This document shows, piece by piece, positions 1 through 64,000 of a DNA stretch of 64,000 nt. The stretch is from Tritonibacter mobilis (GTDB taxonomy: Bacteria > Pseudomonadota > Alphaproteobacteria > Rhodobacterales > Rhodobacteraceae), in assembly GCF_001681715.1 (NCBI RefSeq), contig NZ_LNWY01000024.1:62001-126000 (forward strand). The letters run 5' to 3'. Numbering within the stretch: position 1 is the first letter of the stretch; the number at the start of each line of letters is the position of its first letter. The notes under the pieces are model-generated. The model was not told the origin of the DNA, searched no databases, and was given only the letters and a program-made list of their open reading frames with translations. The translations under genes and the position numbers were made by a program.

Positions 1-782
1 GCCACTTGTTCCGCCACCGGGGCGGTCGAGAGCGGGTGTTCTTCGGCAGCAAAGCTCTCCGGATCTTTGAGCGGTACCCATTCGCCGCCAAAATAAACCT
101 CAAGGCCCGAGAATTTGGCCTTATAGCCCATCTTCTGGCTGCCGGGCACCCAATAGCCCAGATAGACATAAGGCAGGCCCGCCTCGCGCGCGATCTCGAT
201 ATGATCAAGCACCATGAAGGTGCCAAGCGAGTTCTGCGGCAAATCCGGTGTGTAGAAGGAATAGACCATGCTCAGACCGTCCTCAAGCACATCGGTGAGC
301 GCCACGGCGGTCAGCGCATTGGTCTCCGGGTCGGTGTATTCCACCACCCGTGTACGGATCGGGGTTTCCTCGACCATGGCCGCATATTCAAACACATCCA
401 TATCCGCCATGCCGCCATCGGCGTGGCGCTGGTCCAGATAGTCGCGAAACAGCGCGTATTGATCCTCTGTCGCCCAAGGGGACGTGGCGCGGCGCTCCAG
501 ATGGCGGCTGCGGTTCAGGGTCTTGCGCTGGCTGCGGGTGGGAGTGAACTCTGCCACATTGATCCGGGCCGACATGCAGGCGGAGCAATCAGAGCAGGAC
601 GGCCGATAGAGGACATTCTGCGAGCGCCGGAAGCCTTGCTGGCTCAGGGAGTTGTTCAACTGCTCCACCCCATCGCCCTGCAATGATGTGAACAGCTTTC
701 GCTCCATGCGCCCTTCGAGATAGGGGCAGGGCTGCGGCGCAGTCACGTAAAACTGAGGAGCAATGGGAAGCGTGTGGCGCAT
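1..782 (-). CDS. bpt: Aspartate/glutamate leucyltransferase (Bpt), 3' end cut off
   Basis: This cytoplasmic enzyme moves leucine from Leu-tRNA onto proteins that begin with Asp or Glu, marking them for ClpS/ClpAP degradation (bacterial N-end rule). Read on the minus strand from ATG at 782, the frame stays open to base 1, giving about 260 codons of a family usually near 270-280, so only the last few residues are missing. The family's cysteines are visible: Cys19 in PCPYLEGR and Cys63, Cys66 and Cys69 in [32 protein letters not shown] near residues 207-222 is the conserved transferase motif. Frame and family are clear. The start is the first ATG and has no strong ribosome site. Confidence 0.95.
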
Positions 783-816
783 ATGTGGGGTCAGCGGCTC
801 TCATTAAAGACGTGAA

Positions 817-839
817 GGACCGTCCAGTGCAGACGGTCC
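817..839. other. Hairpin in the bpt leader
   Basis: GGACCGTC and GACGGTCC form a perfect 8-bp stem with a 7-base loop. It lies between the RDD gene and bpt, both on the minus strand, about 35 bases upstream of the bpt start. No T-run follows on either strand, so it could be a weak terminator, an RNA-stability element or a leader structure. Confidence 0.4.
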
Positions 840-935
840 GACATCAATGTGGTTTGATCTTTGATGATAACAACCGCCCCGTGGCTGACAAGCCTCCATG
901 TGCAAATTGGATTAACGCGGCTGTGCGTCGGGATG

Positions 936-957
936 GCGGCGCGCTTATGCGCGCCGC
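936..957. other. Hairpin spanning the RDD gene stop codon
   Basis: GCGGCGCGC and GCGCGCCGC pair around a 4-base TTAT loop that contains the stop codon of the RDD gene. The 9-bp G+C stem is likely to protect or end the RDD transcript, but it lacks a T-run. Confidence 0.4.
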
Positions 958-1376
958 TTTAGCATCACGGTGCCAAGCATATGGTCGCTCAGACCTTGAC
1001 CGCGTGCAGTGGTCAGCATCAACAGGATCGAGATGATTTGCAGGATCGGCACCGCCATGGAGACCGTATAGCCAACCGTGTGCAACAGGGCGCTGCCGCC
1101 GTCCAGTCGCGCGCCGGAGTGTTCGCGCAGCTCAATACCGCAAAAGCGCATACCCAATGTGGCGGAGCCATTGGCCAGTGTCGCAACCCGGTAGATGAAG
1201 CCAACGGTCAGATAGAGCATGGGCCAGACCAGAAGGCCGAGAAAGGCCGTGAAGGGCACGATCACCGCCGCGATGGCAAAGATCAACACAGTGTCGATCA
1301 GGAAGGCAAACAGGCGTTTGGCGGTGACACCAGAGTAAAACTCGGCCTGCATGTCTGGATCGGGGAGGGCGGTCAT
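945..1376 (-). CDS. RDD-family integral membrane protein
   Basis: This 143-residue protein has the RDD-family layout. A short N-terminal tail leads into GVTAKRLFAFLIDTVLIF, with the R..D arrangement at the start of the first membrane helix. A second helix runs near residues 45-65 (LLVWPMLYLTVGFIYR), then TLGMRFCGIELRE, and a third helix sits near 100-125 (SMAVPILQIISILLML). The biochemical role of RDD proteins is poorly known; some have been linked to ion or solute transport. It sits 77 bases after the DUF2852 gene on the same strand, with a strong terminator between them, so it probably has its own promoter or relies on readthrough. Confidence 0.85.
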   Translation of the reverse strand: MTALPDPDMQAEFYSGVTAKRLFAFLIDTVLIFAIAAVIVPFTAFLGLLVWPMLYLTVGFIYRVATLANGSATLGMRFCGIELREHSGARLDGGSALLHTVGYTVSMAVPILQIISILLMLTTARGQGLSDHMLGTVMLKRRA

Positions 1377-1419
1377 TCGGGGCTCCTGCGGGGTTGTCGA
1401 TAATATCTCAAAATAGGGA

Positions 1420-1445
1420 CTCTGCCCGGAGTGAGCCGGGCAGAG
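1420..1445 (-). terminator. Terminator after the DUF2852 gene
   Basis: CTCTGCCCGG and CCGGGCAGAG form a perfect 10-bp stem with a 6-base loop, 9 bases past the DUF2852 stop. On the minus strand it is followed by TCCCTATTTTG, a weak U-tract. Confidence 0.6.
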
Positions 1446-1453
1446 AAGGAGTC

Positions 1454-1903
1454 TTAGGCCTGAGACGGACGCGGGGCGTCTTCGTCTGCTTCGTCTTCGC
1501 CCTCATCGGGGCGGGTGGCGCGCTCGTCCATGAACTGGTCGAACTCTGCCTTGTCCTTGGCGGCGCGCAGCCGGGCGAGGAATGCCTCAAAGTCGGTCTG
1601 TTCCTGCTCCAGACGCGCCAGCGTGTCGGCCTTATAGGCGTCAAAGGCGCTGTTACCACTGGATTTCATGGCGTGAAAGCCACGATGCATATGGGTCGAA
1701 CGGCGGCGGCAGGAGGATTTGAACATTCGTTTGCTCCAGATCATATAGGCGAGGATTGCAAGACCGACAGGCCAGAAGAAAATGAAGCCAAGGACCATTG
1801 TCGCGATCCATGCGCCTTTTCCTTTTGAGTCGAGCCAGGCTTCGCTTTTGGCAAGCCACCCCTGATGCGGGGTCGGCGGCAGGTTGGTCGTGTAACTTGT
1901 CAT
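1454..1903 (-). CDS. DUF2852 membrane-anchored protein
   Basis: This 149-residue protein has one clear membrane helix near residues 31-53 (WIATMVLGFIFFWPVGLAILAYMIW). A basic stretch rich in Arg and His follows (KRMFKSSCRRRSTHMHRG), and the charged C-terminal half is likely helical, ending in an acidic tail (PDEGEDEADEDAP). The layout matches the DUF2852 family common in alphaproteobacteria, whose function is unknown. I chose ATG at 1903 over the in-frame GTG at 1915 because GGAG lies six bases before the ATG. It stands alone with its own terminator. Confidence 0.8.
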   Translation of the reverse strand: MTSYTTNLPPTPHQGWLAKSEAWLDSKGKGAWIATMVLGFIFFWPVGLAILAYMIWSKRMFKSSCRRRSTHMHRGFHAMKSSGNSAFDAYKADTLARLEQEQTDFEAFLARLRAAKDKAEFDQFMDERATRPDEGEDEADEDAPRPSQA

Positions 1904-2194
1904 CAGGTTCTCCACGGCGTTGGGGTGAATGTGAACTTCATTTACATTACCGATATGTGCAGCAGGAGATCGCCCTTCAAGGGCGTATGTAAATGTTTTT
2001 CACATTTACTTATGAAGGCATTGATTTTTTGGGGATAATCTCTGATGGTGGCTCGTTTTTTGTGAGGTTTTATCGGGTAAATGCAACCATGCGCGCCCCA
2101 TTGCTTGCGCCGAGGACACCATATGAAGGGCACCATATGAAGGATTGAGCAAAAGGTGCAGGGTGCGGCCACGCTCCCAAAACCATGTGTACTC

Positions 2195-2228
2195 AAAAAA
2201 CGCCCGGTGGCCCGGTTCATTCCGGGCG
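2195..2228 (-). terminator. Minus-strand rho-independent terminator in the glnE upstream gap
   Basis: CGCCCGG and CCGGGCG form a 7-bp stem with an inner CCCGG/CCGGG pairing. On the minus strand the stem is followed directly by six T residues, the classic intrinsic terminator form. No annotated gene ends here, so it may end a small RNA transcribed leftwards from the 2230-2480 region. Confidence 0.5.
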
Positions 2229-2337
2229 CCCGTCAGAGCGGGTCTGAACGGGCGGGCAACTCATTACCTGCATCACTCGGTCCCCGAAACGGGAACGTGA
2301 CCACGAAATAATGTTATCGCAGTTTTGCGATTTGTGG

Positions 2338-2381
2338 AAGGTCTGAAATGGTAAGCGCCGTCACCATTTGTTTCAGACCTT
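2338..2381. promoter_or_regulatory. Large inverted repeat upstream of glnE
   Basis: Arms AAGGTCTGAAA (2338-2348) and TTTCAGACCTT (2371-2381) are perfect 11-base complements, with an additional inner TGGT/ACCA pairing. The repeat sits 100 bases before the chosen glnE ATG. It could be an operator for a dimeric regulator or a stem in a 5' leader or small RNA. Confidence 0.45.
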
Positions 2382-2480
2382 ACCGATTTTTGGGCCGTGC
2401 CGAAGAATTCCACCGGAACAGAGGCGGTTGCGCGGTGTTTGGGGATTGACGCCCAAGGGCGGGGGTCACAGTCTCGCGCC

Positions 2481-5297
2481 ATGTCTCATTCGCTTCAGGT
2501 TCACCGCTGCCCGCGCCCTTATGATTCCTCGATCAGCACCGAGGTGTTGTCTGATCATGGCCATCTGCCTTCCGAGTGGCAGGCACTGCTGGGCGGCACG
2601 GCGGGCAGTAGCCCTTATCTGCAAACCTTGATCCGCTCCGAGCGGAACTGGATCGAGGCGGCCCTGTCCGATCCCGAAGGCGCGCGCGACGCGGTGTTTC
2701 AAACCTGCCGCGCCTCTGCCCCGGATCAGGTGAAATCCGTGCTGCGCGCAGGCAAACGCCGGATCGCGCTGCTTTGTGCATTATGCGATCTTTCGGGCCA
2801 TTGGCCGCTCGAAGAGGTCACCGGCACGCTCACCCGGTTTGGCGAGTTAGCGGTGGATGTGGCGCTGAAGGCGGAAATCGCGCTGCTGATCAAACGGCGC
2901 AAGCTGCCGGGGATGAGCGAAGACGACATCGCCACCGCAGGCGGGATGAGCGTCTTTGCCATGGGCAAGATGGGCGCCTATGAGCTGAACTACAGCTCTG
3001 ACATCGACCTCATCTGCCTCTTTGATGAAACCCGGTTTGAACGGGATGACTTCCTTGAGGCCCGTCAGGCCATGGTACGCGCCACCCGCAATATGAGCGC
3101 GGCGCTGAATGACCGCACCGCCGAGGGCTATGTCTTTCGCACCGATCTCAGGCTGCGCCCGGACCCGTCGGTGACGCCAGTGGCGCTGGCGATGGCGGCG
3201 GCGGAACAGTATTACGAGAGCCTTGGCCGCACTTGGGAGCGGGCCGCCTATATCAAGGCGCGCAGCTGTGCGGGGGATATCGCGGCGGGCGAGAAGTTCC
3301 TCAAGACGCTGACGCCGTTCGTGTGGCGGCGGCATCTGGATTTCGCCGCCATTGAAGACGCCCACAACATGCGCCTGCGCATCCGCGAGAACAAAGGCAC
3401 CGGTGGCCCGATCACGGTTCTGGGGCACGATATGAAGCTCGGGCGCGGCGGCATTCGCGAGATTGAGTTCTTCACCCAGACCCGCCAGCTCATTGCCGGG
3501 GGGCGCGATCCGTCGCTGCGGGTGCGTGGCACGGTCGAGGGGTTGCAGGCGCTATCGCGCGCCGAGTGGATCTCGGCGGAGGTGTCCGACACGCTGGCGC
3601 GTCACTACCGCGACCACCGCGAGATCGAGCATCGCATCCAGATGGTCCATGACGCCCAGACCCACCGCATGCCCACCTCCGAGGAAGGTCTGTCGCGCGT
3701 GGCCTGCCTGATGGACGTGGAGCCGGAGGCCTTTCTTGCGGATCTGCGCGCACGGCTGGAAGAGGTGCACCGTCTGACCGAGGATTTCTTTGCGCCCGGC
3801 ACCAGCGCCAAACCGGCAGAGCCGCTGCCGGAGGATCTCGACCAATTGGTGATTGCGCGCTGGCCCAGCTATCCGGCGCTGCGTTCGGATCGCGGTGCGC
3901 GGATTTTTGAACGTCTGAAACCAGAACTGCTGAGCCGCCTGTCGCGCACCGCCAACCCGGGCGAAGCGCTTTTGGCGCTGGATGGGTTTCTGGCCGGGAT
4001 GCCCGCCGGGGTGCAGTTGTTTTCCCTCTTTGAGGCCAACCCGCAACTGATTGATCTGCTGGTCGATATTGTTGGCACCTCGCCCGCGCTCGCCAATTAC
4101 CTGTCACGCAATTCTTCGGTGTTTGACGCGGTGCTGGATGGCGGCTTTTTTGCCGACTGGCCCGGACGTGACGCGCTGATTGCGGAACTCAGGGAGGCAT
4201 TGGACAGTGAAAGCGACTATGAACGCCAGCTTGACCTGACCCGACGCTGGCACCGTGAATGGCACTTTCGCACCGGGGTGCATCACCTGCGCGGTCTGAT
4301 CGATGCCGACACCGCCGGTCAGCACTATGCGGATATTGCAGATGCGGTGATCATTGGCTTGCTCCCCAAGGTTACAGCGCAATTTGCCGCCAAACACGGG
4401 CCGATGCCGGGGCGCGGCTGCGTGATCCTCGGGATGGGGTCGCTGGGGGCAGGGCGGCTCACGGCGAGCTCGGATCTGGATCTGATCATGATCTACGACC
4501 CGCTTGATGATGAAATGTCCGATGGCAAACGCCCGCTGGCGGTGCGCCCCTATTATGCCCGCCTCACTCAGGCGATGGTGACTGCCCTGACCGCGCCCAT
4601 GGCGGAGGGGCGTCTCTACGAGGTGGACATGCGGCTGCGCCCCTCTGGCAATCAGGGGCCGGTGGCCACGAGTTGGCAGAGCTTCACCCAGTATCAGGAG
4701 AACGACGCCTGGGTCTGGGAGCATCTGGCGTTGACACGGGCGCGTGTGGTGGCCGGAGAGGACACACTCGCGCGGGATCTGGAGAAATTCCGCTGCGATT
4801 TCCTCGCCCGTCCGCGGGACCGAAGGGTGGTGCTGCAAGAGGTGGCCGAGATGCGCCGCAGGCTTGCGGCTGCAAAATCACCCGATGGGCCGTGGGACGC
4901 GAAAACCGGGCCGGGCCGGATGCTCGATATTGAACTGGCAGCACAGGCGGGAACGCTCTTGGCCGGGCAACCCACACGCTCGGTCGTTGATGGTCTGATG
5001 GCCGGTGTCGCCAGCGGTTGGTTAAGTGACGCGCAGGCGCAAAACCTGCGCGCGGCCTATGATCTATATTGGTCCGTACAAAGTGCTGCGCGGCTGATTG
5101 CGGGCAAAGGGTCAGATGGCGCGGTGCGCGGTGAGGGAGGGGCGGCCTTCCTGCAGCGCAGCACCGGCTTTGACGGTATCGCCAGCCTGCAACAGGCGCT
5201 TGAACACGCCTATGCACAGGCCGCAGATTGCATCGACACAGCCATTGGCCCAGAGGCTGAGATGAAGGACGAAAATGATGACGAAACCCTCAGCTGA
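2481..5297 (+). CDS. glnE: Bifunctional glutamine synthetase adenylyltransferase/deadenylase
   Basis: GlnE adds AMP to, or removes it from, glutamine synthetase in response to PII, and so sets nitrogen assimilation. The 938-residue product has the expected two nucleotidyltransferase domains. The deadenylase domain carries AMGKMGAYELNYSSDIDL near residues 160-180. The adenylylase domain carries GMGSLGAGRLTASSDLDL near 650-670, with Ser where many homologues have Lys. A linker and helical PII-response region lie between them. An in-frame GTG at 2397 would add 28 residues, but the family usually starts close to the ATG at 2481 (sequence CPRPYD follows soon after), so I chose that ATG. Neither start has a strong ribosome site. 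The 3' end overlaps the next gene by 23 bases. Confidence 0.93.
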   Translation: MSHSLQVHRCPRPYDSSISTEVLSDHGHLPSEWQALLGGTAGSSPYLQTLIRSERNWIEAALSDPEGARDAVFQTCRASAPDQVKSVLRAGKRRIALLCALCDLSGHWPLEEVTGTLTRFGELAVDVALKAEIALLIKRRKLPGMSEDDIATAGGMSVFAMGKMGAYELNYSSDIDLICLFDETRFERDDFLEARQAMVRATRNMSAALNDRTAEGYVFRTDLRLRPDPSVTPVALAMAAAEQYYESLGRTWERAAYIKARSCAGDIAAGEKFLKTLTPFVWRRHLDFAAIEDAHNMRLRIRENKGTGGPITVLGHDMKLGRGGIREIEFFTQTRQLIAGGRDPSLRVRGTVEGLQALSRAEWISAEVSDTLARHYRDHREIEHRIQMVHDAQTHRMPTSEEGLSRVACLMDVEPEAFLADLRARLEEVHRLTEDFFAPGTSAKPAEPLPEDLDQLVIARWPSYPALRSDRGARIFERLKPELLSRLSRTANPGEALLALDGFLAGMPAGVQLFSLFEANPQLIDLLVDIVGTSPALANYLSRNSSVFDAVLDGGFFADWPGRDALIAELREALDSESDYERQLDLTRRWHREWHFRTGVHHLRGLIDADTAGQHYADIADAVIIGLLPKVTAQFAAKHGPMPGRGCVILGMGSLGAGRLTASSDLDLIMIYDPLDDEMSDGKRPLAVRPYYARLTQAMVTALTAPMAEGRLYEVDMRLRPSGNQGPVATSWQSFTQYQENDAWVWEHLALTRARVVAGEDTLARDLEKFRCDFLARPRDRRVVLQEVAEMRRRLAAAKSPDGPWDAKTGPGRMLDIELAAQAGTLLAGQPTRSVVDGLMAGVASGWLSDAQAQNLRAAYDLYWSVQSAARLIAGKGSDGAVRGEGGAAFLQRSTGFDGIASLQQALEHAYAQAADCIDTAIGPEAEMKDENDDETLS

Positions 5298-5613
5298 GAC
5301 CGCATCTCTGGACCCCAAGGGGTTGGTTCGCGAGGCCTACCGGATAGAGGGGCTCGATGCCTCGCAATGCCGGAGCATCTTTCTGGATTGGGCACTTTCT
5401 GCGCCGATGGATTTTGACACCGATGCGGCGCTTTCAACGCTCTTGGCGCAATACGGGCCGCAGTTTCCCGACCATCCGATGACGCAGGTGTTGCGGGATG
5501 GCCTGAGCGGTGCTGTACGGCCCAAGCGGCGCGGTGGCTGGCGCTCGCGCGAGCGCGCACCGTTGACGGATCTTGGTTCTGGGCAAAACTCTGGACAAAA
5601 CGGCGAGAGCTGA
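5275..5613 (+). CDS. Small protein of unknown function overlapping glnE
   Basis: This 112-residue soluble protein has no signal peptide or membrane helix. The N-terminal two thirds look helical (GLVREAYRIEGLDASQCRSIFLDW, then a segment with FPDHPMTQVLRDGL). The tail is basic and low in complexity (RPKRRGGWRSRERA) and ends in Gln, Asn, Ser and Gly. The start lies inside the end of glnE, so it is probably translated from the same message. I do not recognise the family, though small glnE-linked proteins of this size occur in Rhodobacterales. Composition and frame usage fit a real gene. A second ATG follows immediately (5278). Confidence 0.7.
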   Translation: MMTKPSAETASLDPKGLVREAYRIEGLDASQCRSIFLDWALSAPMDFDTDAALSTLLAQYGPQFPDHPMTQVLRDGLSGAVRPKRRGGWRSRERAPLTDLGSGQNSGQNGES

Positions 5614-5818
5614 TCCAATCCCAACAGGCGGAATGGCTGCCTCTCGCCAAGATCTGCTGCGCCATACCGCGGCGTGGCCCCGTGATTGAGCACGCGCCCT
5701 CAAACATAGTTAACAACTCCTTAAAATGTACGCATCGCGCCAGATTTCCGCCCTGTTTCGCGCTCAGAAGGACAGTGTAAACAGTGCGGGCCTATCGTGC
5801 CCCCAAAAGGAGGTTATC

Positions 5819-5959
5819 GTGCGTATCACATCTGTCGTTGCAGTTGGCATTCTGGGATTAATCCTGACCGCTTGTACCGCAACGGATCAACCCACGCGAA
5901 ACGCATTTTCTGAACCACTGACCTATATCGCACCTGCGATTGCTCCGTTTCCGGGGTAA
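5819..5959 (+). CDS. 46-residue lipoprotein
   Basis: A strong ribosome site AAGGAGG precedes a GTG start at 5819. The product is MRITSVVAVGILGLILTAC followed by a 27-residue mature part containing TATDQPTRN and ending in PFPG. The hydrophobic segment ending in LTAC is a lipobox, so the Cys at residue 19 should be lipidated and the peptide anchored in a membrane. An upstream in-frame ATG at 5726 would bury the signal sequence and is rejected. Its role is unknown; it resembles the many tiny lipoproteins of alphaproteobacteria. Confidence 0.7.
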   Translation: MRITSVVAVGILGLILTACTATDQPTRNAFSEPLTYIAPAIAPFPG

Positions 5960-5999
5960 TCCTTGCGCAGGCCGAATGGCGCGACTGACAGCTGAACCT

Positions 6000-6031
6000 G
6001 CCACGCCCGGCATCCCGTCCGACGGCGTGGC
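6000..6031 (+). terminator. Hairpin after the small lipoprotein gene
   Basis: GCCACGCC and GGCGTGGC form a perfect 8-bp stem 40 bases past the lipoprotein stop, with a 16-base loop. Only GACATTTG follows, so it is a weak terminator candidate. Confidence 0.35.
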
Positions 6032-6109
6032 GACATTTGTGGTGAAATCATCGCCGCGCGCCTTCGTTTTCTCACTTGGGGCGGGCAGGGACTCGGGGTA
6101 TGTGGAGCC

Positions 6110-7327
6110 ATGACAGATGCATCCCTGACCCCGCCCACACGCCCGCGCGTGAAGATGAAGCCCAAATCCAATGCCCGCGCCATCCGCCACGGCTTTCCTT
6201 GGGTCTATGCCAACGAACTGGTGACCGACCGGCGCACCAAGAAACTCGCGCCCGGCAGCCTCGCGGTGCTGGAGGACGAGGCGGGCCGCAGCCTTGGGCT
6301 GGTGGCCGTAAACCCCGAAAGCAAGATCATCGCCCGGATGCTGGACCGCAACCCGGAGGCGCAGATTGATGTGGCGTGGTGTGCCGCGCGCCTGTCGCGG
6401 GCGCAGGAGTTGCGCGCCCAGCTCTACGATGCGCCGTTCTATCGTCTGGTGCACGCCGAAGCCGATGGGTTGCCCGGCGTGGTGATCGACCGTTTTGGCG
6501 ACACATGCGTGATGCAACCCAATGCGGCTTGGGCAGAGGCCCATCTGGAGGCTTTGACGCAGGCGCTGGGCGAGGTCACTGGCTGCACGGTGATCCTGAA
6601 AAACGCCTCCGGGCGCACCCGTGGGCTTGAGGGGCTGGACGATCAAAATGCGGTGCTGAAAGGCGCGGCCCCCGAGGCACCGGTGCCGGTGGTGATGAAT
6701 GGCGCCACCTATATGGCGGATCTGACCGGCGGGCAGAAGACCGGCCTGTTTTATGACCAGCGCGACAACCACGCCTTTGCCGCGCGTCTGGTGGCGCCGG
6801 GCGCACGGGTGCTGGATGTGTTCTCCCACGTGGGGGGCTTTGGTCTGGCGATGCTGGCGGCGGGCGCGGGGCATGCGACCTGCGTCGACGGTTCTGCTGC
6901 CGCGCTTGATCTTGCGACAGCGGGCGCCGCGGCCTCCGGCCACGGCGACAGGTTTGAAGCCCGTCAAGGCGATGCCTTTGACGTGCTGGCGGCACTTGGC
7001 GCGGAGGGCGCGCAATTTGATGTGGTGGTCTGTGATCCACCCGCATTTGCGCCCTCAAAACAAGCGCTTGAGGCGGGGTTGCGCGCCTATGAGCGGGTGG
7101 CAAAGCTGGCGGCCCCCTTGGTGAAGCCCGGCGGATATTTGGGTCTGTGTTCCTGCTCCCATGCGGCGGATCTGACCCGGTTCCGCAATGCTTCGGCACG
7201 CGGGATCGGCAAGGGCGGGCGGCGTGGGCAGCTGCTCCACACGGGCTATGCGGGCGCGGATCATCCGCAGATGCCGCAGCTGGCCGAGAGCGGCTATCTG
7301 AAGGCCGTGTTCTTCCGTCTCGATTGA
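6110..7327 (+). CDS. RlmI-family 23S rRNA cytosine-C5 methyltransferase
   Basis: This 405-residue SAM-dependent methyltransferase has an N-terminal PUA RNA-binding domain (about residues 14-85, from KSNARAIRHGFPWVYANEL). A short beta-rich linker leads to a Rossmann domain. Motif I reads VLDVFSHVGGFGLAMLAAGA near residue 233, the catalytic-loop motif IV reads CDPPAFAPSK near 307, and CSCSHAADLTRF lies near 347. GGQKTGLFYDQRDNH before motif I is typical of the RlmI/RlmK group, which methylates 23S rRNA. The exact target base cannot be read from the sequence. The PIN gene follows after 10 bases and is probably cotranscribed. Confidence 0.88.
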   Translation: MTDASLTPPTRPRVKMKPKSNARAIRHGFPWVYANELVTDRRTKKLAPGSLAVLEDEAGRSLGLVAVNPESKIIARMLDRNPEAQIDVAWCAARLSRAQELRAQLYDAPFYRLVHAEADGLPGVVIDRFGDTCVMQPNAAWAEAHLEALTQALGEVTGCTVILKNASGRTRGLEGLDDQNAVLKGAAPEAPVPVVMNGATYMADLTGGQKTGLFYDQRDNHAFAARLVAPGARVLDVFSHVGGFGLAMLAAGAGHATCVDGSAAALDLATAGAAASGHGDRFEARQGDAFDVLAALGAEGAQFDVVVCDPPAFAPSKQALEAGLRAYERVAKLAAPLVKPGGYLGLCSCSHAADLTRFRNASARGIGKGGRRGQLLHTGYAGADHPQMPQLAESGYLKAVFFRLD

Positions 7328-7337
7328 GGGCTCACCT

Positions 7338-7880
7338 GTGAAGCTGCTGCTGGATACCTGTGTGCTCTACCCGACGGTGATGCGCGAGATGCTGTTGGGG
7401 GCGGCGCGGGCGGGGCATTTTGTGCCGCTCTGGTCGGCGCGTATTCTGGGCGAGTGGGAACGGGCAGCGGTCAAACTTGGCCCCACCGGTGCGGCGCAGG
7501 CCAAAGCCGAGATCGCGCTGCTGAACGCGGGCTGGCCAAAGGCGGCGGTTGCGGCCAATTCGGGCCATGAGGCGCGTCTGTGGTTGCCGGATGAGAATGA
7601 CATTCACGTGCTTGCTGCTGCGATTGCGGGCCATGCGGATGGCATTGTGACCGTCAACGCAAAGGACTTTCCCCGCCAGACACTGGCGGAGGAGGGGCTG
7701 ACGCGCAGCGCGCCGGATGAACTGCTCTATGACTTTTGGCTGAAAGATCCCCAAGGTATCGAAGCCGTGGGGCAGGCGGTTCTGGCAGAGGCGAACCGGC
7801 TGTCCGGCGAGGTCTGGCAGATGCGGGCGCTGTTGAAAAAGGCGCGCTTGCCACGGGTTGCCAAGGCTTTGGGTCAATAA
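7338..7880 (+). CDS. PIN-domain protein, possible ribonuclease
   Basis: This 180-residue protein begins LLLDTCVLYP, whose Asp6 is the first acidic metal ligand of PIN-fold nucleases. Later acidic residues lie in LGEWERA, LPDENDIHVLAAA and VTVNAKDFPRQTL, in the order expected for a PIN domain (about 1-130). The C-terminal 50 residues are helical. The start is GTG at 7338, ten bases after the methyltransferase stop. No antitoxin-sized gene stands beside it, so a classic VapBC pair is unlikely. Coupling to an rRNA methyltransferase suggests a role in RNA processing, which is inference. Confidence 0.8.
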   Translation: MKLLLDTCVLYPTVMREMLLGAARAGHFVPLWSARILGEWERAAVKLGPTGAAQAKAEIALLNAGWPKAAVAANSGHEARLWLPDENDIHVLAAAIAGHADGIVTVNAKDFPRQTLAEEGLTRSAPDELLYDFWLKDPQGIEAVGQAVLAEANRLSGEVWQMRALLKKARLPRVAKALGQ

Positions 7881-7889
7881 CAAGGCCAC

Positions 7890-7939
7890 GTCCGACCGAG
7901 AGGTCGGACAGCCCCCGACCCTCCCCATGGGAGGGGGCT
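7890..7939. terminator. Double hairpin between convergent genes
   Basis: GTCCGACC-GAGA-GGTCGGAC (7890-7909) is a perfect 8-bp stem. It is followed directly by a second, bulged stem from AGCCCCC (7910) to GGGGGCT (7939) around CCATGG. The pair separates the convergent PIN and oxidoreductase genes and probably ends both transcripts, although no T-run is present. Confidence 0.5.
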
Positions 7940-7972
7940 ATACCCCCACTCAGGCTCGGAGGCGGTCCTTTG

Positions 7973-8959
7973 TTAACTGTTCCCCAAAATCTCTGCCGCG
8001 ATCTCAAAGGAGCGCAGCCGCGCGTCGTGATCGTGAATCTGCCCGGTCAGGATCACCTCATCCGGCTGATAAGTTTCGATCAGTCGCGCAAGATCTCCGC
8101 GCACCGTCTCCTTTGATCCGACCGCCGATATGGTCAGCGCCTGATTGACCCCTGCCAGGATCTCCGGCGCCAACACATCCGCGATATCATCCACCGGTGC
8201 GGGCAGCTTGCCGGGCATGCCCAGACGCAGGCGGGCAAAAGCCTGCTGCATGGTGGTGCGCAGCCGCTCGCCCTCGGCATCATTCTCGGCGGCAAAGACG
8301 TTGATCGCGAGCATTGCATGGGGTTCGGCGAGGGTCGGCGAGGGGCGGAACTGGCGGCGATAAACATCAAAGGCCTGCTCCAACGCTTGCGGCGCAAAAT
8401 GCGAGGCGAACGCATAGGGCAGCCCCAAAGTCGCCGCAAGCTGCGCGCCGTAAAGGCTTGATCCCAGCATCCAGACCGGAACCTGAGTGTTCTCTCCGGG
8501 TATGGCGCGCAGATTGCTGCCTTCACGCTGCGGCCCGAAATAAGAGATCAATTCCTGTACGTCCTGCGGAAACCGATCTCCGGAGTCCTGCAACCCGCGT
8601 CGCATCGCACGCATCGCCGCCATATCGGTTCCCGGTGCACGCCCCAGACCGAGGTCGATCCTCGGTCCATGGATCTCGGCCAATGTGCCAAAGGCCTCTG
8701 CCACCATGTAAGGCGCGTGATTGGGCAGCATGATACCCCCCGCTCCGATGCGCATGGTGGAGGTCGCCTGCGCGATATGGCCGATCATCACCGCCGTTGC
8801 GGCGCTGGCGATACCGGGCATATTGTGATGCTCCGCCAACCAGTAGCGGTGATAGCCCCAACGCTCTGCGTGTTGGGCCAGATCGGCACTATTGGCAAGC
8901 GCCTGAGCGGTGGTGGACCCTTCTGGCACCGGGGCGAGGTCGAGGACGGAATAGCGCAT
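7973..8959 (-). CDS. LLM-class flavin-dependent oxidoreductase
   Basis: The 328-residue product is a luciferase-like monooxygenase (TIM barrel using FMN/F420-type flavins). Family features include the N-terminal [14 protein letters not shown] strand, [17 protein letters not shown] near residues 37-53, [20 protein letters not shown] near 72-91 and [12 protein letters not shown] near 100-111. These match the MsnO8/YhbW-like subgroup, which is found widely and mostly lacks known substrates. The next gene upstream on this strand is the M48 protease, 90 bases away. Substrate is unknown. Confidence 0.88.
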
Positions 8960-9049
8960 GAAAACCTTCTCCTTGCCGGAAGGTTTAGGTGGGGATGCCC
9001 TGTGAGCGGAACAAGGGGCAAGCGCGGAATTATTTATCCGGTCCGATTG

Positions 9050-9736
9050 TCAGGCGTTGGTCCATTTGCCTTCGAGACGTTCAAGCGCGGCAATGCGCTC
9101 ATCCGTCTTGGGGTGGCTCATGAGCCATGCAGGGGCCATGCCCGCGCGGGAGTTGGTGAGTTCTTCCAGCTTGCGAAAGAGGCTCTTTTGCGGCTCCACA
9201 CCGATCCCGGCCTTGGTCAGAAGGGCGGCCGCATACTCGTCGGCCTCGTATTCATCGCCGCGCGACAGGCGCGCCGCCAGAAGGCTGGTAAGAACACCCG
9301 CAATCCACGGACCGACAAAGGGAATATAGCGCCCTATTACCATCATCAGCACTGTGCGCAGCGCGTTTTGGCCAGAAAAATCGATCATCCGTTTCTTGGC
9401 GTGCCCCAGTGCCACGTGGCCCAGCTCATGCGCGATAACGCTTGTCAGCTCCGCATCCGTGACCTCGCCGTTCTGAAACTTGCGATAAAATCCACGGGTG
9501 ATGAAGATGCGCCCATCGGGGGCGGCAAGACCGTTCACCGGGTCGATCTCATAGATGTAGACCGGGATACGCGGCAGTTCCAGCGCGGCGGCAAGCCGGT
9601 CGGTCATACGTTTGAGATGCGGATCGGCCAGCTCGCTCGAGCGGGCATCAAGTTCGCGGTGGGTGCGCCAAACGGACAGGCGGTACATCACCAGCCCGTA
9701 GATCACCGCCAAAAGGATGGGAGTCAGTCTCAGCAT
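9050..9736 (-). CDS. M48-family membrane metalloprotease
   Basis: With the start at ATG 9736 the product is 228 residues. It has an N-terminal membrane anchor (MLRLTPILLAVIYGLVMYRL), the zinc site HELGH at about residues 103-107, and the third ligand Glu in GDEYEADEYAA near 163. A hydrophobic segment (VLMMVIGRYIPFVGPWIAGVLTSLLAA) lies between them, as in HtpX-like M48 peptidases, which degrade damaged membrane or periplasmic proteins. A longer in-frame reading up to 9973 is non-native: it has a Pro/Thr-rich composition, precedes the membrane anchor and overlaps the divergent BNR gene. Typical HtpX is about 280-300 residues, so this is a short relative. Confidence 0.88.
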   Translation of the reverse strand: MLRLTPILLAVIYGLVMYRLSVWRTHRELDARSSELADPHLKRMTDRLAAALELPRIPVYIYEIDPVNGLAAPDGRIFITRGFYRKFQNGEVTDAELTSVIAHELGHVALGHAKKRMIDFSGQNALRTVLMMVIGRYIPFVGPWIAGVLTSLLAARLSRGDEYEADEYAAALLTKAGIGVEPQKSLFRKLEELTNSRAGMAPAWLMSHPKTDERIAALERLEGKWTNA

Positions 9737-9854
9737 GAACCTGATATGGGCGGGTTTCGGCTCTGCGGCAAGCGGTTCGCGCAATTTTAAAGGGGCCGTG
9801 TGCCAGCGCCATGTTACCTTAGGGCATATTTCTGGCGATACGGGAGGGGGAAGC

Positions 9855-11012
9855 ATGGATGGCACGGTCACGGTACTGGTGGGCACGACCAAGGGCGCGT
9901 TTCTGATCGACGGGGGCAGGGATCGGACCGGGTGGCGCGTGCGCGGCCCCTTCTGTGAGGGCTGGCCGATCAACCATGTGGTCGGCGATGCCGAGAGCGG
10001 GACGATCTGGGCTGGCGGCGGCAGCGAGTGGAATGGGGCCGGGATCTGGCGCTCATCGGATCAAGGCGAAAGCTGGCAGGTCACGCGCCTTACTCGAGGT
10101 ACCACTGATGACTGGGCCGAGAATGATCCCGATTTTGCGGCAATGATCGGCTATGAACCCGTCGAGCTGCCCTTTGGCAGTGACTTCCAGCAGATCTGGT
10201 CCATCGGGATCGGGCAGGGGGTGCTTTATGCGGGCACGAAACCTGCATCCTTGTTGCAAAGCCGCGATGGCGGCGAGAGCTGGACGCGTGTTGACGGGCT
10301 GAGCCATCATCCCTCGGCAGACAGCTGGAATCCGGGCGCGGCGGGGCTGGTGCTGCACACGATCCTGACCGACCGGGAGCGCCCGTCGCACCTGTGGTGC
10401 GGGATTTCGGCTGCCGGTGTTTTTGCCAGCGAGGACGGCGGTGAGACTTGGGAACGGCGCAACCGGATGTCCAATGCGGAAAGTTGCGCGCATCACGACC
10501 ACCCCGCAGCGCCGCGCGATGGCGAGACCGGGCATTGCGTTCATAACATGGTGCGCGCTCCGGGAGATAATGATCTGATCTATCAGCAAAACCACCATGG
10601 GGTCTGGAAGTCGCGCGATGGTGGCCGCAGTTGGGACGACATCAACGCGGGCCTGCCTTCGACCTTTGGGTTTCCCATCCATGTGCACCCCCGCGACCCG
10701 GACACGATCTGGACGCTGCCATTGAATGGCGACATGCTTGGGCGGTTTCCTCCAGATGCGGCGGCAGCGGTCTGGCGCTCGCGCGATGGGGGCGAGAGCT
10801 GGCAGGCGTGTCGTGACGGGTTGCCGCAGGAGGGGTGTTTCTTCACCGTGCTGCGTCAGGCCATGGCAGGCGATCGGCGTGATCCGGCAGGGGTCTATTT
10901 CGGCACCAATTCTGGATCGGTCTTTGCCAGTTTCAACGAAGGCGACCAATGGCTGGAGATTGCACGCCACCTGCCCACGATCCTGTCGGTTGAGGTGCTG
11001 GACCGCAGCTGA
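9855..11012 (+). CDS. BNR/Asp-box repeat protein, sialidase-like beta-propeller
   Basis: Start ATG 9855 follows the purine-rich GGGAGGGGGAAGC. The 385-residue product carries at least five Asp-box repeats: SSDQGESWQ near residue 70, SRDGGESWT near 137, SEDGGETWE near 193, SRDGGRSWD near 253 and SRDGGESWQ near 309. These predict a six- or seven-bladed propeller as in exo-sialidases and VPS10/photosystem-assembly proteins. There is no signal peptide, so it should act in the cytoplasm, and the sialidase Arg triad cannot be assigned by eye. Actual glycosidase activity is doubtful. It is divergent from the M48 gene, with 118 bases between them. Confidence 0.82.
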   Translation: MDGTVTVLVGTTKGAFLIDGGRDRTGWRVRGPFCEGWPINHVVGDAESGTIWAGGGSEWNGAGIWRSSDQGESWQVTRLTRGTTDDWAENDPDFAAMIGYEPVELPFGSDFQQIWSIGIGQGVLYAGTKPASLLQSRDGGESWTRVDGLSHHPSADSWNPGAAGLVLHTILTDRERPSHLWCGISAAGVFASEDGGETWERRNRMSNAESCAHHDHPAAPRDGETGHCVHNMVRAPGDNDLIYQQNHHGVWKSRDGGRSWDDINAGLPSTFGFPIHVHPRDPDTIWTLPLNGDMLGRFPPDAAAAVWRSRDGGESWQACRDGLPQEGCFFTVLRQAMAGDRRDPAGVYFGTNSGSVFASFNEGDQWLEIARHLPTILSVEVLDRS

Positions 11013-11047
11013 GCCGGGTGCGGCCAGTGAAACAGGGGAGGTATTGC

Positions 11048-11161
11048 GCTTTGCTTTGCAAATCGCGCTGGGGCGGCGGCCGCGCCTTCGGCGCGGCCGC
11101 CGCCCGGCCCAACGCTTTTGATGCAGGCTTTGCCTGTGTTGAAAGGGGCGGGAGCCTCCCC
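11048..11161. repeat. Family A intergenic palindromic repeat, copy A1
   Basis: The copy has a TTTGC/GCAAA hairpin (11050-11062), then a perfect 16-bp stem GGGCGGCGGCCGCGCC (11071-11086) with a 3-base loop. The core CGGCCCAACGCTTTTG (11105-11120), a CAGGC/GCCTG hairpin and the end GAAAGGGGCGGGAG follow. Core and end are shared with copy A5 at 48.3 kb. It lies after the BNR gene in a 237-base gap. Confidence 0.75.
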
Positions 11162-11249
11162 GATCACCTAATGCGCCGCGACATTTGTTCCTATAGCGCC
11201 CTTGCCGGGGCCGGTGTTCACTGCTGTTGACTGAGCAGGAGTTGACCCG

Positions 11250-11615
11250 ATGAATGTCTTCTTATTGAGCGCGGCGGCGTTGGCTGCAGTCTGGACCTTG
11301 GTGCATGGGATCATCGGGGGACGGCAATGTGCGCGGCCCCTTGCTGCGGATCAGCAGCTCATCCCGGTCGTGCGTGAAACGGTTCTTTTGTGCTGGCATC
11401 TGGTGACCGGAGCATTGGCGCTGATGGCGCTGTTTTTATGTCTCGGTGCGTTTGGGCGCACGGACATGGCGCTGGCGGGGATACTGCTGGCAGCGGTGAG
11501 CGCGGGCATTGGCATCGCAGTGCCGCCCTTGCGCGGGGTGTCCTATGGAGTTTTGCCGCAGGGGTGGCTTTTTGTGCCGGTGGTCCTGTTGGGGGCGTGG
11601 GGGCTCTGGGGATAG
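11250..11615 (+). CDS. Small four-helix membrane protein of unknown function
   Basis: This 121-residue, very hydrophobic protein has predicted helices near residues 1-22 (MNVFLLSAAALAAVWTLVHG), 45-69 (a segment with ALALMALFLCLGAF), 75-95 (LAGILLAAVSAGIGIAVPP) and 104-121 (WLFVPVVLLGAWGLWG). GAGTTGACCCG gives a possible ribosome site (GGAG) before the ATG. It is not linked to a recognisable operon and I do not know the family. The next gene is convergent. Confidence 0.7.
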   Translation: MNVFLLSAAALAAVWTLVHGIIGGRQCARPLAADQQLIPVVRETVLLCWHLVTGALALMALFLCLGAFGRTDMALAGILLAAVSAGIGIAVPPLRGVSYGVLPQGWLFVPVVLLGAWGLWG

Positions 11616-11655
11616 TATTGGCCCTGTGCCCTAAGGTATGTGGCAGCAAAGCTGA

Positions 11656-11691
11656 CCTATTGTTTCGTGCGCGAAACATTGGGGAAATAGG
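11656..11691. terminator. Hairpin between convergent genes
   Basis: TGTTTCG-TGCG-CGAAACA (11661-11678) is a perfect stem, extended at its base by CCTATT/AATAGG across an asymmetric bulge. It lies 40 bases past the small membrane protein gene. GATACTTTTTG follows, giving a plausible terminator. Confidence 0.5.
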
Positions 11692-11797
11692 GCTGATACT
11701 TTTTGTGGGTCAGTAAAGTAAGCGCTCCCCTAAATGCGGGTTGCGATCTGAGAGAGCGTAGCCTTTACAATGTGTTAAGGTGCGTATCTCACGTCCT

Positions 11798-12982
11798 TTA
11801 ACGTGTCAGTTCCCGCATACCGCGTTCCAGCCCATCGAGGGTCATCGGCACCATGCGATCCTCAAAAATCTCGCGGATCATCTGGATGGAATGAGTGTAT
11901 TCCCAGTATTTCTCCGGCACCGGATTGATCCAAAGATGCGAGCTCCACTGCGCACGGGCGCGCTCCAGCCAGACCTGACCGGCCTCCTTGTTCCAGTGCT
12001 CATTTGCCCCGCCGGGATAGGCGATCTCATAGGGTGACATCGACGCATCACCGACAAAAATACATTTGTAATCCGGTCCATAGGTCCGCAGCACCTCATG
12101 GGTTAGCGTCTGCGCATCCCAGCGGCGGCGATTGTCGCGCCACACACCCTCGTAGAGGCAATTGTGGAAATAATAGTATTCCAGATGCTTGAACTCGCTG
12201 CGGGCCGCGGAGAACAATTCCTCCACCAGCTTGATATGCGGATCCATCGACCCGCCCACATCGAGAAACAACAAGACCTTTGCGGCATTGTGGCGCTCGG
12301 GCCGGGTTTTCACATCGAGATAGCCGTTTTCTGCCGTGGCGCGAATGGTGCCGTCGAGGTCCAACTCTTCGCGCGCGCCCTCGCGGACCCAGCGGCGCAG
12401 GCGCTTGAGCGCCACTTTGATGTTGCGCGTGCCCAGCTCAACATCGCCGTCTAAGTTCTTGAACTCACGCTTATCCCAGACCTTGACCGCACGCTGGTGG
12501 CGGCTTTCCTTCTGGCCGATGCGCACGCCTTCGGGGTTGTAGCCATAGGCGCCAAAGGGCGAAGTTCCGGCAGTGCCGATCCATTTGTTGCCCCCCTGAT
12601 GGCGGCCTTGTTGTTCTTTCAGGCGTTCTTTCAGGCTGTCCATCAGCTTGTCAAAGCCACCCAGAGCCTCAATCTCGGCGCGTTCCTCGGCCGAGAGATG
12701 TTTCTCCGCCATCTTGCGCAGCCACTCCTCGGGAATGTCCACGGCCTCCATCACCGCAGAGGCGGGGATCTGGTCGAGACCTTCGAAGGTGGCGGCAAAG
12801 GCGCGGTCGAATTTGTCGAGGTTGCGCTCGTCTTTGACCATCACCGCGCGGGCGAGATAGTAAAACGCCTCCACGTCATAGGTGGCCAGACCCGCTTTGA
12901 GCCCTTCCAGAAACGCAAGATATTCGCGCAATGAGACCGGAACGGCGGCGGCGCGCAGGTTCTCAAAGAAGGGCTGAAACAT
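11798..12982 (-). CDS. VWA-domain protein, CoxE-like
   Basis: Start ATG 12982 has GGAG seven bases upstream, and the product is 394 residues. The N-terminal half is helical and charged (SLREYLAFLEGL, EERAEIEALGGFDKLMDSLK). The C-terminal half is a von Willebrand A domain whose metal-site loop reads LLFLDVGGSMD near residues 236-246. The first Ser of the usual DxSxS is Gly here. WINPVPEKYW and DGLERGMREL near the end are typical of the CoxE-like group, which works with MoxR-type AAA+ ATPases to insert metals or remodel proteins. The partner ATPase is encoded three genes upstream on the same strand. An in-frame extension to 13363 overlaps two other genes and is rejected. Confidence 0.9.
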   Translation of the reverse strand: MFQPFFENLRAAAVPVSLREYLAFLEGLKAGLATYDVEAFYYLARAVMVKDERNLDKFDRAFAATFEGLDQIPASAVMEAVDIPEEWLRKMAEKHLSAEERAEIEALGGFDKLMDSLKERLKEQQGRHQGGNKWIGTAGTSPFGAYGYNPEGVRIGQKESRHQRAVKVWDKREFKNLDGDVELGTRNIKVALKRLRRWVREGAREELDLDGTIRATAENGYLDVKTRPERHNAAKVLLFLDVGGSMDPHIKLVEELFSAARSEFKHLEYYYFHNCLYEGVWRDNRRRWDAQTLTHEVLRTYGPDYKCIFVGDASMSPYEIAYPGGANEHWNKEAGQVWLERARAQWSSHLWINPVPEKYWEYTHSIQMIREIFEDRMVPMTLDGLERGMRELTR

Positions 12983-13002
12983 GAGGTCTCCGTTGTTTTG
13001 GG

Positions 13003-13257
13003 TCAGACCAGCATGCGGTGGGTGATGATGGTGCCGAACAGGCCAAGGATACCAAATATCATGCCATAGACAGCCCCGTATTGCAGCATATCGGCGAGAT
13101 TGCCGCCACGTTTGCGGGCCTTGAAGGCGCCAAGGGCTGCACCGAAGAACAGGGCGATGATGACGATCATAAGAAACAGGTCCAGAGTTCGGGGTGTTCT
13201 GGCCAGCGGCAGCGCCGGGATGGCTGGAACGACCGTTTGGGGGTCTTTGGCCTGCAT
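13003..13257 (-). CDS. Small two-helix membrane protein
   Basis: The 84-residue product has a Pro/Ala-rich start (MQAKDPQTVVPAIPALPLA), a first membrane helix near 26-46 (LDLFLMIVIIALFFGAALGA), the basic loop FKARKRGGN and a second helix near 60-80 (YGAVYGMIFGILGLFGTII). It sits 20 bases before the VWA gene and directly after the DUF2927 gene, so it is part of this minus-strand cluster. An alternative TTG start at 13284, just past the DUF2927 stop, would add nine residues. No function is known to me; it may anchor the VWA/ATPase system. Confidence 0.75.
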   Translation of the reverse strand: MQAKDPQTVVPAIPALPLARTPRTLDLFLMIVIIALFFGAALGAFKARKRGGNLADMLQYGAVYGMIFGILGLFGTIITHRMLV

Positions 13258-13286
13258 ATAGCCCGGCTTTGGACCGGGTGCCAAGG

Positions 13287-14714
13287 TCAGCGATGCGCGG
13301 ATGGGTCTGCTGCGGCAACCTCGCGCAGGGGCTGGGTCGGCAGAGCATCGACACCATTGCCATAAAGCGCCCAGCCTGCGCTCTCTGATCTAAGGGCGGC
13401 GGCGGTGCGTTTGTCGCCGCGGCTCTCGGCGATATGGGCCTTGAGCGACAAAAGTGTCGCCATCTGAGCCGCGTTCTGACTGGTTTGTGCGGCCGCGTAG
13501 GCGGCGTCGATCAACTGTTCCGCCCGTGCGGTGTTTCCGGCGCGCAAGGCGTAGGCCGCAAGGCGCGATTGGTTCAATGCGCGGTGCGGCGCGGTGTCCG
13601 GACCGGAGCCGAGGTAGTTCAGAGCGGTGCGAAAATGCGCTTCGGCCTGTTCCGGGGCGGTGGCTTGCAGGCTGCGCCCGATCAGGAAATGCCCAAAGGC
13701 GCGGCGATGGTCCTGCCAACCTTGTTCACGCGCGATTTGCGCGGCAGTGTTTGCGGCGCGGGCCCGTTGGGCGCGGTTGGCAAATCCCCCCAAGGCGGTT
13801 TCCACCGCTGCAATCCATGCACGCGGCGTTGCGGGCAATGGGGCCGAGCGCTGGTGCTGTCCCGCAGGATTGAGCCGCGCAAGGATCGCGGGCAGGCGGG
13901 CGGCGACATCCGCGCGGCGCATTCCGGTTTTTAGGGCCGGATCATAGGTCGCGCGCAACATCAGCATGTCAAACCCGGTCAGCACCGCATGGACATTGTC
14001 GTCGTTAAAGACCGAATCCGGCAGGCGATAGAGATCATTGAGCGGCCCAAGGGCCTGCGCCAGTTCCTCATGCAGGCAATCCCGCAGTTCCTGCGGGTTC
14101 ACATCATTGGGCACGAAGATTGCAAGCCGTTCGCGGCTGCGCAGGTTCTTCCAGTCGGTTTGAGGCTGGCGTCGGGTGCGGCGGTATTCCTCGATCGAGC
14201 TGACATTGGGCACCACAAAGCAGGCCGCGTGGGGCAAGAGACGCTGAATACGGTCGCGGCTGACGGCCTCGATTGTGATGGAGGCGGGCACGTCACTAGC
14301 GGGACGCAGGTTGATCCTGAGCCCGGCTTCATTGCGCAGGCGCAACAACAGCGCTTCCAGATCCGGGCGCAGGGTGGCGGGTGCTTTGCCGGTGATGGCG
14401 ACAGTTACAGGCGTTTCAAAGCGGGTGAAGACAGGCATCTCGGTGCCACCTTCCAGCCGGAAGCTCAGATCCAGAAAATCCCGCGCCATATCGGAGTTGG
14501 ACCGCTGCGGCGGCGATGCGGCGCGGGTCGGGAAGGTGCGAATGGGCGGCAGATCCATGGTCAGCGATGCGGATGCGCGCGACGGCGGCGTATCGGCGGG
14601 GCCACAGGCCACCACCAGCGCACAGCCCAAGAGCAGCGCTTTGGGAGTCAACGCGCCCCCTGCGCGCCGCTTACGCTGAGGCGCTCCGCTGAAGGAATAG
14701 AGTTTCAAATCCAC
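13287..14714 (-). CDS. DUF2927 lipoprotein with C-terminal TPR-like repeats
   Basis: From GTG 14714 the product is 475 residues. A hydrophobic segment ends in a lipobox (LLLGCALVVAC, Cys near residue 37), so it should be an exported lipoprotein. A domain at about 70-260 contains FLDLSFRLEGGTEMPVFTRF and CLHEELAQALGPLNDLYRLP, the latter resembling the HE..Q region of DUF2927 proteins, which are metalloprotease-like. The rest (about 300-460) is a string of Ala-rich helical repeats like TPRs (ALNYLGSGPDTAPHRALNQS onwards). The start is uncertain: an in-frame start further out at 14807 adds 31 residues. Function is unknown. Confidence 0.82.
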   Translation of the reverse strand: MDLKLYSFSGAPQRKRRAGGALTPKALLLGCALVVACGPADTPPSRASASLTMDLPPIRTFPTRAASPPQRSNSDMARDFLDLSFRLEGGTEMPVFTRFETPVTVAITGKAPATLRPDLEALLLRLRNEAGLRINLRPASDVPASITIEAVSRDRIQRLLPHAACFVVPNVSSIEEYRRTRRQPQTDWKNLRSRERLAIFVPNDVNPQELRDCLHEELAQALGPLNDLYRLPDSVFNDDNVHAVLTGFDMLMLRATYDPALKTGMRRADVAARLPAILARLNPAGQHQRSAPLPATPRAWIAAVETALGGFANRAQRARAANTAAQIAREQGWQDHRRAFGHFLIGRSLQATAPEQAEAHFRTALNYLGSGPDTAPHRALNQSRLAAYALRAGNTARAEQLIDAAYAAAQTSQNAAQMATLLSLKAHIAESRGDKRTAAALRSESAGWALYGNGVDALPTQPLREVAAADPSAHR

Positions 14715-14902
14715 ATTTCCGTTCCGCCTCACCAGCAACCGGGAGAGGTTCCCGGCGAAAACACTGAGTATGACTAAGAATTGGGCAAAAATTTGAAGGG
14801 ACCGCAAGTTCTGCCATCAAATGGCATCAGAGCGGTGGCGGGTGTCGTGAATTTACCGCAAGTGCAGCCTCTGCCGCGGATCGATTGGGAAAACCCGTGC
14901 GC

Positions 14903-15742
14903 TCAGCGACCGCGGCGGGCCATGAAGGCGAGGCGCTCAAACAGATGCACATCCTGTTCGTTCTTCAGGAGCGCGCCGTGGAGTTTCGGCAGTGCATTGG
15001 CACCATCCCGTTTCAGATCCTCGGGGCTCAGGTCTTCGGCAAGCAAGAGCTTCAGCCAGTCGATCACCTCTGAGGTGGAGGGTTTTTTCTTCAAGCCCTG
15101 GGTGTCGCGGATCTCGTAGAACTGCGTCAGCGCGGCGGACAGCAGGTCGGGCTTGATATTGGGGTGATGCACCTCGACGATCTTCTTCATCGTCTCGGCA
15201 TCGGGGAAGCGGATGTAGTGGAAAAAGCAGCGACGCAGGAAAGCGTCGGGCAGCTCTTTTTCATTGTTGGAGGTGATGATCATCACCGGGCGGTGCTTGG
15301 CCTTGATGGTTTCGCCAGTCTCGTAGACGTGAAACTCCATCTTATCAAGTTCTTGAAGCAGGTCGTTGGGGAACTCAATATCGGCCTTGTCGATCTCGTC
15401 GATGAGCAGCACGACCTTCTCGTCTGCCTCAAAGGCCTCCCAGAGCTTGCCTTTCTTGATGTAGTTTTTCACGTCATGGACGCGTTCCTCGCCCAATTGG
15501 CTGTCACGCAGACGTGAAACCGCATCATATTCATAAAGTCCCTGCTGCGCGCGGGTGGTGGATTTCACGTTCCACTCGATCATGCGCAACCCTAGGGCGT
15601 CTGCGATCTGTTTGGCGAGTTCGGTTTTGCCTGTGCCCGGCTCCCCCTTGACCAGTAAGGGGCGCTCCAGAGTGACGGCGGCATTGACTGCCACTTTCAG
15701 GTCTTCGGTTGCCACATAGTCCTTAGTGCCCTGAAATAACAT
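14903..15742 (-). CDS. MoxR-family AAA+ ATPase
   Basis: The start at ATG 15742 follows GGAGGGAGAGTTC, an excellent ribosome site. The 279-residue product is a single AAA+ module. Walker A is GEPGTGKT (33-40), Walker B is VVLLIDEIDKAD near 107-118, sensor 1 is MIITSNNEKELPDAFLRRC near 152-170 with an arginine-finger region, and a helical lid follows. MoxR-type ATPases act as chaperones that mature metal enzymes or complexes together with VWA proteins. The VWA gene lies downstream in the same minus-strand cluster, which supports that pairing. dksA is transcribed divergently. Confidence 0.92.
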   Translation of the reverse strand: MLFQGTKDYVATEDLKVAVNAAVTLERPLLVKGEPGTGKTELAKQIADALGLRMIEWNVKSTTRAQQGLYEYDAVSRLRDSQLGEERVHDVKNYIKKGKLWEAFEADEKVVLLIDEIDKADIEFPNDLLQELDKMEFHVYETGETIKAKHRPVMIITSNNEKELPDAFLRRCFFHYIRFPDAETMKKIVEVHHPNIKPDLLSAALTQFYEIRDTQGLKKKPSTSEVIDWLKLLLAEDLSPEDLKRDGANALPKLHGALLKNEQDVHLFERLAFMARRGR

Positions 15743-15929
15743 GAACTCTCCCTCCGGTTGCGCCACAGTATTGCCGAATTGGTATGCCAGGGTCCGGTAT
15801 AATCACAGCGCGCAACTATTGTGTAGTGACATTCGCGGCACTTGGGATTAAACGCTGCGGCATGGGGGAGCCAGGATGCTTGGAAAATTTGAAGAGACCA
15901 AGATTATGGGCCAGACCGAAGGAGCCGAA

Positions 15930-16352
15930 ATGAAGCAGGACGTGTTTCTGCCGGAGGACTATCGCCCGGCCGAAGACGAGCCGTTTATGAATGAACGGCA
16001 GATGGAGTATTTTCGTCGCAAGTTGTTGAATTGGAAAGCCGAGCTTTTGGATGAAAGCCGGGATACCATCGAGGGCCTGCAGGAAAACACCCGCAACATT
16101 CCAGACGTGGCAGATCGTGCAAGTGAAGAGACCGACCGGGCTCTTGAACTGCGCACACGCGACCGTCAGCGCAAGCTGGTGGCCAAGATCGACGCCGCGA
16201 TCCGCCGGATCGACGAGGGGGAATATGGCTATTGTGACGTGACCGGAGAGCCGATCTCTTTGAAACGTCTCGACGCCCGCCCGATTGCCACCATGAGCCT
16301 TGAGGCCCAGGAGCGGCATGAGCGGCGCGAAAAGGTCCATCGCGACGACTAA
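15930..16352 (+). CDS. dksA: RNA polymerase-binding regulator DksA
   Basis: DksA binds the RNA polymerase secondary channel and, with ppGpp, tunes rRNA and amino-acid promoters. The 140-residue product has the family's long coiled coil with the acidic tip DVADRASEETDRALELRTRDR near 59-79. The zinc-finger region keeps only one of four cysteines: YGYC (Cys101), with Thr, Ser and Ala where the others would be (DVTGEPISLKRLDARP). Single-Cys DksA is known from Rhodobacter relatives and is functional. I chose ATG 15930 because AAGGAGCCGAA precedes it; in-frame ATGs at 15876 and 15906 lack such a site. A textbook terminator follows. Confidence 0.95.
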   Translation: MKQDVFLPEDYRPAEDEPFMNERQMEYFRRKLLNWKAELLDESRDTIEGLQENTRNIPDVADRASEETDRALELRTRDRQRKLVAKIDAAIRRIDEGEYGYCDVTGEPISLKRLDARPIATMSLEAQERHERREKVHRDD

Positions 16353-16376
16353 AATTATAGTCATCCACAAGTTTAT

Positions 16377-16409
16377 AAAGCGCCGGGTCTTTTGCTCCGG
16401 CGCTTTTTT
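16377..16409 (+). terminator. Rho-independent terminator of dksA
   Basis: AAAGCGCCGG and CCGGCGCTTT form a 10-bp stem with a 10-base loop, followed by a run of T. It starts 24 bases past the dksA stop and is the clearest intrinsic terminator in the window. Confidence 0.92.
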
Positions 16410-16446
16410 GTTATGAGCTTGCGTTCAGCAAGCAGGCATTGGGTGC

Positions 16447-17616
16447 ATGGATTTCAAGGATATCAGGATAACGGTCATTGGTGCCGGGATTGGGGGCCTC
16501 GCGGTTGCCTATCTGCTGCAACGTTTTGGGGCGCAGGTGACGGTGCTGGAGCAGGCCGAGGAAATATCCGAGGTTGGCGCAGGTCTGCAGGTCACGCCCA
16601 ACGGGGTTGCGGTGTTGCAGGAGATGGGGCTTGCTGATGATCTGGCGTGGTGCTCGCAACGCGCCCGCGCCGTGGTGTTGCGCCATCACCGTGAGGGGCG
16701 CGAGGTGCTGCGTCTCGATCTGGATCAATACGCCCATGACTTGCGCTATTACTTTGTGCATCGCGCCGATCTGATCAATCTGCTGGCGGATGCAGTGCGC
16801 CGCTCCGGCGCGCAGGTGCGTTTGCTGCAAAAGGTAAATTCAGTGGTGCCGGGCGTACGCCCGACGGTGCAGCTGGCCAATGGGGCCAAATGCTGCGCTG
16901 ATCTGGTCATCGGCGCGGATGGGCTGCACTCCCGGGTGCGGCCGGTGCTCAACGCCGCAGGGGCGCCGAAGTTTACTGGCCAAGTGGCATGGCGAGCCAC
17001 GGTGCCAAACCGGTTTGATCTGCCGGCAGAAGCGCAGGTCTTTATGGGGCCGGGGCGGCATCTGGTGGCCTATCCGTTGAAAGACGGCTCTTTGGTCAAT
17101 CTTGTGGCGGCTCAGGAGCGGCGGCAATGGGCGGAAGAAAGCTGGAGCCTCGGGGATGACCCCGAAAATCTGCGGCAGGCGTTCGCGATGTTCGGCGGCC
17201 TTGCGGCGGAGATGCTGGCGGATGTGCGCGATGTGAAGCTTTGGGGTCTGTTTCGCCATCCGGTGGCGCAGGTGTGGGGGCGTGACGGTGTGGCGCTCTT
17301 GGGGGATGCGGCACATCCAACGCTGCCCTTTATGGCGCAAGGGGCCAATATGGCGCTGGAAGATGCTTATGCTTTGGCGGATTGCCTGTCTGCGGCGGAT
17401 GATCTGGAGGCGGGATTGGCAGCCTATCAGGCCCGTCGTCAATCGCGCGCTACCAAAGTAGTGGAGGCAGCCAATGGCAACGCTTGGAAATATCACCTGC
17501 GCGCGCCCCTGAGTTGGCCTGCTCACCAGATCTTGCGTGTGGCAGGGGCGCTCGCCCCGCAAAAAATGGTGAGCCAGTTTGACTGGATCTATCGCCATGA
17601 CGAAACGGCGCGCTAA
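16447..17616 (+). CDS. FAD-dependent aromatic monooxygenase (salicylate hydroxylase-like)
   Basis: This 389-residue flavoprotein hydroxylase has the dinucleotide-binding motif VIGAGIGGLAVAYLL (residues 10-24, GxGxxG), EVGAGLQVTPNGVAVLQEMG near 44-63 and the DG motif DLVIGADGLHSRVRP near 152-166. The second FAD motif GDAAHPTLPFMAQGANMAL lies near 287-305. The order fits class A single-component hydroxylases that use NAD(P)H and oxygen on aromatic rings, such as 6-hydroxynicotinate or salicylate. The substrate cannot be deduced. It is monocistronic: a strong terminator precedes it and repeat A2 follows. Confidence 0.9.
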   Translation: MDFKDIRITVIGAGIGGLAVAYLLQRFGAQVTVLEQAEEISEVGAGLQVTPNGVAVLQEMGLADDLAWCSQRARAVVLRHHREGREVLRLDLDQYAHDLRYYFVHRADLINLLADAVRRSGAQVRLLQKVNSVVPGVRPTVQLANGAKCCADLVIGADGLHSRVRPVLNAAGAPKFTGQVAWRATVPNRFDLPAEAQVFMGPGRHLVAYPLKDGSLVNLVAAQERRQWAEESWSLGDDPENLRQAFAMFGGLAAEMLADVRDVKLWGLFRHPVAQVWGRDGVALLGDAAHPTLPFMAQGANMALEDAYALADCLSAADDLEAGLAAYQARRQSRATKVVEAANGNAWKYHLRAPLSWPAHQILRVAGALAPQKMVSQFDWIYRHDETAR

Positions 17617-17640
17617 TCACTCCTGAATTTGATGAGGGGT

Positions 17641-17758
17641 TTCGCTTTGGGCTTTGCCCAAAGCGACCAGCGCCGCGCAGGCGCGCCTGCGCGGCGCTCG
17701 GCCCAACGGGAGCGGGCGCATTTTAATGCTGTCCGCGACGGGCGGGAGGGCGCCCGCT
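17641..17758. repeat. Family A intergenic palindromic repeat, copy A2
   Basis: The copy contains, in order: hairpin TCGCTTTGGGC/GCCCAAAGCGA with a TTT loop (17642-17666); a 30-base perfect palindrome beginning AGCGCCGCGCAGGCG (17669-17698); the core CGGCCCAACGGGAGCGG (17699-17715); and the end GCGACGGGCGGGAG (17735-17748). A long-range 9-bp pairing AGCGGGCGC/GCGCCCGCT joins 17711-17719 to 17750-17758. It fills the gap between the convergent monooxygenase and xthA genes. Confidence 0.8.
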
Positions 17759-17774
17759 GTGCGCGATTATTGTG

Positions 17775-18581
17775 TCAGAGATCCAGATCTACCCAGATCG
17801 GTACGTGATCAGAAGGTTTCTCGCGGCCGCGAATGTCTTTGTCAATCTGGCAGTCGCGCAGTAGATCCGCCGCCTGTGGTGTCAGCAGGAAATGGTCGAT
17901 GCGGATGCCATCATCGCGATTCCACGCCCCTGCCTGATAGTCCCAAAAGGTATAATGGCCGGGTCCACGGGTGCGGGCGCGAAAGGCTTCGGTGAAGCCA
18001 AGGTTCACGATACGCTGAAAGGCGGCGCGGCTTTCAGGGCGGTGCAGGGCGTCCTCGCGCCAGGCTTCGGGGCGTTTGGCATCCTCTGCCTGTGGGATGA
18101 TATTATAGTCACCCGCCATCAGCGCGGGCATCTCTTCTGCCATCAACTCTGCGGCGCGCGCCTTCAAGCGCTCCATCCAGCCGAGTTTATATGCATATTT
18201 ACCCCCGGCAACCGGCGTGCCGTCGTCGTTCAGTTCGACCGGGTTGCCATTGGGCAGGTAGAGGCCACAGATGCGGATCGCTTGCTTACCTACCACCGTG
18301 GCTTCGATCCAGCGCGCCTGTTCGTCATTGTCATCGCCGGGGAGGCCGCGTCTCACATCCTCCAACGGCAGTTTTGACAGGATCGCCACCCCATTGAAGC
18401 TCTTCTGACCGTGGGCCTCCACGTTATAGCCGCGCTCTTCAAACATCTCACGGGGGAAGGCTTCGTCAACGGATTTGATTTCTTGCAGCACCGCGACGTC
18501 GGGCTGGGCTTCGTCAAGCCAGTCGGCCAAGGCGTTCACACGGGCCTTGATGCCGTTGATGTTGAAACTGGCGATCTTCAT
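17775..18581 (-). CDS. xthA: Exodeoxyribonuclease III
   Basis: This AP endonuclease and 3'-5' exonuclease of base-excision repair belongs to the Mg-dependent exonuclease III fold. The 268-residue product starts MKIASFNINGIKAR and contains the metal-binding Glu in VLQEIKS near residue 34-40, GDYNIIP near 158, the DGIRIDHFL motif near 223-231 and the terminal catalytic SDHVPIWVDLDL with His. Length is as expected (about 260-270). The end meets repeat A2. Upstream lies the AT-rich leader of the divergent SSTC-peptide operon. Confidence 0.95.
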   Translation of the reverse strand: MKIASFNINGIKARVNALADWLDEAQPDVAVLQEIKSVDEAFPREMFEERGYNVEAHGQKSFNGVAILSKLPLEDVRRGLPGDDNDEQARWIEATVVGKQAIRICGLYLPNGNPVELNDDGTPVAGGKYAYKLGWMERLKARAAELMAEEMPALMAGDYNIIPQAEDAKRPEAWREDALHRPESRAAFQRIVNLGFTEAFRARTRGPGHYTFWDYQAGAWNRDDGIRIDHFLLTPQAADLLRDCQIDKDIRGREKPSDHVPIWVDLDL

Positions 18582-18938
18582 GGCGGCCTCCGTTCTGCGC
18601 GTCTTCCTGTCTATCGCCGAAATCCGTCAGTGCCGCAAGCAACAGCACCCCGAGGGGCAACTGCAGACCACAGAGAATCACCTGCACCGGGGCAAGCCGC
18701 AAGTTTTCCTGTGCAACCAAGGGTATACATCATTTGGTTTTGCAATATTGAGCGTGTGAATAAACCTGTGTAATTTCTGTGAATAACTTAAATAGTTTTG
18801 ATGAATCAATTGGATGTTAATAAAAATTAAGGAAGAGTGAATGCGTTTAAATGTGAGGGATGTTGAAATTCTCTTGTTTTATTTTTTTGAGGTGGCAGGT
18901 TTTTAGATGTTGATTGCTCGGAAAGAAGGAGAAGTTCC
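18582..18938. promoter_or_regulatory. 357-base AT-rich divergent intergenic region
   Basis: The stretch from about 18721 to 18906 falls to roughly a quarter to a third G+C by eye, in a genome of about 60%. It should carry the promoters of xthA and of the SSTC-peptide operon. It also contains a 21-codon frame at 18841-18906 behind AAGGAAGAG. I see no clear operator palindrome. Confidence 0.55.
18841..18906 (+). CDS. Possible 21-residue leader ORF
   Basis: ATG at 18841 is preceded by TTAAGGAAGAGTGA, a good ribosome site. The frame encodes a 21-residue hydrophobic peptide with LLFYFF in the middle, and ends at TAG 33 bases before the SSTC-peptide start. It could be a regulatory leader ORF or chance. 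There is no homology to rely on. Confidence 0.25.
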   Translation: MRLNVRDVEILLFYFFEVAGF

Positions 18939-19154
18939 GTGGTTGCACTGAGGAAATCCGTCGTAGAAGTTACCGTTGAAACGGGCGCATTTGCTGGTGA
19001 AAATGTTGGGCTCGTAAGCTCCACATGTCTCGATGGCAAACATGAAGGCGGTCACGTATCGCTTTATAGTTCCACATGTATTTCCGCCTCCGCAACGGAT
19101 GCACTGGCAGGCGACGCGACCCAGATGGTGTCTTCGACCTGCATTGAAAGCTAA
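18939..19154 (+). CDS. 71-residue peptide with three SSTC repeats, candidate precursor peptide
   Basis: The GTG start at 18939 has AAGGAGA eight bases upstream. The first 25 residues (MVALRKSVVEVTVETGAFAG onwards) are plain and leader-like. The rest contains three copies of [VY]SSTC[LI], at residues 26-31, 43-48 and 64-69; the last is followed only by Glu-Ser. All three cysteines of the protein lie in these repeats. Between them are Gly/His/Asp/Ala-rich spacers (LDGKHEGGHVSL, ISASATDALAGDATQ). There is no signal peptide or membrane helix. A regular Ser-Ser-Thr-Cys core with a leader-like N-terminus, next to an unknown protein and an exporter, is what a multi-core ribosomally made, modified peptide would look like. 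A small metal- or thiol-handling protein is the alternative. It may already carry a DUF number. Confidence 0.75.
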   Translation: MVALRKSVVEVTVETGAFAGENVGLVSSTCLDGKHEGGHVSLYSSTCISASATDALAGDATQMVSSTCIES

Positions 19155-19241
19155 GCGCTCGCTTGGCTTTATTTGAATATGTCTCGTGATCCGGATTCCC
19201 CGGGTCACCGAGGCAATCTCTTTACGTCCTGAGAGGTATTC

Positions 19242-20306
19242 ATGGGGCAGGTACTTTCTTTTTCCAATGCGCGTCTGAATAAAGCCAGAACCGGTGTGTC
19301 TGGATTATTGGAATCTTTTGGTTCATTCCGAAGAGATCCGTTGGATGTATTGTGGTTGAAAGAAAATGCAGAGCTTCTCAATGTTTTAGAAACCACAGAT
19401 TGTAATATATCTGAAGGCGGTCTTGAGCCACTGCTTCCTTTTTATGAAGGCAGCCTCCGGCATCTGAATTTTTTCCGTCAGTATTACCGGTTTATTCTGT
19501 CGATCTGCCTCGATCTCGAGGATCTGGGCGTTCCCGGACAGCGGGGCGAAGTTATGGCTGAATGGATTACCAGCCAGAATGTAGGCGCGCATGAGCTGTC
19601 GGATCTGCAACGGGGAGAGGCGCGCAGGTTGCTGGCACGGCGCGGCGTTGAATTGCGCGATGTAGAGGGGCTTGATGACCGACTGCGCGCCTTTATGCGG
19701 CGCACCTCAGGCTTTGCGGTGCCAAATCGTAAGGCGGCTTATGAGCTCACGCATGTGGTGTTTTACCTCACAGAATATGGTCGTAAGCCGCTGCAACTGG
19801 AAGAACCAGAGCGTCAAAGCCTATTATTTGCCGGTTTGATTGCGTTTTTGGATCAGGATTCCGATCTTTTGGCCGAAATTTGTATTGCTCTTACGTTTTG
19901 CGATGAGCAGCCGCCGCAAGATTGGTGCCATTGGCTGGAGCGACAAACACAGCGATTTACCCTGCAATCCGTTCCGGGGCGGGTCGGTCACGATGACTAC
20001 CATCCCTACCTTATGTGCAACTGGTTTCAACTTCTGGTTGGACGCACGGGTTTTTCTGATGCAGACTGTAAAGGTACGGTTGTGATTGAAGGGCCGGGGC
20101 GTCCCGGTGCGTTGCGAGGCATGTCGATGGCACTCTATACCCTGTTGGATCAAGCGCCCGGATCTTGGGCGCGGGTGCGCGAGCCGCTGCTGCAATCGCT
20201 CAGTTCCGAAGAGGGGGACGTGCTGCGTCGCGCCGAAGAAAGCACTCAAGTGTTCGAACCTTTCTTTGAGACATTCTCTCGGTTCGGCCAAGTGGGCAGC
20301 GCATGA
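19242..20306 (+). CDS. 354-residue protein of unknown function in the SSTC operon
   Basis: ATG 19242 follows GAGAGGTATTC. The soluble, mostly helical 354-residue product has no signal peptide and no motif of kinases, radical-SAM enzymes, YcaO or methyltransferases that I can see. Notable features are FFRQYYRFILSICLDLEDLG near 83-102, KAAYELTHVVFYLTEYGR near 164-181 (an aromatic helix with one His), FCDEQPPQDWCHWLERQTQR near 223-242, and DDYHPYLMCNW near 252-262. Its first 100 codons use more A+T than the neighbouring genes. Its end overlaps the transporter start by four bases (ATGA), so the two are translationally coupled. It is the best candidate for a dedicated partner, perhaps a modifying enzyme, of the SSTC peptide. 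That role is inferred from position only. Confidence 0.8.
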   Translation: MGQVLSFSNARLNKARTGVSGLLESFGSFRRDPLDVLWLKENAELLNVLETTDCNISEGGLEPLLPFYEGSLRHLNFFRQYYRFILSICLDLEDLGVPGQRGEVMAEWITSQNVGAHELSDLQRGEARRLLARRGVELRDVEGLDDRLRAFMRRTSGFAVPNRKAAYELTHVVFYLTEYGRKPLQLEEPERQSLLFAGLIAFLDQDSDLLAEICIALTFCDEQPPQDWCHWLERQTQRFTLQSVPGRVGHDDYHPYLMCNWFQLLVGRTGFSDADCKGTVVIEGPGRPGALRGMSMALYTLLDQAPGSWARVREPLLQSLSSEEGDVLRRAEESTQVFEPFFETFSRFGQVGSA

Positions 20307-21286
20307 ATGCCATCACCGCAGGGGTGTTGGCGGTGTTGCTCTACACGGGGCTGATTGCTGCTGCGGATGGGATCGTAAAGATGATGGCCGGGGGATTTGC
20401 CCCGGCACAATTGTTCGCGGTCTCCGGTCTGCTGGTTGCCGGGTTTTGCGCGATTGTCAGCCGGGTGCAGGGGCACCCCGACGGATTGCGGACCACCTGC
20501 AGGCGGGCCATGATGCTGCGTTCGGCTGCGACCGTTCTGTCCTGTACGTCGTTTTATCTCGCGTTTCGCTATCTGGCCCTGGCGGAGGTTTTTGTCTTTA
20601 TCGCGTTGATGCCCTTGATGGCGGCGCTGATGTCCGGGGTGATCCTGAAGGAACGCATCCGTCCTGTCGTGTGGCTGGCGCTCAGCCTTGGGGTCGTGGG
20701 TATTCTGGTGATGCGCCCGACGGTGCAGGTGGGCGGTGTCATTGGTTCGGCTCTGGCGGTGAGTGGCGTGGGCTTTGGGACGCTGTCGATCATCATGGCG
20801 CGCTATATCAGCCGCTATGACAGCAATGTCTTGGCGCAGGTGTTTTACCCCAATCTGACGCTGGGCATCGTGATGATGTGCTTTCTGCCCTTCGTCTGGC
20901 GCCCGATGGAAGGTGCGGATGTCGGGTGGATCGGAGCCTATGCCGTATTGTTGTTTGGCGCGCGCTGGCTGCTGGTTCTGGCGCTGAGACAATTGCCAGC
21001 CTACACGGTGACGCCGTTGCTCAATCTGCAATTTGTCTGGATGGCCCTGATCGGCTTGTTGTTTTTCGGCGAAGTGCCTTTTGTCTCGACCTATCTCGGG
21101 ATGGCAGTGGTTGCGGCATCCGGGGTGTTTTTGATCTGGGATCAGGCGCAGGGCACGCGCAGGGTGCCGGTGGCCGCCGCAGTCGTCACGCCCAACGCCA
21201 GCCGACGCCGCGGGCGCCCTGAGGCGCGCGGCATCACCGAAGGGCGCAGTGTCCGGCGCGGTGGCGCGTGGCGGGCGGGGCGCTAA
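20303..21286 (+). CDS. DMT-superfamily (EamA) transporter of the SSTC operon
   Basis: The 327-residue product has ten hydrophobic helices in two EamA repeats. The first runs from ITAGVLAVLLYTGLIAAADG to about residue 140, and the second from VGGVIGSALAVSGVGFGTL to about 280. It ends in a basic cytoplasmic tail (RRRGRPEARG). EamA proteins usually export small metabolites or amino acids. The ATGA overlap with the upstream 354-residue protein makes it part of the peptide operon, where it may export the product or a cofactor. It is convergent with erpA, 30 bases apart. Confidence 0.9.
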   Translation: MNAITAGVLAVLLYTGLIAAADGIVKMMAGGFAPAQLFAVSGLLVAGFCAIVSRVQGHPDGLRTTCRRAMMLRSAATVLSCTSFYLAFRYLALAEVFVFIALMPLMAALMSGVILKERIRPVVWLALSLGVVGILVMRPTVQVGGVIGSALAVSGVGFGTLSIIMARYISRYDSNVLAQVFYPNLTLGIVMMCFLPFVWRPMEGADVGWIGAYAVLLFGARWLLVLALRQLPAYTVTPLLNLQFVWMALIGLLFFGEVPFVSTYLGMAVVAASGVFLIWDQAQGTRRVPVAAAVVTPNASRRRGRPEARGITEGRSVRRGGAWRAGR

Positions 21287-21316
21287 GCCCCCAGCACGCC
21301 AGCGACTACCCTCAGA

Positions 21317-21640
21317 TTACATGGAAAAGGACGTACCGCAGCCGCAGCTGGAGGTGGCGTTGGGGTTCTCAATCGTAAAGCGCGCGCCGATCAGTTCCTC
21401 GGTGAAGTCGATCACCGCGTTTTCCAGAAAGGGCAGGGAGATTTCGTCGACGACGACTTTCTGACCCTTGCCTTCGAGCACGAGATCATCCGCCTTGGGC
21501 GTGTCGAGCGCGATTTCATACTGAAAGCCCGAGCAGCCGCCGCCTTCGACCGCGATGCGCAGGGCCTGGCCCTGATCCGCTGCGCCAATCTCGGCGAGCC
21601 GGTCAAAGGCGCGATCCGTCACTTTTGGGGGCAGTTGCAT
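21317..21640 (-). CDS. erpA: Iron-sulfur cluster carrier ErpA/IscA family
   Basis: This A-type carrier accepts [Fe-S] clusters from the assembly scaffold and passes them to apoproteins. The 107-residue HesB-fold protein keeps the three cluster cysteines: Cys36 in EGGGCSGFQY and Cys99 and Cys101 in SSCGCGTSF near the C-terminus. Length and spacing match ErpA/IscA. It stands alone here, divergent from dgt, with the ATG at 21640. Confidence 0.92.
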   Translation of the reverse strand: MQLPPKVTDRAFDRLAEIGAADQGQALRIAVEGGGCSGFQYEIALDTPKADDLVLEGKGQKVVVDEISLPFLENAVIDFTEELIGARFTIENPNATSSCGCGTSFSM

Positions 21641-21730
21641 GCTGGTTTTCTCCGATGGCGTGTTGCAGCGTCAGGTCAAATATAGAAAGGTGCGCGCGAG
21701 GCGACAAGATTTGCCGGGGAAAAGAAACAC

Positions 21731-22873
21731 ATGTACGCGCCCTATGCCACCATGCCCGACCGTTCGCGCGGGCGATCCGTTTCCGAGGAAGAGAGCAGTT
21801 TTCGCTCGCCGTTCCAACGGGATCGGGACCGGATTATCCATGCCAGCGCCTTTCGGCGGCTAAAGCACAAAACACAGGTCTTTGTCGAGCACGAGGGCGA
21901 CAATTACCGCACCCGTTTGACCCATTCGATCGAGGTGGCGCAGGTGGGGCGTACCATTGCGGGGGCGCTGGGGCTTAATCAGGAGCTCACCGAGGCCGTG
22001 GCGCTGGCGCATGATCTGGGTCATACGCCCTTTGGCCACACTGGCGAGGATGCGCTGCATGAGATGATGGCGCCTTACGGCGGCTTTGATCACAATGCGC
22101 AGGCGATCCGCATCGTGACCGCGCTGGAAAAACACTATGCCGAATTTGATGGGCTGAACCTCACATGGGAGACGCTGGAGGCGATTGCCAAGCACAACGG
22201 CCCCGTGGTCGGCGATCTGCCGTGGGCGCTGGCGGCCTGTAATAATGGTATTGATCTGGAGCTGCACACTCACGCCAGCGCCGAGGCGCAGGTGGCGGCC
22301 TTGGCGGATGACATCGCCTATAACCACCACGATTTGCATGACGGTCTGCGTGCGGGCCTGTTCAACGATGACGATGTGTGCAGCCTGTCGATTATTGCGC
22401 CGGCCTATGCGGAGGTGGATGCAAAATATCCGGGCCTTGATAAGAGTCGCCGCCGCCATGAGGCGCTGCGCCGGTTCTTCGGGGTGATGGTGAGCGACGT
22501 GATCGACACATCTAGGGCCAAGGTCGCCGCCTCTGGCGCGCAATCGGTCGAAGAAATCCGCGCATTGGATCATGCGGTTGTGACGTTCTCGGATGAGGTC
22601 TGGGCTCAGTTGAAAGAGCTGCGGGGATTTATGTTCACGCAGATGTACCGCGCGCCCTCGGTGATGGTGGTGCGCGAACGTGTGGCCGTGGTGGTGAAGG
22701 CGCTGTTTGCCTATTACCTTAAGAACACCATGGCGATGCCGGAGCGTTGGCACGCAGAAATCCGTAAAGCCGAGAGCGAGACGGACCGTGCGCGGATCGT
22801 CTCGGATTATATCGCCGGGATGACGGATCGCTTTGCACTGCAGCTTTATGATGAGCTGGCGCTTGGGGCGTGA
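21731..22873 (+). CDS. dgt: dGTP triphosphohydrolase-like HD protein
   Basis: The 380-residue HD-domain enzyme should split dNTPs into deoxynucleosides and triphosphate, limiting nucleotide pools. Visible are the N-terminal SPFQRDRDRIIHASAFRRL (substrate and metal loop), the first HD histidine in TRLTHSIEVAQVGRTIAGAL near 58-77 and the HD pair HDLGHTPFGHTGEDAL at about 94-109. DDIAYNHHDLHDGLRAGLF near 196-214 supplies the remaining metal ligands. The length fits the deoxyguanosinetriphosphate triphosphohydrolase-like class 2 group. Repeat B1 lies behind it, then argS. Confidence 0.92.
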   Translation: MYAPYATMPDRSRGRSVSEEESSFRSPFQRDRDRIIHASAFRRLKHKTQVFVEHEGDNYRTRLTHSIEVAQVGRTIAGALGLNQELTEAVALAHDLGHTPFGHTGEDALHEMMAPYGGFDHNAQAIRIVTALEKHYAEFDGLNLTWETLEAIAKHNGPVVGDLPWALAACNNGIDLELHTHASAEAQVAALADDIAYNHHDLHDGLRAGLFNDDDVCSLSIIAPAYAEVDAKYPGLDKSRRRHEALRRFFGVMVSDVIDTSRAKVAASGAQSVEEIRALDHAVVTFSDEVWAQLKELRGFMFTQMYRAPSVMVVRERVAVVVKALFAYYLKNTMAMPERWHAEIRKAESETDRARIVSDYIAGMTDRFALQLYDELALGA

Positions 22874-22904
22874 TTTTCTGACGTCTCTTGAGGCGGTCGG
22901 GGAT

Positions 22905-22947
22905 GCGAGGCTCTGCCTCGCGCTCCGGGATATTTGGGGTTAGAAGA
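22905..22947 (+). repeat. Family B intergenic hairpin repeat, copy B1
   Basis: The perfect hairpin GCGAGGC-TCT-GCCTCGC (22905-22921) is followed by CGCTCC and the tail GGATATTTGGGGTTAGAAGA (22928-22947). The 20-base tail is identical, in inverted orientation, in copy B3 near 43.57-43.60 kb. It sits between dgt and argS. Confidence 0.7.
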
Positions 22948-23039
22948 GATGGGGTGGCTGAGGGCAGGCCGTGCTAGGCGGTTGACCCTGAGCGCGCCCC
23001 TCGGTATCCGCAGAAGCTGATACCTATGGGACGCCAGAT

Positions 23040-24782
23040 ATGAACCTCTTTACCGATATCCGTACGCTTGTGATCGACAGCCTTGCGGCCATGACGGCCG
23101 AGGGGGCCCTGCCGGAGGGGCTCGATTTTGCCAATGTTGCCGTGGAGCCGCCCCGAGATGCGGCGCATGGGGATATGGCGACCAATGCGGCGATGGTTCT
23201 GGCGAAACCTGCAAAGATGAAGCCGCGCGATATTGCCGAGGCGCTGGCTGCAAAGCTCGGTCAGGATGCGCGCATCACCTCTGCCGAGGTGGCGGGGCCG
23301 GGGTTTTTGAACCTGCGGCTGGATCTGTCGGTCTGGCAGGGCGTGCTGGGCAAGGCGCTCCATGAGGGTGAGGCCTATGGCCGCTCTGACATGGGGCAGG
23401 GCAAACGGGTGAACGTGGAATATGTGTCCGCCAATCCGACAGGCCCGCTGCATGTGGGCCATACGCGGGGTGCGGTCTTTGGCGACGCCTTGGCGAGCCT
23501 TTTGGATTACGCAGGTTATGACGTCACCCGCGAATATTACATCAACGATGGCGGCGCGCAGGTCGATGTGCTCGCCCGCTCCGCCTATCTGCGCTACCTC
23601 GAGGCCCATGGCCAGAGTGTGGAATTCCCCGATGGCACCTATCCGGGGGAATACCTGAAAGACGTCGGCGCGGCGCTGAAAGAGAAGTTTGGCGATACCT
23701 TCGTTGGCCAGCCCGAGGATGTCTGGCTGGAAGAGGTGCGCGCGTTTGCCACCGAGATGATGATGGATCTGATCCGTGAGGATCTGGGCCTCTTGGGCGT
23801 GAAGATGGATGTCTTCTACTCGGAGAAATCGCTTTATGGCACCGGGCGGATCGAAGCCGCGCTGGAGAGCCTTGATGCCAAGGGCCTGATCTATGAAGGC
23901 GTGCTGGAGCCGCCGAAGGGCAAAAAGCCTGACGATTGGGAGCCCCGCGTCCAGACCCTGTTCAAATCCACCGAGCACGGCGATGATGTTGATCGCCCGG
24001 TGAAGAAATCCGATGGCGCATGGACCTATTTTGCGCCCGATATCGCCTATCACTATGACAAGGTCAGCCGTGGCTTTGACATGCTGATCGACATTTTTGG
24101 GGCCGATCATGGCGGCTATGTCAAACGGATGAAGGCGGCGGTGTCGGCGCTCTCTGATGGTCAGGTGCCGCTTGATATTAAACTCTGCCAGTTGGTGAAG
24201 CTGTTTAAGGACGGTCAGGAGTTCAAGATGTCCAAGCGGGCAGGGACCTTTGTGACCCTGCGCGATGTGGTTGATGCGGTGGGGGCGGATGTGACCCGCT
24301 TTATGCTGCTGACACGTAAGAACGATCAGGGCTTTGACTTTGATCTCGATAAGGCGCTGGAGCAGTCCAAGGACAATCCGGTCTTTTACGTGCAATACGC
24401 CAACGCGCGGATCCACTCGACCCTACGCAAAGCGCGCGAGGCGGGGATCGCCTGTGATGATGCGACACTGAACGCGGCGGATCTGGGCCAGCTTACAGAT
24501 GAGGCGCAACTGTCGGTCGCGCGGAAAATCGCCGAGTGGCCGCGTCAGGTTGAGATCGCGGCGCGCACCAATGAGCCGCACCGGATTGCGTTTTTCCTCT
24601 ATGATCTGGCGTCAGATCTGCACGGGCTGTACCACCTTGGCAAATCTGAAGAAAGTTTACGATTTGTTAACGAGAGCAGCGAATCGGCAACACATGCCAA
24701 TTTGGCGCTGGCGCGGGCTGTTTCCATTGTCATTTCCGCCGGGCTTGGTATTCTTGGCGTCAAACCGGCGCAGGAGATGTGA
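23040..24782 (+). CDS. argS: Arginyl-tRNA synthetase
   Basis: This class I synthetase charges tRNA-Arg. The 580-residue protein has the N-terminal tRNA-binding Add-1 domain (about 1-115). The Rossmann fold carries the HIGH motif as HVGH near residue 138 ([20 protein letters not shown]) and KMSKS as [10 protein letters not shown] near 394-403. A C-terminal DALR anticodon-binding helical domain (from about 455) ends in the typical [13 protein letters not shown]. Length matches bacterial ArgS. It leads the order argS-SPOR-nagZ-scpA-scpB, usual in Rhodobacterales. Confidence 0.97.
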
Positions 24783-24895
24783 CACCAAAGTCACCCGAAC
24801 CGCCGGATCGAGGCAGATCAAGAGACCCAAAGCGCAGATATCCCGCCCTTATTTCGGTGGTGGGGTGTCTGCGATAATCGGGCAGTGAGGCGGAT

Positions 24896-26206
24896 ATGGC
24901 ATATTTTGCACAGGTGGGCGCGGGCGCTCCCTCTTCAAATGGCGATGGTGACAGCGGAGGCTCCGCTTTCGATCCGTTCTCCTCTCATCAGTATTCGCGC
25001 GCACCCGATCCGGTGCAGAGCTATCCGGCGGAGCCCGAGGCGGAGCCAGTGGCGCAGACATCCTATCCGAGCTTTGGCATCAGCCAGTCGCCGACCGTGA
25101 ATGTCGGCACCTTCTCCGGTGTCGGGGGGGCGACAGGAGGAGCAAGCGCGCAAGGCGGGTATCCCGAAGCCGGTTATGACTATGTGGGCGACTATGGCGA
25201 TGGCTATGGTGGCGATGAGGCCGAGCTTTTTGCGCCTCCGCCCGGTCGCAGCGAATTGGGTCGTATGGCGGCATTTCTGGGCGCTGCGGCGTCGATTGCG
25301 CTGGTGGTGAGCATCTCCATGTGGGGCTACAAGCTGATCATGCGGGATGTGTCCGGTGTACCCGTGGTGAGCGCGCTTTCTGGACCGATGCGGATTGCGC
25401 CGGAGAACCCGGGCGGTGAATTGGCCGACAATCAGGGGCTTGCGGTGAATTCGGTCGCCGCCAATGGCATCGCCGAAGATCCGGCAGACCGTCTGCAACT
25501 GGCACCCGAGGCGATTGCGCTGACCGAAGATGACCAGCCGATCCCAACCCTGACACAGGCGGCTGAGGAAGAAGCTGCGTTGGAAGCAGAATATGCCGCG
25601 CAGGATTCTGGCCTGAGTGCCACGGTTGAAGGCCCAGAAGAGGTGGCAGAGGTGTCGCCGCTGGAGCAGCGCAACAATGATATCGACGCACTTGTGGCGT
25701 CGCTCACCGAAGATGCGATCCCGCTTGAGGATTTGCGCGAAACATCTGCCTCGATCACGCAGCCCGCACCTTTGGACACCACGGATGTTGCGGCGATCAC
25801 CACTGTTCCGGCAGCGGTGCGCAATGCGCCGGGTGTGCGTGAAACCCCGCGTCCGCTGGTGCGCCCGGCCCGGTTCTCGCCTGCGCCTGCATCCGGGACG
25901 GCAGCTGTGCAACCTGCGCGTGGTACCGTTGATATCGACCCCAAGAGCCTTGAAGTGGGCACGCGGTTGGCTCAGCTTGGTGCCTATGAGAGCGCCGAAG
26001 TGGCGCGCAGCGAATGGACCCGGATCAGCGCCAAGTTTGGTGAGTTCTTTGATGACAAGGCGCGGGTGGTGCAGCGCGCCGAAAGCGGTGGCCGTATTTT
26101 CTACCGTCTGCGCGCCCATGGATTTGAAGATCTGTCGGATGCACGTCGCTTCTGCTCTGCCCTTGTGGCGGGCAATGCGGATTGTATCCCTGTGACGATG
26201 CGCTGA
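24896..26206 (+). CDS. SPOR-domain membrane protein
   Basis: The 436-residue protein has a Gly/Ser/Pro-rich cytoplasmic N-terminus (1-115) and one membrane helix near 122-146 (AAFLGAAASIALVVSISMWGY). A long acidic, probably disordered periplasmic stretch (165-350) is rich in Ala, Glu and Pro, and a C-terminal SPOR domain spans about 360-436 (TRLAQLGAYESAEVARSEW ... FYRLRAHGFEDL). SPOR domains bind septal peptidoglycan lacking stem peptides. With nagZ directly after it (4 bases), it probably links division-site peptidoglycan with recycling. Confidence 0.92.
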   Translation: MAYFAQVGAGAPSSNGDGDSGGSAFDPFSSHQYSRAPDPVQSYPAEPEAEPVAQTSYPSFGISQSPTVNVGTFSGVGGATGGASAQGGYPEAGYDYVGDYGDGYGGDEAELFAPPPGRSELGRMAAFLGAAASIALVVSISMWGYKLIMRDVSGVPVVSALSGPMRIAPENPGGELADNQGLAVNSVAANGIAEDPADRLQLAPEAIALTEDDQPIPTLTQAAEEEAALEAEYAAQDSGLSATVEGPEEVAEVSPLEQRNNDIDALVASLTEDAIPLEDLRETSASITQPAPLDTTDVAAITTVPAAVRNAPGVRETPRPLVRPARFSPAPASGTAAVQPARGTVDIDPKSLEVGTRLAQLGAYESAEVARSEWTRISAKFGEFFDDKARVVQRAESGGRIFYRLRAHGFEDLSDARRFCSALVAGNADCIPVTMR

Positions 26207-26210
26207 TCCA

Positions 26211-27305
26211 ATGCGGTTTGGTGCGACGATCCTCGACGCAGAAGGTCTGCGTCTTACGGCTGATGAAAAGGCGCTGTTTCGAGAAGCAGCGCCTTTTGGC
26301 TTTATCCTCTTTGCCCGCAATATCGAGAGCGCCGATCAGGTGCGCGCGCTGTGTGATGATTTTCGCGCGGCGGCGGGGCATGACTGTCTGATCACCATTG
26401 ATCAGGAAGGGGGTCGGGTGCAGCGGTTGCGCACGCCGCTTGCGCGCGAGTGGCGTCCGGCGCTGGATCATTTGGAGGCAGCCTCTGACCCCATGCGGGC
26501 GATGTATCTGCGGGCGCGGCTGATTGCGGCGGAACTGCACGACCTTGGCATCGACAGCAATTGTGCGCCGCTGGCGGATGTCGCGGGCGCGGGGACGCAT
26601 CCGTTCCTGCGCAATCGCTGTTACGGGACCGATGCCGCCGATGTGGCCGCCATTGCCCGCGCCTGTGCCGAGGGGCATCTGGATGGTGGCGTGGTGCCGG
26701 TGATGAAACATATCCCCGGACATGGGCGCTCCACCATGGACAGCCACCATGATCTGCCACATGTGACGGCCCCGGTCGAGGTGCTGCGGGCCGAGGATTT
26801 TGCCGCCTTTGCGCAACTCAGGGATCTGCCGATGGCGATGACGGCACATCTGGTTTACGACGCGTTTGATCCGCGCCCGGCGACGCTCTCGCCTGTGATG
26901 ATGCAGGTGATCCGGCAGGAACTGGGCTATGATGGTCTGGTGATGACGGATGACATCTCGATGAAGGCCTTGTGGGCACCTGAGCTTCAGAAACCAGGAC
27001 ACCGCCCGAGCCTGGGTGGGGACGAAGCGCCCTACCGGGGGGAAGGTCTGCGGCCAGACGATCCAGACATGGCGGCCGGGGCAATTGCGAGGGCATCCCT
27101 CGATGCAGGCTGCGATGTTGCGCTGTTCTGCAACTCCTCGCTGGCCGCCCGTGCTGCCGTTGTGGAGGCTGCCGGCTTGATGACTGACGCCGCACAACGG
27201 CGCGCCGAGGCCGCATTCGCCTGCCGCCAAACCCCTGCTGCGCTTGACACCGAGGCGGTGGAAGCGGAACTATCTGCCCTCATGGGCGGACAGGTATATG
27301 GCTGA
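26211..27305 (+). CDS. nagZ: Beta-N-acetylhexosaminidase, glycoside hydrolase family 3
   Basis: NagZ removes GlcNAc from 1,6-anhydro-muropeptides during cytoplasmic peptidoglycan recycling. The 364-residue GH3 barrel shows the loop KHIPGHGRSTMDSHHDLP near 166-183, which holds the catalytic dyad His, and the nucleophile Asp in GLVMTDDISM near 242-251. ITIDQEGGRVQRLR near 61-74 is also diagnostic. A run of about 35 residues after the nucleophile (WAPELQKPGHRPSLGGDEAP and on) is longer than in short homologues. Together with anmK at 45 kb it gives a recycling route. It overlaps scpA by 8 bases. Confidence 0.95.
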   Translation: MRFGATILDAEGLRLTADEKALFREAAPFGFILFARNIESADQVRALCDDFRAAAGHDCLITIDQEGGRVQRLRTPLAREWRPALDHLEAASDPMRAMYLRARLIAAELHDLGIDSNCAPLADVAGAGTHPFLRNRCYGTDAADVAAIARACAEGHLDGGVVPVMKHIPGHGRSTMDSHHDLPHVTAPVEVLRAEDFAAFAQLRDLPMAMTAHLVYDAFDPRPATLSPVMMQVIRQELGYDGLVMTDDISMKALWAPELQKPGHRPSLGGDEAPYRGEGLRPDDPDMAAGAIARASLDAGCDVALFCNSSLAARAAVVEAAGLMTDAAQRRAEAAFACRQTPAALDTEAVEAELSALMGGQVYG

Positions 27306-28095
27306 CGAAGACTCGCTATTTCCAGAGGACACACTGACGGTCGAGGAGCGGCTCGAAGCGGAGGCGCTGATCGTGGATGTGCAGGGCTTTGAAGGGCCGC
27401 TTGATCTGCTGCTGACGCTGTCGCGCACGCAGAAGGTCGATCTGCGCCAGATCTCTGTCTACGAGCTGGCGCGCCAGTACCTGACCTTTGTGGAAAAGGC
27501 CAAGGAGCTGCGCATCGAGCTGGCGGCCGACTATCTGGTAATGGCGGCCTGGCTGGCGTTCCTGAAATCCCGCCTGCTGCTGCCCCCGGACCCCGAAGAG
27601 GAAGGCCCCTCCGGCGAGGAACTGGCCGCACATCTGGCCTTCCAACTGGAGCGTTTGCAGGCCATGCGCGATGCGGCGGCCCGCCTGATGGCGCGTGACC
27701 GGTTGGGGCGCGATTTCTTTGCGCGGGGACAGGCCGAGGATGTGCAGCGCATCAAGACGGTGACCTACACCGCGAACCTCCTCGACCTGATGCAGGGCTA
27801 TGCCCGCATCCGCACCAAGGATGAATTCCGCCCCTTTGTGATGGACCGTGACAGCGTGTTCACCATGGAAGAAGCATTAGAACGCATGCGCGGGCTGCTT
27901 GGCTTTACCGGCAGTTGGACCGATATGCTGAGCTACCTGCCGGATGGCTGGCACAGTGACCCGGTCAAGCGCCGCTCGGCCACCGCCGCGACATTCGCCG
28001 CTTCGCTGCAACTGGTGAAGGAGGGCAAGCTGGAAATCCGCCAGAGCGAGAGTTTTGCCCCGATCCAGCTGCGCAACCGGCCAGAGGAGAGTTGA
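27298..28095 (+). CDS. scpA: Segregation and condensation protein A
   Basis: ScpA is the kleisin that closes the SMC ring during chromosome condensation. The start is taken at ATG 27298, eight bases inside nagZ, giving 265 residues. The kleisin N-terminal domain begins at about residue 25 (VDVQGFEGPLDLLLTLSRTQ), followed by VDLRQISVYELARQYL and LAADYLVMAAWLAFLKSRLL. A Glu-rich linker and a C-terminal winged-helix segment end near 260. The neighbouring scpB starts on the next base after its stop, as expected for the complex. Confidence 0.95.
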   Translation: MADEDSLFPEDTLTVEERLEAEALIVDVQGFEGPLDLLLTLSRTQKVDLRQISVYELARQYLTFVEKAKELRIELAADYLVMAAWLAFLKSRLLLPPDPEEEGPSGEELAAHLAFQLERLQAMRDAAARLMARDRLGRDFFARGQAEDVQRIKTVTYTANLLDLMQGYARIRTKDEFRPFVMDRDSVFTMEEALERMRGLLGFTGSWTDMLSYLPDGWHSDPVKRRSATAATFAASLQLVKEGKLEIRQSESFAPIQLRNRPEES

Positions 28096-28779
28096 TTGGA
28101 CGACCAGACCCAGACTGACGCGCAGCAGCCGCCGCGCCGTGACAGCGACAGCCTGTTTGATGCGCCCCCCATGGCGGAACAGGAACGCATGGTGGAGGCG
28201 GTGCTCTTCGCCAGTGCGGAGCCTGTGACGGTGCGCGATCTGATGTCGCGCATGCCGCATGGCTGCAACCCGGGCGAGGCGCTGGAGCATCTGCGCAAGC
28301 GCTATGAGGGGCGCGGTGTGCGCGTGGTGCAGGTGGGCGATACATGGGCGATGCGCACGGCGCCGGATCTTGGCTATCTGATGCAGAAGGAAACGGTGGA
28401 GAGCCGCAAGCTGTCGCGCGCCGCCATCGAGACTTTGGCGATCATCGCCTATCATCAGCCGGTGACCCGGGCCGAGATCGAAGAGATCCGCGGCGTATCG
28501 GTGTCGCGCGGCACCATCGACCAGCTTCTGGAGATGGAGTGGATTCGGCTGGGGCGGCGCAAGATGACACCGGGGCGGCCGGTGACCTTTGTGGTGACGC
28601 CGACCTTTCTGGATCACTTTGGTCTGGAAAGCGCGCGTGATCTGCCGGGGCTTAAGGAGCTGCGCGCCGCCGGGCTCTTGGAAAACCGCCCACCACCGGG
28701 CGCATTCCCCATCGGTCAGGGCGACAGCGAGGACGAACGCCGCGACGCAGAACAACCAGAGTTGTTCGACGAAGACTGA
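28096..28779 (+). CDS. scpB: Segregation and condensation protein B
   Basis: ScpB dimers bind ScpA and the SMC ring. The 227-residue product starts at TTG 28096, directly behind the scpA stop, so translation is coupled. Two winged-helix domains are visible: EQERMVEAVLFASAEPVTV near 28-46, and LSRAAIETLAIIAYHQPVTR near 107-126 with EIRGVSVSRGTIDQLLEM, the ScpB signature. The C-terminus is acidic and disordered (GDSEDERRDAEQPELFDED). Confidence 0.95.
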   Translation: MDDQTQTDAQQPPRRDSDSLFDAPPMAEQERMVEAVLFASAEPVTVRDLMSRMPHGCNPGEALEHLRKRYEGRGVRVVQVGDTWAMRTAPDLGYLMQKETVESRKLSRAAIETLAIIAYHQPVTRAEIEEIRGVSVSRGTIDQLLEMEWIRLGRRKMTPGRPVTFVVTPTFLDHFGLESARDLPGLKELRAAGLLENRPPPGAFPIGQGDSEDERRDAEQPELFDED

Positions 28780-28867
28780 TGCAAGTGCGCGATGCCAAGA
28801 AATCGCCGCACTCTGCCCCTATATGGAAGAGTGCAGTTGATATCACAGCAACCCCAGCGAGGTTTTT

Positions 28868-29107
28868 ATGGGATTTGACCGGATCGCCAATATGGTCCTG
28901 CGCCGCCTGATCGGGCGGGCGGTGAACGCGGGCGTAAACGCCGGGATCAACGCTGTCGCCAAACGTGGCGGCGGCAAGAAATCAAGCCGTGGAGATCACC
29001 CGCCGCAGCGCGCCGAACGCACTCCAGAAGAACAGGCCGAGCGTGAGCGCATCCGTGAAGTCAGGCAGGCGCGTCGGGCACGTCGGGCGCAGCGGGATCA
29101 GTCCTGA
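28868..29107 (+). CDS. Small basic protein of unknown function
   Basis: The 79-residue product has an amphipathic, Ala/Asn/Gly-rich N-terminal helix with the repeated NAGVNAGINA, a basic middle (KRGGGKKSSRG), and a charged C-terminal helix (EEQAERERIREVRQARRARRA). An AGCGAGG ribosome site lies before the ATG. Its last 47 bases overlap the convergent MFS gene. I do not know a function; small proteins of this shape follow scpB in related genomes. Confidence 0.65.
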   Translation: MGFDRIANMVLRRLIGRAVNAGVNAGINAVAKRGGGKKSSRGDHPPQRAERTPEEQAERERIREVRQARRARRAQRDQS

Positions 29108-30257
29108 AGGGGAGTGTGCGGCGCAGGCTGAGCGCCTCAATCGCGGCAATCGTGGTGAGCGCGGCTGATATCAGCACACAGCCTAGGATGCCGAGGGCCT
29201 GAAATCCGATCCCGCCGACAAACGGGGCTGCAAAGACGCTGAGATATGTGGTGGTGGAGTAAAGCCCCATGATGGCACCGCGCTGGCGCACATCCAGTAC
29301 CGTCAGACGCGCCACCAGCAGGTTCAGCCCAAAGTGCTGGAAGATCCCCCACAGAACCGCCAGTGCAAGAAACAGCGGATAGCTGGCACCAAAGACACCC
29401 ATGGCCACGTAAACAAGGCTGAGCGCGAGGAAAACCGGCGTTGTGGCCCGCGCCATGCCGATCCGGTCCAAAAGCGGGTCGAGCAGCACCGCGCCCCCAA
29501 AGCCAAGCCCATAGATCAGTGGCAACAGCCCCGCCTGACCGGTGCTGAGACCAAGGGTGACCGTGGCATGGGCGCCGGTGTAGGAATAGGTCACGTAGAA
29601 GCTGAGCATCAGCCCTACAGAGGCCAGAATGCCGCGTCCCATCCCCGGAACCCTGAGCGCGCTCAGAGGTGAGCTTGCCGATCCGCCCGGCTCGTCCAGA
29701 CGTGCCAGCGGAGCGCTGAGCCCCCAGACCAGCGCACAGAGCGCCGCCAGCGCACCATAGACCATGCGCCACCCCACCAGTTCTGCGCTCCACGCAGCAA
29801 GGCTGACGCCCAGCACCAGCGACAGTGTCCAGCCGGTGAGAACCGCGCCCACCACACGCGCCTCGCGGCCCTTTGGTGCGATCACGGCGGCCATGGTGTA
29901 GATCGACGGCAGCGCGGCCCCCCCGGCGATCCCACAGAGCACCTGCGCTGCGATCAGGGCGACCAGCGTGGGGGCCAGCGCGCTCGCGATAAAGCCAAGC
30001 GTCAGCGCGGCAAGGGCCATCCGCAACAGCCGGCCTGCACCGATGCGGTCGCCTATGGGCGCGAGCATCAGCGCCGCCGCCGCCACGCCAAGCCCATAGC
30101 CGCTGGAGGCCCAGAGCACCTGCGCCGGGCTGGCCGCAAGATCCGCCCCCACCGTCTGCACCAGCGGCGACAGCAGCAGCGCGTTGGTGCCCACGATGGC
30201 AATGGCACACATCAATGTGGCGATAGAGATCCAGAGCGGCGGGGCAGAAGGTGACAT
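29061..30257 (-). CDS. MFS transporter, drug/metabolite efflux type
   Basis: The 398-residue protein has 12 predicted membrane helices. The first half carries SSGYGLGVAAAALMLAPIGDRIGAGRLLRM near 50-79, matching the loop 2-3 MFS motif G...D..G...., and AAQVLCGIAGGAALPSIY near 103-120. This pattern fits DHA1-type proton-coupled exporters. It is divergent from an Lrp-type regulator 86 bases away, a layout common for regulator and efflux-pump pairs. Its end overlaps the small basic protein gene on the other strand. Confidence 0.88.
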   Translation of the reverse strand: MSPSAPPLWISIATLMCAIAIVGTNALLLSPLVQTVGADLAASPAQVLWASSGYGLGVAAAALMLAPIGDRIGAGRLLRMALAALTLGFIASALAPTLVALIAAQVLCGIAGGAALPSIYTMAAVIAPKGREARVVGAVLTGWTLSLVLGVSLAAWSAELVGWRMVYGALAALCALVWGLSAPLARLDEPGGSASSPLSALRVPGMGRGILASVGLMLSFYVTYSYTGAHATVTLGLSTGQAGLLPLIYGLGFGGAVLLDPLLDRIGMARATTPVFLALSLVYVAMGVFGASYPLFLALAVLWGIFQHFGLNLLVARLTVLDVRQRGAIMGLYSTTTYLSVFAAPFVGGIGFQALGILGCVLISAALTTIAAIEALSLRRTLPFRTDPAAPDVPDAPA

Positions 30258-30343
30258 GAGAGGTCTCGATTGATGTTGAATTTCATTCGGCAGTTTGGCC
30301 TAATCGGTGAAAGTCATTCTGTGAAGATGTTAAAGACCGAGAG

Positions 30344-30868
30344 ATGGAAAAAACAGAGACCATTCGGAGCAGCTCCCGTTCCAGCCGGGGTATTGATGCC
30401 CTGGACCGAAAAATATTAGGCGCATTGAGCCGCGACGCAACCCAATCCTATGCCGCCATCAGCGAGCAGGTCGGCCTCTCGGCCCCGGCGGTGCATGAAC
30501 GGGTGAAACGGTTGCGGGCGTCTGGCGCGATTAAGGCCACCGTAGCACAGATCGACGGCGCGCAGGTGGGCAAACCCATTCTCGCCTTTGTTCATGTCGA
30601 TACCATCGGCTGGGGCAAGACCCGCGAGATTATTGCGCTGGAGCAATTTCCCGAAGTGGAGGAAATCCACTCCACCACCGGGGATACTTGCCTGATCATG
30701 AAGGTCCGCGTCGCAAGCCCGCATGCGCTGGAGGGGCTGTTGTCCAAGATCTACGACATTGAGGGCGTGCGCGGCACCAGCACCTATCTGACACTGTCGA
30801 CAGTGTTGGAACGTGCAGCGCAGGCCGATGTCACGGCAGATCTGGAACGCGTCAGCTACCCGCGTTGA
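30344..30868 (+). CDS. Lrp/AsnC-family transcriptional regulator
   Basis: The 174-residue protein begins with a flexible Ser-rich tail. The Lrp helix-turn-helix follows (residues 17-77: GIDALDRKILGALSRDATQS, YAAISEQVGLSAPAVHERVK, RLRASGAI). The C-terminal RAM ligand-binding domain (about 85-165) has GKPILAFVHVDT and VEEIHSTTGDTCLIMKVRV. Such regulators respond to amino acids. It faces the MFS transporter gene across an 86-base shared promoter region, so it likely controls that pump. Confidence 0.92.
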   Translation: MEKTETIRSSSRSSRGIDALDRKILGALSRDATQSYAAISEQVGLSAPAVHERVKRLRASGAIKATVAQIDGAQVGKPILAFVHVDTIGWGKTREIIALEQFPEVEEIHSTTGDTCLIMKVRVASPHALEGLLSKIYDIEGVRGTSTYLTLSTVLERAAQADVTADLERVSYPR

Positions 30869-30876
30869 TCTGGCGG

Positions 30877-31956
30877 TTACTCCGGTGCGCGGAAATGTTT
30901 CGACAGTTTCAGCCCCTGGCCCTGATAGTTCGAGGCAATGCCCGCGCCATAGAGCTGTTGCGGCAGTTCGGCCATGCGCTCATAAACCAGACGGCCCACC
31001 ACTTGCCCGTGTTCGAGCACAAACGGCGCCTCATGGCAGCGCACCTCAAGCACCCCGCGAGAGCCAGCGCCGCCCGCTTCGGCATGGCCAAAGCCGGGGT
31101 CAAAAAAGCCCGCGTAATGCACCCGGAACTCGCCGACCATCGCAAGATAAGGCGCCATCTCAGCGGCGTATTCGGGCGGGATATGCACGGCCTCGCGGCT
31201 CACGAGGATATAAAACGCCCCCGGATCAAGGATGATCCGGCCCTTGTCGCTGCGCACTTCCTCCCAATAGTCGCGGGGGTCGTAGGCGGCGATCCGGTCG
31301 AGGTCGATCACGCCCGTGTGCGGTTTGGCGCGGTAGCCCACCAGATCGGTGCCGGGCAGGCGCAGATCGACGGAAAATCCCAGCCCATCCTCGATGACAG
31401 CCTCGCCATCCACCAGCGGGGTTTCGGCGTGCAGCTTGGCCAGAGTGGCATCGTCAAGCACCGCCTGACCGTTGCGAAAGCGGATCTGATTGAGGCGCAT
31501 GCCGGGACGCGCCAGAACGGAAAACGACCGCGGGCAGATCTCGGCATAGAGCGGGCCGGAATAGCCTGCGCGAATACGGTCGAATTCTTCGCCGCCATCG
31601 GTGATGGTGCGGGTGAGAAGGTCGAGCCGCCCGGTGGAGCTTTTGGCGTTGGCCACGGCGGTGACGTCTGAGGGCAGGTCCAGCGATTCCATCAAGGGCA
31701 CCACATAGACGCAGCCCTTTTCCAGCACCGCGCCATCGCTGAGGTCAATGCGGTGCATTTCAAACTCTTCAAGGCGCTCGGCCACAGTGCGGCCCTGACC
31801 CGCGAGGAACGACGCGCGCACCCGGTAAGCAACGGTGCCCAATCGCAGATCGAGGCTGGCGGGCTGGATTTGGCCCTCAATCAAGGGGGCGGCGAGTTTG
31901 ATCTCCTCGCGCGCGAGCATGGTTTCGATCGTCTGGCTGGGCAAAACACCGGTCAT
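30877..31956 (-). CDS. dcd: 2'-deoxycytidine 5'-triphosphate deaminase, double-domain form
   Basis: The enzyme converts dCTP to dUTP for thymidylate synthesis. The 359-residue product is about twice the length of the E. coli protein and contains two Dcd-type folds, as in many alphaproteobacteria. The first has IQPASLDLRLG near 27-37 and NAKSSTGRLDLLTRTITDGG near 97-116. The second has GRIILDPGAFYILVSREAV and HYAGFFDPGFGH near 297-308, then GVLEVRCHEAPFVLEHGQVV with the conserved Glu. GGGGAACGGCAT supplies the ribosome site before ATG 31956. It is convergent with the Lrp gene, 8 bases apart. Confidence 0.93.
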   Translation of the reverse strand: MTGVLPSQTIETMLAREEIKLAAPLIEGQIQPASLDLRLGTVAYRVRASFLAGQGRTVAERLEEFEMHRIDLSDGAVLEKGCVYVVPLMESLDLPSDVTAVANAKSSTGRLDLLTRTITDGGEEFDRIRAGYSGPLYAEICPRSFSVLARPGMRLNQIRFRNGQAVLDDATLAKLHAETPLVDGEAVIEDGLGFSVDLRLPGTDLVGYRAKPHTGVIDLDRIAAYDPRDYWEEVRSDKGRIILDPGAFYILVSREAVHIPPEYAAEMAPYLAMVGEFRVHYAGFFDPGFGHAEAGGAGSRGVLEVRCHEAPFVLEHGQVVGRLVYERMAELPQQLYGAGIASNYQGQGLKLSKHFRAPE

Positions 31957-32083
31957 ATGCCGTTCCCCTGATGGCGTCCCTGTCCCGAGGGAGGCTGACG
32001 CATATTCTGTCGTGCCACAATATCTTTGATGCGCGTTGCGAATTCTCTTTGAAAACCAACGGCAAAGCAGGTGGCGGATACAC

Positions 32084-32115
32084 AAACGCCCGAGCGTTGA
32101 CCGCTCGGGCGTTTT
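32084..32115 (-). terminator. Terminator between tRNA-Pro and dcd
   Basis: AACGCCCGAGC and GCTCGGGCGTT form a strong stem with a short loop, starting just 5 bases past the tRNA 3' end on the minus strand. T-runs flank it on both strands, so it may work in both directions, though nothing on the plus strand ends here. Confidence 0.85.
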
Positions 32116-32119
32116 GTTA

Positions 32120-32196
32120 TGGTCGGGCTAGCAGGACTCGAACCTGCGACCTTCCGTCCCCCAGACGGACGCGCTACCAGGCTGCGCCATAGCCCG
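32120..32196 (-). tRNA. tRNA-Pro (anticodon GGG)
   Basis: The minus strand folds into a full cloverleaf of 77 bases including an encoded CCA end. The acceptor stem is CGGGCTA/TAGCCCG and the D-arm stem is GCGC/GCGC. The anticodon arm TCCGT-CTGGGGG-ACGGA puts GGG at positions 34-36, and the T-arm is GCAGG-TTCGAAT-CCTGC. A terminator follows at once. Confidence 0.97.
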
Positions 32197-32297
32197 TTGT
32201 TGGAGCTTTCTACTGCTTTTTGCGGCAGGGGCAAGAGGCGAATTCGATTTTTTCACGCTTTTTCAAAGTGCCCACGGGGGGCGCGGGATTTCAAAGG

Positions 32298-34418
32298 TTA
32301 TCGCGATGCAATGATGCCGCGCAGGGCTGTTGCAATTTCACGAAGCTCCCCTTGCTGCACAGCCGACAGCGCGTTGAGTGCGGACAGACGCTGCAACAAT
32401 CCAGCCGGAAGATCACCTGTGGGGGTGTCTGAAACCTCGATCATGCGGGGGCGCGGTTGCGTGCTGCTGTTGCCCAGTTCCATATCGGAGACTGGTGCCT
32501 CGGCAACATCTGGTGCCGCGTGTTCCGCATCCATACCATCCGCAAGGTCTTGATCCGGAGCGGTAAAGTCAGATTCCGGGAGGGAGGATTGTGCGGCGGC
32601 ATCGAGAGAGGTCTCGGCGTCCGCAATCGCATCATCCTGCGGCTCGTCCACTGCGGCAAAGATGTTTTCAGCATCCGCATCGGTGATGTCTGTCTCAGTG
32701 GTGTCCGAGGCAAACTCCGGAGTGTCTGTCTCGAATTCGACGGAAGGTGTCTCAGAAAGTGCGGCTGTCGCTGCCGCCATGGCCGCAGCCATTTCGGCAG
32801 CCGGATCGGAGGACGGAGCCGGTTCTGGCACTTGGACCGTTTCTTCGGGCGTCACCTCTTCTTCTGCTGTCGAGCCAAACTCGGTCTCTGCGACCTCGTC
32901 CGGGGTGTCTGAGGAGAAATCATTTTCTGCGACAGGATCTGCAGCGGGGGTCGCCTCTGTTGGCAACTCGGCACTTTCGTCAACGGGCGGTGCGTCAAAA
33001 GAGGGCGCAACCTCCTCTGTCGCCACGTCCTCGGCTGCGATCATATCTTCGGAAACCTCTGGCGCGCGCATCTCTGTCGCAGGAGCCACGTCCATGGGCT
33101 GAGATTCGGGAGTGGCCTCATCGGTGCCCAGCTCTTGCGAAACCTCGGGCAAACCCGCTGGCAACTCCTCCGACTGAGGCTCCGACTGAGGCGAGGTGGC
33201 GGTCTGTTGCTGCGGCGGCGCGGCAAAGAAATCCTGTTGATGGCTCGATGCGGGAGCGCTTGCGGCGCTTGTCGGTGCAGGTGCAGAAGCCGGGGAGGTG
33301 GCCTGTTGGATCGCTTGCGCCTGACTTGCCACATCCCGCGTGGGTGCGGGGGCATCGGGCAGATCAAAGGGCATGGCAATCTGATCGACGGCCTGTTCCT
33401 GCGGCGCGGCGGATATGGGCGCGTCGGTTGAGTGATCGTCAGCCGAAAGCTCAGACTGTGGCAGCTCCGCCGGTGCCGTTTCGCTTGGCTCGTCGGCAGA
33501 GAGGCTGGGCTGCGAGGGCTGCGCTGCACCCGAAGCCGGGGCAGGTTGAGCCGCAGGAGCGGCGCCAACGGAGGGCGCAGGCGCTTCTGGCGGGCGAGTG
33601 GACGCTGGGGCGACAGGTGTGGTCTGAGGCGCGACATCCGATTGCGGTGCAGCTGTCGGTGAGGGAGCGACAGGCGCAGCGCCCATATCCTCAAACGCGG
33701 TGGAGGGCGCATGATCTGCAATCGGTGTGTTGTCGTCTGACACAGGCCCTGTGGGTGCCACGTTTTCTGACGCCTGAGGGGCGGCGGCGGCAGGTGCCGG
33801 CGAGTCAGGCGCGGGCGATTCCACCTCATGCGAGGTGCTTGCCGGTGCATGCGCCGTATCCGATTCAGGCAATGGCGCCTCAACAGGGGCCGAAGGTGCA
33901 ACGTCGGCCTGCGGCGCGTCGGCACCCGGTGCCGCAGGTGTGGGGGCCGCTTTGGGCGGTCCCGCAGGGTAGGGCGGCGGTGCGGGCGGTGCCACTTTGC
34001 GCGGCGCGTGTTCCTCTTCACTGAGGGGTTCGCGGTCTACCACTGGGCGACGCGGCTTTTCCGCCTCGGGCTCGGCGGCTGCGGGATCAACCCATTTGCT
34101 CGCCGGTTTTGCCTCAATCGGTGATTCGTCTTCTTCCTCGCCATCAAGAGGTTTGGACAAGGACTGGACGTGCTGGATGCCTTCTTCACGCAAGAGCGCC
34201 TGAGCGTCTTTGATCGACAGGCCTTTGTCGTGCAGCAGATTCTGAATGCCGCCCAAAAGCAGCATGTCGGTGGGGCGATAGTAGCGCCGCCCCCCCGCGC
34301 GTTTGACTGGCTTTACCTGCGTGAATTTGCTTTCCCAGAACCGCAGCACATGGGCCGGGACATCCAGCCATTCTGCGACTTCGCTGATGGTGCGAAAGGC
34401 GTCAGGAGACTTGGACAT
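32298..34418 (-). CDS. MerR-family regulator with very long disordered tail
   Basis: The first 85 of 706 residues are a MerR-type winged helix: [40 protein letters not shown], then [16 protein letters not shown]. The rest (about 110-665) is low in complexity, dominated by Ala, Pro, Glu, Ser, Asp and Thr, moving from Pro/Ala-rich to acidic. The last 40 residues ([33 protein letters not shown]) look like an ordered helix. There is no metal-binding Cys set. It follows ihfA in the conserved plsX-fabH-ihfA-merR order. Most relatives at this position have shorter tails. Target genes are unknown. Confidence 0.88.
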
Positions 34419-34523
34419 TGGGACGACCCTTTATTCACTGTGGCGCACAGGATTGGCGCAAATGGATGTGGCCCCGCTGATGGGGGCCAAGATTGAGACA
34501 TCGAACATTATAGTCGACGACGG

Positions 34524-34826
34524 TTAACTCTTATTTCCGTCCGCGACGCGATCTTTCATTAGGTGAGAGGGGCGGAAGGTCAGCACCCGGCGGGGCTGGA
34601 TCGGCACTTCTTCACCGGTTTTGGGATTGCGCCCGACACGCGCGGATTTATCGCGCACACTAAAGGTACCAAAGGAAGAGATCTTTACCTGTTCGCCGCG
34701 CACCAAAGCGTCGGACATATGCTGGAGCATGCTCTCCACCAGTTGCGCGCTTTCGTTGCGTGACAGGCCTACTTCGCGAAACACTGCCTCGCTCAGATCC
34801 ATTCTCGTAATCGTTTTCTCTGTCAT
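34524..34826 (-). CDS. ihfA: Integration host factor alpha subunit
   Basis: IHF bends DNA sharply at specific sites in replication, recombination and transcription. The 100-residue product has the HU/IHF fold: [40 protein letters not shown] and the minor-groove arm [20 protein letters not shown] near 63-82. I use ATG 34826 (MTEKTI). An ATG two codons earlier (34832) is equally possible. It lies between fabH and the MerR gene. Confidence 0.96.
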
Positions 34827-34913
34827 TGCCATCCCCGTTGTTTCCCAAAACAATAGGAGGTCAGGAATTTACCTGTCAATATCAATGAATTGGAAGACGC
34901 GGTTTCCCTCGCA

Positions 34914-35885
34914 TTACCACCGCAAAACCACAGCACCCCACGCCAGACCGCCGCCAATGGCTTCGGTCACGATGAGATTACCCGGTTTGATCTGGCCACG
35001 CTCAACGCCGACGGACAAAGCCAGTGGAATGGAAGCAGCTGAGGTGTTCCCGTGATCCTGAACGGTCACGACCACCTTGTCCATGGGCAAGCCCATTTTC
35101 TTTGCAGTGCCTTGAATAATACGAATATTTGCCTGATGCGGGACAATCCAGTCCACGTCGTCGGTGCTGGCCCCGGCGCGTTCCAGCGCGGTGGTTGCAG
35201 TTGAGGCCAGTTTTTCCACCGCGTGGCGGAATACTTGATTGCCCTGCATGCGCAGATGGCCGGTGGATTGGGTGGACACACCCCCATCCACATAGAGCAA
35301 GTCCTTGTAACGACCGTCAGAATTCAGATCCGTGGCAAGGATACCGCGATCCTCTGGGGTGCCTGCGCCCTCTTGCGCCTCCAGGAGGAGCGCGCCAGCG
35401 CCATCGCCAAAAAGCACGCAGGTTGAGCGGTCGCTCCAGTCCATAATGCGCGAAAACGTCTCGGCACCGATAACCAGCACCCGGTCGGCCTGACCGGAGG
35501 CAATCAGCGCATTGGCATTGGACAGCGCATAGACAAAACCCGCGCAAACCGCCTGCACATCAAAGGCAAAGCCCTTGGTCATGCCCAGTTGCGACTGGAC
35601 CATAGTCGCGGCAGAGGGGAAGGTCAGATCGGCGGTTGAGGTGGCCAGCACGATGGCGTCCACATCTTCTGCGGTGCGACCGGCGGATTTCAGCGCAGCC
35701 TCGGCTGCACGGGTCGCCATTTGCGAGGTGGTTTCACCTTCGGCGGCAAAATGGCGGCGTTCAATACCAGAGCGGGAGCGAATCCACTCGTCTGAGGTCT
35801 CCAGCGTGGCCTCGAATTCCGCGTTTTCAACAATGCGTTCGGGGAGGTAGTGCCCTGCGCCAATCACAACTGCGCGTCGCGTCAT
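34914..35885 (-). CDS. fabH: Beta-ketoacyl-ACP synthase III
   Basis: FabH starts fatty-acid synthesis by joining acetyl-CoA with malonyl-ACP. The 323-residue thiolase-fold enzyme shows the catalytic triad context: Cys114 in VQAVCAGFVYAL, His in DWIVPHQANIRIIQ near 245-258 and Asn in QDHGNTSAASIPLAL near 277-291. TSDEWIRSRSGIERRH near 30-45 is also diagnostic. It starts 15 bases after plsX and is cotranscribed with plsX and rpmF. Confidence 0.97.
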   Translation of the reverse strand: MTRRAVVIGAGHYLPERIVENAEFEATLETSDEWIRSRSGIERRHFAAEGETTSQMATRAAEAALKSAGRTAEDVDAIVLATSTADLTFPSAATMVQSQLGMTKGFAFDVQAVCAGFVYALSNANALIASGQADRVLVIGAETFSRIMDWSDRSTCVLFGDGAGALLLEAQEGAGTPEDRGILATDLNSDGRYKDLLYVDGGVSTQSTGHLRMQGNQVFRHAVEKLASTATTALERAGASTDDVDWIVPHQANIRIIQGTAKKMGLPMDKVVVTVQDHGNTSAASIPLALSVGVERGQIKPGNLIVTEAIGGGLAWGAVVLRW

Positions 35886-35900
35886 TCGTTTGCCTGCCTT

Positions 35901-37028
35901 CTAATTCAAACTCCCGGTCTCAGAATCGCCGGGACCGCCCGCGTCTGCGGACGTTGCGTCATCTTGGGCAAGCTCTACGGCGGATGCAACCCGGGCTGCA
36001 AGCTTTTCCGCAAATCCTTGTTCTGCAAGGAGAAACGCCAGTTTCACCGCGGCCGAAACACCGGTCGCATCGGCACCACCATGTGATTTCACAACAGTGC
36101 CATTGAGGCCAAGGAAAACGCCACCGTTCACCCGGCGTGGGTCGATCCGCTTGGAGAGGCGCGACAGCGAGGTATAGGCCAACAGCGCCGCAAGGCGCGA
36201 TAGAATCGAATATTCAAAGGCTTCGCGCATCGCCGAACGCAACAGGCTGGCGGTGCCTTCGCCGGTTTTGATCGCGACATTGCCGGTAAAGCCGTCGGTC
36301 ACGATCACATCGGCGATATCGCCGGGAATGTCGCTGCCCTCGACAAAGCCCACAAACTCGAAATTAGCCTTCTCCGCGTTCTGAGAGATCAGCGCATAGG
36401 CTTCTTTCAGCTCTGCGCGGCCTTTGTGCTCTTCGGTGCCGACGTTCAACAGCCCCACACGTGGGCAGGGGAGATCCATCGAGTTGCGGATATAGGAGGT
36501 GCCCATCAGGGCGTATTGCAGCAGATCCTCTGCATCGGCGCGCACATCGGCGCCCACGTCGAGCATGACGTTAAAGCCCTGCGGATTGCGCGAGGGCCAG
36601 AGAATCGCAATCGCCGGGCGGTTAACGCCCGGAAGTTTGCGCAGCCGTAGCATCGACAGCGCCATCAGCGCGCCAGTATTGCCACAGGATACCACGCCAT
36701 CCGCCTCGCCAGAGCGCACGGATTCGAGGGCAGACCACATTGAGGTGCCCTTGCCATTGCGCATGACCTGACTTGGCTTGTCTTCCATCGTGACCACATC
36801 GCGTGCGTCACGAATCTCCACGCGGCCCTTCAGGGTTTTCCTGCGGGCCACAAGGGGTTCAAGCTGTTCGACAGGGCCATGGAGCAGAAACCCGATGTCG
36901 GGATTCTTGCTCGCGGATTTGGCGATGCCCGCGACCACTACGGCCGGGCCGGCATCGCCACCCATGGCGTCCACCGAAATCACGGTGCGGCGGGCATCTG
37001 CCTGCGATGGAGCGGTGTTACCCGTCAT
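35901..37028 (-). CDS. plsX: Phosphate acyltransferase PlsX
   Basis: PlsX converts acyl-ACP and phosphate to acyl-phosphate, the donor for PlsY in phospholipid synthesis. The 375-residue protein begins its domain at VISVDAMGGDAGPAVVVAGI (residues 16-35). Further conserved stretches are SCGNTGALMALSMLRLRKLP near 112-131, LDVGADVRADAEDLLQYALM near 155-174 and VIVTDGFTGNVAIKTGEG near 234-251. It sits between rpmF and fabH, a widely conserved order that links lipid synthesis with a ribosomal protein gene. Confidence 0.97.
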   Translation of the reverse strand: MTGNTAPSQADARRTVISVDAMGGDAGPAVVVAGIAKSASKNPDIGFLLHGPVEQLEPLVARRKTLKGRVEIRDARDVVTMEDKPSQVMRNGKGTSMWSALESVRSGEADGVVSCGNTGALMALSMLRLRKLPGVNRPAIAILWPSRNPQGFNVMLDVGADVRADAEDLLQYALMGTSYIRNSMDLPCPRVGLLNVGTEEHKGRAELKEAYALISQNAEKANFEFVGFVEGSDIPGDIADVIVTDGFTGNVAIKTGEGTASLLRSAMREAFEYSILSRLAALLAYTSLSRLSKRIDPRRVNGGVFLGLNGTVVKSHGGADATGVSAAVKLAFLLAEQGFAEKLAARVASAVELAQDDATSADAGGPGDSETGSLN

Positions 37029-37069
37029 ACGACTGCGTGCCTGCCTGGCATTCGTGATCCCGTTTCGAC

Positions 37070-37276
37070 TCAGGCCGCGTCTTCGTCCAGGTCGATCTCG
37101 TCGGCCTGAGCTACGATCTCTTTGTCGTCATAGTGGCCGCAGGAGGGGCACACGTGGTGAGGACGACGCAGTTCACCGCAGTTGGAGCATTCGTTCGGGT
37201 TTGCAGCAACCAGAGCATCGTGCGCGCGGCGGTTGTTGCGGCGCGATTTGGATACTTTGTTCTGTTGGACAGCCAT
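37070..37276 (-). CDS. rpmF: 50S ribosomal protein L32
   Basis: The 68-residue protein has the basic start [20 protein letters not shown] and a zinc-ribbon pattern, [18 protein letters not shown] (CxxC...CxxC), then GHYDDKEI. These define bacterial L32 with its zinc site intact. It is followed by plsX after 41 bases. Confidence 0.97.
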
Positions 37277-37564
37277 GTCTCAACCTTTGTCTAACTAGGG
37301 CCATCAAGCAGCAGAGCCTTCAGGCGCGTTTCATGTTTCCGTGTCAATCGGTGTGACGTCCGGTGTGACGTGCGTGTAGGCCGCAGTCTCTCCGATGTCC
37401 AACCAAAAATTCCGATGAGCGCGCGAAAATACTGCGAATCTTCGTTTGCGCAAGCGATTTCTTAGAGCTCAGCGGTCTTGAGCGCCAGTGCCAACATCAG
37501 AAGGGTGGAAATTTCCGCCTTTCACCGAAGCCACGGTCGCCTGTGCCCGATTGAGCCTTTTGTC
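37277..37564. other. 288-base spacer with a palindrome between DUF177 and rpmF
   Basis: A near-perfect 24-base palindrome, GAAGGGTGGAAA continuing into its complement with two G-T pairs, lies at 37500-37523, about 40 bases past the DUF177 stop. It could end that transcript or be an operator. A direct repeat GGTGTGACGT occurs twice near 37350-37370. The rpmF promoter should be in this spacer. Confidence 0.4.
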
Positions 37565-38113
37565 TCAGGAGTCCTTGTCGCCGGGTTTGAGCAAATCTGC
37601 AAGCCCTGCGAAGGGGCGGGTGTCCTCATCCGTCATCGGCTGCGTGCCCGGTTCAGCATGCACATGCTGACCAAGTTCCGCGCCATCCTTGCGCGGATAC
37701 TGCGGCAGATTGAGCGCAACGCTTTCCAGCATCACATCATAAGGAGAGATGACGTCACCAAGTTCGTCGATGTTATCATCTTCGCCCATCTCGACTTCGG
37801 CCTCGTCGGGGATGTCGAGCTCCGCGAGGAAGAGGCGTTGCACGTCGGTGTCGATCCGGGTTGTTACCGGCTCCAGCGTGACGACACAGGGCTGTGTTAC
37901 GGTAAAGCCGAGTTTGGCCTTTAGAACCCAGTCGCGTTTGCCGCGGGCCTTGATCTCGCCTTCGAAACGCAACTTGCGCAACGCGTCAACGCCCAGCTCA
38001 CTGGCAATATCCGTCAGCGCTTTGGCCTCTGGCGTCAGTGTGAACCGCGTGGGGCGGTTCTGCGGCAGATCGGCAACCCGCAGGGCGGCAGTTTCAGGTG
38101 GGGTCGAACTCAC
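37565..38113 (-). CDS. DUF177 (YceD-like) protein
   Basis: The 182-residue product starts at GTG 38113. Its middle has the YceD features: a strand-rich segment KLRFEGEIKARGKRDWVLKA near 47-66, then VTQPCVVTLEPVTTRIDTDV near 72-91 with one Cys. The acidic MGEDDNIDELGDVISPYDVM near 108-127 and ALNLPQYPRKDG follow. YceD-like proteins precede rpmF in many bacteria and have been connected with 23S rRNA maturation. The order here agrees. It is divergent from bamE. Confidence 0.88.
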   Translation of the reverse strand: MSSTPPETAALRVADLPQNRPTRFTLTPEAKALTDIASELGVDALRKLRFEGEIKARGKRDWVLKAKLGFTVTQPCVVTLEPVTTRIDTDVQRLFLAELDIPDEAEVEMGEDDNIDELGDVISPYDVMLESVALNLPQYPRKDGAELGQHVHAEPGTQPMTDEDTRPFAGLADLLKPGDKDS

Positions 38114-38199
38114 GAGTGTACTTTCATTTCTTGAACCATTAGCTCGAGTTAGGTAATCGGGACTTCAGTCTTTATCAACCCGAACGACAGGGGAAGCGC

Positions 38200-38667
38200 A
38201 TGATTGCAAGTCCGAAGACCGTAAAATCCGCGATGCGGAGTGCGCTTCTCGTCGGCGCGTTGGTGGTGGTGACCGCCTGTACCGCCCAATATCGCAAGCA
38301 TGGCTGGATTCCGGGGCCGGAACTCTTGAACGAAGTTGTGGTCGGTGTCGATACCCGCGATTCGGTTTCCGAGACCATCGGAGAGCCGACCATCGACTCG
38401 CTCGTGGATGACAGCGGTTATTACTACGTGACCTCGCGCATCAAACGCTTTGGCGCCAAGCAGCCTGAGGTGGTCTCGCGCGATCTGGTCGCGATCACCT
38501 TTGACGGGCGCGGCGTTGTCGACAGCGTTCAGCGCTACACATTGGCAGACGGTCGGGTCATCCCGCTGGAGCGCCGGGTCACCGACTCGAGCCTCGAAGA
38601 CAAGACCTTCCTGCGTCAGCTGATTGGCAACCTCGGCAACTTTAATCCGGGTAGCTTCCTGCAATAA
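38200..38667 (+). CDS. bamE: Outer membrane assembly lipoprotein BamE
   Basis: BamE is a lipoprotein subunit of the BAM complex that folds outer membrane beta-barrels. The 155-residue product has a signal peptide ending in a lipobox (VVVTAC, Cys27) and a SmpA/OmlA domain: KHGWIPGPELLNEVVVGVDT, RDSVSETIGEPTIDS, DDSGYYYVTSRIKRFGAKQP and VAITFDGRGVVDSVQRYTLA. The C-terminal extension GNFNPGSFLQ resembles other alphaproteobacterial forms. A hairpin at 38703-38730 follows. Confidence 0.93.
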   Translation: MIASPKTVKSAMRSALLVGALVVVTACTAQYRKHGWIPGPELLNEVVVGVDTRDSVSETIGEPTIDSLVDDSGYYYVTSRIKRFGAKQPEVVSRDLVAITFDGRGVVDSVQRYTLADGRVIPLERRVTDSSLEDKTFLRQLIGNLGNFNPGSFLQ

Positions 38668-38702
38668 GGCCCTGCGATATCGCATGGCAGCAGTTAAATT
38701 TG

Positions 38703-38730
38703 GTCCGGGGGATGAATTCGTCACCCGGAC
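38703..38730 (+). terminator. Hairpin terminator after bamE
   Basis: GTCCGGG and CCCGGAC close a stem that includes the near-palindrome GATGAATTCGTC. It lies 35 bases past the bamE stop and is followed by TTCACATGTTTTGTG, a weak T-rich tail. Confidence 0.55.
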
Positions 38731-38815
38731 TTCACATGTTTTGTGATAGCAATGCAAAGCACCCGTCGCCTCTTGGGGCGGCGCAAGCTAATGAACAAGC
38801 AGACGCGAGCAGACC

Positions 38816-39592
38816 ATGGCCATGTCCTCCCGGTCCCAATCCCCCGACACGTTCTCCGATGCCGAAATTTTGCTGACGAAAGGGCGCTATCAGGCCCGGC
38901 TTGCGGCAACGCCTGCGGATGTCACTGCGGTTCAGGCTTTGCGGACCTTGTGTTTTCGCACTGCAGAGATTGATCGCGACGGGTTTGACGACACTTGCGC
39001 CCATGTTCTGGTCGAAGATACGCGCAACGGGGCATTGGTGTGCTGTTTCCGCATGCTGGTTCTGGAGGGCGGCGCAGAGGTCGCGCGCACTTATTCCGCA
39101 CAGTATTACGATCTCTCGGGGTTGCAGGATTTTGAGGGTCGCATGGTGGAAATGGGCCGGTTCTGCATCCATCAGGGCTGGAATGACCCGGACATTTTGC
39201 GCGTTGCATGGGGGGCGATGACCACCTTTGTGGATCGTGAGAACATCCAGATGCTGTTTGGCTGTTCGTCGTTTGCCGGGACCGAGACCGAAGACTATCT
39301 GGATGCCTTTGCGATGCTGAAACATCGCCATCTGGCCCCCAAACGCTGGCTGCCCCGTGTTAAGGCACCCGATGTGTTCCGCTTTGCCGCGCGGCTGCGC
39401 CGCAAACCGGACGCCAAAAAGGCGATGCTGCGGATGCCGCCCTTGCTGCGCACCTATCTGATGATGGGCGGTTGGGTCAGCGATCACGCGGTGGTCGACC
39501 GGCATATGAACACGCTGCATGTGTTCACCGGCCTTGAAATCGGTGCCATCCCCCCCGCCCGCAAGCGCCTGCTGCGTGCTGTTGCGGGCTAG
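38816..39592 (+). CDS. olsB: Ornithine N-acyltransferase OlsB-like
   Basis: OlsB joins a 3-hydroxy fatty acid from ACP to ornithine, giving lyso-ornithine lipid, a phosphate-free membrane lipid important in roseobacters. The 258-residue GNAT-type protein has YQARLAATPADVTAVQALRT LCFR split across residues 25-48, VARTYSAQYYDLSGLQDFEG near 89-108 and the family hallmark MVEMGRFCIHQGWNDPDILR near 111-130. LFGCSSFAGT follows near 149-158. The usual partner olsA (second acyl transfer) is not in this window. ATG 38816 and 38822 are both possible starts. Confidence 0.88.
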   Translation: MAMSSRSQSPDTFSDAEILLTKGRYQARLAATPADVTAVQALRTLCFRTAEIDRDGFDDTCAHVLVEDTRNGALVCCFRMLVLEGGAEVARTYSAQYYDLSGLQDFEGRMVEMGRFCIHQGWNDPDILRVAWGAMTTFVDRENIQMLFGCSSFAGTETEDYLDAFAMLKHRHLAPKRWLPRVKAPDVFRFAARLRRKPDAKKAMLRMPPLLRTYLMMGGWVSDHAVVDRHMNTLHVFTGLEIGAIPPARKRLLRAVAG

Positions 39593-39654
39593 GCGCACCT
39601 TCTGCATCTCATGACACGTTGACGAAGGCAGCGGCGCGGTTTAGCTCCGCTCCT

Positions 39655-41460
39655 ATGGCACGTATTCCTCTTTTGCAGATGTCCGGGATTTCGCTGACCT
39701 TTGGTGGCGATCCGGTGTTTTCCGACCTCGACCTCGTGGTGCAGCCCGGTGACCGGGTGGCGCTTGTGGGGCGCAATGGATCGGGTAAATCGACCCTGAT
39801 GAAAGTCATGGCCGGTCTTGTGGAGGCGGATGCCGGCTCCATCGTGATCCCGCCCGGCAATTCCGTGGGCTATATGGAGCAGGACCCCAAAATGGAGGGG
39901 TTTGCGACGCTTGGGGATTTTGCCGCCTCAGAGCTGGAACCCGGCGAGCTTTATAAGGTGGAACGCGCGGGAGAGGGGCTGAAGTTCGATCCCGCCCGTC
40001 CGGTGGAGACTGCCTCTGGTGGCGAGCGCCGCCGTGCTGCGCTGGCCAAGCTTATGGCCGAAGCGCCCGAGCTAATGCTCTTGGATGAGCCGACCAACCA
40101 CCTTGATATTGAAGCGATTTCTTGGCTGGAGAGCGAGCTGGCCTCGACGCGCGCCGCCTTTGTGCTGATTTCGCACGACCGGGCGTTCCTGCGCGCACTC
40201 ACCCGTGCCACGCTCTGGGTGGACCGTGGTCAGGTACGCCGTCAGGACAAGGGGTTTGAGCATTTTGAAGCGTGGCGCGACAAGGTATGGGAAGACGAGG
40301 ACATGCAGCGCCACAAGCTCAACCGGCTGATCAAATCCGAGAGCCGCTGGGCGGTTGAGGGGATCTCGGCCCGGCGCAAACGCAACATGGGCCGGGTGCG
40401 CGCTTTGCAGGATCTGAAATCCGAACGCGCCAGCCAGATCAAGCGGCAGGGCGCGGCGGCGATGGAACTGGAGGCGGGGCCAAAATCCGGCCGTAAGGTG
40501 ATCGAGGCCGAGGGCATCGCCAAAAGCTTTGGCGACAAGCAGATCCTCAACCGGTTCTCCCTAACTGTGCAGCGCGGCGAGCGTGTGGCCTTTGTCGGCC
40601 CCAACGGGGTGGGCAAGACGACGCTGTTGAAGATGCTCTTGGGGCAGGAAACCCCGGATGGGGGCACGGTCAAACTGGGCACCAATCTGGAAATCGCCGT
40701 GTTCGACCAGACTCGCGATCAGCTCGATGGTGATTCGAGCCTGTGGGAGAACCTCACCGCCGACCCGTTGATGGGGATCTCCGGCAAGGCGGATCAGGTG
40801 ATGGTGCGCGGGCAGCCCAAACATGTGGTCGGCTATCTGAAGGAGTTCCTCTTTGACGAGCGCCAAGCCCGCGCGCCGGTGCGCTCGCTTTCGGGCGGTG
40901 AAAAGGCCCGGCTGTTGTTGGCCAAACTGATGGCGCGCTCGTCGAATATGCTGGTGCTGGACGAGCCGACCAACGATCTAGACGTGGAGACGCTGGATCT
41001 GCTGCAGGAGCTTCTGGACGCCTATGACGGCACCGTGCTGCTGGTCAGCCACGATCGCGATTTTCTGGATCGTGTGGCGACCACGACGGTGGCGATGGAA
41101 GGTCAGGGGCAGGCCACGGCCTATGCGGGCGGATGGAGCGATTATCTCGCACAGCGCGCGCCGGTTGAGGGACCCGAAAAGGTCGAAAAAACAAAAGCCT
41201 CTAAGCCGAAGCCAAAAGCCGAATCGCCAAAAGAGGCGCTCAGTTTCAAGGAAAAGCACCGGCTTGAGGCGTTGCCCGACGAGATTGACCGGCTGGAAAA
41301 GGAGATCGCCAAGCTCGAAGAGCTGATGGCAGATCCAGAGCTGTTCACGCGCGAACCGGTGAAGTTCAAGAAAGCCACTGAGGCGCTTGTGGAGCGACAG
41401 GAAAAACTGGCCGCATCCGAAGAGGAATGGCTACTCTTGGAAGAAAAAGCCGCCGGATGA
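39655..41460 (+). CDS. uup: ABC-F ATPase, Uup type
   Basis: The 601-residue soluble protein has two ATP-binding cassettes and no membrane part. Cassette 1 has Walker A GRNGSGKST (near 39), signature SGGERRRAA and LMLLDEPTNHLD. Cassette 2 has GPNGVGKTT (near 315), LSGGEKARLLLAKLM and LVLDEPTNDLDVETLDLLQ. The DLDVETL ending and the C-terminal charged coiled coil (ALPDEIDRLEKEIAKLEELM near 539-558, and on) are typical of Uup, which acts on ribosomes or branched DNA. I use ATG 39655; an in-frame start at 39619 would add 12 residues. Confidence 0.93.
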   Translation: MARIPLLQMSGISLTFGGDPVFSDLDLVVQPGDRVALVGRNGSGKSTLMKVMAGLVEADAGSIVIPPGNSVGYMEQDPKMEGFATLGDFAASELEPGELYKVERAGEGLKFDPARPVETASGGERRRAALAKLMAEAPELMLLDEPTNHLDIEAISWLESELASTRAAFVLISHDRAFLRALTRATLWVDRGQVRRQDKGFEHFEAWRDKVWEDEDMQRHKLNRLIKSESRWAVEGISARRKRNMGRVRALQDLKSERASQIKRQGAAAMELEAGPKSGRKVIEAEGIAKSFGDKQILNRFSLTVQRGERVAFVGPNGVGKTTLLKMLLGQETPDGGTVKLGTNLEIAVFDQTRDQLDGDSSLWENLTADPLMGISGKADQVMVRGQPKHVVGYLKEFLFDERQARAPVRSLSGGEKARLLLAKLMARSSNMLVLDEPTNDLDVETLDLLQELLDAYDGTVLLVSHDRDFLDRVATTTVAMEGQGQATAYAGGWSDYLAQRAPVEGPEKVEKTKASKPKPKAESPKEALSFKEKHRLEALPDEIDRLEKEIAKLEELMADPELFTREPVKFKKATEALVERQEKLAASEEEWLLLEEKAAG

Positions 41461-41466
41461 GGTGTT

Positions 41467-41588
41467 TCGCTTCGGGCTTTGCCCGAAGCGACCAGCGCCG
41501 CGCGCCCCTGCGGGGTGCGCGGCGCTCGGCCCAATGGGATCGATCCGTCCCTTTGGGGGCGGTGAGGACGGGCGGGAGGGCTCCCGCC
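41467..41588. repeat. Family A intergenic palindromic repeat, copy A3
   Basis: Hairpin TCGCTTCGGGC-TTT-GCCCGAAGCGA (41467-41491) is followed by a stem starting AGCGCCGCGC (41494) and ending GCGCGGCGCT (41526). The core CGGCCCAATGGGATCGA (41527-41543) has 14 of 17 bases as in copy A2. The end hairpin GGCGGGAG-GG-CTCCCGCC lies at 41571-41588. It sits between convergent uup and the SDR gene. Confidence 0.8.
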
Positions 41589-41603
41589 GTTGACACCTGG
41601 GAG

Positions 41604-42359
41604 TCAACGCATCCGCAGCGCGCCGTCGAGGCGGATCACCTCGCCATTCAGATAGCCCATTTCGACGATGAACCCGGCCAGGCGCGCGTATTCCTCCGGC
41701 TGCCCCAGCCGGGCAGGGTTTGGCACATCGGCGGCAAGCTGGGCTTGTGCCTCTTCGGGCAGGCCCGCTAGCATCGGCGTCATGAAAATTCCCGGCGCAA
41801 TCGCCATCACCCGAATCCCTGAAGAAGCGAGATCTCGTGCCATGGGCAGGGTCATGCCCACGATACCACCCTTGGACGCCGCATAGGCCGCTTGGCCCTT
41901 CTGACCATCAAAAGCGGCGATCGAAGCGGTGTTGATGATGACGCCTCGCGCGCCATCTGCTTCGGGGCTGTTTTTTGCAATCTCTGCCGCCGCCAGACGC
42001 GAAACGTTAAAACTCCCCACCAGATTGATATCGACGGTTTTCTGAAACGCACCAAGGGGATGCGGGCCGTCACGGCCAACTGTCTTGATCGCGTGAGCGA
42101 TGCCGGCGCAGTTTACGGCCGCGCTCAAGCCGCCCATTTTCTCCACCGCCAGCGCGATTGCAGCTTCAACACTGTCTTCGCTGGTCACATCGGTTTCAGC
42201 AAAATGCGCACCGATGCTTTCAGCGATTTTCTGACCACGATCAACGTCCCGGTCCAGAATGGTCACCTCAGCACCTGCGTTGCGGAAATGGCGAGCGGTG
42301 GCCTCCCCAAGACCGGATGCGCCGCCAGTGACCACGGCGCGTGTGGTTGCGAGTTTCAT
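41604..42359 (-). CDS. Short-chain dehydrogenase, 3-hydroxyacyl-CoA dehydrogenase type
   Basis: The 251-residue SDR has the NAD-binding [20 protein letters not shown] (residues 11-30), Asp after the second strand ([10 protein letters not shown], which favours NAD over NADP), NCAGIA near 85 and the active site [20 protein letters not shown] with the following SKGG (Ser...YxxxK near 137-160). It resembles human HSD17B10 and bacterial 3-hydroxy-2-methylbutyryl-CoA dehydrogenases in isoleucine or fatty-acid breakdown. The exact substrate is inferred. Start ATG 42359 has GGAGG upstream. Confidence 0.88.
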
Positions 42360-42450
42360 CTGTCCCGCTCCTCCCATGAAATGAACACATGTTCAAATAA
42401 TCATGGCAGGCCGAAGCTGTCTAGTGCGGTCATTCCCCCTGAGGCGAGAG

Positions 42451-43374
42451 TCAGGCCCCCATCAGGTTCAGATCGATCGACGCCAGAGGCGCCAAACGCC
42501 GTCCCATCGGAGGCCAATAGAGCCATGTTCCCCCCAGACGTTCTAGGCGCGCGCCAGTCCCCAGTTTGAACCGTGCAAGCCCGCTGGCATCCTCAGTATT
42601 AATCACGCCTAGATCGAGCTGGCGAATGCCCTTAGAGGCAAGCCACTCCATCGCGTTCCAAATCAATAGGTTATGCGCCGACAGACCCCGCCCGCGATCC
42701 GTACTATGCGCGATATGATAGGTTGCCCCATCGCCATGGGTGAGCACCAGAATGCCTGCAACCGTCTCGCGCCCCTCATGCGCCTCAAACAGTTTGGCCG
42801 CGCCGCGATTGGCCTCGCCATAGGCCAGTGTCAGGGCGGTGGGCCAGCTGCGATAGCGTCGCCGTTTCTGTTGCGCGGCATCGGCGCGCAGCAGCCAGTG
42901 ATCGGGGACCATCGGCATGTTCTGCCGGGTGATGCGCAAAGCTTGTGTCTCCGCGTGTGAGAGCCGATTGCGCCATTTCTGCTCCAGCCCGCTGCGTCGC
43001 AGAGTACGATCAGGGTGGATATCAACCACGCCAACACTGGCCGGAGTCATCAGGGGCAGCGCCCCAAGACGTGCAAGCTCGGGTACCGGGCGTTCCGGCG
43101 ATAAAATCACAGGCGTGCGCCGCAGCCCTTCTTCTTGCAGGATTTCCAGCAGGCGTGCGGGTTTGTGAAGCTCTGCGCGATTGATCATCGCAACCGGAAG
43201 GCCCCAAACTTTCCGCCGCAATACGAGCATATCCTGCATGCGGTCCAGACGCATCGGGCGTTGTCCCAACATCTGCAGAGCACGCGAAAACTCGGTCGAT
43301 TGCGGGAGTGCGCGGATGGTTTCTGTACGCTTCAAGGTGCGGGGCATGACAGCTGCGGAGCCAAGATCAAACAT
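42451..43374 (-). CDS. GNAT/FemAB-like acyltransferase
   Basis: The 307-residue protein has two acyltransferase-like halves. The C-terminal half carries KWRNRLSHAETQALRITRQN near 132-151, EAHEGRETVAGILVLTHGDG near 196-215 with THGDGATYHIAHSTDRGRGL, then NLLIWNAMEWLASKGIRQLD and LGVINTEDASGLARFKLGTG. These fit the Acetyltransf_6/FemAB fold that joins amino acids or acyl groups to cell-wall or lipid precursors. The substrate is unknown. The gene is divergent from a 50-codon membrane ORF. Confidence 0.78.
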   Translation of the reverse strand: MFDLGSAAVMPRTLKRTETIRALPQSTEFSRALQMLGQRPMRLDRMQDMLVLRRKVWGLPVAMINRAELHKPARLLEILQEEGLRRTPVILSPERPVPELARLGALPLMTPASVGVVDIHPDRTLRRSGLEQKWRNRLSHAETQALRITRQNMPMVPDHWLLRADAAQQKRRRYRSWPTALTLAYGEANRGAAKLFEAHEGRETVAGILVLTHGDGATYHIAHSTDRGRGLSAHNLLIWNAMEWLASKGIRQLDLGVINTEDASGLARFKLGTGARLERLGGTWLYWPPMGRRLAPLASIDLNLMGA

Positions 43375-43404
43375 GACGCCATTAACAGGATTGAAACCTA
43401 ATTC

Positions 43405-43557
43405 ATGGTTAATGAAACCATGAAAAGGACCGTTAAAATCTACGGAAAAACCGCCCCCGGCGCGCGTATGACAAAATGCGCGGCGCTGTTGATCGCCACG
43501 GCGCTGTCAATTCCAACCTTTATCATACTGACGTTGATCGATTTCGCCTTCCTGTAG
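43405..43557 (+). CDS. 50-residue single-helix membrane peptide
   Basis: The ORF has the start MVNETMKRTVKIYGK, a basic and polar N-terminus, then TKCAALLIATALSIPTFIIL continuing as a membrane helix to the C-terminus DFAFL. It contains a second Met at residue 6 (43420) and a third at 22, each a possible start. The strongly biased hydrophobic stretch suggests a real small membrane protein. No strong ribosome site is visible and I know no family. Confidence 0.42.
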   Translation: MVNETMKRTVKIYGKTAPGARMTKCAALLIATALSIPTFIILTLIDFAFL

Positions 43558-43569
43558 CACGAAATCGCA

Positions 43570-43638
43570 AGGCTCATTCTTCTAACCCCAAATATCCTGG
43601 GGTGAATTGGCCGTAGGCCAAGAGGGGCAACGCCCCTC
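43570..43638 (-). repeat. Family B intergenic hairpin repeat, copy B3
   Basis: On the minus strand this reads GAGGGGC-GTT-GCCCCTC (43638-43622), TTGGCC-TAC-GGCCAA (43621-43607), then a spacer and the tail GGATATTTGGGGTTAGAAGA. The 20-base tail is identical to copy B1. It lies between the small membrane ORF and tyrS, which converge. Confidence 0.7.
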
Positions 43639-43666
43639 CTGACAGCTCTTGATCTGCGCTAGGCGC

Positions 43667-44914
43667 TCAGCCGTCGAGCTGCACCAGCGCGTGGCGCTTT
43701 TTGCCCGCAGAGAGCTTGATCGGCGACGCAAGCGCTGCCGCGTCGATCATCAAACCCGCATCCGTAAGCGGTGCATCATCGAGCCTTGCGCCATTCTCAG
43801 AGATCAGCCGCTTGGCTTCCTTGCCGGATTTGGCCAGACCTGATTTTACAATGATCTGCACGATCGACATACCCTCGCCCAGCTCTGCAGCCGAGAGCGA
43901 CAGGGTCGGAAGATCATCGCCCACGCCGCCTTTCTCGAACACTTCGCGCGCGGTGGCCTCTGCGGCTTTGGCGGCTTCGGCCCCGTGCAGGAGCGACGTC
44001 ACCTCATTGGCAAGAATGATCTTGCCCTCGTTGATCTCAGACCCTTGAAGCGCGCCCAGACGGTCGCATTCCGCAACCGGCAGCTCGGTATAGAGTTTCA
44101 GGAACCGCCCCACATCGGCGTCCGTGGTGTTGCGCCAGAACTGCCAGAACTCATAAGGGCTCAGCATTTCGTCATTGAGCCAGATCGCGCCACCTTGCGA
44201 TTTGCCCATCTTGCGCCCGTCCGAGGTGGTCAGAAGCGGCGAGGTCAGGCCAAAAATCTCGTGATCCAGCACCCGGCGGGTGAGGTCGATCCCGTTGACG
44301 ATATTGCCCCATTGGTCCGAGCCGCCCATCTGCAGAACGCAGCCGTAGCGGCGGTTTAGCTCAAGGAAGTCATAAGCCTGCAGGATCATGTAGTTGAATT
44401 CGAGGAAGGACAGCGACTGTTCGCGATCAAGGCGCGATTTCACGCTCTCGAAGGACAGCATCCGGTTCACCGAGAAATGCCGGCCGATGTCGCGCAGGAA
44501 CTCAAGGTAATTGAGCCCATCCAGCCACTCGGCGTTGTTGAGCATCATCGCGCCAGTCTCGCCGTAGTCGAGGTATTTGGCAAATACCTTCTGCATGCCG
44601 GCGATATTGGCGTCGATCTGCTCGGGCCCCAACAGAGGGCGTTCGTCCGAGCGGAACGAAGGATCGCCGACCTTGGTGGTGCCGCCGCCCATCAGGGTGA
44701 TCGGGCGATGACCGGTTTTTTGCAACCAGCGCAGCATCATAATGTTCAGAAGGTGACCCACATGCAGCGACTGTGCTGTGGCGTCATAGCCGATGTATGC
44801 CGTCTGCGTACCGCTCACCAGCGCCTCATCGAGACCCTGATAATCGGTGCAGTCCGCCAGGAACCCGCGTTCCATCATGATGGCGATGAAGTCCGATTTC
44901 GGATGGTAGGTCAT
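43667..44914 (-). CDS. tyrS: Tyrosyl-tRNA synthetase
   Basis: This class I synthetase charges tRNA-Tyr. With ATG 44914 (GAGG 11 bases upstream) it is 415 residues. The HIGH motif is HVGH near residues 51-54, YNYMILQ-type tyrosine pocket residues appear as [15 protein letters not shown] near 176-190, and the KMSKS loop is KMGKS near 235. A C-terminal S4 RNA-binding domain ends the protein ([20 protein letters not shown]). An in-frame reading to 45076 would overlap anmK and is rejected. Confidence 0.97.
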
Positions 44915-45056
44915 AGCATGCCTCGGCTTTTGAATATGCAAGCGGCTGTATAAATCGCATCGCAACCGGTTGGAACCTGTTTTCGGGACAAATTGCGCGG
45001 TGTAATATGTCTGCCAACGGGCGGTACGGCCCGGTTTTGCAAGGAAGTGTGCAGAG

Positions 45057-46184
45057 ATGAGCAGAGCCATATCCAAGTCAGGCCCGGTGCGGGCGCTGGG
45101 GGCGATGAGCGGGACATCGCTCGATGGGGTGGATGTTGCGGTCCTGGAGACCGACGGACAGGCGATTTTCGGCTTTGGCGAGACGGGCTATCGCGCCTAT
45201 TCAAGCGCGGAACGTGAGGCGCTGCGAGCGGCCCTCGGCCAATGGAGTGGCGATGCGGTAACGGCTGCGGCACGGGTGGTTGAGGCCGCGCATATCGAGG
45301 TGATGAAGGATCATCTGGATGTGGATCTGATCGGATTTCACGGCCAGACGGTCGCACATGCGCCGCGTTTGCAGGGCACGCTTCAGGTGGGCGACGGTGG
45401 CATTCTGGCAGAGGCACTGGAGCGACCGGTGGTTTGGGATTTCCGCACTGATGATGTCAGTATGGGCGGCGAGGGCGCACCGCTGGCGCCGTTCTTCCAC
45501 CACGCCTGCGCACGCTACATTGGCGCAACGGAGCCGTTGTGTTTTCTGAACCTCGGGGGTGTCGGCAATCTCACCTATGTTGATCCGCGGGTGGAGCGCC
45601 CCGAGGATGCGGGTGCCTTGCTGGCGTTTGACACAGGGCCTGCCAATGCGCCGATCAATGATTTCCTGCAGGCGCGTCTTGGCCTTCAGATGGATGAAGG
45701 CGGCAAGGTGGCCAGTGAAGGTGTGGTCGAGAATGGCGCGCTGGAGCTGTTTCTGGCAGAACCCTATTTCTCAAGGATGCCGCCGAAGTCTCTGGACCGA
45801 AATGATTTTCCGGAAATGATTGGTCTTGTGACCGAGTTGAGCAATGCGGATGCCACTGCTACACTTACGGCCATGTGCGCCGCTGCGGTGGCGCAGGGGA
45901 TGGAGCATTGCCCTGTGGCCCCTGCAAAGGTGCTGGTCACCGGTGGGGGGCGGCATAACCCGGTGCTGATGGAAATGCTCAGCGTGTCGCTGGATTGCCC
46001 GGTGGAACCAGTGGAGGCCGTCGGGCTGGATGGCGATATGCTGGAGGCACAGGCTTTTGCCTATCTGGCGGTGCGGGTGGCGCGGGGCATGGCAACCTCT
46101 GCACCCCGCACAACCGGCGTGCGCGCCTGTGTCGGCGGCGGCATTGTGACGGTGCCCGAGGGTTGGACTGCGCGCGCCAGTTAA
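45057..46184 (+). CDS. anmK: Anhydro-N-acetylmuramic acid kinase
   Basis: AnmK phosphorylates and opens 1,6-anhydro-MurNAc to MurNAc-6-phosphate in peptidoglycan recycling. The 375-residue ASKHA kinase has the phosphate loop [20 protein letters not shown] (residues 14-33), [13 protein letters not shown] near 98-110, [14 protein letters not shown] near 163-176, [14 protein letters not shown] near 193-206 and [12 protein letters not shown] near 297-308. nagZ at 26 kb supplies the preceding step. It is divergent from tyrS by 142 bases. Confidence 0.95.
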
Positions 46185-46200
46185 TGTGTTTCTCAAGGAC

Positions 46201-46318
46201 GGGGAGGCTCCCGCCCGTCGCGGGCCGCATATGAAATGCACCCGCTCCCGTTGGGCCGAGCGCCGCGCAGCCGGAACGGCTGCGCGGCGCGGGTCGCTTC
46301 GGGCTTTGCCCGAAGCGA
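46201..46318. repeat. Family A intergenic palindromic repeat, copy A4 (inverted)
   Basis: The copy is reversed relative to A2. It contains CTCCCGCCCGTCGC (46208-46221), the core CCGCTCCCGTTGGGCCG (46242-46258) and a 13-bp stem GCGCCGCGCAGCC/GGCTGCGCGGCGC (46260-46290). Hairpin TCGCTTCGGGC-TTT-GCCCGAAGCGA (46294-46318) has the same arms as A3, but its loop orientation is opposite relative to the core. It lies between convergent anmK and the cupin gene. Confidence 0.8.
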
Positions 46319-46334
46319 AATACCTCAGGCGTGG

Positions 46335-46787
46335 TTAGTTGCGTGGAATGTCAAAGCCTTCCGGCGCGAGGGTGAAGCCGGAAAACTCAAACCCCGGCGA
46401 CACCGTGCAGCTGACCAATGTCCACGCGCCAGTGCTGCGTGCGGCTTGCCAGTGATCTTTGGGAACAATCACCTGCGGGCGGCCCTCACGCAGGTTTGGG
46501 GTCAGCAGGTGATCGCTGGCCGGGCCTTGGTCGGTCTCTGAAAGGGAGAGGATGAGCGGCGCCCCTGCGTGATAGAGCCAGATTTCCGTGGCATCGACCC
46601 GGTGCCAGTGGCTGCGCTCGCCCGCGCCAAGCAGGAAGTAGATACAGGTGCCACAGGGCCGAGATGAGGGACGATGGGGGTCTTCGCCGGTGTCCTCAAC
46701 CCAGGTCTGGCGGTACCAGCCGCCCTCGGGGTGGCGTTCCAGTCCAAGGATCTGGATAATCTCATCTGCGCTCATGTCCTGCGTCAT
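46335..46787 (-). CDS. DUF985-type cupin protein
   Basis: The 150-residue single-domain cupin begins [20 protein letters not shown], followed by [12 protein letters not shown]. The barrel has [19 protein letters not shown] near 60-78 with clustered His residues, [17 protein letters not shown] near 102-118 and [16 protein letters not shown]. This matches DUF985 cupins, similar to yeast YML079W, whose substrate is not settled. The His residues suggest a metal site. It is divergent from selO by only 67 bases. Confidence 0.85.
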
Positions 46788-46854
46788 GCACTATGGCTCC
46801 GGAGTTGGTGTGATTGCGGGTGGTAATTCAGGTGGGGCGGCATATGTTTGGCCC

Positions 46855-48273
46855 ATGACCCTCGATATCCCGTTTGACAATACATATGCGCAACTTGCGC
46901 CCGAGTTCTACAGCCGGCAGGCCCCAACCCCGGTAAAGGCCCCTCGGCTCATCGCCTTCAATGACGCGCTTGCCGCCCGGTTGGGGATCACCCGCGGGCG
47001 CGATGAGGAACTGGCCGACATCTTTGGCGGCAATGTGGTGCCTGAGGGGGCTGATCCGTTGGCGCAGCTTTATGCGGGGCATCAGTTTGGCAGTTACAAC
47101 CCGCAGCTTGGCGATGGGCGCGCGGTGCTTTTGGGCGAGGTTGTGGGCACCGATGGCATTCGCCGTGATATCCAGCTCAAGGGCTCCGGTCCCACGCCTT
47201 ATTCGCGCAATGGCGACGGGCGCGCTTGGCTCGGCCCGGTTCTGCGGGAATATGTGGTCTCTGAGGCCATGCACGCGCTGGGTATCCCGACCACGCGGGC
47301 GCTGGCAGCCGTGGCAACGGGCGAGACGGTCTGGCGCGAGGGGGGCTTGCCCGGGGCGGTTCTGACCCGTGTGGCGCGGAGCCATCTGCGCGTGGGCACC
47401 TTTCAGATCTTTGCCGCGCGCGGCCATCAAGAGGCGCTGCGGACCCTCACGGACTACGCTATTGCGCGCCACTACCCGGAGGCGCAGGGGCCAATGGGGC
47501 TGTTGCGGGCGGTGCGGGATGCACAGGTAGAGCTGATCTCCGCGTGGATGGGCGTGGGGTTCATTCATGGGGTGATGAATACGGATAACTCCTCCATCGC
47601 AGGGGAAACCATCGATTATGGTCCATGCGCCTTTATGGACGTCTATCATCCAAACCGGGTGTTTTCTTCGATTGATCGCACCGGGCGTTATGCCTATGCG
47701 AACCAGCCGCAGATCGCGGTCTGGAACCTCGCGCAACTCGCCACGGCGCTGATTCAGCTGGAGGACGATCCCGAAAGCGTGCTCGATGAAGCAACCGAAA
47801 TCGTCCACGCTATGCCGGATCTGTTGCAAGAAGCATGGCTGCGCCAGTTCTGTGCAAAGATCGGCATCGGCACTGTCGCTGAGGGCGATTTGGAATTGGT
47901 GAGCGATCTGCTGCAAGTGATGGCGCAAGGGCAGGCCGATTTCACCAATAGCTTCCGCGCGCTTTTTGAGGGAAATGCCCGCGATCAGTTTCTTGAGCCT
48001 GCAAGCTTTGATGCGTGGGAGGCGCGCTGGAAAGAGCGTATACAACGCGAAACTGATGCCCAAGCGCGAATGGCGCGTGCCAACCCGGTTCTGATCCCGC
48101 GCAACCACCGGATCGAGCAGATGATCGCCTCGGCGGTGGCAGGTGATTATGCACCGTTTGAGCGTCTGATGACCGCATTGGCGGCGCCGTTTGAGACCAG
48201 CGAAGAATTTGCCGATCTGCGCCGCCCCCCTGCGGAGGATGAGGTTGTACAGGCGACGTTCTGCGGCACCTGA
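46855..48273 (+). CDS. selO: Protein adenylyltransferase SelO
   Basis: SelO is a pseudokinase-fold enzyme that transfers AMP from ATP to protein Ser, Thr or Tyr residues, acting in redox stress. From ATG 46855 the product is 472 residues, the usual length. Family motifs include [20 protein letters not shown] near 75-94, [20 protein letters not shown] near 108-127, [20 protein letters not shown] and GVMNTDNSS near 240 with [12 protein letters not shown]. There is no C-terminal selenocysteine motif; it ends QATFCGT. An in-frame extension to 46648 overlaps the cupin gene and is rejected. Confidence 0.93.
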
Positions 48274-48333
48274 GCAGAAGGGTCTGCCCTGCCAAGGCAA
48301 GAGGTTTTGCGCCGCGTTCCGCGTCGCCCGGGG

Positions 48334-48471
48334 GCGCAGGCCGCGCCTTTGGCGCGGCCTGCGCGGCCCAACGCTTTTGTTGGCGCTTTAGCGCCTGTGA
48401 AAGGGGCGGGAGAATGCCCGGGAGGGAGGCTCAAGATCCACGGATCTTGAGCCTGCGCGCCGTAGGCGCGC
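48334..48471. repeat. Family A repeat, copy A5, with extra hairpins
   Basis: A 14-bp stem GCGCAGGCCGCGCC with a TTT loop (48334-48364) is followed by the core CGGCCCAACGCTTTTG (48364-48379) and GAAAGGGGCGGGAG, both shared with A1. Two further perfect hairpins follow: GGCTCAAGATCC/GGATCTTGAGCC (48428-48453) and GCGCGCC-GTA-GGCGCGC (48455-48471). It fills the gap between convergent selO and the helicase gene. Confidence 0.78.
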
Positions 48472-48491
48472 TGTTCGAAAGGGCGCTTCGA

Positions 48492-49820
48492 TCAGGATTT
48501 ACGCCGCCGCCCGCCACCGCCCGCGGAGTTCCGGGCTTCGCCACCACCGGGCTGCCCTTCGGATTTGCCACCGCCAAAGCGACGACGCCCACCACCGGGT
48601 TTGCCGCTGCCTTTGCCACGGCCACCACCGCCGCCGGGGCGACCACGTCCGCCACCACGCGCGGGTTTGGCGGCCGGATCGGGCAGTTCTTCCCAGGCGC
48701 GGCCCGAGGCCACAGGAATGGTGATGCCCATGGTTTTCTGGATCGCTTTCAGATCGCCGATCTCATCGGGGGCACAGAAGGCCACGGCCTGACCATCCTT
48801 GCCCGCGCGCGCGGTGCGGCCGATCCGGTGCACATAGGCATCCGGCACATTGGGCAGCTCGTAGTTATAGACGTATTTCACATCCGGAATATCCAGCCCG
48901 CGTGCCGCCACATCCGTCGCCACCAGAACGGTGATCTCGCCTGACTTAAAGGCCTTCAACGCCCGTTCGCGCTGGCCCTGGCTTTTGTTACCGTGGATCG
49001 CGGCGGCCTTGAAGCCTGCCTTGTCCAGCACCTTCATCAGCTTTTCCATGCCGTGTTTGGTGCGGCCAAAGACCAGCGTACGCTCGCCATCATGTTTGGC
49101 CAGCAACTCCTTCAGAAGGCTGAGTTTCTCTGCCTTGGCAATGAAATGCACGGACTGTGTCACCTTGGCGGCGGGCTTGCCCGGAGGGGTCACCTCAATG
49201 CGCACGGGACTCTTGAGATAGGCATTTGCGATCTCGTTCATCTGCTTGGGCATCGTGGCCGAGAACAGCATGGTCTGGCGCTTTTCGGGCAGAAGCGCTG
49301 CGATCTTGCGCAGGGCATGGATAAAGCCCAGATCCAGCATCTGGTCGGCCTCGTCCAGAACCAGAAAGTCACAAGATCCCAGATCCAGCGCCTTGCGGTC
49401 GAGAATATCCAAGAGACGTCCGGGCGTGGCGACCAGAATGTCGGTGCCACGGGACAATCGGTTGATCTGCGGATTGATGGAGACACCGCCAACCACCAGC
49501 CCGGTCTTGAGCGGGCTGCCTTCGGTGAGGCCACGCAGGGTTTCAGCGATCTGGTTTGCAAGCTCGCGCGTCGGGGCAAGGATCAAACCGCGCACGGTCC
49601 CGGCGGCGGGCTTTTGGCCATATTCCAGCATCTGCGCCACCAGCGGCACGCCAAAGGCCGCGGTCTTGCCGGTGCCGGTCTGGGCGAGACCCAGTACATC
49701 CTGACCGTTCAGAGCATGCGGGATCGCGCGCGCCTGAATGGGGGTGGGGGTGTTAAAACCCATGGCTTCCATGCGGGTGTGCAGGTGCTTGGGCAGATCC
49801 ATCGTGGAAAATTCAGTCAT
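48492..49820 (-). CDS. DEAD-box RNA helicase, RhlE type
   Basis: The 442-residue protein has all SF2 motifs: the Q motif GFNTPTPIQARAIPHALNGQ near 17-36, motif I AQTGTGKTAA near 45, PTRELANQIAETL near 80, the DEAD box FLVLDEADQMLDLGF near 145, SATMPK near 177, and in domain 2 GRTKHGMEKLMKVL, TDVAARGLDIPDV and HRIGRTARAGKDG near 324. The C-terminus (about 375-442) is a basic Gly/Arg-rich tail (GGGRGRPGGGGGRGKG) that binds RNA non-specifically. It probably helps ribosome assembly or mRNA decay. Confidence 0.93.
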   Translation of the reverse strand: MTEFSTMDLPKHLHTRMEAMGFNTPTPIQARAIPHALNGQDVLGLAQTGTGKTAAFGVPLVAQMLEYGQKPAAGTVRGLILAPTRELANQIAETLRGLTEGSPLKTGLVVGGVSINPQINRLSRGTDILVATPGRLLDILDRKALDLGSCDFLVLDEADQMLDLGFIHALRKIAALLPEKRQTMLFSATMPKQMNEIANAYLKSPVRIEVTPPGKPAAKVTQSVHFIAKAEKLSLLKELLAKHDGERTLVFGRTKHGMEKLMKVLDKAGFKAAAIHGNKSQGQRERALKAFKSGEITVLVATDVAARGLDIPDVKYVYNYELPNVPDAYVHRIGRTARAGKDGQAVAFCAPDEIGDLKAIQKTMGITIPVASGRAWEELPDPAAKPARGGGRGRPGGGGGRGKGSGKPGGGRRRFGGGKSEGQPGGGEARNSAGGGGRRRKS

Positions 49821-50262
49821 TCAAAGTCCTCTCAACAGCTGCCGCCCGCAGGCGCACAGCCGTTTCGGGGGCAGGCGTTTAGCCGTACCTCCCGATCATT
49901 CAGTGGGGCGGAGACCTCAGACCCAGACGGCCGCATGCCGTTCGGTCGATCTGCCGCAACTAGCCCCACGCGTGATCTTGGAACCATGGCATCCCCGACA
50001 AGATCCGTTGCAAACTGCCCATTCAACGCCTGCTAACATCAGCAAGTGCAAGGGACAGGGGCGGGCCAAACCATTGATGGGCTGGCGGCGCTGCGGATCT
50101 CTGCTCACGCGGCAGAGGGTGTGCCTGAGGCGCAAATGGCGTGGCGCGGCACAAATGTCAATGGTGGGGGCGGCAAGTTGGCTGTTTGCGATGTGGCTTG
50201 CATTCGCTAAAAAGAAGCGCCAAGCAAGGGACCCCGCAGTGAACGACAGGGACGTAACAGGC
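49821..50262. promoter_or_regulatory. 442-base divergent region between helicase and fur/mur
   Basis: It holds the promoters of the helicase gene and of the Fur-family gene. The fur/mur frame stays open through it on the plus strand, but composition and the absence of a family match argue against coding. A direct TTTGCGA/TTGCATTCGC stretch near 50188-50215 might be a metal-regulator site, but I see no clean palindrome. Nothing else stands out. Confidence 0.45.
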
Positions 50263-50679
50263 ATGACAGATACGATTATCTCCCGCTGCGAGGCCCGCGG
50301 CCTGCGTATGACCGCGCCGCGGCGCACCATTGCCCGCGTCCTGCAGGAAAGCGACGACCACCCGGATGTGGAAGAATTGCATGCCCGCGCCAATGCACAG
50401 GATTCCGGGATTTCTTTGGCGACGGTCTATCGCACCGTCAAACTTTTTGAAGAATCAGGTATTCTTGAACGGCTTGAGTTCGGCGATGGGCGTGCGCGCT
50501 ATGAGGATGCAGACCGCGATCATCATGACCATTTGATCGATCTCAACAGCGGTGAAGTGATCGAATTCTGCGATCCGGAAATCGAAGAACTGCAGGAAAA
50601 AATCGCCAAAAAGCTGGGTTATCAGCTCAAGGGCCACAAGCTCGAACTCTATGGCGTGCCACTCAAAAAGAACGGCTGA
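50263..50679 (+). CDS. fur: Fur-family regulator, Mur-like
   Basis: From ATG 50263 the product is 138 residues. The winged helix is SRCEARGLRMTAPRRTIARV with LQESDDHPDVEELHARAN and ISLATVYRTVKLFEESGILE (near 50-69). The dimerisation and metal domain has RDHHDHLIDLNSGEVIEFCD near 87-106 and a C-terminal YQLKGHKLELYGVPLKK. The close likeness to rhizobial Mur (RRTIARVLQ, HPDVEELH, HHDHLIDL) suggests a manganese- or iron-sensing repressor. Which metal it senses cannot be read by eye. It has no Cys-rich zinc site of the E. coli Fur type. Confidence 0.92.
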   Translation: MTDTIISRCEARGLRMTAPRRTIARVLQESDDHPDVEELHARANAQDSGISLATVYRTVKLFEESGILERLEFGDGRARYEDADRDHHDHLIDLNSGEVIEFCDPEIEELQEKIAKKLGYQLKGHKLELYGVPLKKNG

Positions 50680-50863
50680 ACCGCGTCAGGCTGGCTTTAT
50701 CTCCATGACAATCCATATCCCGCAGGTGGATGACCTATCAGCGTTGTGAATGCATGGCGTCACAACTTCTGCTGATGCGGGCATGATTTGGGCCTTGCGT
50801 CATGCGGTCGCATCGCGCGATGGCTGGCAAAATTTCCGAGCTTTCGCCAAGGACGCGCGCCCC

Positions 50864-51757
50864 ATGGATAATGTCAAAGGTATTGTGCTGCTGCTGATCG
50901 CGATGGTTGGCTTTACCATCGAGGATCTGTTCATCAAGCAACTCTCCGGCAGCCTCGCTGTGGGCCAGATCCTCTTGTTCATCGGTCTTGGCGCGGGTGT
51001 TGTGTTCTTTGTCGCATTGCGCTTGCAAAAACAGAGTCTCTGGAGCCGCGATGCATGGCAGCCGATGCCTGTGTTGCGCGCCTTGGCGGAAGGGGGCGCT
51101 GCGATGAGCTTTGCCACCGCGCTGGCCTTGGTCGACATCTCGGTGGTGGCGGCGGTGTTTCAGGCGACGCCGTTGGCGATCACCATGGGCGCGGCCCTGT
51201 TTCTGGGGGAACAAGTGGGCTGGCGCCGGTGGAGTGCGATTTTTGTGGGCTTTATCGGTGTTTTGATCATCATCCGTCCGGGTTTGGCAGGGTTCGAGCC
51301 CAACGCGCTGTTGGTGCTGGTTTCGGTGCTCTGCGTGGCTGCGCGTGATCTGATGACCCGCCGGATGCCCGCAAGCATTCCGTCTTCTGTGGTGAGCGTT
51401 CAGGCCTATCTTGCGGTTGTCGTCGCGGGCGGAGCGATGCTGTTGTTGACACCACAGACAATGGTTGCGCCGACCTCTTTTGAGTGGGGGATGCTCGCAG
51501 GGGGTACGATCTTTGGGGTGGTGGCTTATTATGGCATCGTCACAGCGACGCGGATTGCCGACGCGGCGGTCATCACACCGTTTCGCTATTCGCGTCTGGT
51601 GTTTTCAATGATTGGCGGCGCGATTGTGTTTTCCGAGCGCCCCGATGCGATGACGCTGCTGGGATCGGCGCTGATCATTGCCACCGGGCTTTATACCTTT
51701 GTGCGTGAACGCCGTCTGGCCCGTCGGGCCGCGCGGATGGCGGTACAGCCCGCCTGA
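50864..51757 (+). CDS. DMT-superfamily (EamA) transporter
   Basis: From ATG 50864 (AAGGA upstream) the 297-residue protein has ten membrane helices in two EamA repeats: GIVLLLIAMVGFTIEDLFIK onwards and NALLVLVSVLCVAARDLMTR onwards. The cytoplasmic end is basic (RERRLARRAARMA). Metabolite export is the usual role. It follows fur/mur by 184 bases and may or may not share a transcript. Its stop is two bases from the stop of the convergent MFS gene. Confidence 0.88.
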   Translation: MDNVKGIVLLLIAMVGFTIEDLFIKQLSGSLAVGQILLFIGLGAGVVFFVALRLQKQSLWSRDAWQPMPVLRALAEGGAAMSFATALALVDISVVAAVFQATPLAITMGAALFLGEQVGWRRWSAIFVGFIGVLIIIRPGLAGFEPNALLVLVSVLCVAARDLMTRRMPASIPSSVVSVQAYLAVVVAGGAMLLLTPQTMVAPTSFEWGMLAGGTIFGVVAYYGIVTATRIADAAVITPFRYSRLVFSMIGGAIVFSERPDAMTLLGSALIIATGLYTFVRERRLARRAARMAVQPA

Positions 51758-51759
51758 TC

Positions 51760-52998
51760 TCAGGCGGTGGCGGCTGTTAGCCGCCCGCGTGCGGTTGCAA
51801 CACCGAACACCATGCAGAGGGTGGTGAGCAGGAAATATACCGCGATCCCATAGCCTTGCTTGTCAAAATTGATGCCAAGGTCGATCAGCAGCCCGGTCAG
51901 GCCCGGCCCGACGGCGGTGCCAAAGACCATGACCGCCATCACCAGTGACTTGATCGCGCCAATACTGCGGGTGCCGTAGACTTCGGCCCAGAACGAACTT
52001 GGCAGTACCGAATGCGCCCCGACCGAGGCCGCCATGCAGAGGAACCCCGCAGCCATGCCCACGCCGCTGGAGACGGTGGCAAAGATGATGAAGGCCGCGA
52101 CCAGGGGCAGCTGATAAAGCGGCATCAGCCGTGTTGCGCCCCAGCGATCCAGCGCCCAGCCCGCCACCAGCATTGAGACGACCGACATCACGGTAAAAAA
52201 GGGGAAATACGCCACCAGTTCCAACAGGGTCCAGCCTTTGGTAGTAGCAAAATGAAGCTGGTGAAAGAAGAATGCCGTTGTGAAGGCCGCAGGTCCCAGA
52301 ATGGATGGCACCATCAACCAGAACACCGGAGAGCGCAGAGCCTCCCAGCGCGTCCAGTGGCGGTTGTCCATGCCAGTGCTGCTGACATCCTCTGAGGAGG
52401 ATTGCGGCGTGCGTTCCTGCGAGAGCAACCGCACCAACACAGGTGCGCCCATAAGGCAAACGGCAGCGCTGACGAGCCAGAGCGTGCGCCAGTCCAGTAT
52501 CGTCATCAGTGCCACAAAGATCAGTGGCAAGAGGGCCTGCCCAAGGGCAACGCCAAGTGCCGCAATCGACAGCGCCCGTCCGCGCGTGGCGACAAACCAC
52601 CGCGCCATGGCGACGATCGCCAGATGGGTGCTCATGCCCTGACCAAAGAACCGCAGAGCGAATATCGACAGCGGCAAGACCCAGTAGTTGTGATTGAGCG
52701 CCATCAGCACGCAGGCCGCCGCCAGCCCACAGAGCACGAGGGCACCGAGCTGACGCACCCGCAAAATGTCCGAGAGGCCCCCCGCCGCCACCATCAACAG
52801 AGCCGAGGCCGTAGTTCCCACCATATAAAGCCCGCCCCAGCCCGCATGGCTGAGACCAAACTCCGTCTGGATCTGCCCGGCAAAGATCGAAATGAAAAAG
52901 GTCTGCCCAAAGCTCGACAGAAAGGTCAGCAGCACACCCGCCGAAAGATAGGGCGCGTTGCTGAGGAGAAATTCGTGGAATCGGATGGGTTTGGACAT
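51760..52998 (-). CDS. MFS transporter
   Basis: The 412-residue protein has 12 predicted helices. FAGQIQTEFGLSHAGWGGLY near 39-58 and STHLAIVAMARWFVATRGRA near 122-141, with ALSIAALGVALGQALLPLIF, resemble monocarboxylate or oxalate/formate-type MFS members that keep the motif RW....RG.A. A long loop between helices 6 and 7 (SQERTPQSSSEDVSSTGMDN) is cytoplasmic. The substrate is unknown. Confidence 0.88.
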   Translation of the reverse strand: MSKPIRFHEFLLSNAPYLSAGVLLTFLSSFGQTFFISIFAGQIQTEFGLSHAGWGGLYMVGTTASALLMVAAGGLSDILRVRQLGALVLCGLAAACVLMALNHNYWVLPLSIFALRFFGQGMSTHLAIVAMARWFVATRGRALSIAALGVALGQALLPLIFVALMTILDWRTLWLVSAAVCLMGAPVLVRLLSQERTPQSSSEDVSSTGMDNRHWTRWEALRSPVFWLMVPSILGPAAFTTAFFFHQLHFATTKGWTLLELVAYFPFFTVMSVVSMLVAGWALDRWGATRLMPLYQLPLVAAFIIFATVSSGVGMAAGFLCMAASVGAHSVLPSSFWAEVYGTRSIGAIKSLVMAVMVFGTAVGPGLTGLLIDLGINFDKQGYGIAVYFLLTTLCMVFGVATARGRLTAATA

Positions 52999-53156
52999 GC
53001 GCGTATGCTTGATCTGTTAAGAATTGCACGCAAGGGTGAGCGCTACCATCGTGATGCTTCACGCCGCTGCCGCGTCATTTTTGTCGCGGCGTGAGGTGAG
53101 GGCAGCGAGGGCAGTGGAGAAAATTTCCCAATGTTAGGGTTAAACCTCTCGAATAA

Positions 53157-54524
<1,368 letters not shown>

Positions 54525-54550
54525 TTTTTACGCACTTCTTTGATGGCAGG

Positions 54551-54576
54551 CGCCCCGGAGAGATCCGGGGCGTTTT
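54551..54576 (+). terminator. Rho-independent terminator of eno
   Basis: CGCCCCGGA and TCCGGGGCG form a 9-bp stem with a GAGA loop, followed by TTTT. It starts 27 bases past the enolase stop. Confidence 0.88.
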
Positions 54577-54648
54577 GCATTTGGCGCATGGGTTGTGCAA
54601 GCGCGGACAGCGCCTTAGTCATGGGGAGATTGGATACAAAATACTCGG

Positions 54649-55269
54649 ATGCGCGCTATGACATTTGCCCCAACCTTGCCGGATGGCATCACCGACCTGC
54701 CCGTGGGAAAGCTGGCGTCCGTTGTGACCTATCTGGAGATGAAAGTGCGCCCAAAGCCGCGTAAGAGCGCACCGCAGCCAGATCTGACGTTGGCGTTGCA
54801 TGATGCGCCTTCTGTGGCGTGGTATCGTGGTCTCTACCGCCTTGTGGGCGAGGATTACCTGTGGTTTTCACGCCTGCTTTGGGAAGAGGCGGACCTTGCG
54901 GCGCATCTGAAATCGGATGCGGTCGAGGTTTGGTCGGTGCAAAAACAGGGCGAGGATCTGGGCCTGTTGGAACTGGAGTGGATGGCGAACGGGGATTGCG
55001 AATTGTCGTTCTTTGGCCTGTCCGCAGATCTGATCGGTGGCGGTGTGGGGCGCTGGCTGATGGAACATGCCATCGCGCGTGCATTTTCCCGCGATATCAA
55101 CCGCTTCTTTGTGCATACCTGTACGCTCGACAGTCCGCAGGCGCTAGGGTTTTATACGCGCTCGGGGTTTGTGCCTTATGGGCGCGCTGTTGAAATTGCG
55201 GATGATCCACGGATTTCAGGTCTGATCCCAGAGGCGCGCGCCCCGCATATCCCTCTGATCAAGGTGTGA
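54649..55269 (+). CDS. GNAT-family N-acetyltransferase
   Basis: The 206-residue protein has an N-terminal region of about 80 residues (LASVVTYLEMKVRPKPRKSA) and a GNAT fold from about 85. The acetyl-CoA site is LSADLIGGGVGRWLMEHAIA near 124-143, with the later strand FFVHTCTLDSPQALGFYTRS near 153-172 and GFVPYGRA. The target is unknown; related proteins are annotated only as GNATs. Either ATG 54649 or ATG 54658 may be the start. Confidence 0.85.
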   Translation: MRAMTFAPTLPDGITDLPVGKLASVVTYLEMKVRPKPRKSAPQPDLTLALHDAPSVAWYRGLYRLVGEDYLWFSRLLWEEADLAAHLKSDAVEVWSVQKQGEDLGLLELEWMANGDCELSFFGLSADLIGGGVGRWLMEHAIARAFSRDINRFFVHTCTLDSPQALGFYTRSGFVPYGRAVEIADDPRISGLIPEARAPHIPLIKV

Positions 55270-55278
55270 GGTGAGGGG

Positions 55279-55317
55279 GCGAGGGGCCAGCCCCTCGCGC
55301 TCCCCGAGATATTTATA
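55279..55317 (+). repeat. Family B intergenic hairpin repeat, copy B2
   Basis: GCGAGGGGC-CA-GCCCCTCGC forms a 9-bp stem (55279-55298). It is followed by GCTCCCCGAGATATTTATAA, a diverged version of the CGCTCC...GATATTT...AGAAG tail seen in B1. It separates two convergent GNAT genes. Confidence 0.6.
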
Positions 55318-55343
55318 AGAAGTTGAAAAGGCGGCGGCGTTGA

Positions 55344-55793
55344 TCAGAGCGCGCGGCTCATGAGAATGTAACGCTCGCGGGCGCTGAAGCGGGCGCGGGT
55401 GTAGAGTTTGATTGCGGGTTCATTGTCGCGATCAACCTCGAGGTGCAGGGCGCGCACGCCTGCCTCTGCAAGGGTGCGGGGCAGGGCATGAAGCACCTCC
55501 GTGGCGATGCCGCGTCCGCGCACGGCGGGGCGAATGAAGAACTCATCAATCATCCCATCGAGGCCGCCAAACTCCACCGACCATGTGAAGGTCACAATGA
55601 TGTAGCCGATAGGCGCACGCACCGGGCCGATCAGGTAGATTGCGCCATAGGGGATCCCTTCGAGGAGCGGTAGCAGCGCGCCGCGCCGTTGCTCATCCGT
55701 GCTGTCGATGCCTTCTTCGGCGTGAAATCCCTCCACCAAGGTGAGCAGTTTTTCCAGATCTTCGGGGCGGGCGAGATGTAGAGAGGCACTCAT
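55344..55793 (-). CDS. GNAT-family N-acetyltransferase
   Basis: The 149-residue single-domain GNAT shows the acetyl-CoA pyrophosphate loop FIRPAVRGRGIATEVLHALP near 86-105 (RGRGIA), and the C-terminal strand pair ALHLEVDRDNEPAIKLYTRA near 114-133, then RFSARERYILMSRAL. These are the standard A and B motifs. Its start overlaps the nucleoside hydrolase stop by four bases (ATGA), so the two are coupled. The substrate is unknown. Confidence 0.88.
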   Translation of the reverse strand: MSASLHLARPEDLEKLLTLVEGFHAEEGIDSTDEQRRGALLPLLEGIPYGAIYLIGPVRAPIGYIIVTFTWSVEFGGLDGMIDEFFIRPAVRGRGIATEVLHALPRTLAEAGVRALHLEVDRDNEPAIKLYTRARFSARERYILMSRAL

Positions 55794-56731
55794 AGTCGGC
55801 CCAGCCGTTCGGTCAGCAGGGCAAAAAAACCGTCTGCATCGACATCGCCGATGAACAGCGCGTTGGCTGGACGGTCTGTAACGCCCCACCAGTCCGCAAC
55901 TGTCATCCCGAGGGTCAGGGGAGAGGCGGTCTCAATCTCGACGTTGATGTGGCGGCCGGAGAACAGTTCTGGTTGGATCAGGTAGGCAATCACACAAGGG
56001 TCATGCAGCGGACCACCTTCGGAGCCATATTTCTCAACGTCAAATCGTTCAAAGAAATCAAGCATATCTGCGGTGAAGTTGCCGACGCGGCTGCCAAGGT
56101 CGCGAAAGGCCTGAACCCGTGCCCGCGAGGTCAGCGCCTTGTGAGTGACATCAAGCGGCATCATGGTGATCTTGACGCCCGAGGCGAGGACGTCCCGGGC
56201 GGCTTCGGGATCGACGTAGATGTTGAATTCTGCAGCCGGGGTTATATTGCCGACCTCGAAATAAGCGCCTCCCATCAGGACGATTTCCTGAACGCGATCA
56301 ATGATATCGGGAGCTTTGCGAAAAGCCGCTCCAATATTGGTGAGCGGGCCGAGAGGACAGAGCGTCACGGTGCCGGGGGCCTCTGCACGCAGGGTGTCGA
56401 TGATAAACTCGACGCCATGCCGGTCCTGCAACGCCATGGTGGGCTCAAACAGATCCGGCCCGTCGAGGCCAGTGCTGCCGTGGACATGTTCGGCGGTGAC
56501 GAGGGGGCGCTCCAGCGGGGCATCACAGCCGGCGAACACTTTGATCTCTGGCCGTCCTGCAACTTCGCAGGTGATGCGGGCGTTCTTTTGCGTCAGGGCC
56601 AGCGGCACATTTCCGGCGACCGTGGTGATCCCGAGCAGATCAATGTCTTCGGGAGAGCCCAAAGCCAGCAGGATTGCGACCGCATCGTCCTGTCCCGGGT
56701 CCGTGTCGATGATAATTTTGCGGGGGGGCAT
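55790..56731 (-). CDS. Inosine-uridine-type nucleoside hydrolase
   Basis: The enzyme splits ribonucleosides into base and ribose for salvage. The 313-residue protein carries the calcium-binding IIIDTDPGQDDAVAILLALG (residues 6-25, DxDPGxDD) and a central VTLCPLGPLTNIGAAFRKAP near 121-140, then IVLMGGAYFEVGNITPAAEF NIYVDPEAA near 150-178. GGPLHDPCVIAYL near 240 has the late Asp ligand. All metal ligands are in place. Specificity (pyrimidine versus purine) cannot be told. A GGAG site lies before ATG 56731. Confidence 0.93.
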   Translation of the reverse strand: MPPRKIIIDTDPGQDDAVAILLALGSPEDIDLLGITTVAGNVPLALTQKNARITCEVAGRPEIKVFAGCDAPLERPLVTAEHVHGSTGLDGPDLFEPTMALQDRHGVEFIIDTLRAEAPGTVTLCPLGPLTNIGAAFRKAPDIIDRVQEIVLMGGAYFEVGNITPAAEFNIYVDPEAARDVLASGVKITMMPLDVTHKALTSRARVQAFRDLGSRVGNFTADMLDFFERFDVEKYGSEGGPLHDPCVIAYLIQPELFSGRHINVEIETASPLTLGMTVADWWGVTDRPANALFIGDVDADGFFALLTERLGRL

Positions 56732-56857
56732 TGGGGGGCTCCATCGGGGTAAGTGGGCGGCGACAAACCGGGGTCTGTGCATTGCACGGCTATGTGTTTT
56801 GAGCGCAAGCGCACAACAAATGATCAAAGTTCCGGCGTCAGAGGCCGGGCGGGCGGG

Positions 56858-57679
56858 TTAGCTGCGGGCTTTTTCCTCAGCTTTTACATCGTTCCAAAGC
56901 GCGTCCATTTCATCCAAATCGCTGTCCTCTGCGCGCTTGCCGCGAGCGGCAAGTTTGGCCTCTACTCCCTTGAAACGGCGAGTGAATTTGGCGTTGGTGC
57001 GACGCAGGGCGGCTTCGGGTTCAACGCCGAGATGGCGGCCCAGATTGGCCATCACGAACAGAAGGTCGCCAAACTCTTCTTCGACTTCATCCTGAGTGAG
57101 ACTCTCTTGAGCCTCGACCAACTCGGCAGATTCTTCGGCGATCTTGGCCAGCACGTTCTGGGCGGACGGCCAGTCAAACCCGACCCGCGCGGCCCGTTTT
57201 TGCAGCTTGTAGGCCCGCAGCAAGGCGGGCAGCCCCACGGCAACACCATCCAGCGCACCGGTCTCTGCCTTGGCAGCGCGTTCGGCGGCCTTGATCGTCT
57301 CCCAATCCTGCGTTTGCTGGTCGGCGGATTTATCGCGGCTCTCGTCGCCAAACACATGTGGATGGCGCGAGACCATCTTGTTGGACATGGTGGTGACCAC
57401 GTCCTGAAAGGTGAAATGCCCGGCTTCCTCTGCCATTTGCGCGTGAAAGACCGATTGGAACAGAAGATCGCCCAACTCGCCTTTCAACTCGTCCCATTTT
57501 TCGCGCTCAATGGCGTCGGCGACCTCATAGGCCTCTTCGATGGTGTAGGGCGCGATACTGGCAAAGCTTTGTTCGATATCCCATGGGCAGCCGGTTTTGG
57601 GATCGCGCAGGCGACGCATAATTTCCAAGAGCCGTTCGATTCCTGCATTTTCATCGTGGATCAACCTGTCGTCGCTCAT
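56858..57679 (-). CDS. mazG: Nucleoside triphosphate pyrophosphohydrolase MazG
   Basis: MazG hydrolyses NTPs and dNTPs to monophosphates and lowers mutagenic or stress nucleotides. The 273-residue protein has two tandem MazG domains: CPWDIEQSFASIAPYTIEEA YEVADAI near 31-57 with ELKGELGDLLFQSVFHAQ, and a second one with FDWPSAQNVLAKIAEESAEL near 167-186 and EEEFGDLLFVMANLGRHLG (EExxD-type helices). Start ATG 57679. A longer in-frame reading across the divergent M20 gene is rejected. Confidence 0.95.
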   Translation of the reverse strand: MSDDRLIHDENAGIERLLEIMRRLRDPKTGCPWDIEQSFASIAPYTIEEAYEVADAIEREKWDELKGELGDLLFQSVFHAQMAEEAGHFTFQDVVTTMSNKMVSRHPHVFGDESRDKSADQQTQDWETIKAAERAAKAETGALDGVAVGLPALLRAYKLQKRAARVGFDWPSAQNVLAKIAEESAELVEAQESLTQDEVEEEFGDLLFVMANLGRHLGVEPEAALRRTNAKFTRRFKGVEAKLAARGKRAEDSDLDEMDALWNDVKAEEKARS

Positions 57680-57742
57680 TGCACCTGCCCGGGATTTCGT
57701 GTTCTGCTGCATCATCCCGACTATTTGACAGGAGTCCACCCC

Positions 57743-58906
57743 ATGCCGGTCGTGAACCGCATCGCCGATTATGCCGAAGACATGAAGACCTGGCGACGCC
57801 ATCTTCACCAGATCCCTGAACTGGGATTGGACACCGTAAAGACCGCCGCATATGTGACTGAGATCCTTGAGACATTCGGCGTTGATGAGATCCACGGCGG
57901 GATCGCGCAGAACGGGATTGTGGCCATCATCAAGGGTCAGGGCGACGGGCCGACCCTTGGTCTGCGCGCGGATATGGACGCACTGCCGATCACCGAGGTG
58001 CGCGATCTGGACTACAAGTCTCAGGAACCGGGGAAAATGCATGCCTGTGGCCATGACGGGCACACCACGATGCTGCTCGGCGCGGCGAAATATCTGGCCG
58101 AGACGCGCAATTTCAAAGGCCGGGTGGCGCTGCTGTTCCAGCCCGCCGAAGAGGTGATCGGCGGCGCGCAGATCATGGTTGAGGAAGGCGTGATGGAGCG
58201 CTTTGACATCAAGGAAGTCTACGCGCTGCACAATGCGCCGGGGCTGCCGGTTGGCCATTTTGTCACCACGCCGGGCGCGCTGATGGCGGCGGTGGATGAG
58301 TTTACCATCAACATCAAAGGGCTGGGCGGTCATGGTGCAATGCCGCATGAGACCCGTGATCCGGTGATGGCCGCCTGTGGCATGGCGCAAGCGATCCAGA
58401 CCATCGTCAGCCGCAACCATCATGCGACCGAGGATCTGGTGATTTCCGTCACTCAGATCCACACCGGCACCGTCGACAATGTGATCCCCGAAACCGCCTA
58501 TATCAACGGCACGGTGCGCACCTTCAATCCGGAGGTGCAGCGCATGGTGATGGCGCGTTTTGATGAGATCGTGAAGGGCTGTGCGGTGGCTTACGGAGTG
58601 GATGCAGAGCTTGATTATGCGGTTGGGTATCCCGCCACCATCAATGATGCTGAAAAGGCGGCCTTTGCCACCGATATTGCGCGCGAAATCTCTGGCGATG
58701 CTAATGTGCAGGGGGATGCGGGCCGCGAGATGGGGGCGGAGGATTTCTCATATATGCTGCAAGCTCGTCCCGGCGCTTATCTGTTCCTTGGTCAAGGCGA
58801 CACCGCCGGGCTGCATCACCCGGAATATGATTTCAACGATGAGATCTCTCCGGTCGGGGCGTCGTTCTTTGCCCGTCTGGTGGAGAAAGCACAGCCTTTG
58901 GCGTGA
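57743..58906 (+). CDS. M20-family amidohydrolase (hippurate hydrolase-like)
   Basis: ATG 57743 has AGGAG upstream; the product is 387 residues. The di-metal site is in HACGHDGHTTMLLGAAKYLA near 101-120 and FQPAEEVIGGAQIMVEEGVM near 135-154, with the bound His in the dimerisation lid, KGLGGHGAMPHETRDPVMAA near 194-213. This group (HipO, AbgB, indole-acetyl-amino-acid hydrolases) splits N-acyl amino acids. Two ureohydrolase genes follow, so together they may break down amide and guanidino compounds. The substrate is open. Confidence 0.92.
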   Translation: MPVVNRIADYAEDMKTWRRHLHQIPELGLDTVKTAAYVTEILETFGVDEIHGGIAQNGIVAIIKGQGDGPTLGLRADMDALPITEVRDLDYKSQEPGKMHACGHDGHTTMLLGAAKYLAETRNFKGRVALLFQPAEEVIGGAQIMVEEGVMERFDIKEVYALHNAPGLPVGHFVTTPGALMAAVDEFTINIKGLGGHGAMPHETRDPVMAACGMAQAIQTIVSRNHHATEDLVISVTQIHTGTVDNVIPETAYINGTVRTFNPEVQRMVMARFDEIVKGCAVAYGVDAELDYAVGYPATINDAEKAAFATDIAREISGDANVQGDAGREMGAEDFSYMLQARPGAYLFLGQGDTAGLHHPEYDFNDEISPVGASFFARLVEKAQPLA

Positions 58907-58995
58907 AATCGCAATCGGTGGCGGGCTTTCGGATGACAAGCCCGCCTGCATTGGCTAGGACGTGAGCATAACCCGAGAATAGGGAGCAGTCCGAC

Positions 58996-59961
58996 ATGGC
59001 GCTGGAAGACGCAAAAACACAGGTAGATCAAGCCTTTACTCGCGAGGATCTTAAGGGTCTCAGCTTTGAGAATACCTTTGGCGGGGCAACATCGTTTCTG
59101 CGACGGCGCTACACTAAGGATCTGACACATGCGGATATCGCGGTCACGGGCATCCCGTTTGATCAGGCGGTGACCAACCGGCCCGGCACTCGGCTTGGGC
59201 CGCGTGCGGTGCGTGAGGCATCTGCCCTGCAAAGCCCGGATGCGCCTTATGGGTGGGACATTTGCCCTGCAAGCGAACTGGCGATTGTGGATTATGGTGA
59301 CCTGGCGTTTGATTATGCCAATGTTCCGGCCTTTCCCGACACGCTGACGGACCATATCCGGGGCATTCTGGCGACGGAGACGGCCTCGGTTGCGATTGGC
59401 GGCGACCATTATGTGAGCTTTCCGATCCTCAAGGCCTATGCTGAGAAATACGGGCCGATCTCGTTGCTGCATTTCGATGCCCACAGCGATACCTGGGCCG
59501 ATGATGATTTCAGCCGCGTCGATCATGGCACGATGTTCTACAAGGCGGTGAAATCCGGCATTATTGATCCCGCAACCTCGGTGCAGGTGGGCATTCGCAC
59601 CACCAATGAGGACAATCTCGGCGTGCCGACCATCGATGCCCCCACCGTGCATGAGATCGGCCCGGTCGAGACCGCGCGCCGCATCCGCGAGGTTCTGGGC
59701 GACCGGCCGGTCTATCTAACCTTTGACATCGATTGCCTTGATCCGGCCTATGCGCCGGGCACCGGCACGCCGGTCTGGGGCGGTCTGACCACGGCGCAGG
59801 CAGAGGCCATCCTGAAGGGCCTGCGTGGCATCAACATTGTGGGCGGCGATATCGTCGAGGTTTCACCGCCCTTTGACACCACCGGCGCCACCGCCATTGC
59901 GGGCGCCCATGTGGCCATGAGTATTATCTGCCTTCTGGGCTGGAGGATGACAGGACGATGA
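58996..59961 (+). CDS. Agmatinase-family ureohydrolase, first of a tandem pair
   Basis: The 321-residue ureohydrolase has the binuclear Mn site ligands in IGGDHYVSFPIL near 132-143, LHFDAHSDTW near 157-166 and FDIDCLDPAYAPGTGTPVWG near 243-262. RPGTRLGPRAVREAS near 64-78 binds the substrate side. The family includes agmatinase, guanidinobutyrase and other guanidino hydrolases. Which one cannot be decided. The start lies 89 bases after the M20 gene. The stop overlaps the second copy by four bases (ATGA). Confidence 0.9.
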   Translation: MALEDAKTQVDQAFTREDLKGLSFENTFGGATSFLRRRYTKDLTHADIAVTGIPFDQAVTNRPGTRLGPRAVREASALQSPDAPYGWDICPASELAIVDYGDLAFDYANVPAFPDTLTDHIRGILATETASVAIGGDHYVSFPILKAYAEKYGPISLLHFDAHSDTWADDDFSRVDHGTMFYKAVKSGIIDPATSVQVGIRTTNEDNLGVPTIDAPTVHEIGPVETARRIREVLGDRPVYLTFDIDCLDPAYAPGTGTPVWGGLTTAQAEAILKGLRGINIVGGDIVEVSPPFDTTGATAIAGAHVAMSIICLLGWRMTGR

Positions 59962-60905
59962 GCGAGTTCAATCAACCCATCAGCGGCAATGATCTGGCAC
60001 GGTTTTCCGGGCCGGGGACGTTTATGCGACTGCCGCAGGCCACCTCGCTGGAGGGGCTGGATGTGGCCATTCTGGGCGTGCCAATGGATATTGGCACATC
60101 CTGGCGGTCCGGCACCCGGTTTGGCCCCAAACAGATCCGCGCCGAGAGCGCGATGATCCGCCCCTATAACATGACCACGGGCGCGGCGCCGTTTGAGACG
60201 CTCAATATCGCGGATATTGGCGATCTGGCGATCAACACGTTCAACCTTGCGGACTCCTTGCGCATCATCGAGGAAAGCTATGATGCGATCCTTGCCTCCG
60301 GGGTGATGCCGCTGGCGATGGGGGGAGATCATTCGATCACCCTGCCGATCCTGCGCGCGATTGCGCGCAAACACGGCCCCGTCGCGGTGATCCATGTGGA
60401 TGCCCACGCAGACGTCAATGACGAGATGTTCGGCGAGAAGGAAACCCATGGCACGGTGTTCCGCCGCGCTTATGAGGAGGGGCTGCTAGAGGCCGACAAG
60501 GTCTATCAGATCGGTCTGCGGGGCACCGGCTATGGGCCGGATGATTTCAAGGAACCACAGGGCTGGGGCTTTCAGCATTTCCTTGCGTCCGAGCTGTGGA
60601 ATCGTTCGTTGCACAATATGGGCGCGGAAATTCGCCGCGATATTGGCGCACGTCCGGTCTATATTTCCTATGATATCGACAGCCTTGATCCGGCCTTTGC
60701 ACCGGGCACCGGCACGCCTGAAATCGGCGGGCTGACCACCATGCAGGCGCTGGAGCTGATCCGCGCCTTTAAGGGGCTGAATGTGGTGGGCTGCGATCTG
60801 GTGGAAGTGTCGCCGCCCTATGATCCGTCGGGCAATACCGCATTGGTGGCGGCCAACCTGATCTACGAACTGCTCTGCATCCTGCCGGAGCGCGCATCCG
60901 AGTAA
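59958..60905 (+). CDS. Agmatinase-family ureohydrolase, second of a tandem pair
   Basis: The 315-residue paralogue keeps all metal ligands: MGGDHSITLPILRAIARKHG near 122-141, VIHVDAHADVND near 144-155 and YDIDSLDPAFAPGTGTPEIG near 237-256. RSGTRFGPKQIRAESAMIRP near 51-70 matches the agmatinase entry loop. It differs clearly from the first copy in the loops, so the two are old duplicates with separate roles or subunits of one heteromeric enzyme. Translational coupling to the first copy favours joint action. Confidence 0.9.
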   Translation: MSEFNQPISGNDLARFSGPGTFMRLPQATSLEGLDVAILGVPMDIGTSWRSGTRFGPKQIRAESAMIRPYNMTTGAAPFETLNIADIGDLAINTFNLADSLRIIEESYDAILASGVMPLAMGGDHSITLPILRAIARKHGPVAVIHVDAHADVNDEMFGEKETHGTVFRRAYEEGLLEADKVYQIGLRGTGYGPDDFKEPQGWGFQHFLASELWNRSLHNMGAEIRRDIGARPVYISYDIDSLDPAFAPGTGTPEIGGLTTMQALELIRAFKGLNVVGCDLVEVSPPYDPSGNTALVAANLIYELLCILPERASE

Positions 60906-60917
60906 AGACAAGCCCAA

Positions 60918-61014
60918 GCGGGAGGCTCCCGCCCGTCGCCAGATCAGCAACGCTGATCCGCTCCCGTTGGGCCGGGCGCCGGGCTATCGCCCGGCGATCA
61001 GCGCCTTAAAGGCG
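60918..61014. repeat. Family A intergenic palindromic repeat, copy A6 (inverted)
   Basis: GCGGGAG-G-CTCCCGC (60918-60932) and CTCCCGCCCGTCGC (60926-60939) are followed by the core CCGCTCCCGTTGGGCCG (60958-60974). Hairpin CGCCGGG-CTATCG-CCCGGCG (60977-60996) and GCGCC-TTAAA-GGCGC (61001-61015) complete it. The last hairpin includes the final codons and stop of the secreted-protein gene on the minus strand. Confidence 0.78.
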
Positions 61015-61314
61015 CGGGAGTGTTTGGGGCAGCGGGCTGAAACGGTTTTCCGCTGAGAGACAGCCATCCTCGACCTTGCGCCACATCGGCACATTCAGCG
61101 ACATTTGGCACTGCGCCATGAACATGCGCCCATCCACCTGCAGGCAGATGGTTTCGCCCAGCTCAATACGCCCGCCTTTGGTGTCGGTGCAGTAGCAATC
61201 AATGGTTTTGCCGCCAGGGCCGGTGACATCGGCCCGCGCGAATGGCGCAAAAGCAGCCCCCGCCGCAAGAGCGGCGCAGGCTGCAAACCGGACAAGACCA
61301 CTGGCATGTTTCAT
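61006..61314 (-). CDS. Secreted cysteine-containing protein of unknown function
   Basis: The 102-residue product has a Sec signal peptide ([20 protein letters not shown], cleaved after ARA near residue 28) and a mature part of about 74 residues with four cysteines: DCYC near 40, ICLQ near 57, AQCQ near 69 and GCLS near 84. They probably form two disulfides in the periplasm. I do not know a function. Its last codons (PRL) and stop lie inside a hairpin of repeat A6. Confidence 0.75.
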
Positions 61315-61386
61315 GGCTCTAGCCTATCACAGGTGAAGCCCCGCGCCAAAGCAAGAGGCGCACCCAACAGCGAGACACGCCACGAC

Positions 61387-62439
61387 ATGATCCCCGAAGA
61401 CCGGCTGGAACAGATCCTGCAACGCTATCAGTACCTTGAAGCCGCAATGGCCGATGGGGCAGGCGGCGACATTGCAAAACTCGCCAAGGAATATTCCGAC
61501 CTGCGCCCGGTTGCAGAGCAAATTAGCGCCTATCGCCAGTTGCTGAGTGATCTGGCCGAGGCTGAGGAAATGCTGGCCGATCCGGATATGAAGGCGCTGG
61601 CAGAAGAAGAAATTCCCACCCTGAAGGCGGCGCTGCCAGAGGCGGAGCATGCGCTGCAACTGGCGCTCTTGCCCAAAGATGAAGCCGACAGCCGTGCGGC
61701 GATCCTGGAAATCCGTCCCGGAACCGGGGGCGATGAGGCGGCGCTGTTTGCCGGTGATCTTTACCGTATGTACAGCCGCTATGCCGAGGCGCAGGGCTGG
61801 AAGATCGACGTGATCGAAGAGCAGGTCTCCGAACTGGGCGGGCTCAAGGAATTGGTGGCGCGGATCAATGGCGATGGTGTCTTTGCCCGGCTCAAGTATG
61901 AGAGCGGTGTGCACCGCGTCCAGCGCGTACCTGTCACCGAGAGTGGCGGGCGCATTCACACCTCTGCGGCCACGGTGGCGGTACTGCCAGAGGCTGAGGA
62001 CGTGGATATCAAGATCGACGCCAATGACCTGCGCATTGATACCATGCGCTCTTCCGGTGCGGGCGGGCAGCACGTGAACACCACCGACTCGGCGGTGCGG
62101 ATCACGCACCTGCCCACAGGACTGGTGGTGACGAGTTCCGAGAAATCCCAGCACCGCAACCGCGAGATCGCAATGCAGGTGCTGAAAACCCGGCTATATG
62201 ATCTGGAACGGCAGCGCATCGACAGCGAACGCTCAGCGGATCGCGCCTCTCAGGTGGGGTCGGGAGATCGCTCGGAACGCATCCGCACCTATAATTTCCC
62301 ACAAGGGCGCATGTCGGATCACCGGATCAACCTCACGCTTTATAAGCTAGAGCAGATCATGGGGGGAGATCTGGATGAGATCATCGATGCGCTGATTTCC
62401 GAACATCAGGCAAAACTTCTGGCGGAGATGGGGCAATGA
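61387..62439 (+). CDS. prfA: Peptide chain release factor 1
   Basis: RF1 ends translation at UAA and UAG. ATG 61387 gives 350 residues. The catalytic loop is [20 protein letters not shown], with GGQ near residues 226-228. The PxT-type codon-reading region lies in [20 protein letters not shown] near 176-195. [20 protein letters not shown] near 109-128 is the domain 1 signature. The next gene prmC modifies the GGQ glutamine, and its start overlaps by four bases. Confidence 0.97.
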
Positions 62440-63272
62440 CCACCACCGCCGCGCAGGCCATGGTTGCTGCGACCGCACGTCTTCGGGCGGCGGGGGTGGA
62501 CGATCCGGCGCGCGACGCGCGGGTGCTTCTGGCCCATGCGGCGCGCATTGAGGCGGCGCGGGTGACGCTGATTGCACCCGAGGAACTCTCGCACGAGGTG
62601 GCAGAGCGCTACGACCAGTTGATTTCCCTGCGGGCGATCCGGGTGCCGGTGTCGCATCTGATCGGCGAGCGGGATTTCTACGGGCGCCGGTTTAAGGTCT
62701 CGGCGGAGGTGCTGGATCCGCGCCCCGAAACTGAGACCCTGATCGAATCTGCCCTATCAGAACCATTCGAGCGGGTGCTGGATCTTGGTGTGGGTTCGGG
62801 CTGCATTCTGGTGACGCTTTTGGCGGAACAGCAGGGTGCGCTGGGCCTCGGTGTGGACTTGAGCGAGGCTGCCTGCCTGCAGGCCAGCGCCAATGCGGTG
62901 TTGCACCGGGTCGAGGCACGGGCTGACATTCGCCAGTCGGATTGGTTCTCTGCCGTCAAAGGCCAGTTTGACCTGATCGTCTCCAACCCGCCCTATATCG
63001 CCTTGAACGAGATGGATGATCTCTCGGAAGAGGTGCGCGAACATGAGCCGCAAATGGCGCTGACGGATGGGGCTGATGGTCTCAGCGCTTATCGGCTGAT
63101 TTGCGCGGGGCTTGGGTGTCATCTGGCGCAAGGGGGGCGTGTGCTGGTTGAGATCGGTCCAACCCAAGGGGCCGCTGTGGCCGAAATGATGCGGGCTGCG
63201 GGCCTAGTTGAGGTGACGGTGCTGCCCGATCTCGATAGTCGGGATCGTGTCGTTTTGGGCCGAAATCCGTGA
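62436..63272 (+). CDS. prmC: Release factor glutamine methyltransferase
   Basis: PrmC methylates the Gln of the GGQ loop in RF1 and RF2. The 278-residue SAM-dependent enzyme has a helical N-terminal domain (1-80) and [20 protein letters not shown] near 65-84. Motif I is [20 protein letters not shown] near 114-133 and the catalytic NPPY is [15 protein letters not shown] near 180-194. The ATGA overlap with prfA and their joint function make them one operon. Confidence 0.96.
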
Positions 63273-63331
63273 CTTTAGGGCCCAATTGCGCTATATTTTG
63301 AAGTCTCCATGCAAAAAGAGACAAAAAACCG

Positions 63332-63363
63332 ACGTTCCCCCCTTGTTTGTGACGGAGGAACGT
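63332..63363 (+). promoter_or_regulatory. Hairpin covering a GGAGG site upstream of the DUF4167 gene
   Basis: ACGTTCC (63332-63338) and GGAACGT (63357-63363) pair and enclose most of GGAGG. A 39-codon Arg-rich frame starts with GTG at 63362 right after it and ends at 63481. The arrangement might be a leader or small-protein control, or chance. Confidence 0.3.
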
Positions 63364-63503
63364 GGTTACTCAAGGTGTCGCTGTTGCAAGAGGACGTCAA
63401 CGGACCTCTCGGCGACGCCAAGCCCAAAAACGTTCGCAGGCCCATGCGCAGGAAGCGCGGTACGCGGTCTTCGACAATTAGAACCAAGGCTGACGTTAGG
63501 CAT

Positions 63504-64000
63504 ATGAGATCGTCAAAATCACGTTCGCGTTCGAAGTCGAACCGTAATCGCCCGAATGGGGCCAATGTTGTCAACCGCGTGTTCGACAGCTCTGGACCCG
63601 AGGGTAAGGTTCGCGGAACGCCGCAACAAATCATCGATAAGTACAACCAGCTGGCGCGCGATGCGCAGCTTGGAAATGACCGTGTGGCAACCGAGAATTT
63701 TCAGCAGCACGCGGAACATTACCTGCGTATGCTGAACGAGGCGCAGCGCGAGATCGAATCCAAGCGCGAAGAGCAGGAACGCCAGAACCGCGAACGCCAA
63801 GCTGAGCGTGACCGTGAGCGCGCCGAGCGTCTAGAGCGTCAGGAGCGCGAAGCGGCCGAGGTTGCTGCAGGTGATGGGCCACAGCCCGAGATCGCCGACC
63901 CGCGTGAGGCCGCGCCTCAGGTGCCGCAGGATGACAGCGGTTTGGTGGAAACACCGGAAGGCAAGACTGCCGATCCCGAGGCTGCACCCGCCAAGAAAGC
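63504..64000 (+). CDS. DUF4167 protein, 3' end cut off
   Basis: The frame starts MRSSKSRSRSKSNRNRPNGA and runs to the window edge (about 166 codons). The DUF4167 core is NVVNRVFDSSGPEGKVRGTP near 21-40, then QQIIDKYNQLARDAQLGNDR and AENYFQHAEHYLRMLNE-like helices (written here ENFQQHAEHYLRMLNEAQRE). A long Arg/Glu-rich coiled coil (REEQERQNRERQAERDRERA near 90-109) and an acidic, Pro-rich tail follow. The basic start suggests nucleic-acid binding. Function is unknown. The family is alphaproteobacterial and often lies near prfA-prmC. Confidence 0.88.
   Translation, partial: MRSSKSRSRSKSNRNRPNGANVVNRVFDSSGPEGKVRGTPQQIIDKYNQLARDAQLGNDRVATENFQQHAEHYLRMLNEAQREIESKREEQERQNRERQAERDRERAERLERQEREAAEVAAGDGPQPEIADPREAAPQVPQDDSGLVETPEGKTADPEAAPAKK

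Follow-up and report, generated by a model that had tools for sequence, protein, structure and literature searches.

The window analysed here, a stretch of 64,000 nucleotides from Tritonibacter mobilis, contains a small peptide gene with a repeated four-residue word, followed by a gene coding for a DUF6902 protein. Many marine Rhodobacteraceae carry this gene pair, which has the look of a ribosomal peptide system not yet described. We consider it probable that the pair forms a compact multi-core system, in which DUF6902 modifies the word, giving a species-specific short product. The features identified in the window are the following:

18939..19154, + strand: gene of the 71-amino acid multi-word precursor peptide, GTG start (open reading frame and Shine-Dalgarno sequence, kept in nine relatives)
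19017..19028, + strand: word copy 1, SSTC (sequence and alignment of nine peptides)
19068..19079, + strand: word copy 2, SSTC (sequence and alignment of nine peptides)
19131..19142, + strand: word copy 3, SSTC, with codons unlike those of copy 1
19180..19237, + strand: predicted hairpin and following stem, between the peptide and DUF6902 genes (RNA folding)
19242..20306, + strand: DUF6902 protein, 354 amino acids, probable peptide-acting enzyme (profile match; Y167, H171, D208, E212, H254)
20303..21286, + strand: EamA/DMT transporter, an optional part (PF00892, E 3e-15)

The Shine-Dalgarno sequence of the peptide gene, AAGGAG, has its last base seven bases 5' of the GTG, all cysteines of the peptide sit in its three SSTC words, and the DUF6902 and EamA genes overlap by ATGA (20303-20306). 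The initial annotation, which had described a 71-residue frame with a strong ribosome site and three SSTC motifs holding all its cysteines, and then a 354-residue frame joined to an EamA frame by an ATGA overlap, is borne out on these points. The peptide had no match in Pfam, NCBIfam, PADLOC or PHROGs, and the trio of peptide, DUF6902 and EamA matched 0 families of the PADLOC models, so a match to anti-phage defence was not found.

The 354-residue protein, at first taken as unrecognised, matches the Pfam family DUF6902 (PF21843) over residues 1-347, with 418.7 bits against a gathering cut-off of 27 (E 2e-125). A weaker match to DUF6895 (PF21836), with 69.2 bits against 23.8 (E 5e-19, residues 72-228), relates it to a family in which one member is titled a lasso-peptide epimerase, and the view that it resembles nothing known has to be given up. 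Residues Y167, H171, D208 and E212 are invariant in nine proteins of DUF6902 and DUF6895, and H254 is a further conserved DUF6902 residue; Cys214, which first looked catalytic, is replaced in 4 of the 116 enzymes. The structure model is confident and all-helical, and Foldseek returned nothing usable for it in the PDB (best E 0.19) or BFVD (best E 0.36), nor did a profile search of PDB sequences (best E 0.57). Among the genomes searched, DUF6902 scored above cut-off in no family other than that of the window, no copy was present on the plasmids searched, and a literature search returned no paper on it.

The peptide and the enzyme are closely paired. A small open reading frame of this kind lies just upstream of DUF6902 in 114 of the 116 loci examined, and a repeated four-residue word is present in the peptide at 113 of the 116. 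DUF6902 is present in 80 of 292 genomes sampled from the window's order, and our repeat profile matches 75 of these 80, against 2 of the 212 without the enzyme; inspection revealed a divergent peptide in four of the five DUF6902 genomes that the profile missed, and the two weak candidates for a repeat peptide without the enzyme (G074, E 0.006; G101, E 0.008) look, by eye, like chance hits lying antisense to unrelated frames. From the pairing and the co-occurrence, DUF6902 very probably acts on the peptide. The first proposal, a plain leader with repeated core beside a protein acting on it, thus fits 114 of the 116 loci, and neither of two checks that could have overturned it did so, namely homologues commonly lacking the peptide (a small frame is there at 114 of 116 loci) and a peptide confined to this strain (the profile matches in 75 of 80 DUF6902 genomes).

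Joint loss of peptide and enzyme is observed in single cases. The only locus without a peptide among the 116 (G117) codes for an enzyme with the changes Y167R, H171R and D208S, the only one of the 116 so changed; these are three of the four residues invariant across the nine DUF6902 and DUF6895 proteins, a set that was defined before this enzyme was compared. This is a single event, and the enzyme departs at 12 conserved columns while keeping E212 and H254. In another locus (G150) the peptide is cut short by a premature stop, and the enzyme gene is broken across frames. The locus L029, where the peptide is degenerate and the enzyme site intact, speaks against the proposed system.

What these peptides have in common is the repetition of a four-residue word, and the word changes from species to species. 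SSTC is only a local variant: it ranks as the most frequent word in 10 of 104 distinct peptides, mainly in the window's close relatives. The expected conservation of SSTC therefore held among close relatives and failed beyond them. Word identity averages 0.885 within one precursor versus 0.357 between species, and inside a precursor it is 0.71 for the residue before the word, 0.85-0.92 for the word positions and 0.37 for the residue after. About 38 different words were found (39 labels were counted, 38 of them with a defined last residue; the last letter is undefined in L037, and the label of L151, whose two copies differ, comes from a single copy), and the last position is never Gly in the 38 words in which it is defined. 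Precursors carry roughly 2 to 16 copies, numbers that include a few false or missed ones (e.g. L020, L154, L137), and the repeat numbers of the generic motif are slightly inflated by a few false copies (e.g. L010). Each word is preceded by a stretch of about G-[DE]-x-[TV]-x-[LMA]-F. The precursor ends in a word at 72 of 107 loci; in the other 35, residues trail the last counted word, which therefore does not sit at the C-terminus throughout, although L113, L115, L129 and L132, four of the 35, close with another word. Some precursors carry two words, such as TSGS and TTSC in L132. By eye, neither a signal peptide nor dibasic sites flanking the words were seen in the precursors.

The amino acids of the word are under selection. 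In nine related precursors the SSTC columns have a pN of 0.000 versus a pS of 0.481, the whole-peptide pN/pS in the alignment of the nine relatives being 0.33, and the SSTC copies in the window are encoded by different synonymous codons. In a set of 1368 copy pairs whose flanks have diverged, identity is 0.87-0.92 at the word positions, whereas only 0.43-0.52 of the codons match where the residue is the same; the word was kept while its codons drifted, which rules out recent duplication as the cause of the alike words. The SSTC repeats in the window are more than chance, and the peptide has what is expected of a RiPP precursor, a small coding frame under purifying selection with a repeated core.

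A lead to the chemistry comes from DUF6895. In six of eight loci, and less clearly in a seventh, a DUF6895-like gene directly follows a small peptide frame, and these small frames share a leader-like motif, a comparison that leaves aside the small frames of two weak loci below cut-off (L088, L089). The DUF6895/DUF6902 superfamily adjoins small peptide frames in three phyla. A DUF6895 protein is named, in the title of a paper, as an epimerase in lasso peptide modification (Shi et al., 2026, title cited in PMC13352647), and MslH, which is unrelated but likewise a lasso epimerase, is described as using a metal and His/Asp acid-base residues and as acting on the C-terminal residue of its precursor (PMC10406935). 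Since, in addition, the last residue of the word is never Gly, Calpha epimerisation is our leading guess for DUF6902, by analogy with MslH; the homology behind it is distant (DUF6895 profile, E 5e-19, residues 72-228). A literature search on the linaridin epimerase CypI found nothing.

DUF6902 might instead process the precursor by cutting the words out, and an unmodified linear tetrapeptide would serve as the signal, like the mating factors of fungi. In favour of this, the words are sharply bounded, probing of the neighbours turned up no protease and, judging from the conserved residues, the H/D/E/H set could bind a hydrolytic metal. We nevertheless find this unlikely, since epimerisation, in the title of Shi et al. 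(2026), is the one activity that we found for the superfamily, DUF6902 has no protease family match, no HExxH-like motif was seen by eye in its conserved columns, and a C-terminal word, as in the 72 of 107 loci ending in one, needs no cut on its far side.

An EamA gene was detected by tblastn downstream of DUF6902 in 63 of 116 loci (in L030, L037 and L167 the sequence ends too soon to judge); of 30 genomes that lack DUF6902, one has EamA next to erpA (flanks of 1500 bases). An export-coupled operon is therefore not the constant unit, and the exporter that the initial annotation counted as part of the system is not a constant one. The DUF6902 site is nearly fixed on the chromosome, between xthA (114 of 116 loci) and erpA (109 of 116). 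The named neighbours in the window code for a FAD monooxygenase-like protein, XthA, EamA, an ErpA-like protein, Dgt and ArgS; among them there is no protease and there are no lasso B protease and C cyclase genes, and no protease was seen in the other loci probed with six window proteins. A protease and an exporter at the locus are usual in RiPP systems, not required, and here only EamA was found, at those 63 loci.

An ordinary multi-core RiPP antibiotic or toxin, with a core varying by competition instead of signalling, would also have a multi-core precursor with an adjacent enzyme and sometimes a transporter, and its core could differ between congeners. This reading seems rather improbable to us, as the nearly fixed site, where EamA is missing, can hardly accommodate genes for immunity, regulators or ABC proteins, and the copies within a precursor mostly agree, implying little product diversity.

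The stretch 19150-19245 folds with a predicted MFE of -41.1 kcal/mol (z -4.83 against dinucleotide shuffles), and the stem after the hairpin pairs part of the ribosome site of the DUF6902 gene. In 107 peptide-enzyme intergenic stretches a stem of at least 8 bp was present in 76 and z was below -2 in 43, with a median z of -1.45 (mononucleotide shuffles). The hairpin may set the peptide-to-enzyme ratio. It could also, with the close pairing of the two genes, point to a peptide that is an inhibitor, a scaffold or a regulatory leader peptide of DUF6902 and not the source of a product. We give this little credence: neither role needs many copies of a strictly kept word, and the drift of the codons speaks against codon-dependent attenuation.

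A thiol or metal buffer built on the SSTC cysteines has almost nothing left to recommend it, and a metallothionein-like role in general is refuted, because, although the three cysteines of the window peptide all lie in words, the commonest word is free of Cys in 85 of 114 loci, among them a locus of the window's own genus with the word SSGS, and 28 of 39 word labels lack Cys as well; the first supposition, that cysteine chemistry is the point of the peptide, is not supported.

For modification of the word by DUF6902, its chemistry, and the release, export and signal role of the product, we infer the following route. The small gene would encode a precursor in which a short leader is followed by some 2 to 16 word copies, each after a recognition stretch. 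The all-helical DUF6902 would recognise the G-[DE]-x-[TV]-x-[LMA]-F stretch and modify the word, most likely through the conserved Tyr/His/Asp/Glu/His site. Proteases would then release the words as short peptides, possibly modified, to be exported through EamA in about half of the lineages and by another route elsewhere, and the product would act as a small molecule peculiar to the species, in the simplest case as a signal.

The word peptide of Rhodobacteraceae is possibly a species-specific signal. In its fullest form, which we hold only tentatively, the word would be a password, a species-encoded tetrapeptide in up to 16 copies, modified, perhaps epimerised, by an enzyme of a new helical and perhaps metal-dependent family and released as a signal between cells that is specific to the species or lineage. 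At 70-79% enzyme identity, congeners can have different words, which would be expected, by analogy, of a mating-factor-like signal. The same word is found in 12 of 12 locus pairs with enzymes more than 80% identical and still in 65 of 73 pairs with enzymes 70-80% identical, which slightly lowered our confidence in the password.

The closest known systems, as far as the parts of the literature consulted describe them, are the fungal Kex2-processed repeat proteins, which carry many copies of a short core (e.g. the tetrapeptide YAIG) differing between species, have a neighbouring DUF enzyme (DUF3328) in 22% of cases, and whose core combinations were suggested as species signatures (PMC7329392). 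The precursors of fungal mating factors, ustiloxins and phomopsins resemble the window in the repeated short core, its variation between species and the adjoining DUF enzyme; they have a signal peptide, Kex2 sites and DUF3328, whereas the window has DUF6902 and, by eye, no signal peptide or dibasic sites. Microviridins are described as having several cores per precursor (PMC5934393), as in the window peptide. Multi-core RiPPs of the microviridin type use ATP-grasp ligases and longer cores; the window trio, unlike them, has no ATP-grasp match in Pfam or NCBIfam. DUF6895 shares with DUF6902 profile homology, the Y/H/D/E residues and the position after a small peptide frame, but DUF6902 is a separate Pfam family and its precursors are repetitive, unlike the neighbours of DUF6895. 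MslH, a metal-dependent epimerase acting on the C-terminal residue, is a working analogy only, since its reported fold is calcineurin-like, whereas the DUF6902 model is all-helical and has no Foldseek match in the PDB. A literature search on multicore RiPP precursors in Roseobacter, Rhodobacterales and Rhodobacteraceae found nothing relevant.

If this proposal is true, about a quarter of the sampled genomes of the order (80 of 292) hold a ribosomal peptide system that is new to the literature and whose enzyme belongs to a family, DUF6902, for which no solved relative was detected, and some 38 natural core variants would be in hand for testing how the enzyme reads its substrate. The DUF6895/DUF6902 superfamily would open a new way of searching for modified peptides, and with its lineage-specific word this marine group would allow the idea of a tetrapeptide signal to be tested directly.

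The locus of the window consists of three open reading frames (ORFs), which we describe by their positions in the window:

18939-19154, precursor peptide ORF of 71 codons with three SSTC motifs
19242-20306, DUF6902 ORF of 354 codons
20303-21286, EamA transporter ORF, joined to the 354-codon ORF by an ATGA overlap

The trio is flanked on one side by xthA, which encodes exodeoxyribonuclease III; the opposite side carries an ErpA-like gene, dgt and argS. The 354-residue protein matches the Pfam profile PF21843 (DUF6902) with 418.7 bits and, more weakly, the related DUF6895 profile, and the 71-residue peptide has no family match in Pfam, NCBIfam, PADLOC or PHROGs. Its SSTC copies are preceded by V, Y and V, and followed by L, I and I, respectively.

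A scan of genome contigs yielded 37 loci with relatives of the 354-residue protein, to judge by their titles from Rhodobacterales, including one MAG named only as alphaproteobacterium. By family search, 80 of the 292 genomes covered in the order have DUF6902 above cut-off; class-wide (289 genomes), this was the case in only three, all members of the same family as the window, and one weak match lay outside that family. The 80 loci of the order comprise the window, 78 fetched loci and that of genome G150, which is broken and was kept out of the count, and the sample thus amounts to 116 loci (window, 37 and 78). Directly 5' of the DUF6902 gene, 114 of these have an ORF of the precursor kind (104 distinct peptides), and 113 have a repeated four-residue word, since the two copies of L151 differ; the remaining two are L029, with a degenerate peptide, and that of genome G117, without any peptide.

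In each precursor the repeat unit approximates G-x-x-x-x-[LMA]-F-word-x-P, present in 2 to 16 copies (107 loci counted). SSTC is the word of the window and its close relatives, and others include SSGS, TTSM, TTSC, TSGL, TSSL, TSCA, TSWS, SSAS and PTSN. Altogether the 114 loci give 39 word labels, a single one of which contains an undefined letter. Mean word identity is 0.885 within a precursor (103 precursors) and 0.357 between species (5356 pairs). Identity within precursors is 0.85-0.92 at the word positions, 0.71 at the residue preceding the word and 0.37 at the one following it. Some precursors carry two different words, arranged in blocks (L132, L128, L113, L120 and L137; e.g. TSGS then TTSC), and these are possible intermediates of a word switch.

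Comparison of the sequences indicates that selection, not copying, keeps the copies of a precursor to a single amino-acid word, since the word stays largely the same despite codon drift, while it differs between species. In copy pairs with diverged flanks (n = 1368) the word positions agree at 0.87-0.92, whereas same-residue codons agree at only 0.43-0.52, similarly to other unit positions, and of 2971 serine pairs within the word, 395 combine a TCN with an AGY codon. The same is argued by nine precursors close to that of the window, with pN 0.000 and pS 0.481 in the SSTC columns, against 0.249 and 0.664 in the other columns. One genus (g3) has seven word labels in ten loci and another (g34) three words with enzymes 75-79% identical. 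Nevertheless, very fast switching is disfavoured, since the word is the same in 65 of the 73 locus pairs whose enzymes share 70-80% identity, as well as in all 12 pairs above 80%.

Peptide and enzyme also occur together. A two-repeat profile (A3, 37 rows, E <= 0.01) matched 77 of the 292 genomes, some by construction because 16 rows come from the searched genomes. Of these matched genomes, 75 are among the 80 with DUF6902 above cut-off and 2 among the other 212. The latter two matches appear to lie antisense to unrelated frames. In four of the five DUF6902 genomes without a match (G023, G073, G253 and G274) inspection revealed a divergent peptide; the fifth is G117, where the profile search found no peptide at the locus, nor elsewhere in the genome at E < 0.1. 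When five DUF6902 and four DUF6895 proteins are aligned, Tyr167, His171, Asp208 and Glu212 do not vary. The first three of these residues are each replaced once among the 116 DUF6902 enzymes, every time in G117, whose enzyme keeps Glu212 and His254 and deviates at a total of 12 conserved columns. Of the 116 enzymes, 114 have His254, and the two that lack it (L030 and L167) are at contig ends. The residue aligns with a YH pair in three DUF6895 proteins of the alignment, and the remaining one is short. In G150 both genes are decayed: a premature stop interrupts the peptide, and the enzyme is split over frames; the decaying system lies at about 4076-6873 of L090, reverse strand, with EamA still partly open. 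The AlphaFold2 model of DUF6902 is almost all helical (mean pLDDT 89.8), and a Foldseek search with it found no relative at E < 0.1 in PDB or BFVD; the modelled protein may be distantly related to a known fold.

EamA lies 3' of DUF6902 in 63 of the 116 loci (three others end too soon to judge) and within 1500 bases of erpA in one of 30 genomes without DUF6902, and therefore accompanies the pair yet is dispensable. In one genome without DUF6902 (G041, locus L176) an EamA gene sits between xthA and erpA, where the pair was perhaps secondarily lost. xthA is upstream in 114 of the 116 loci and erpA downstream in 109. In the window a strong hairpin lies between the peptide gene and the enzyme gene; at other loci the statistics are weaker. 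Such a hairpin would be consistent with a higher output of peptide than of enzyme.

Outside the group we identified four Pfam-confirmed DUF6895 proteins (L084-L087) and, by tblastn only, four further plasmid-borne DUF6895-like ones (L169-L172). In six loci a small peptide ORF with [LI]-x-x-[SA]-G-[ILA]-[IVL]-[DN] precedes the gene; these peptide-gene pairs are located at:

L084, 6119-8576
L085, 5955-7637
L087, 5724-7186
L169, 7708-9737
L170, 7398-9317
L171, 7329-9455

In L086 such an ORF is less clear. L172 (5833-9688, Streptomyces fungicidicus plasmid) has a 63-residue ORF of different appearance, two adjacent DUF6895-like genes (by eye) and then a serine hydrolase gene. The six listed loci span three phyla, and their peptides share a leader-like motif, with a tail that is often aromatic or hydrophobic (e.g. 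LVGPWFVL). These peptides probably form another family served by this enzyme superfamily.

These sequences are most simply explained by a ribosomal peptide with multiple cores, the product of which would be the tetrapeptide word, with DUF6902 acting on the word through a predicted Y/H/D/E/H site. The best lead for its chemistry is a predicted epimerisation, favoured because the title of a paper mentions an epimerase of the DUF6895 family that takes part in modifying lasso peptides (Shi et al., 2026, as listed in the references of PMC13352647) and because Gly is never at the last word position (0 of the 38 words in which this position is defined), which is statistically weak. The main rival is that DUF6902 cleaves instead of modifying. 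For the word as product of a multi-core peptide, the best lead is a putative role as a signal, by analogy, since copies in one cell agree while species differ, as is the case, according to the text of PMC7329392, for fungal mating factors and repeat precursors.
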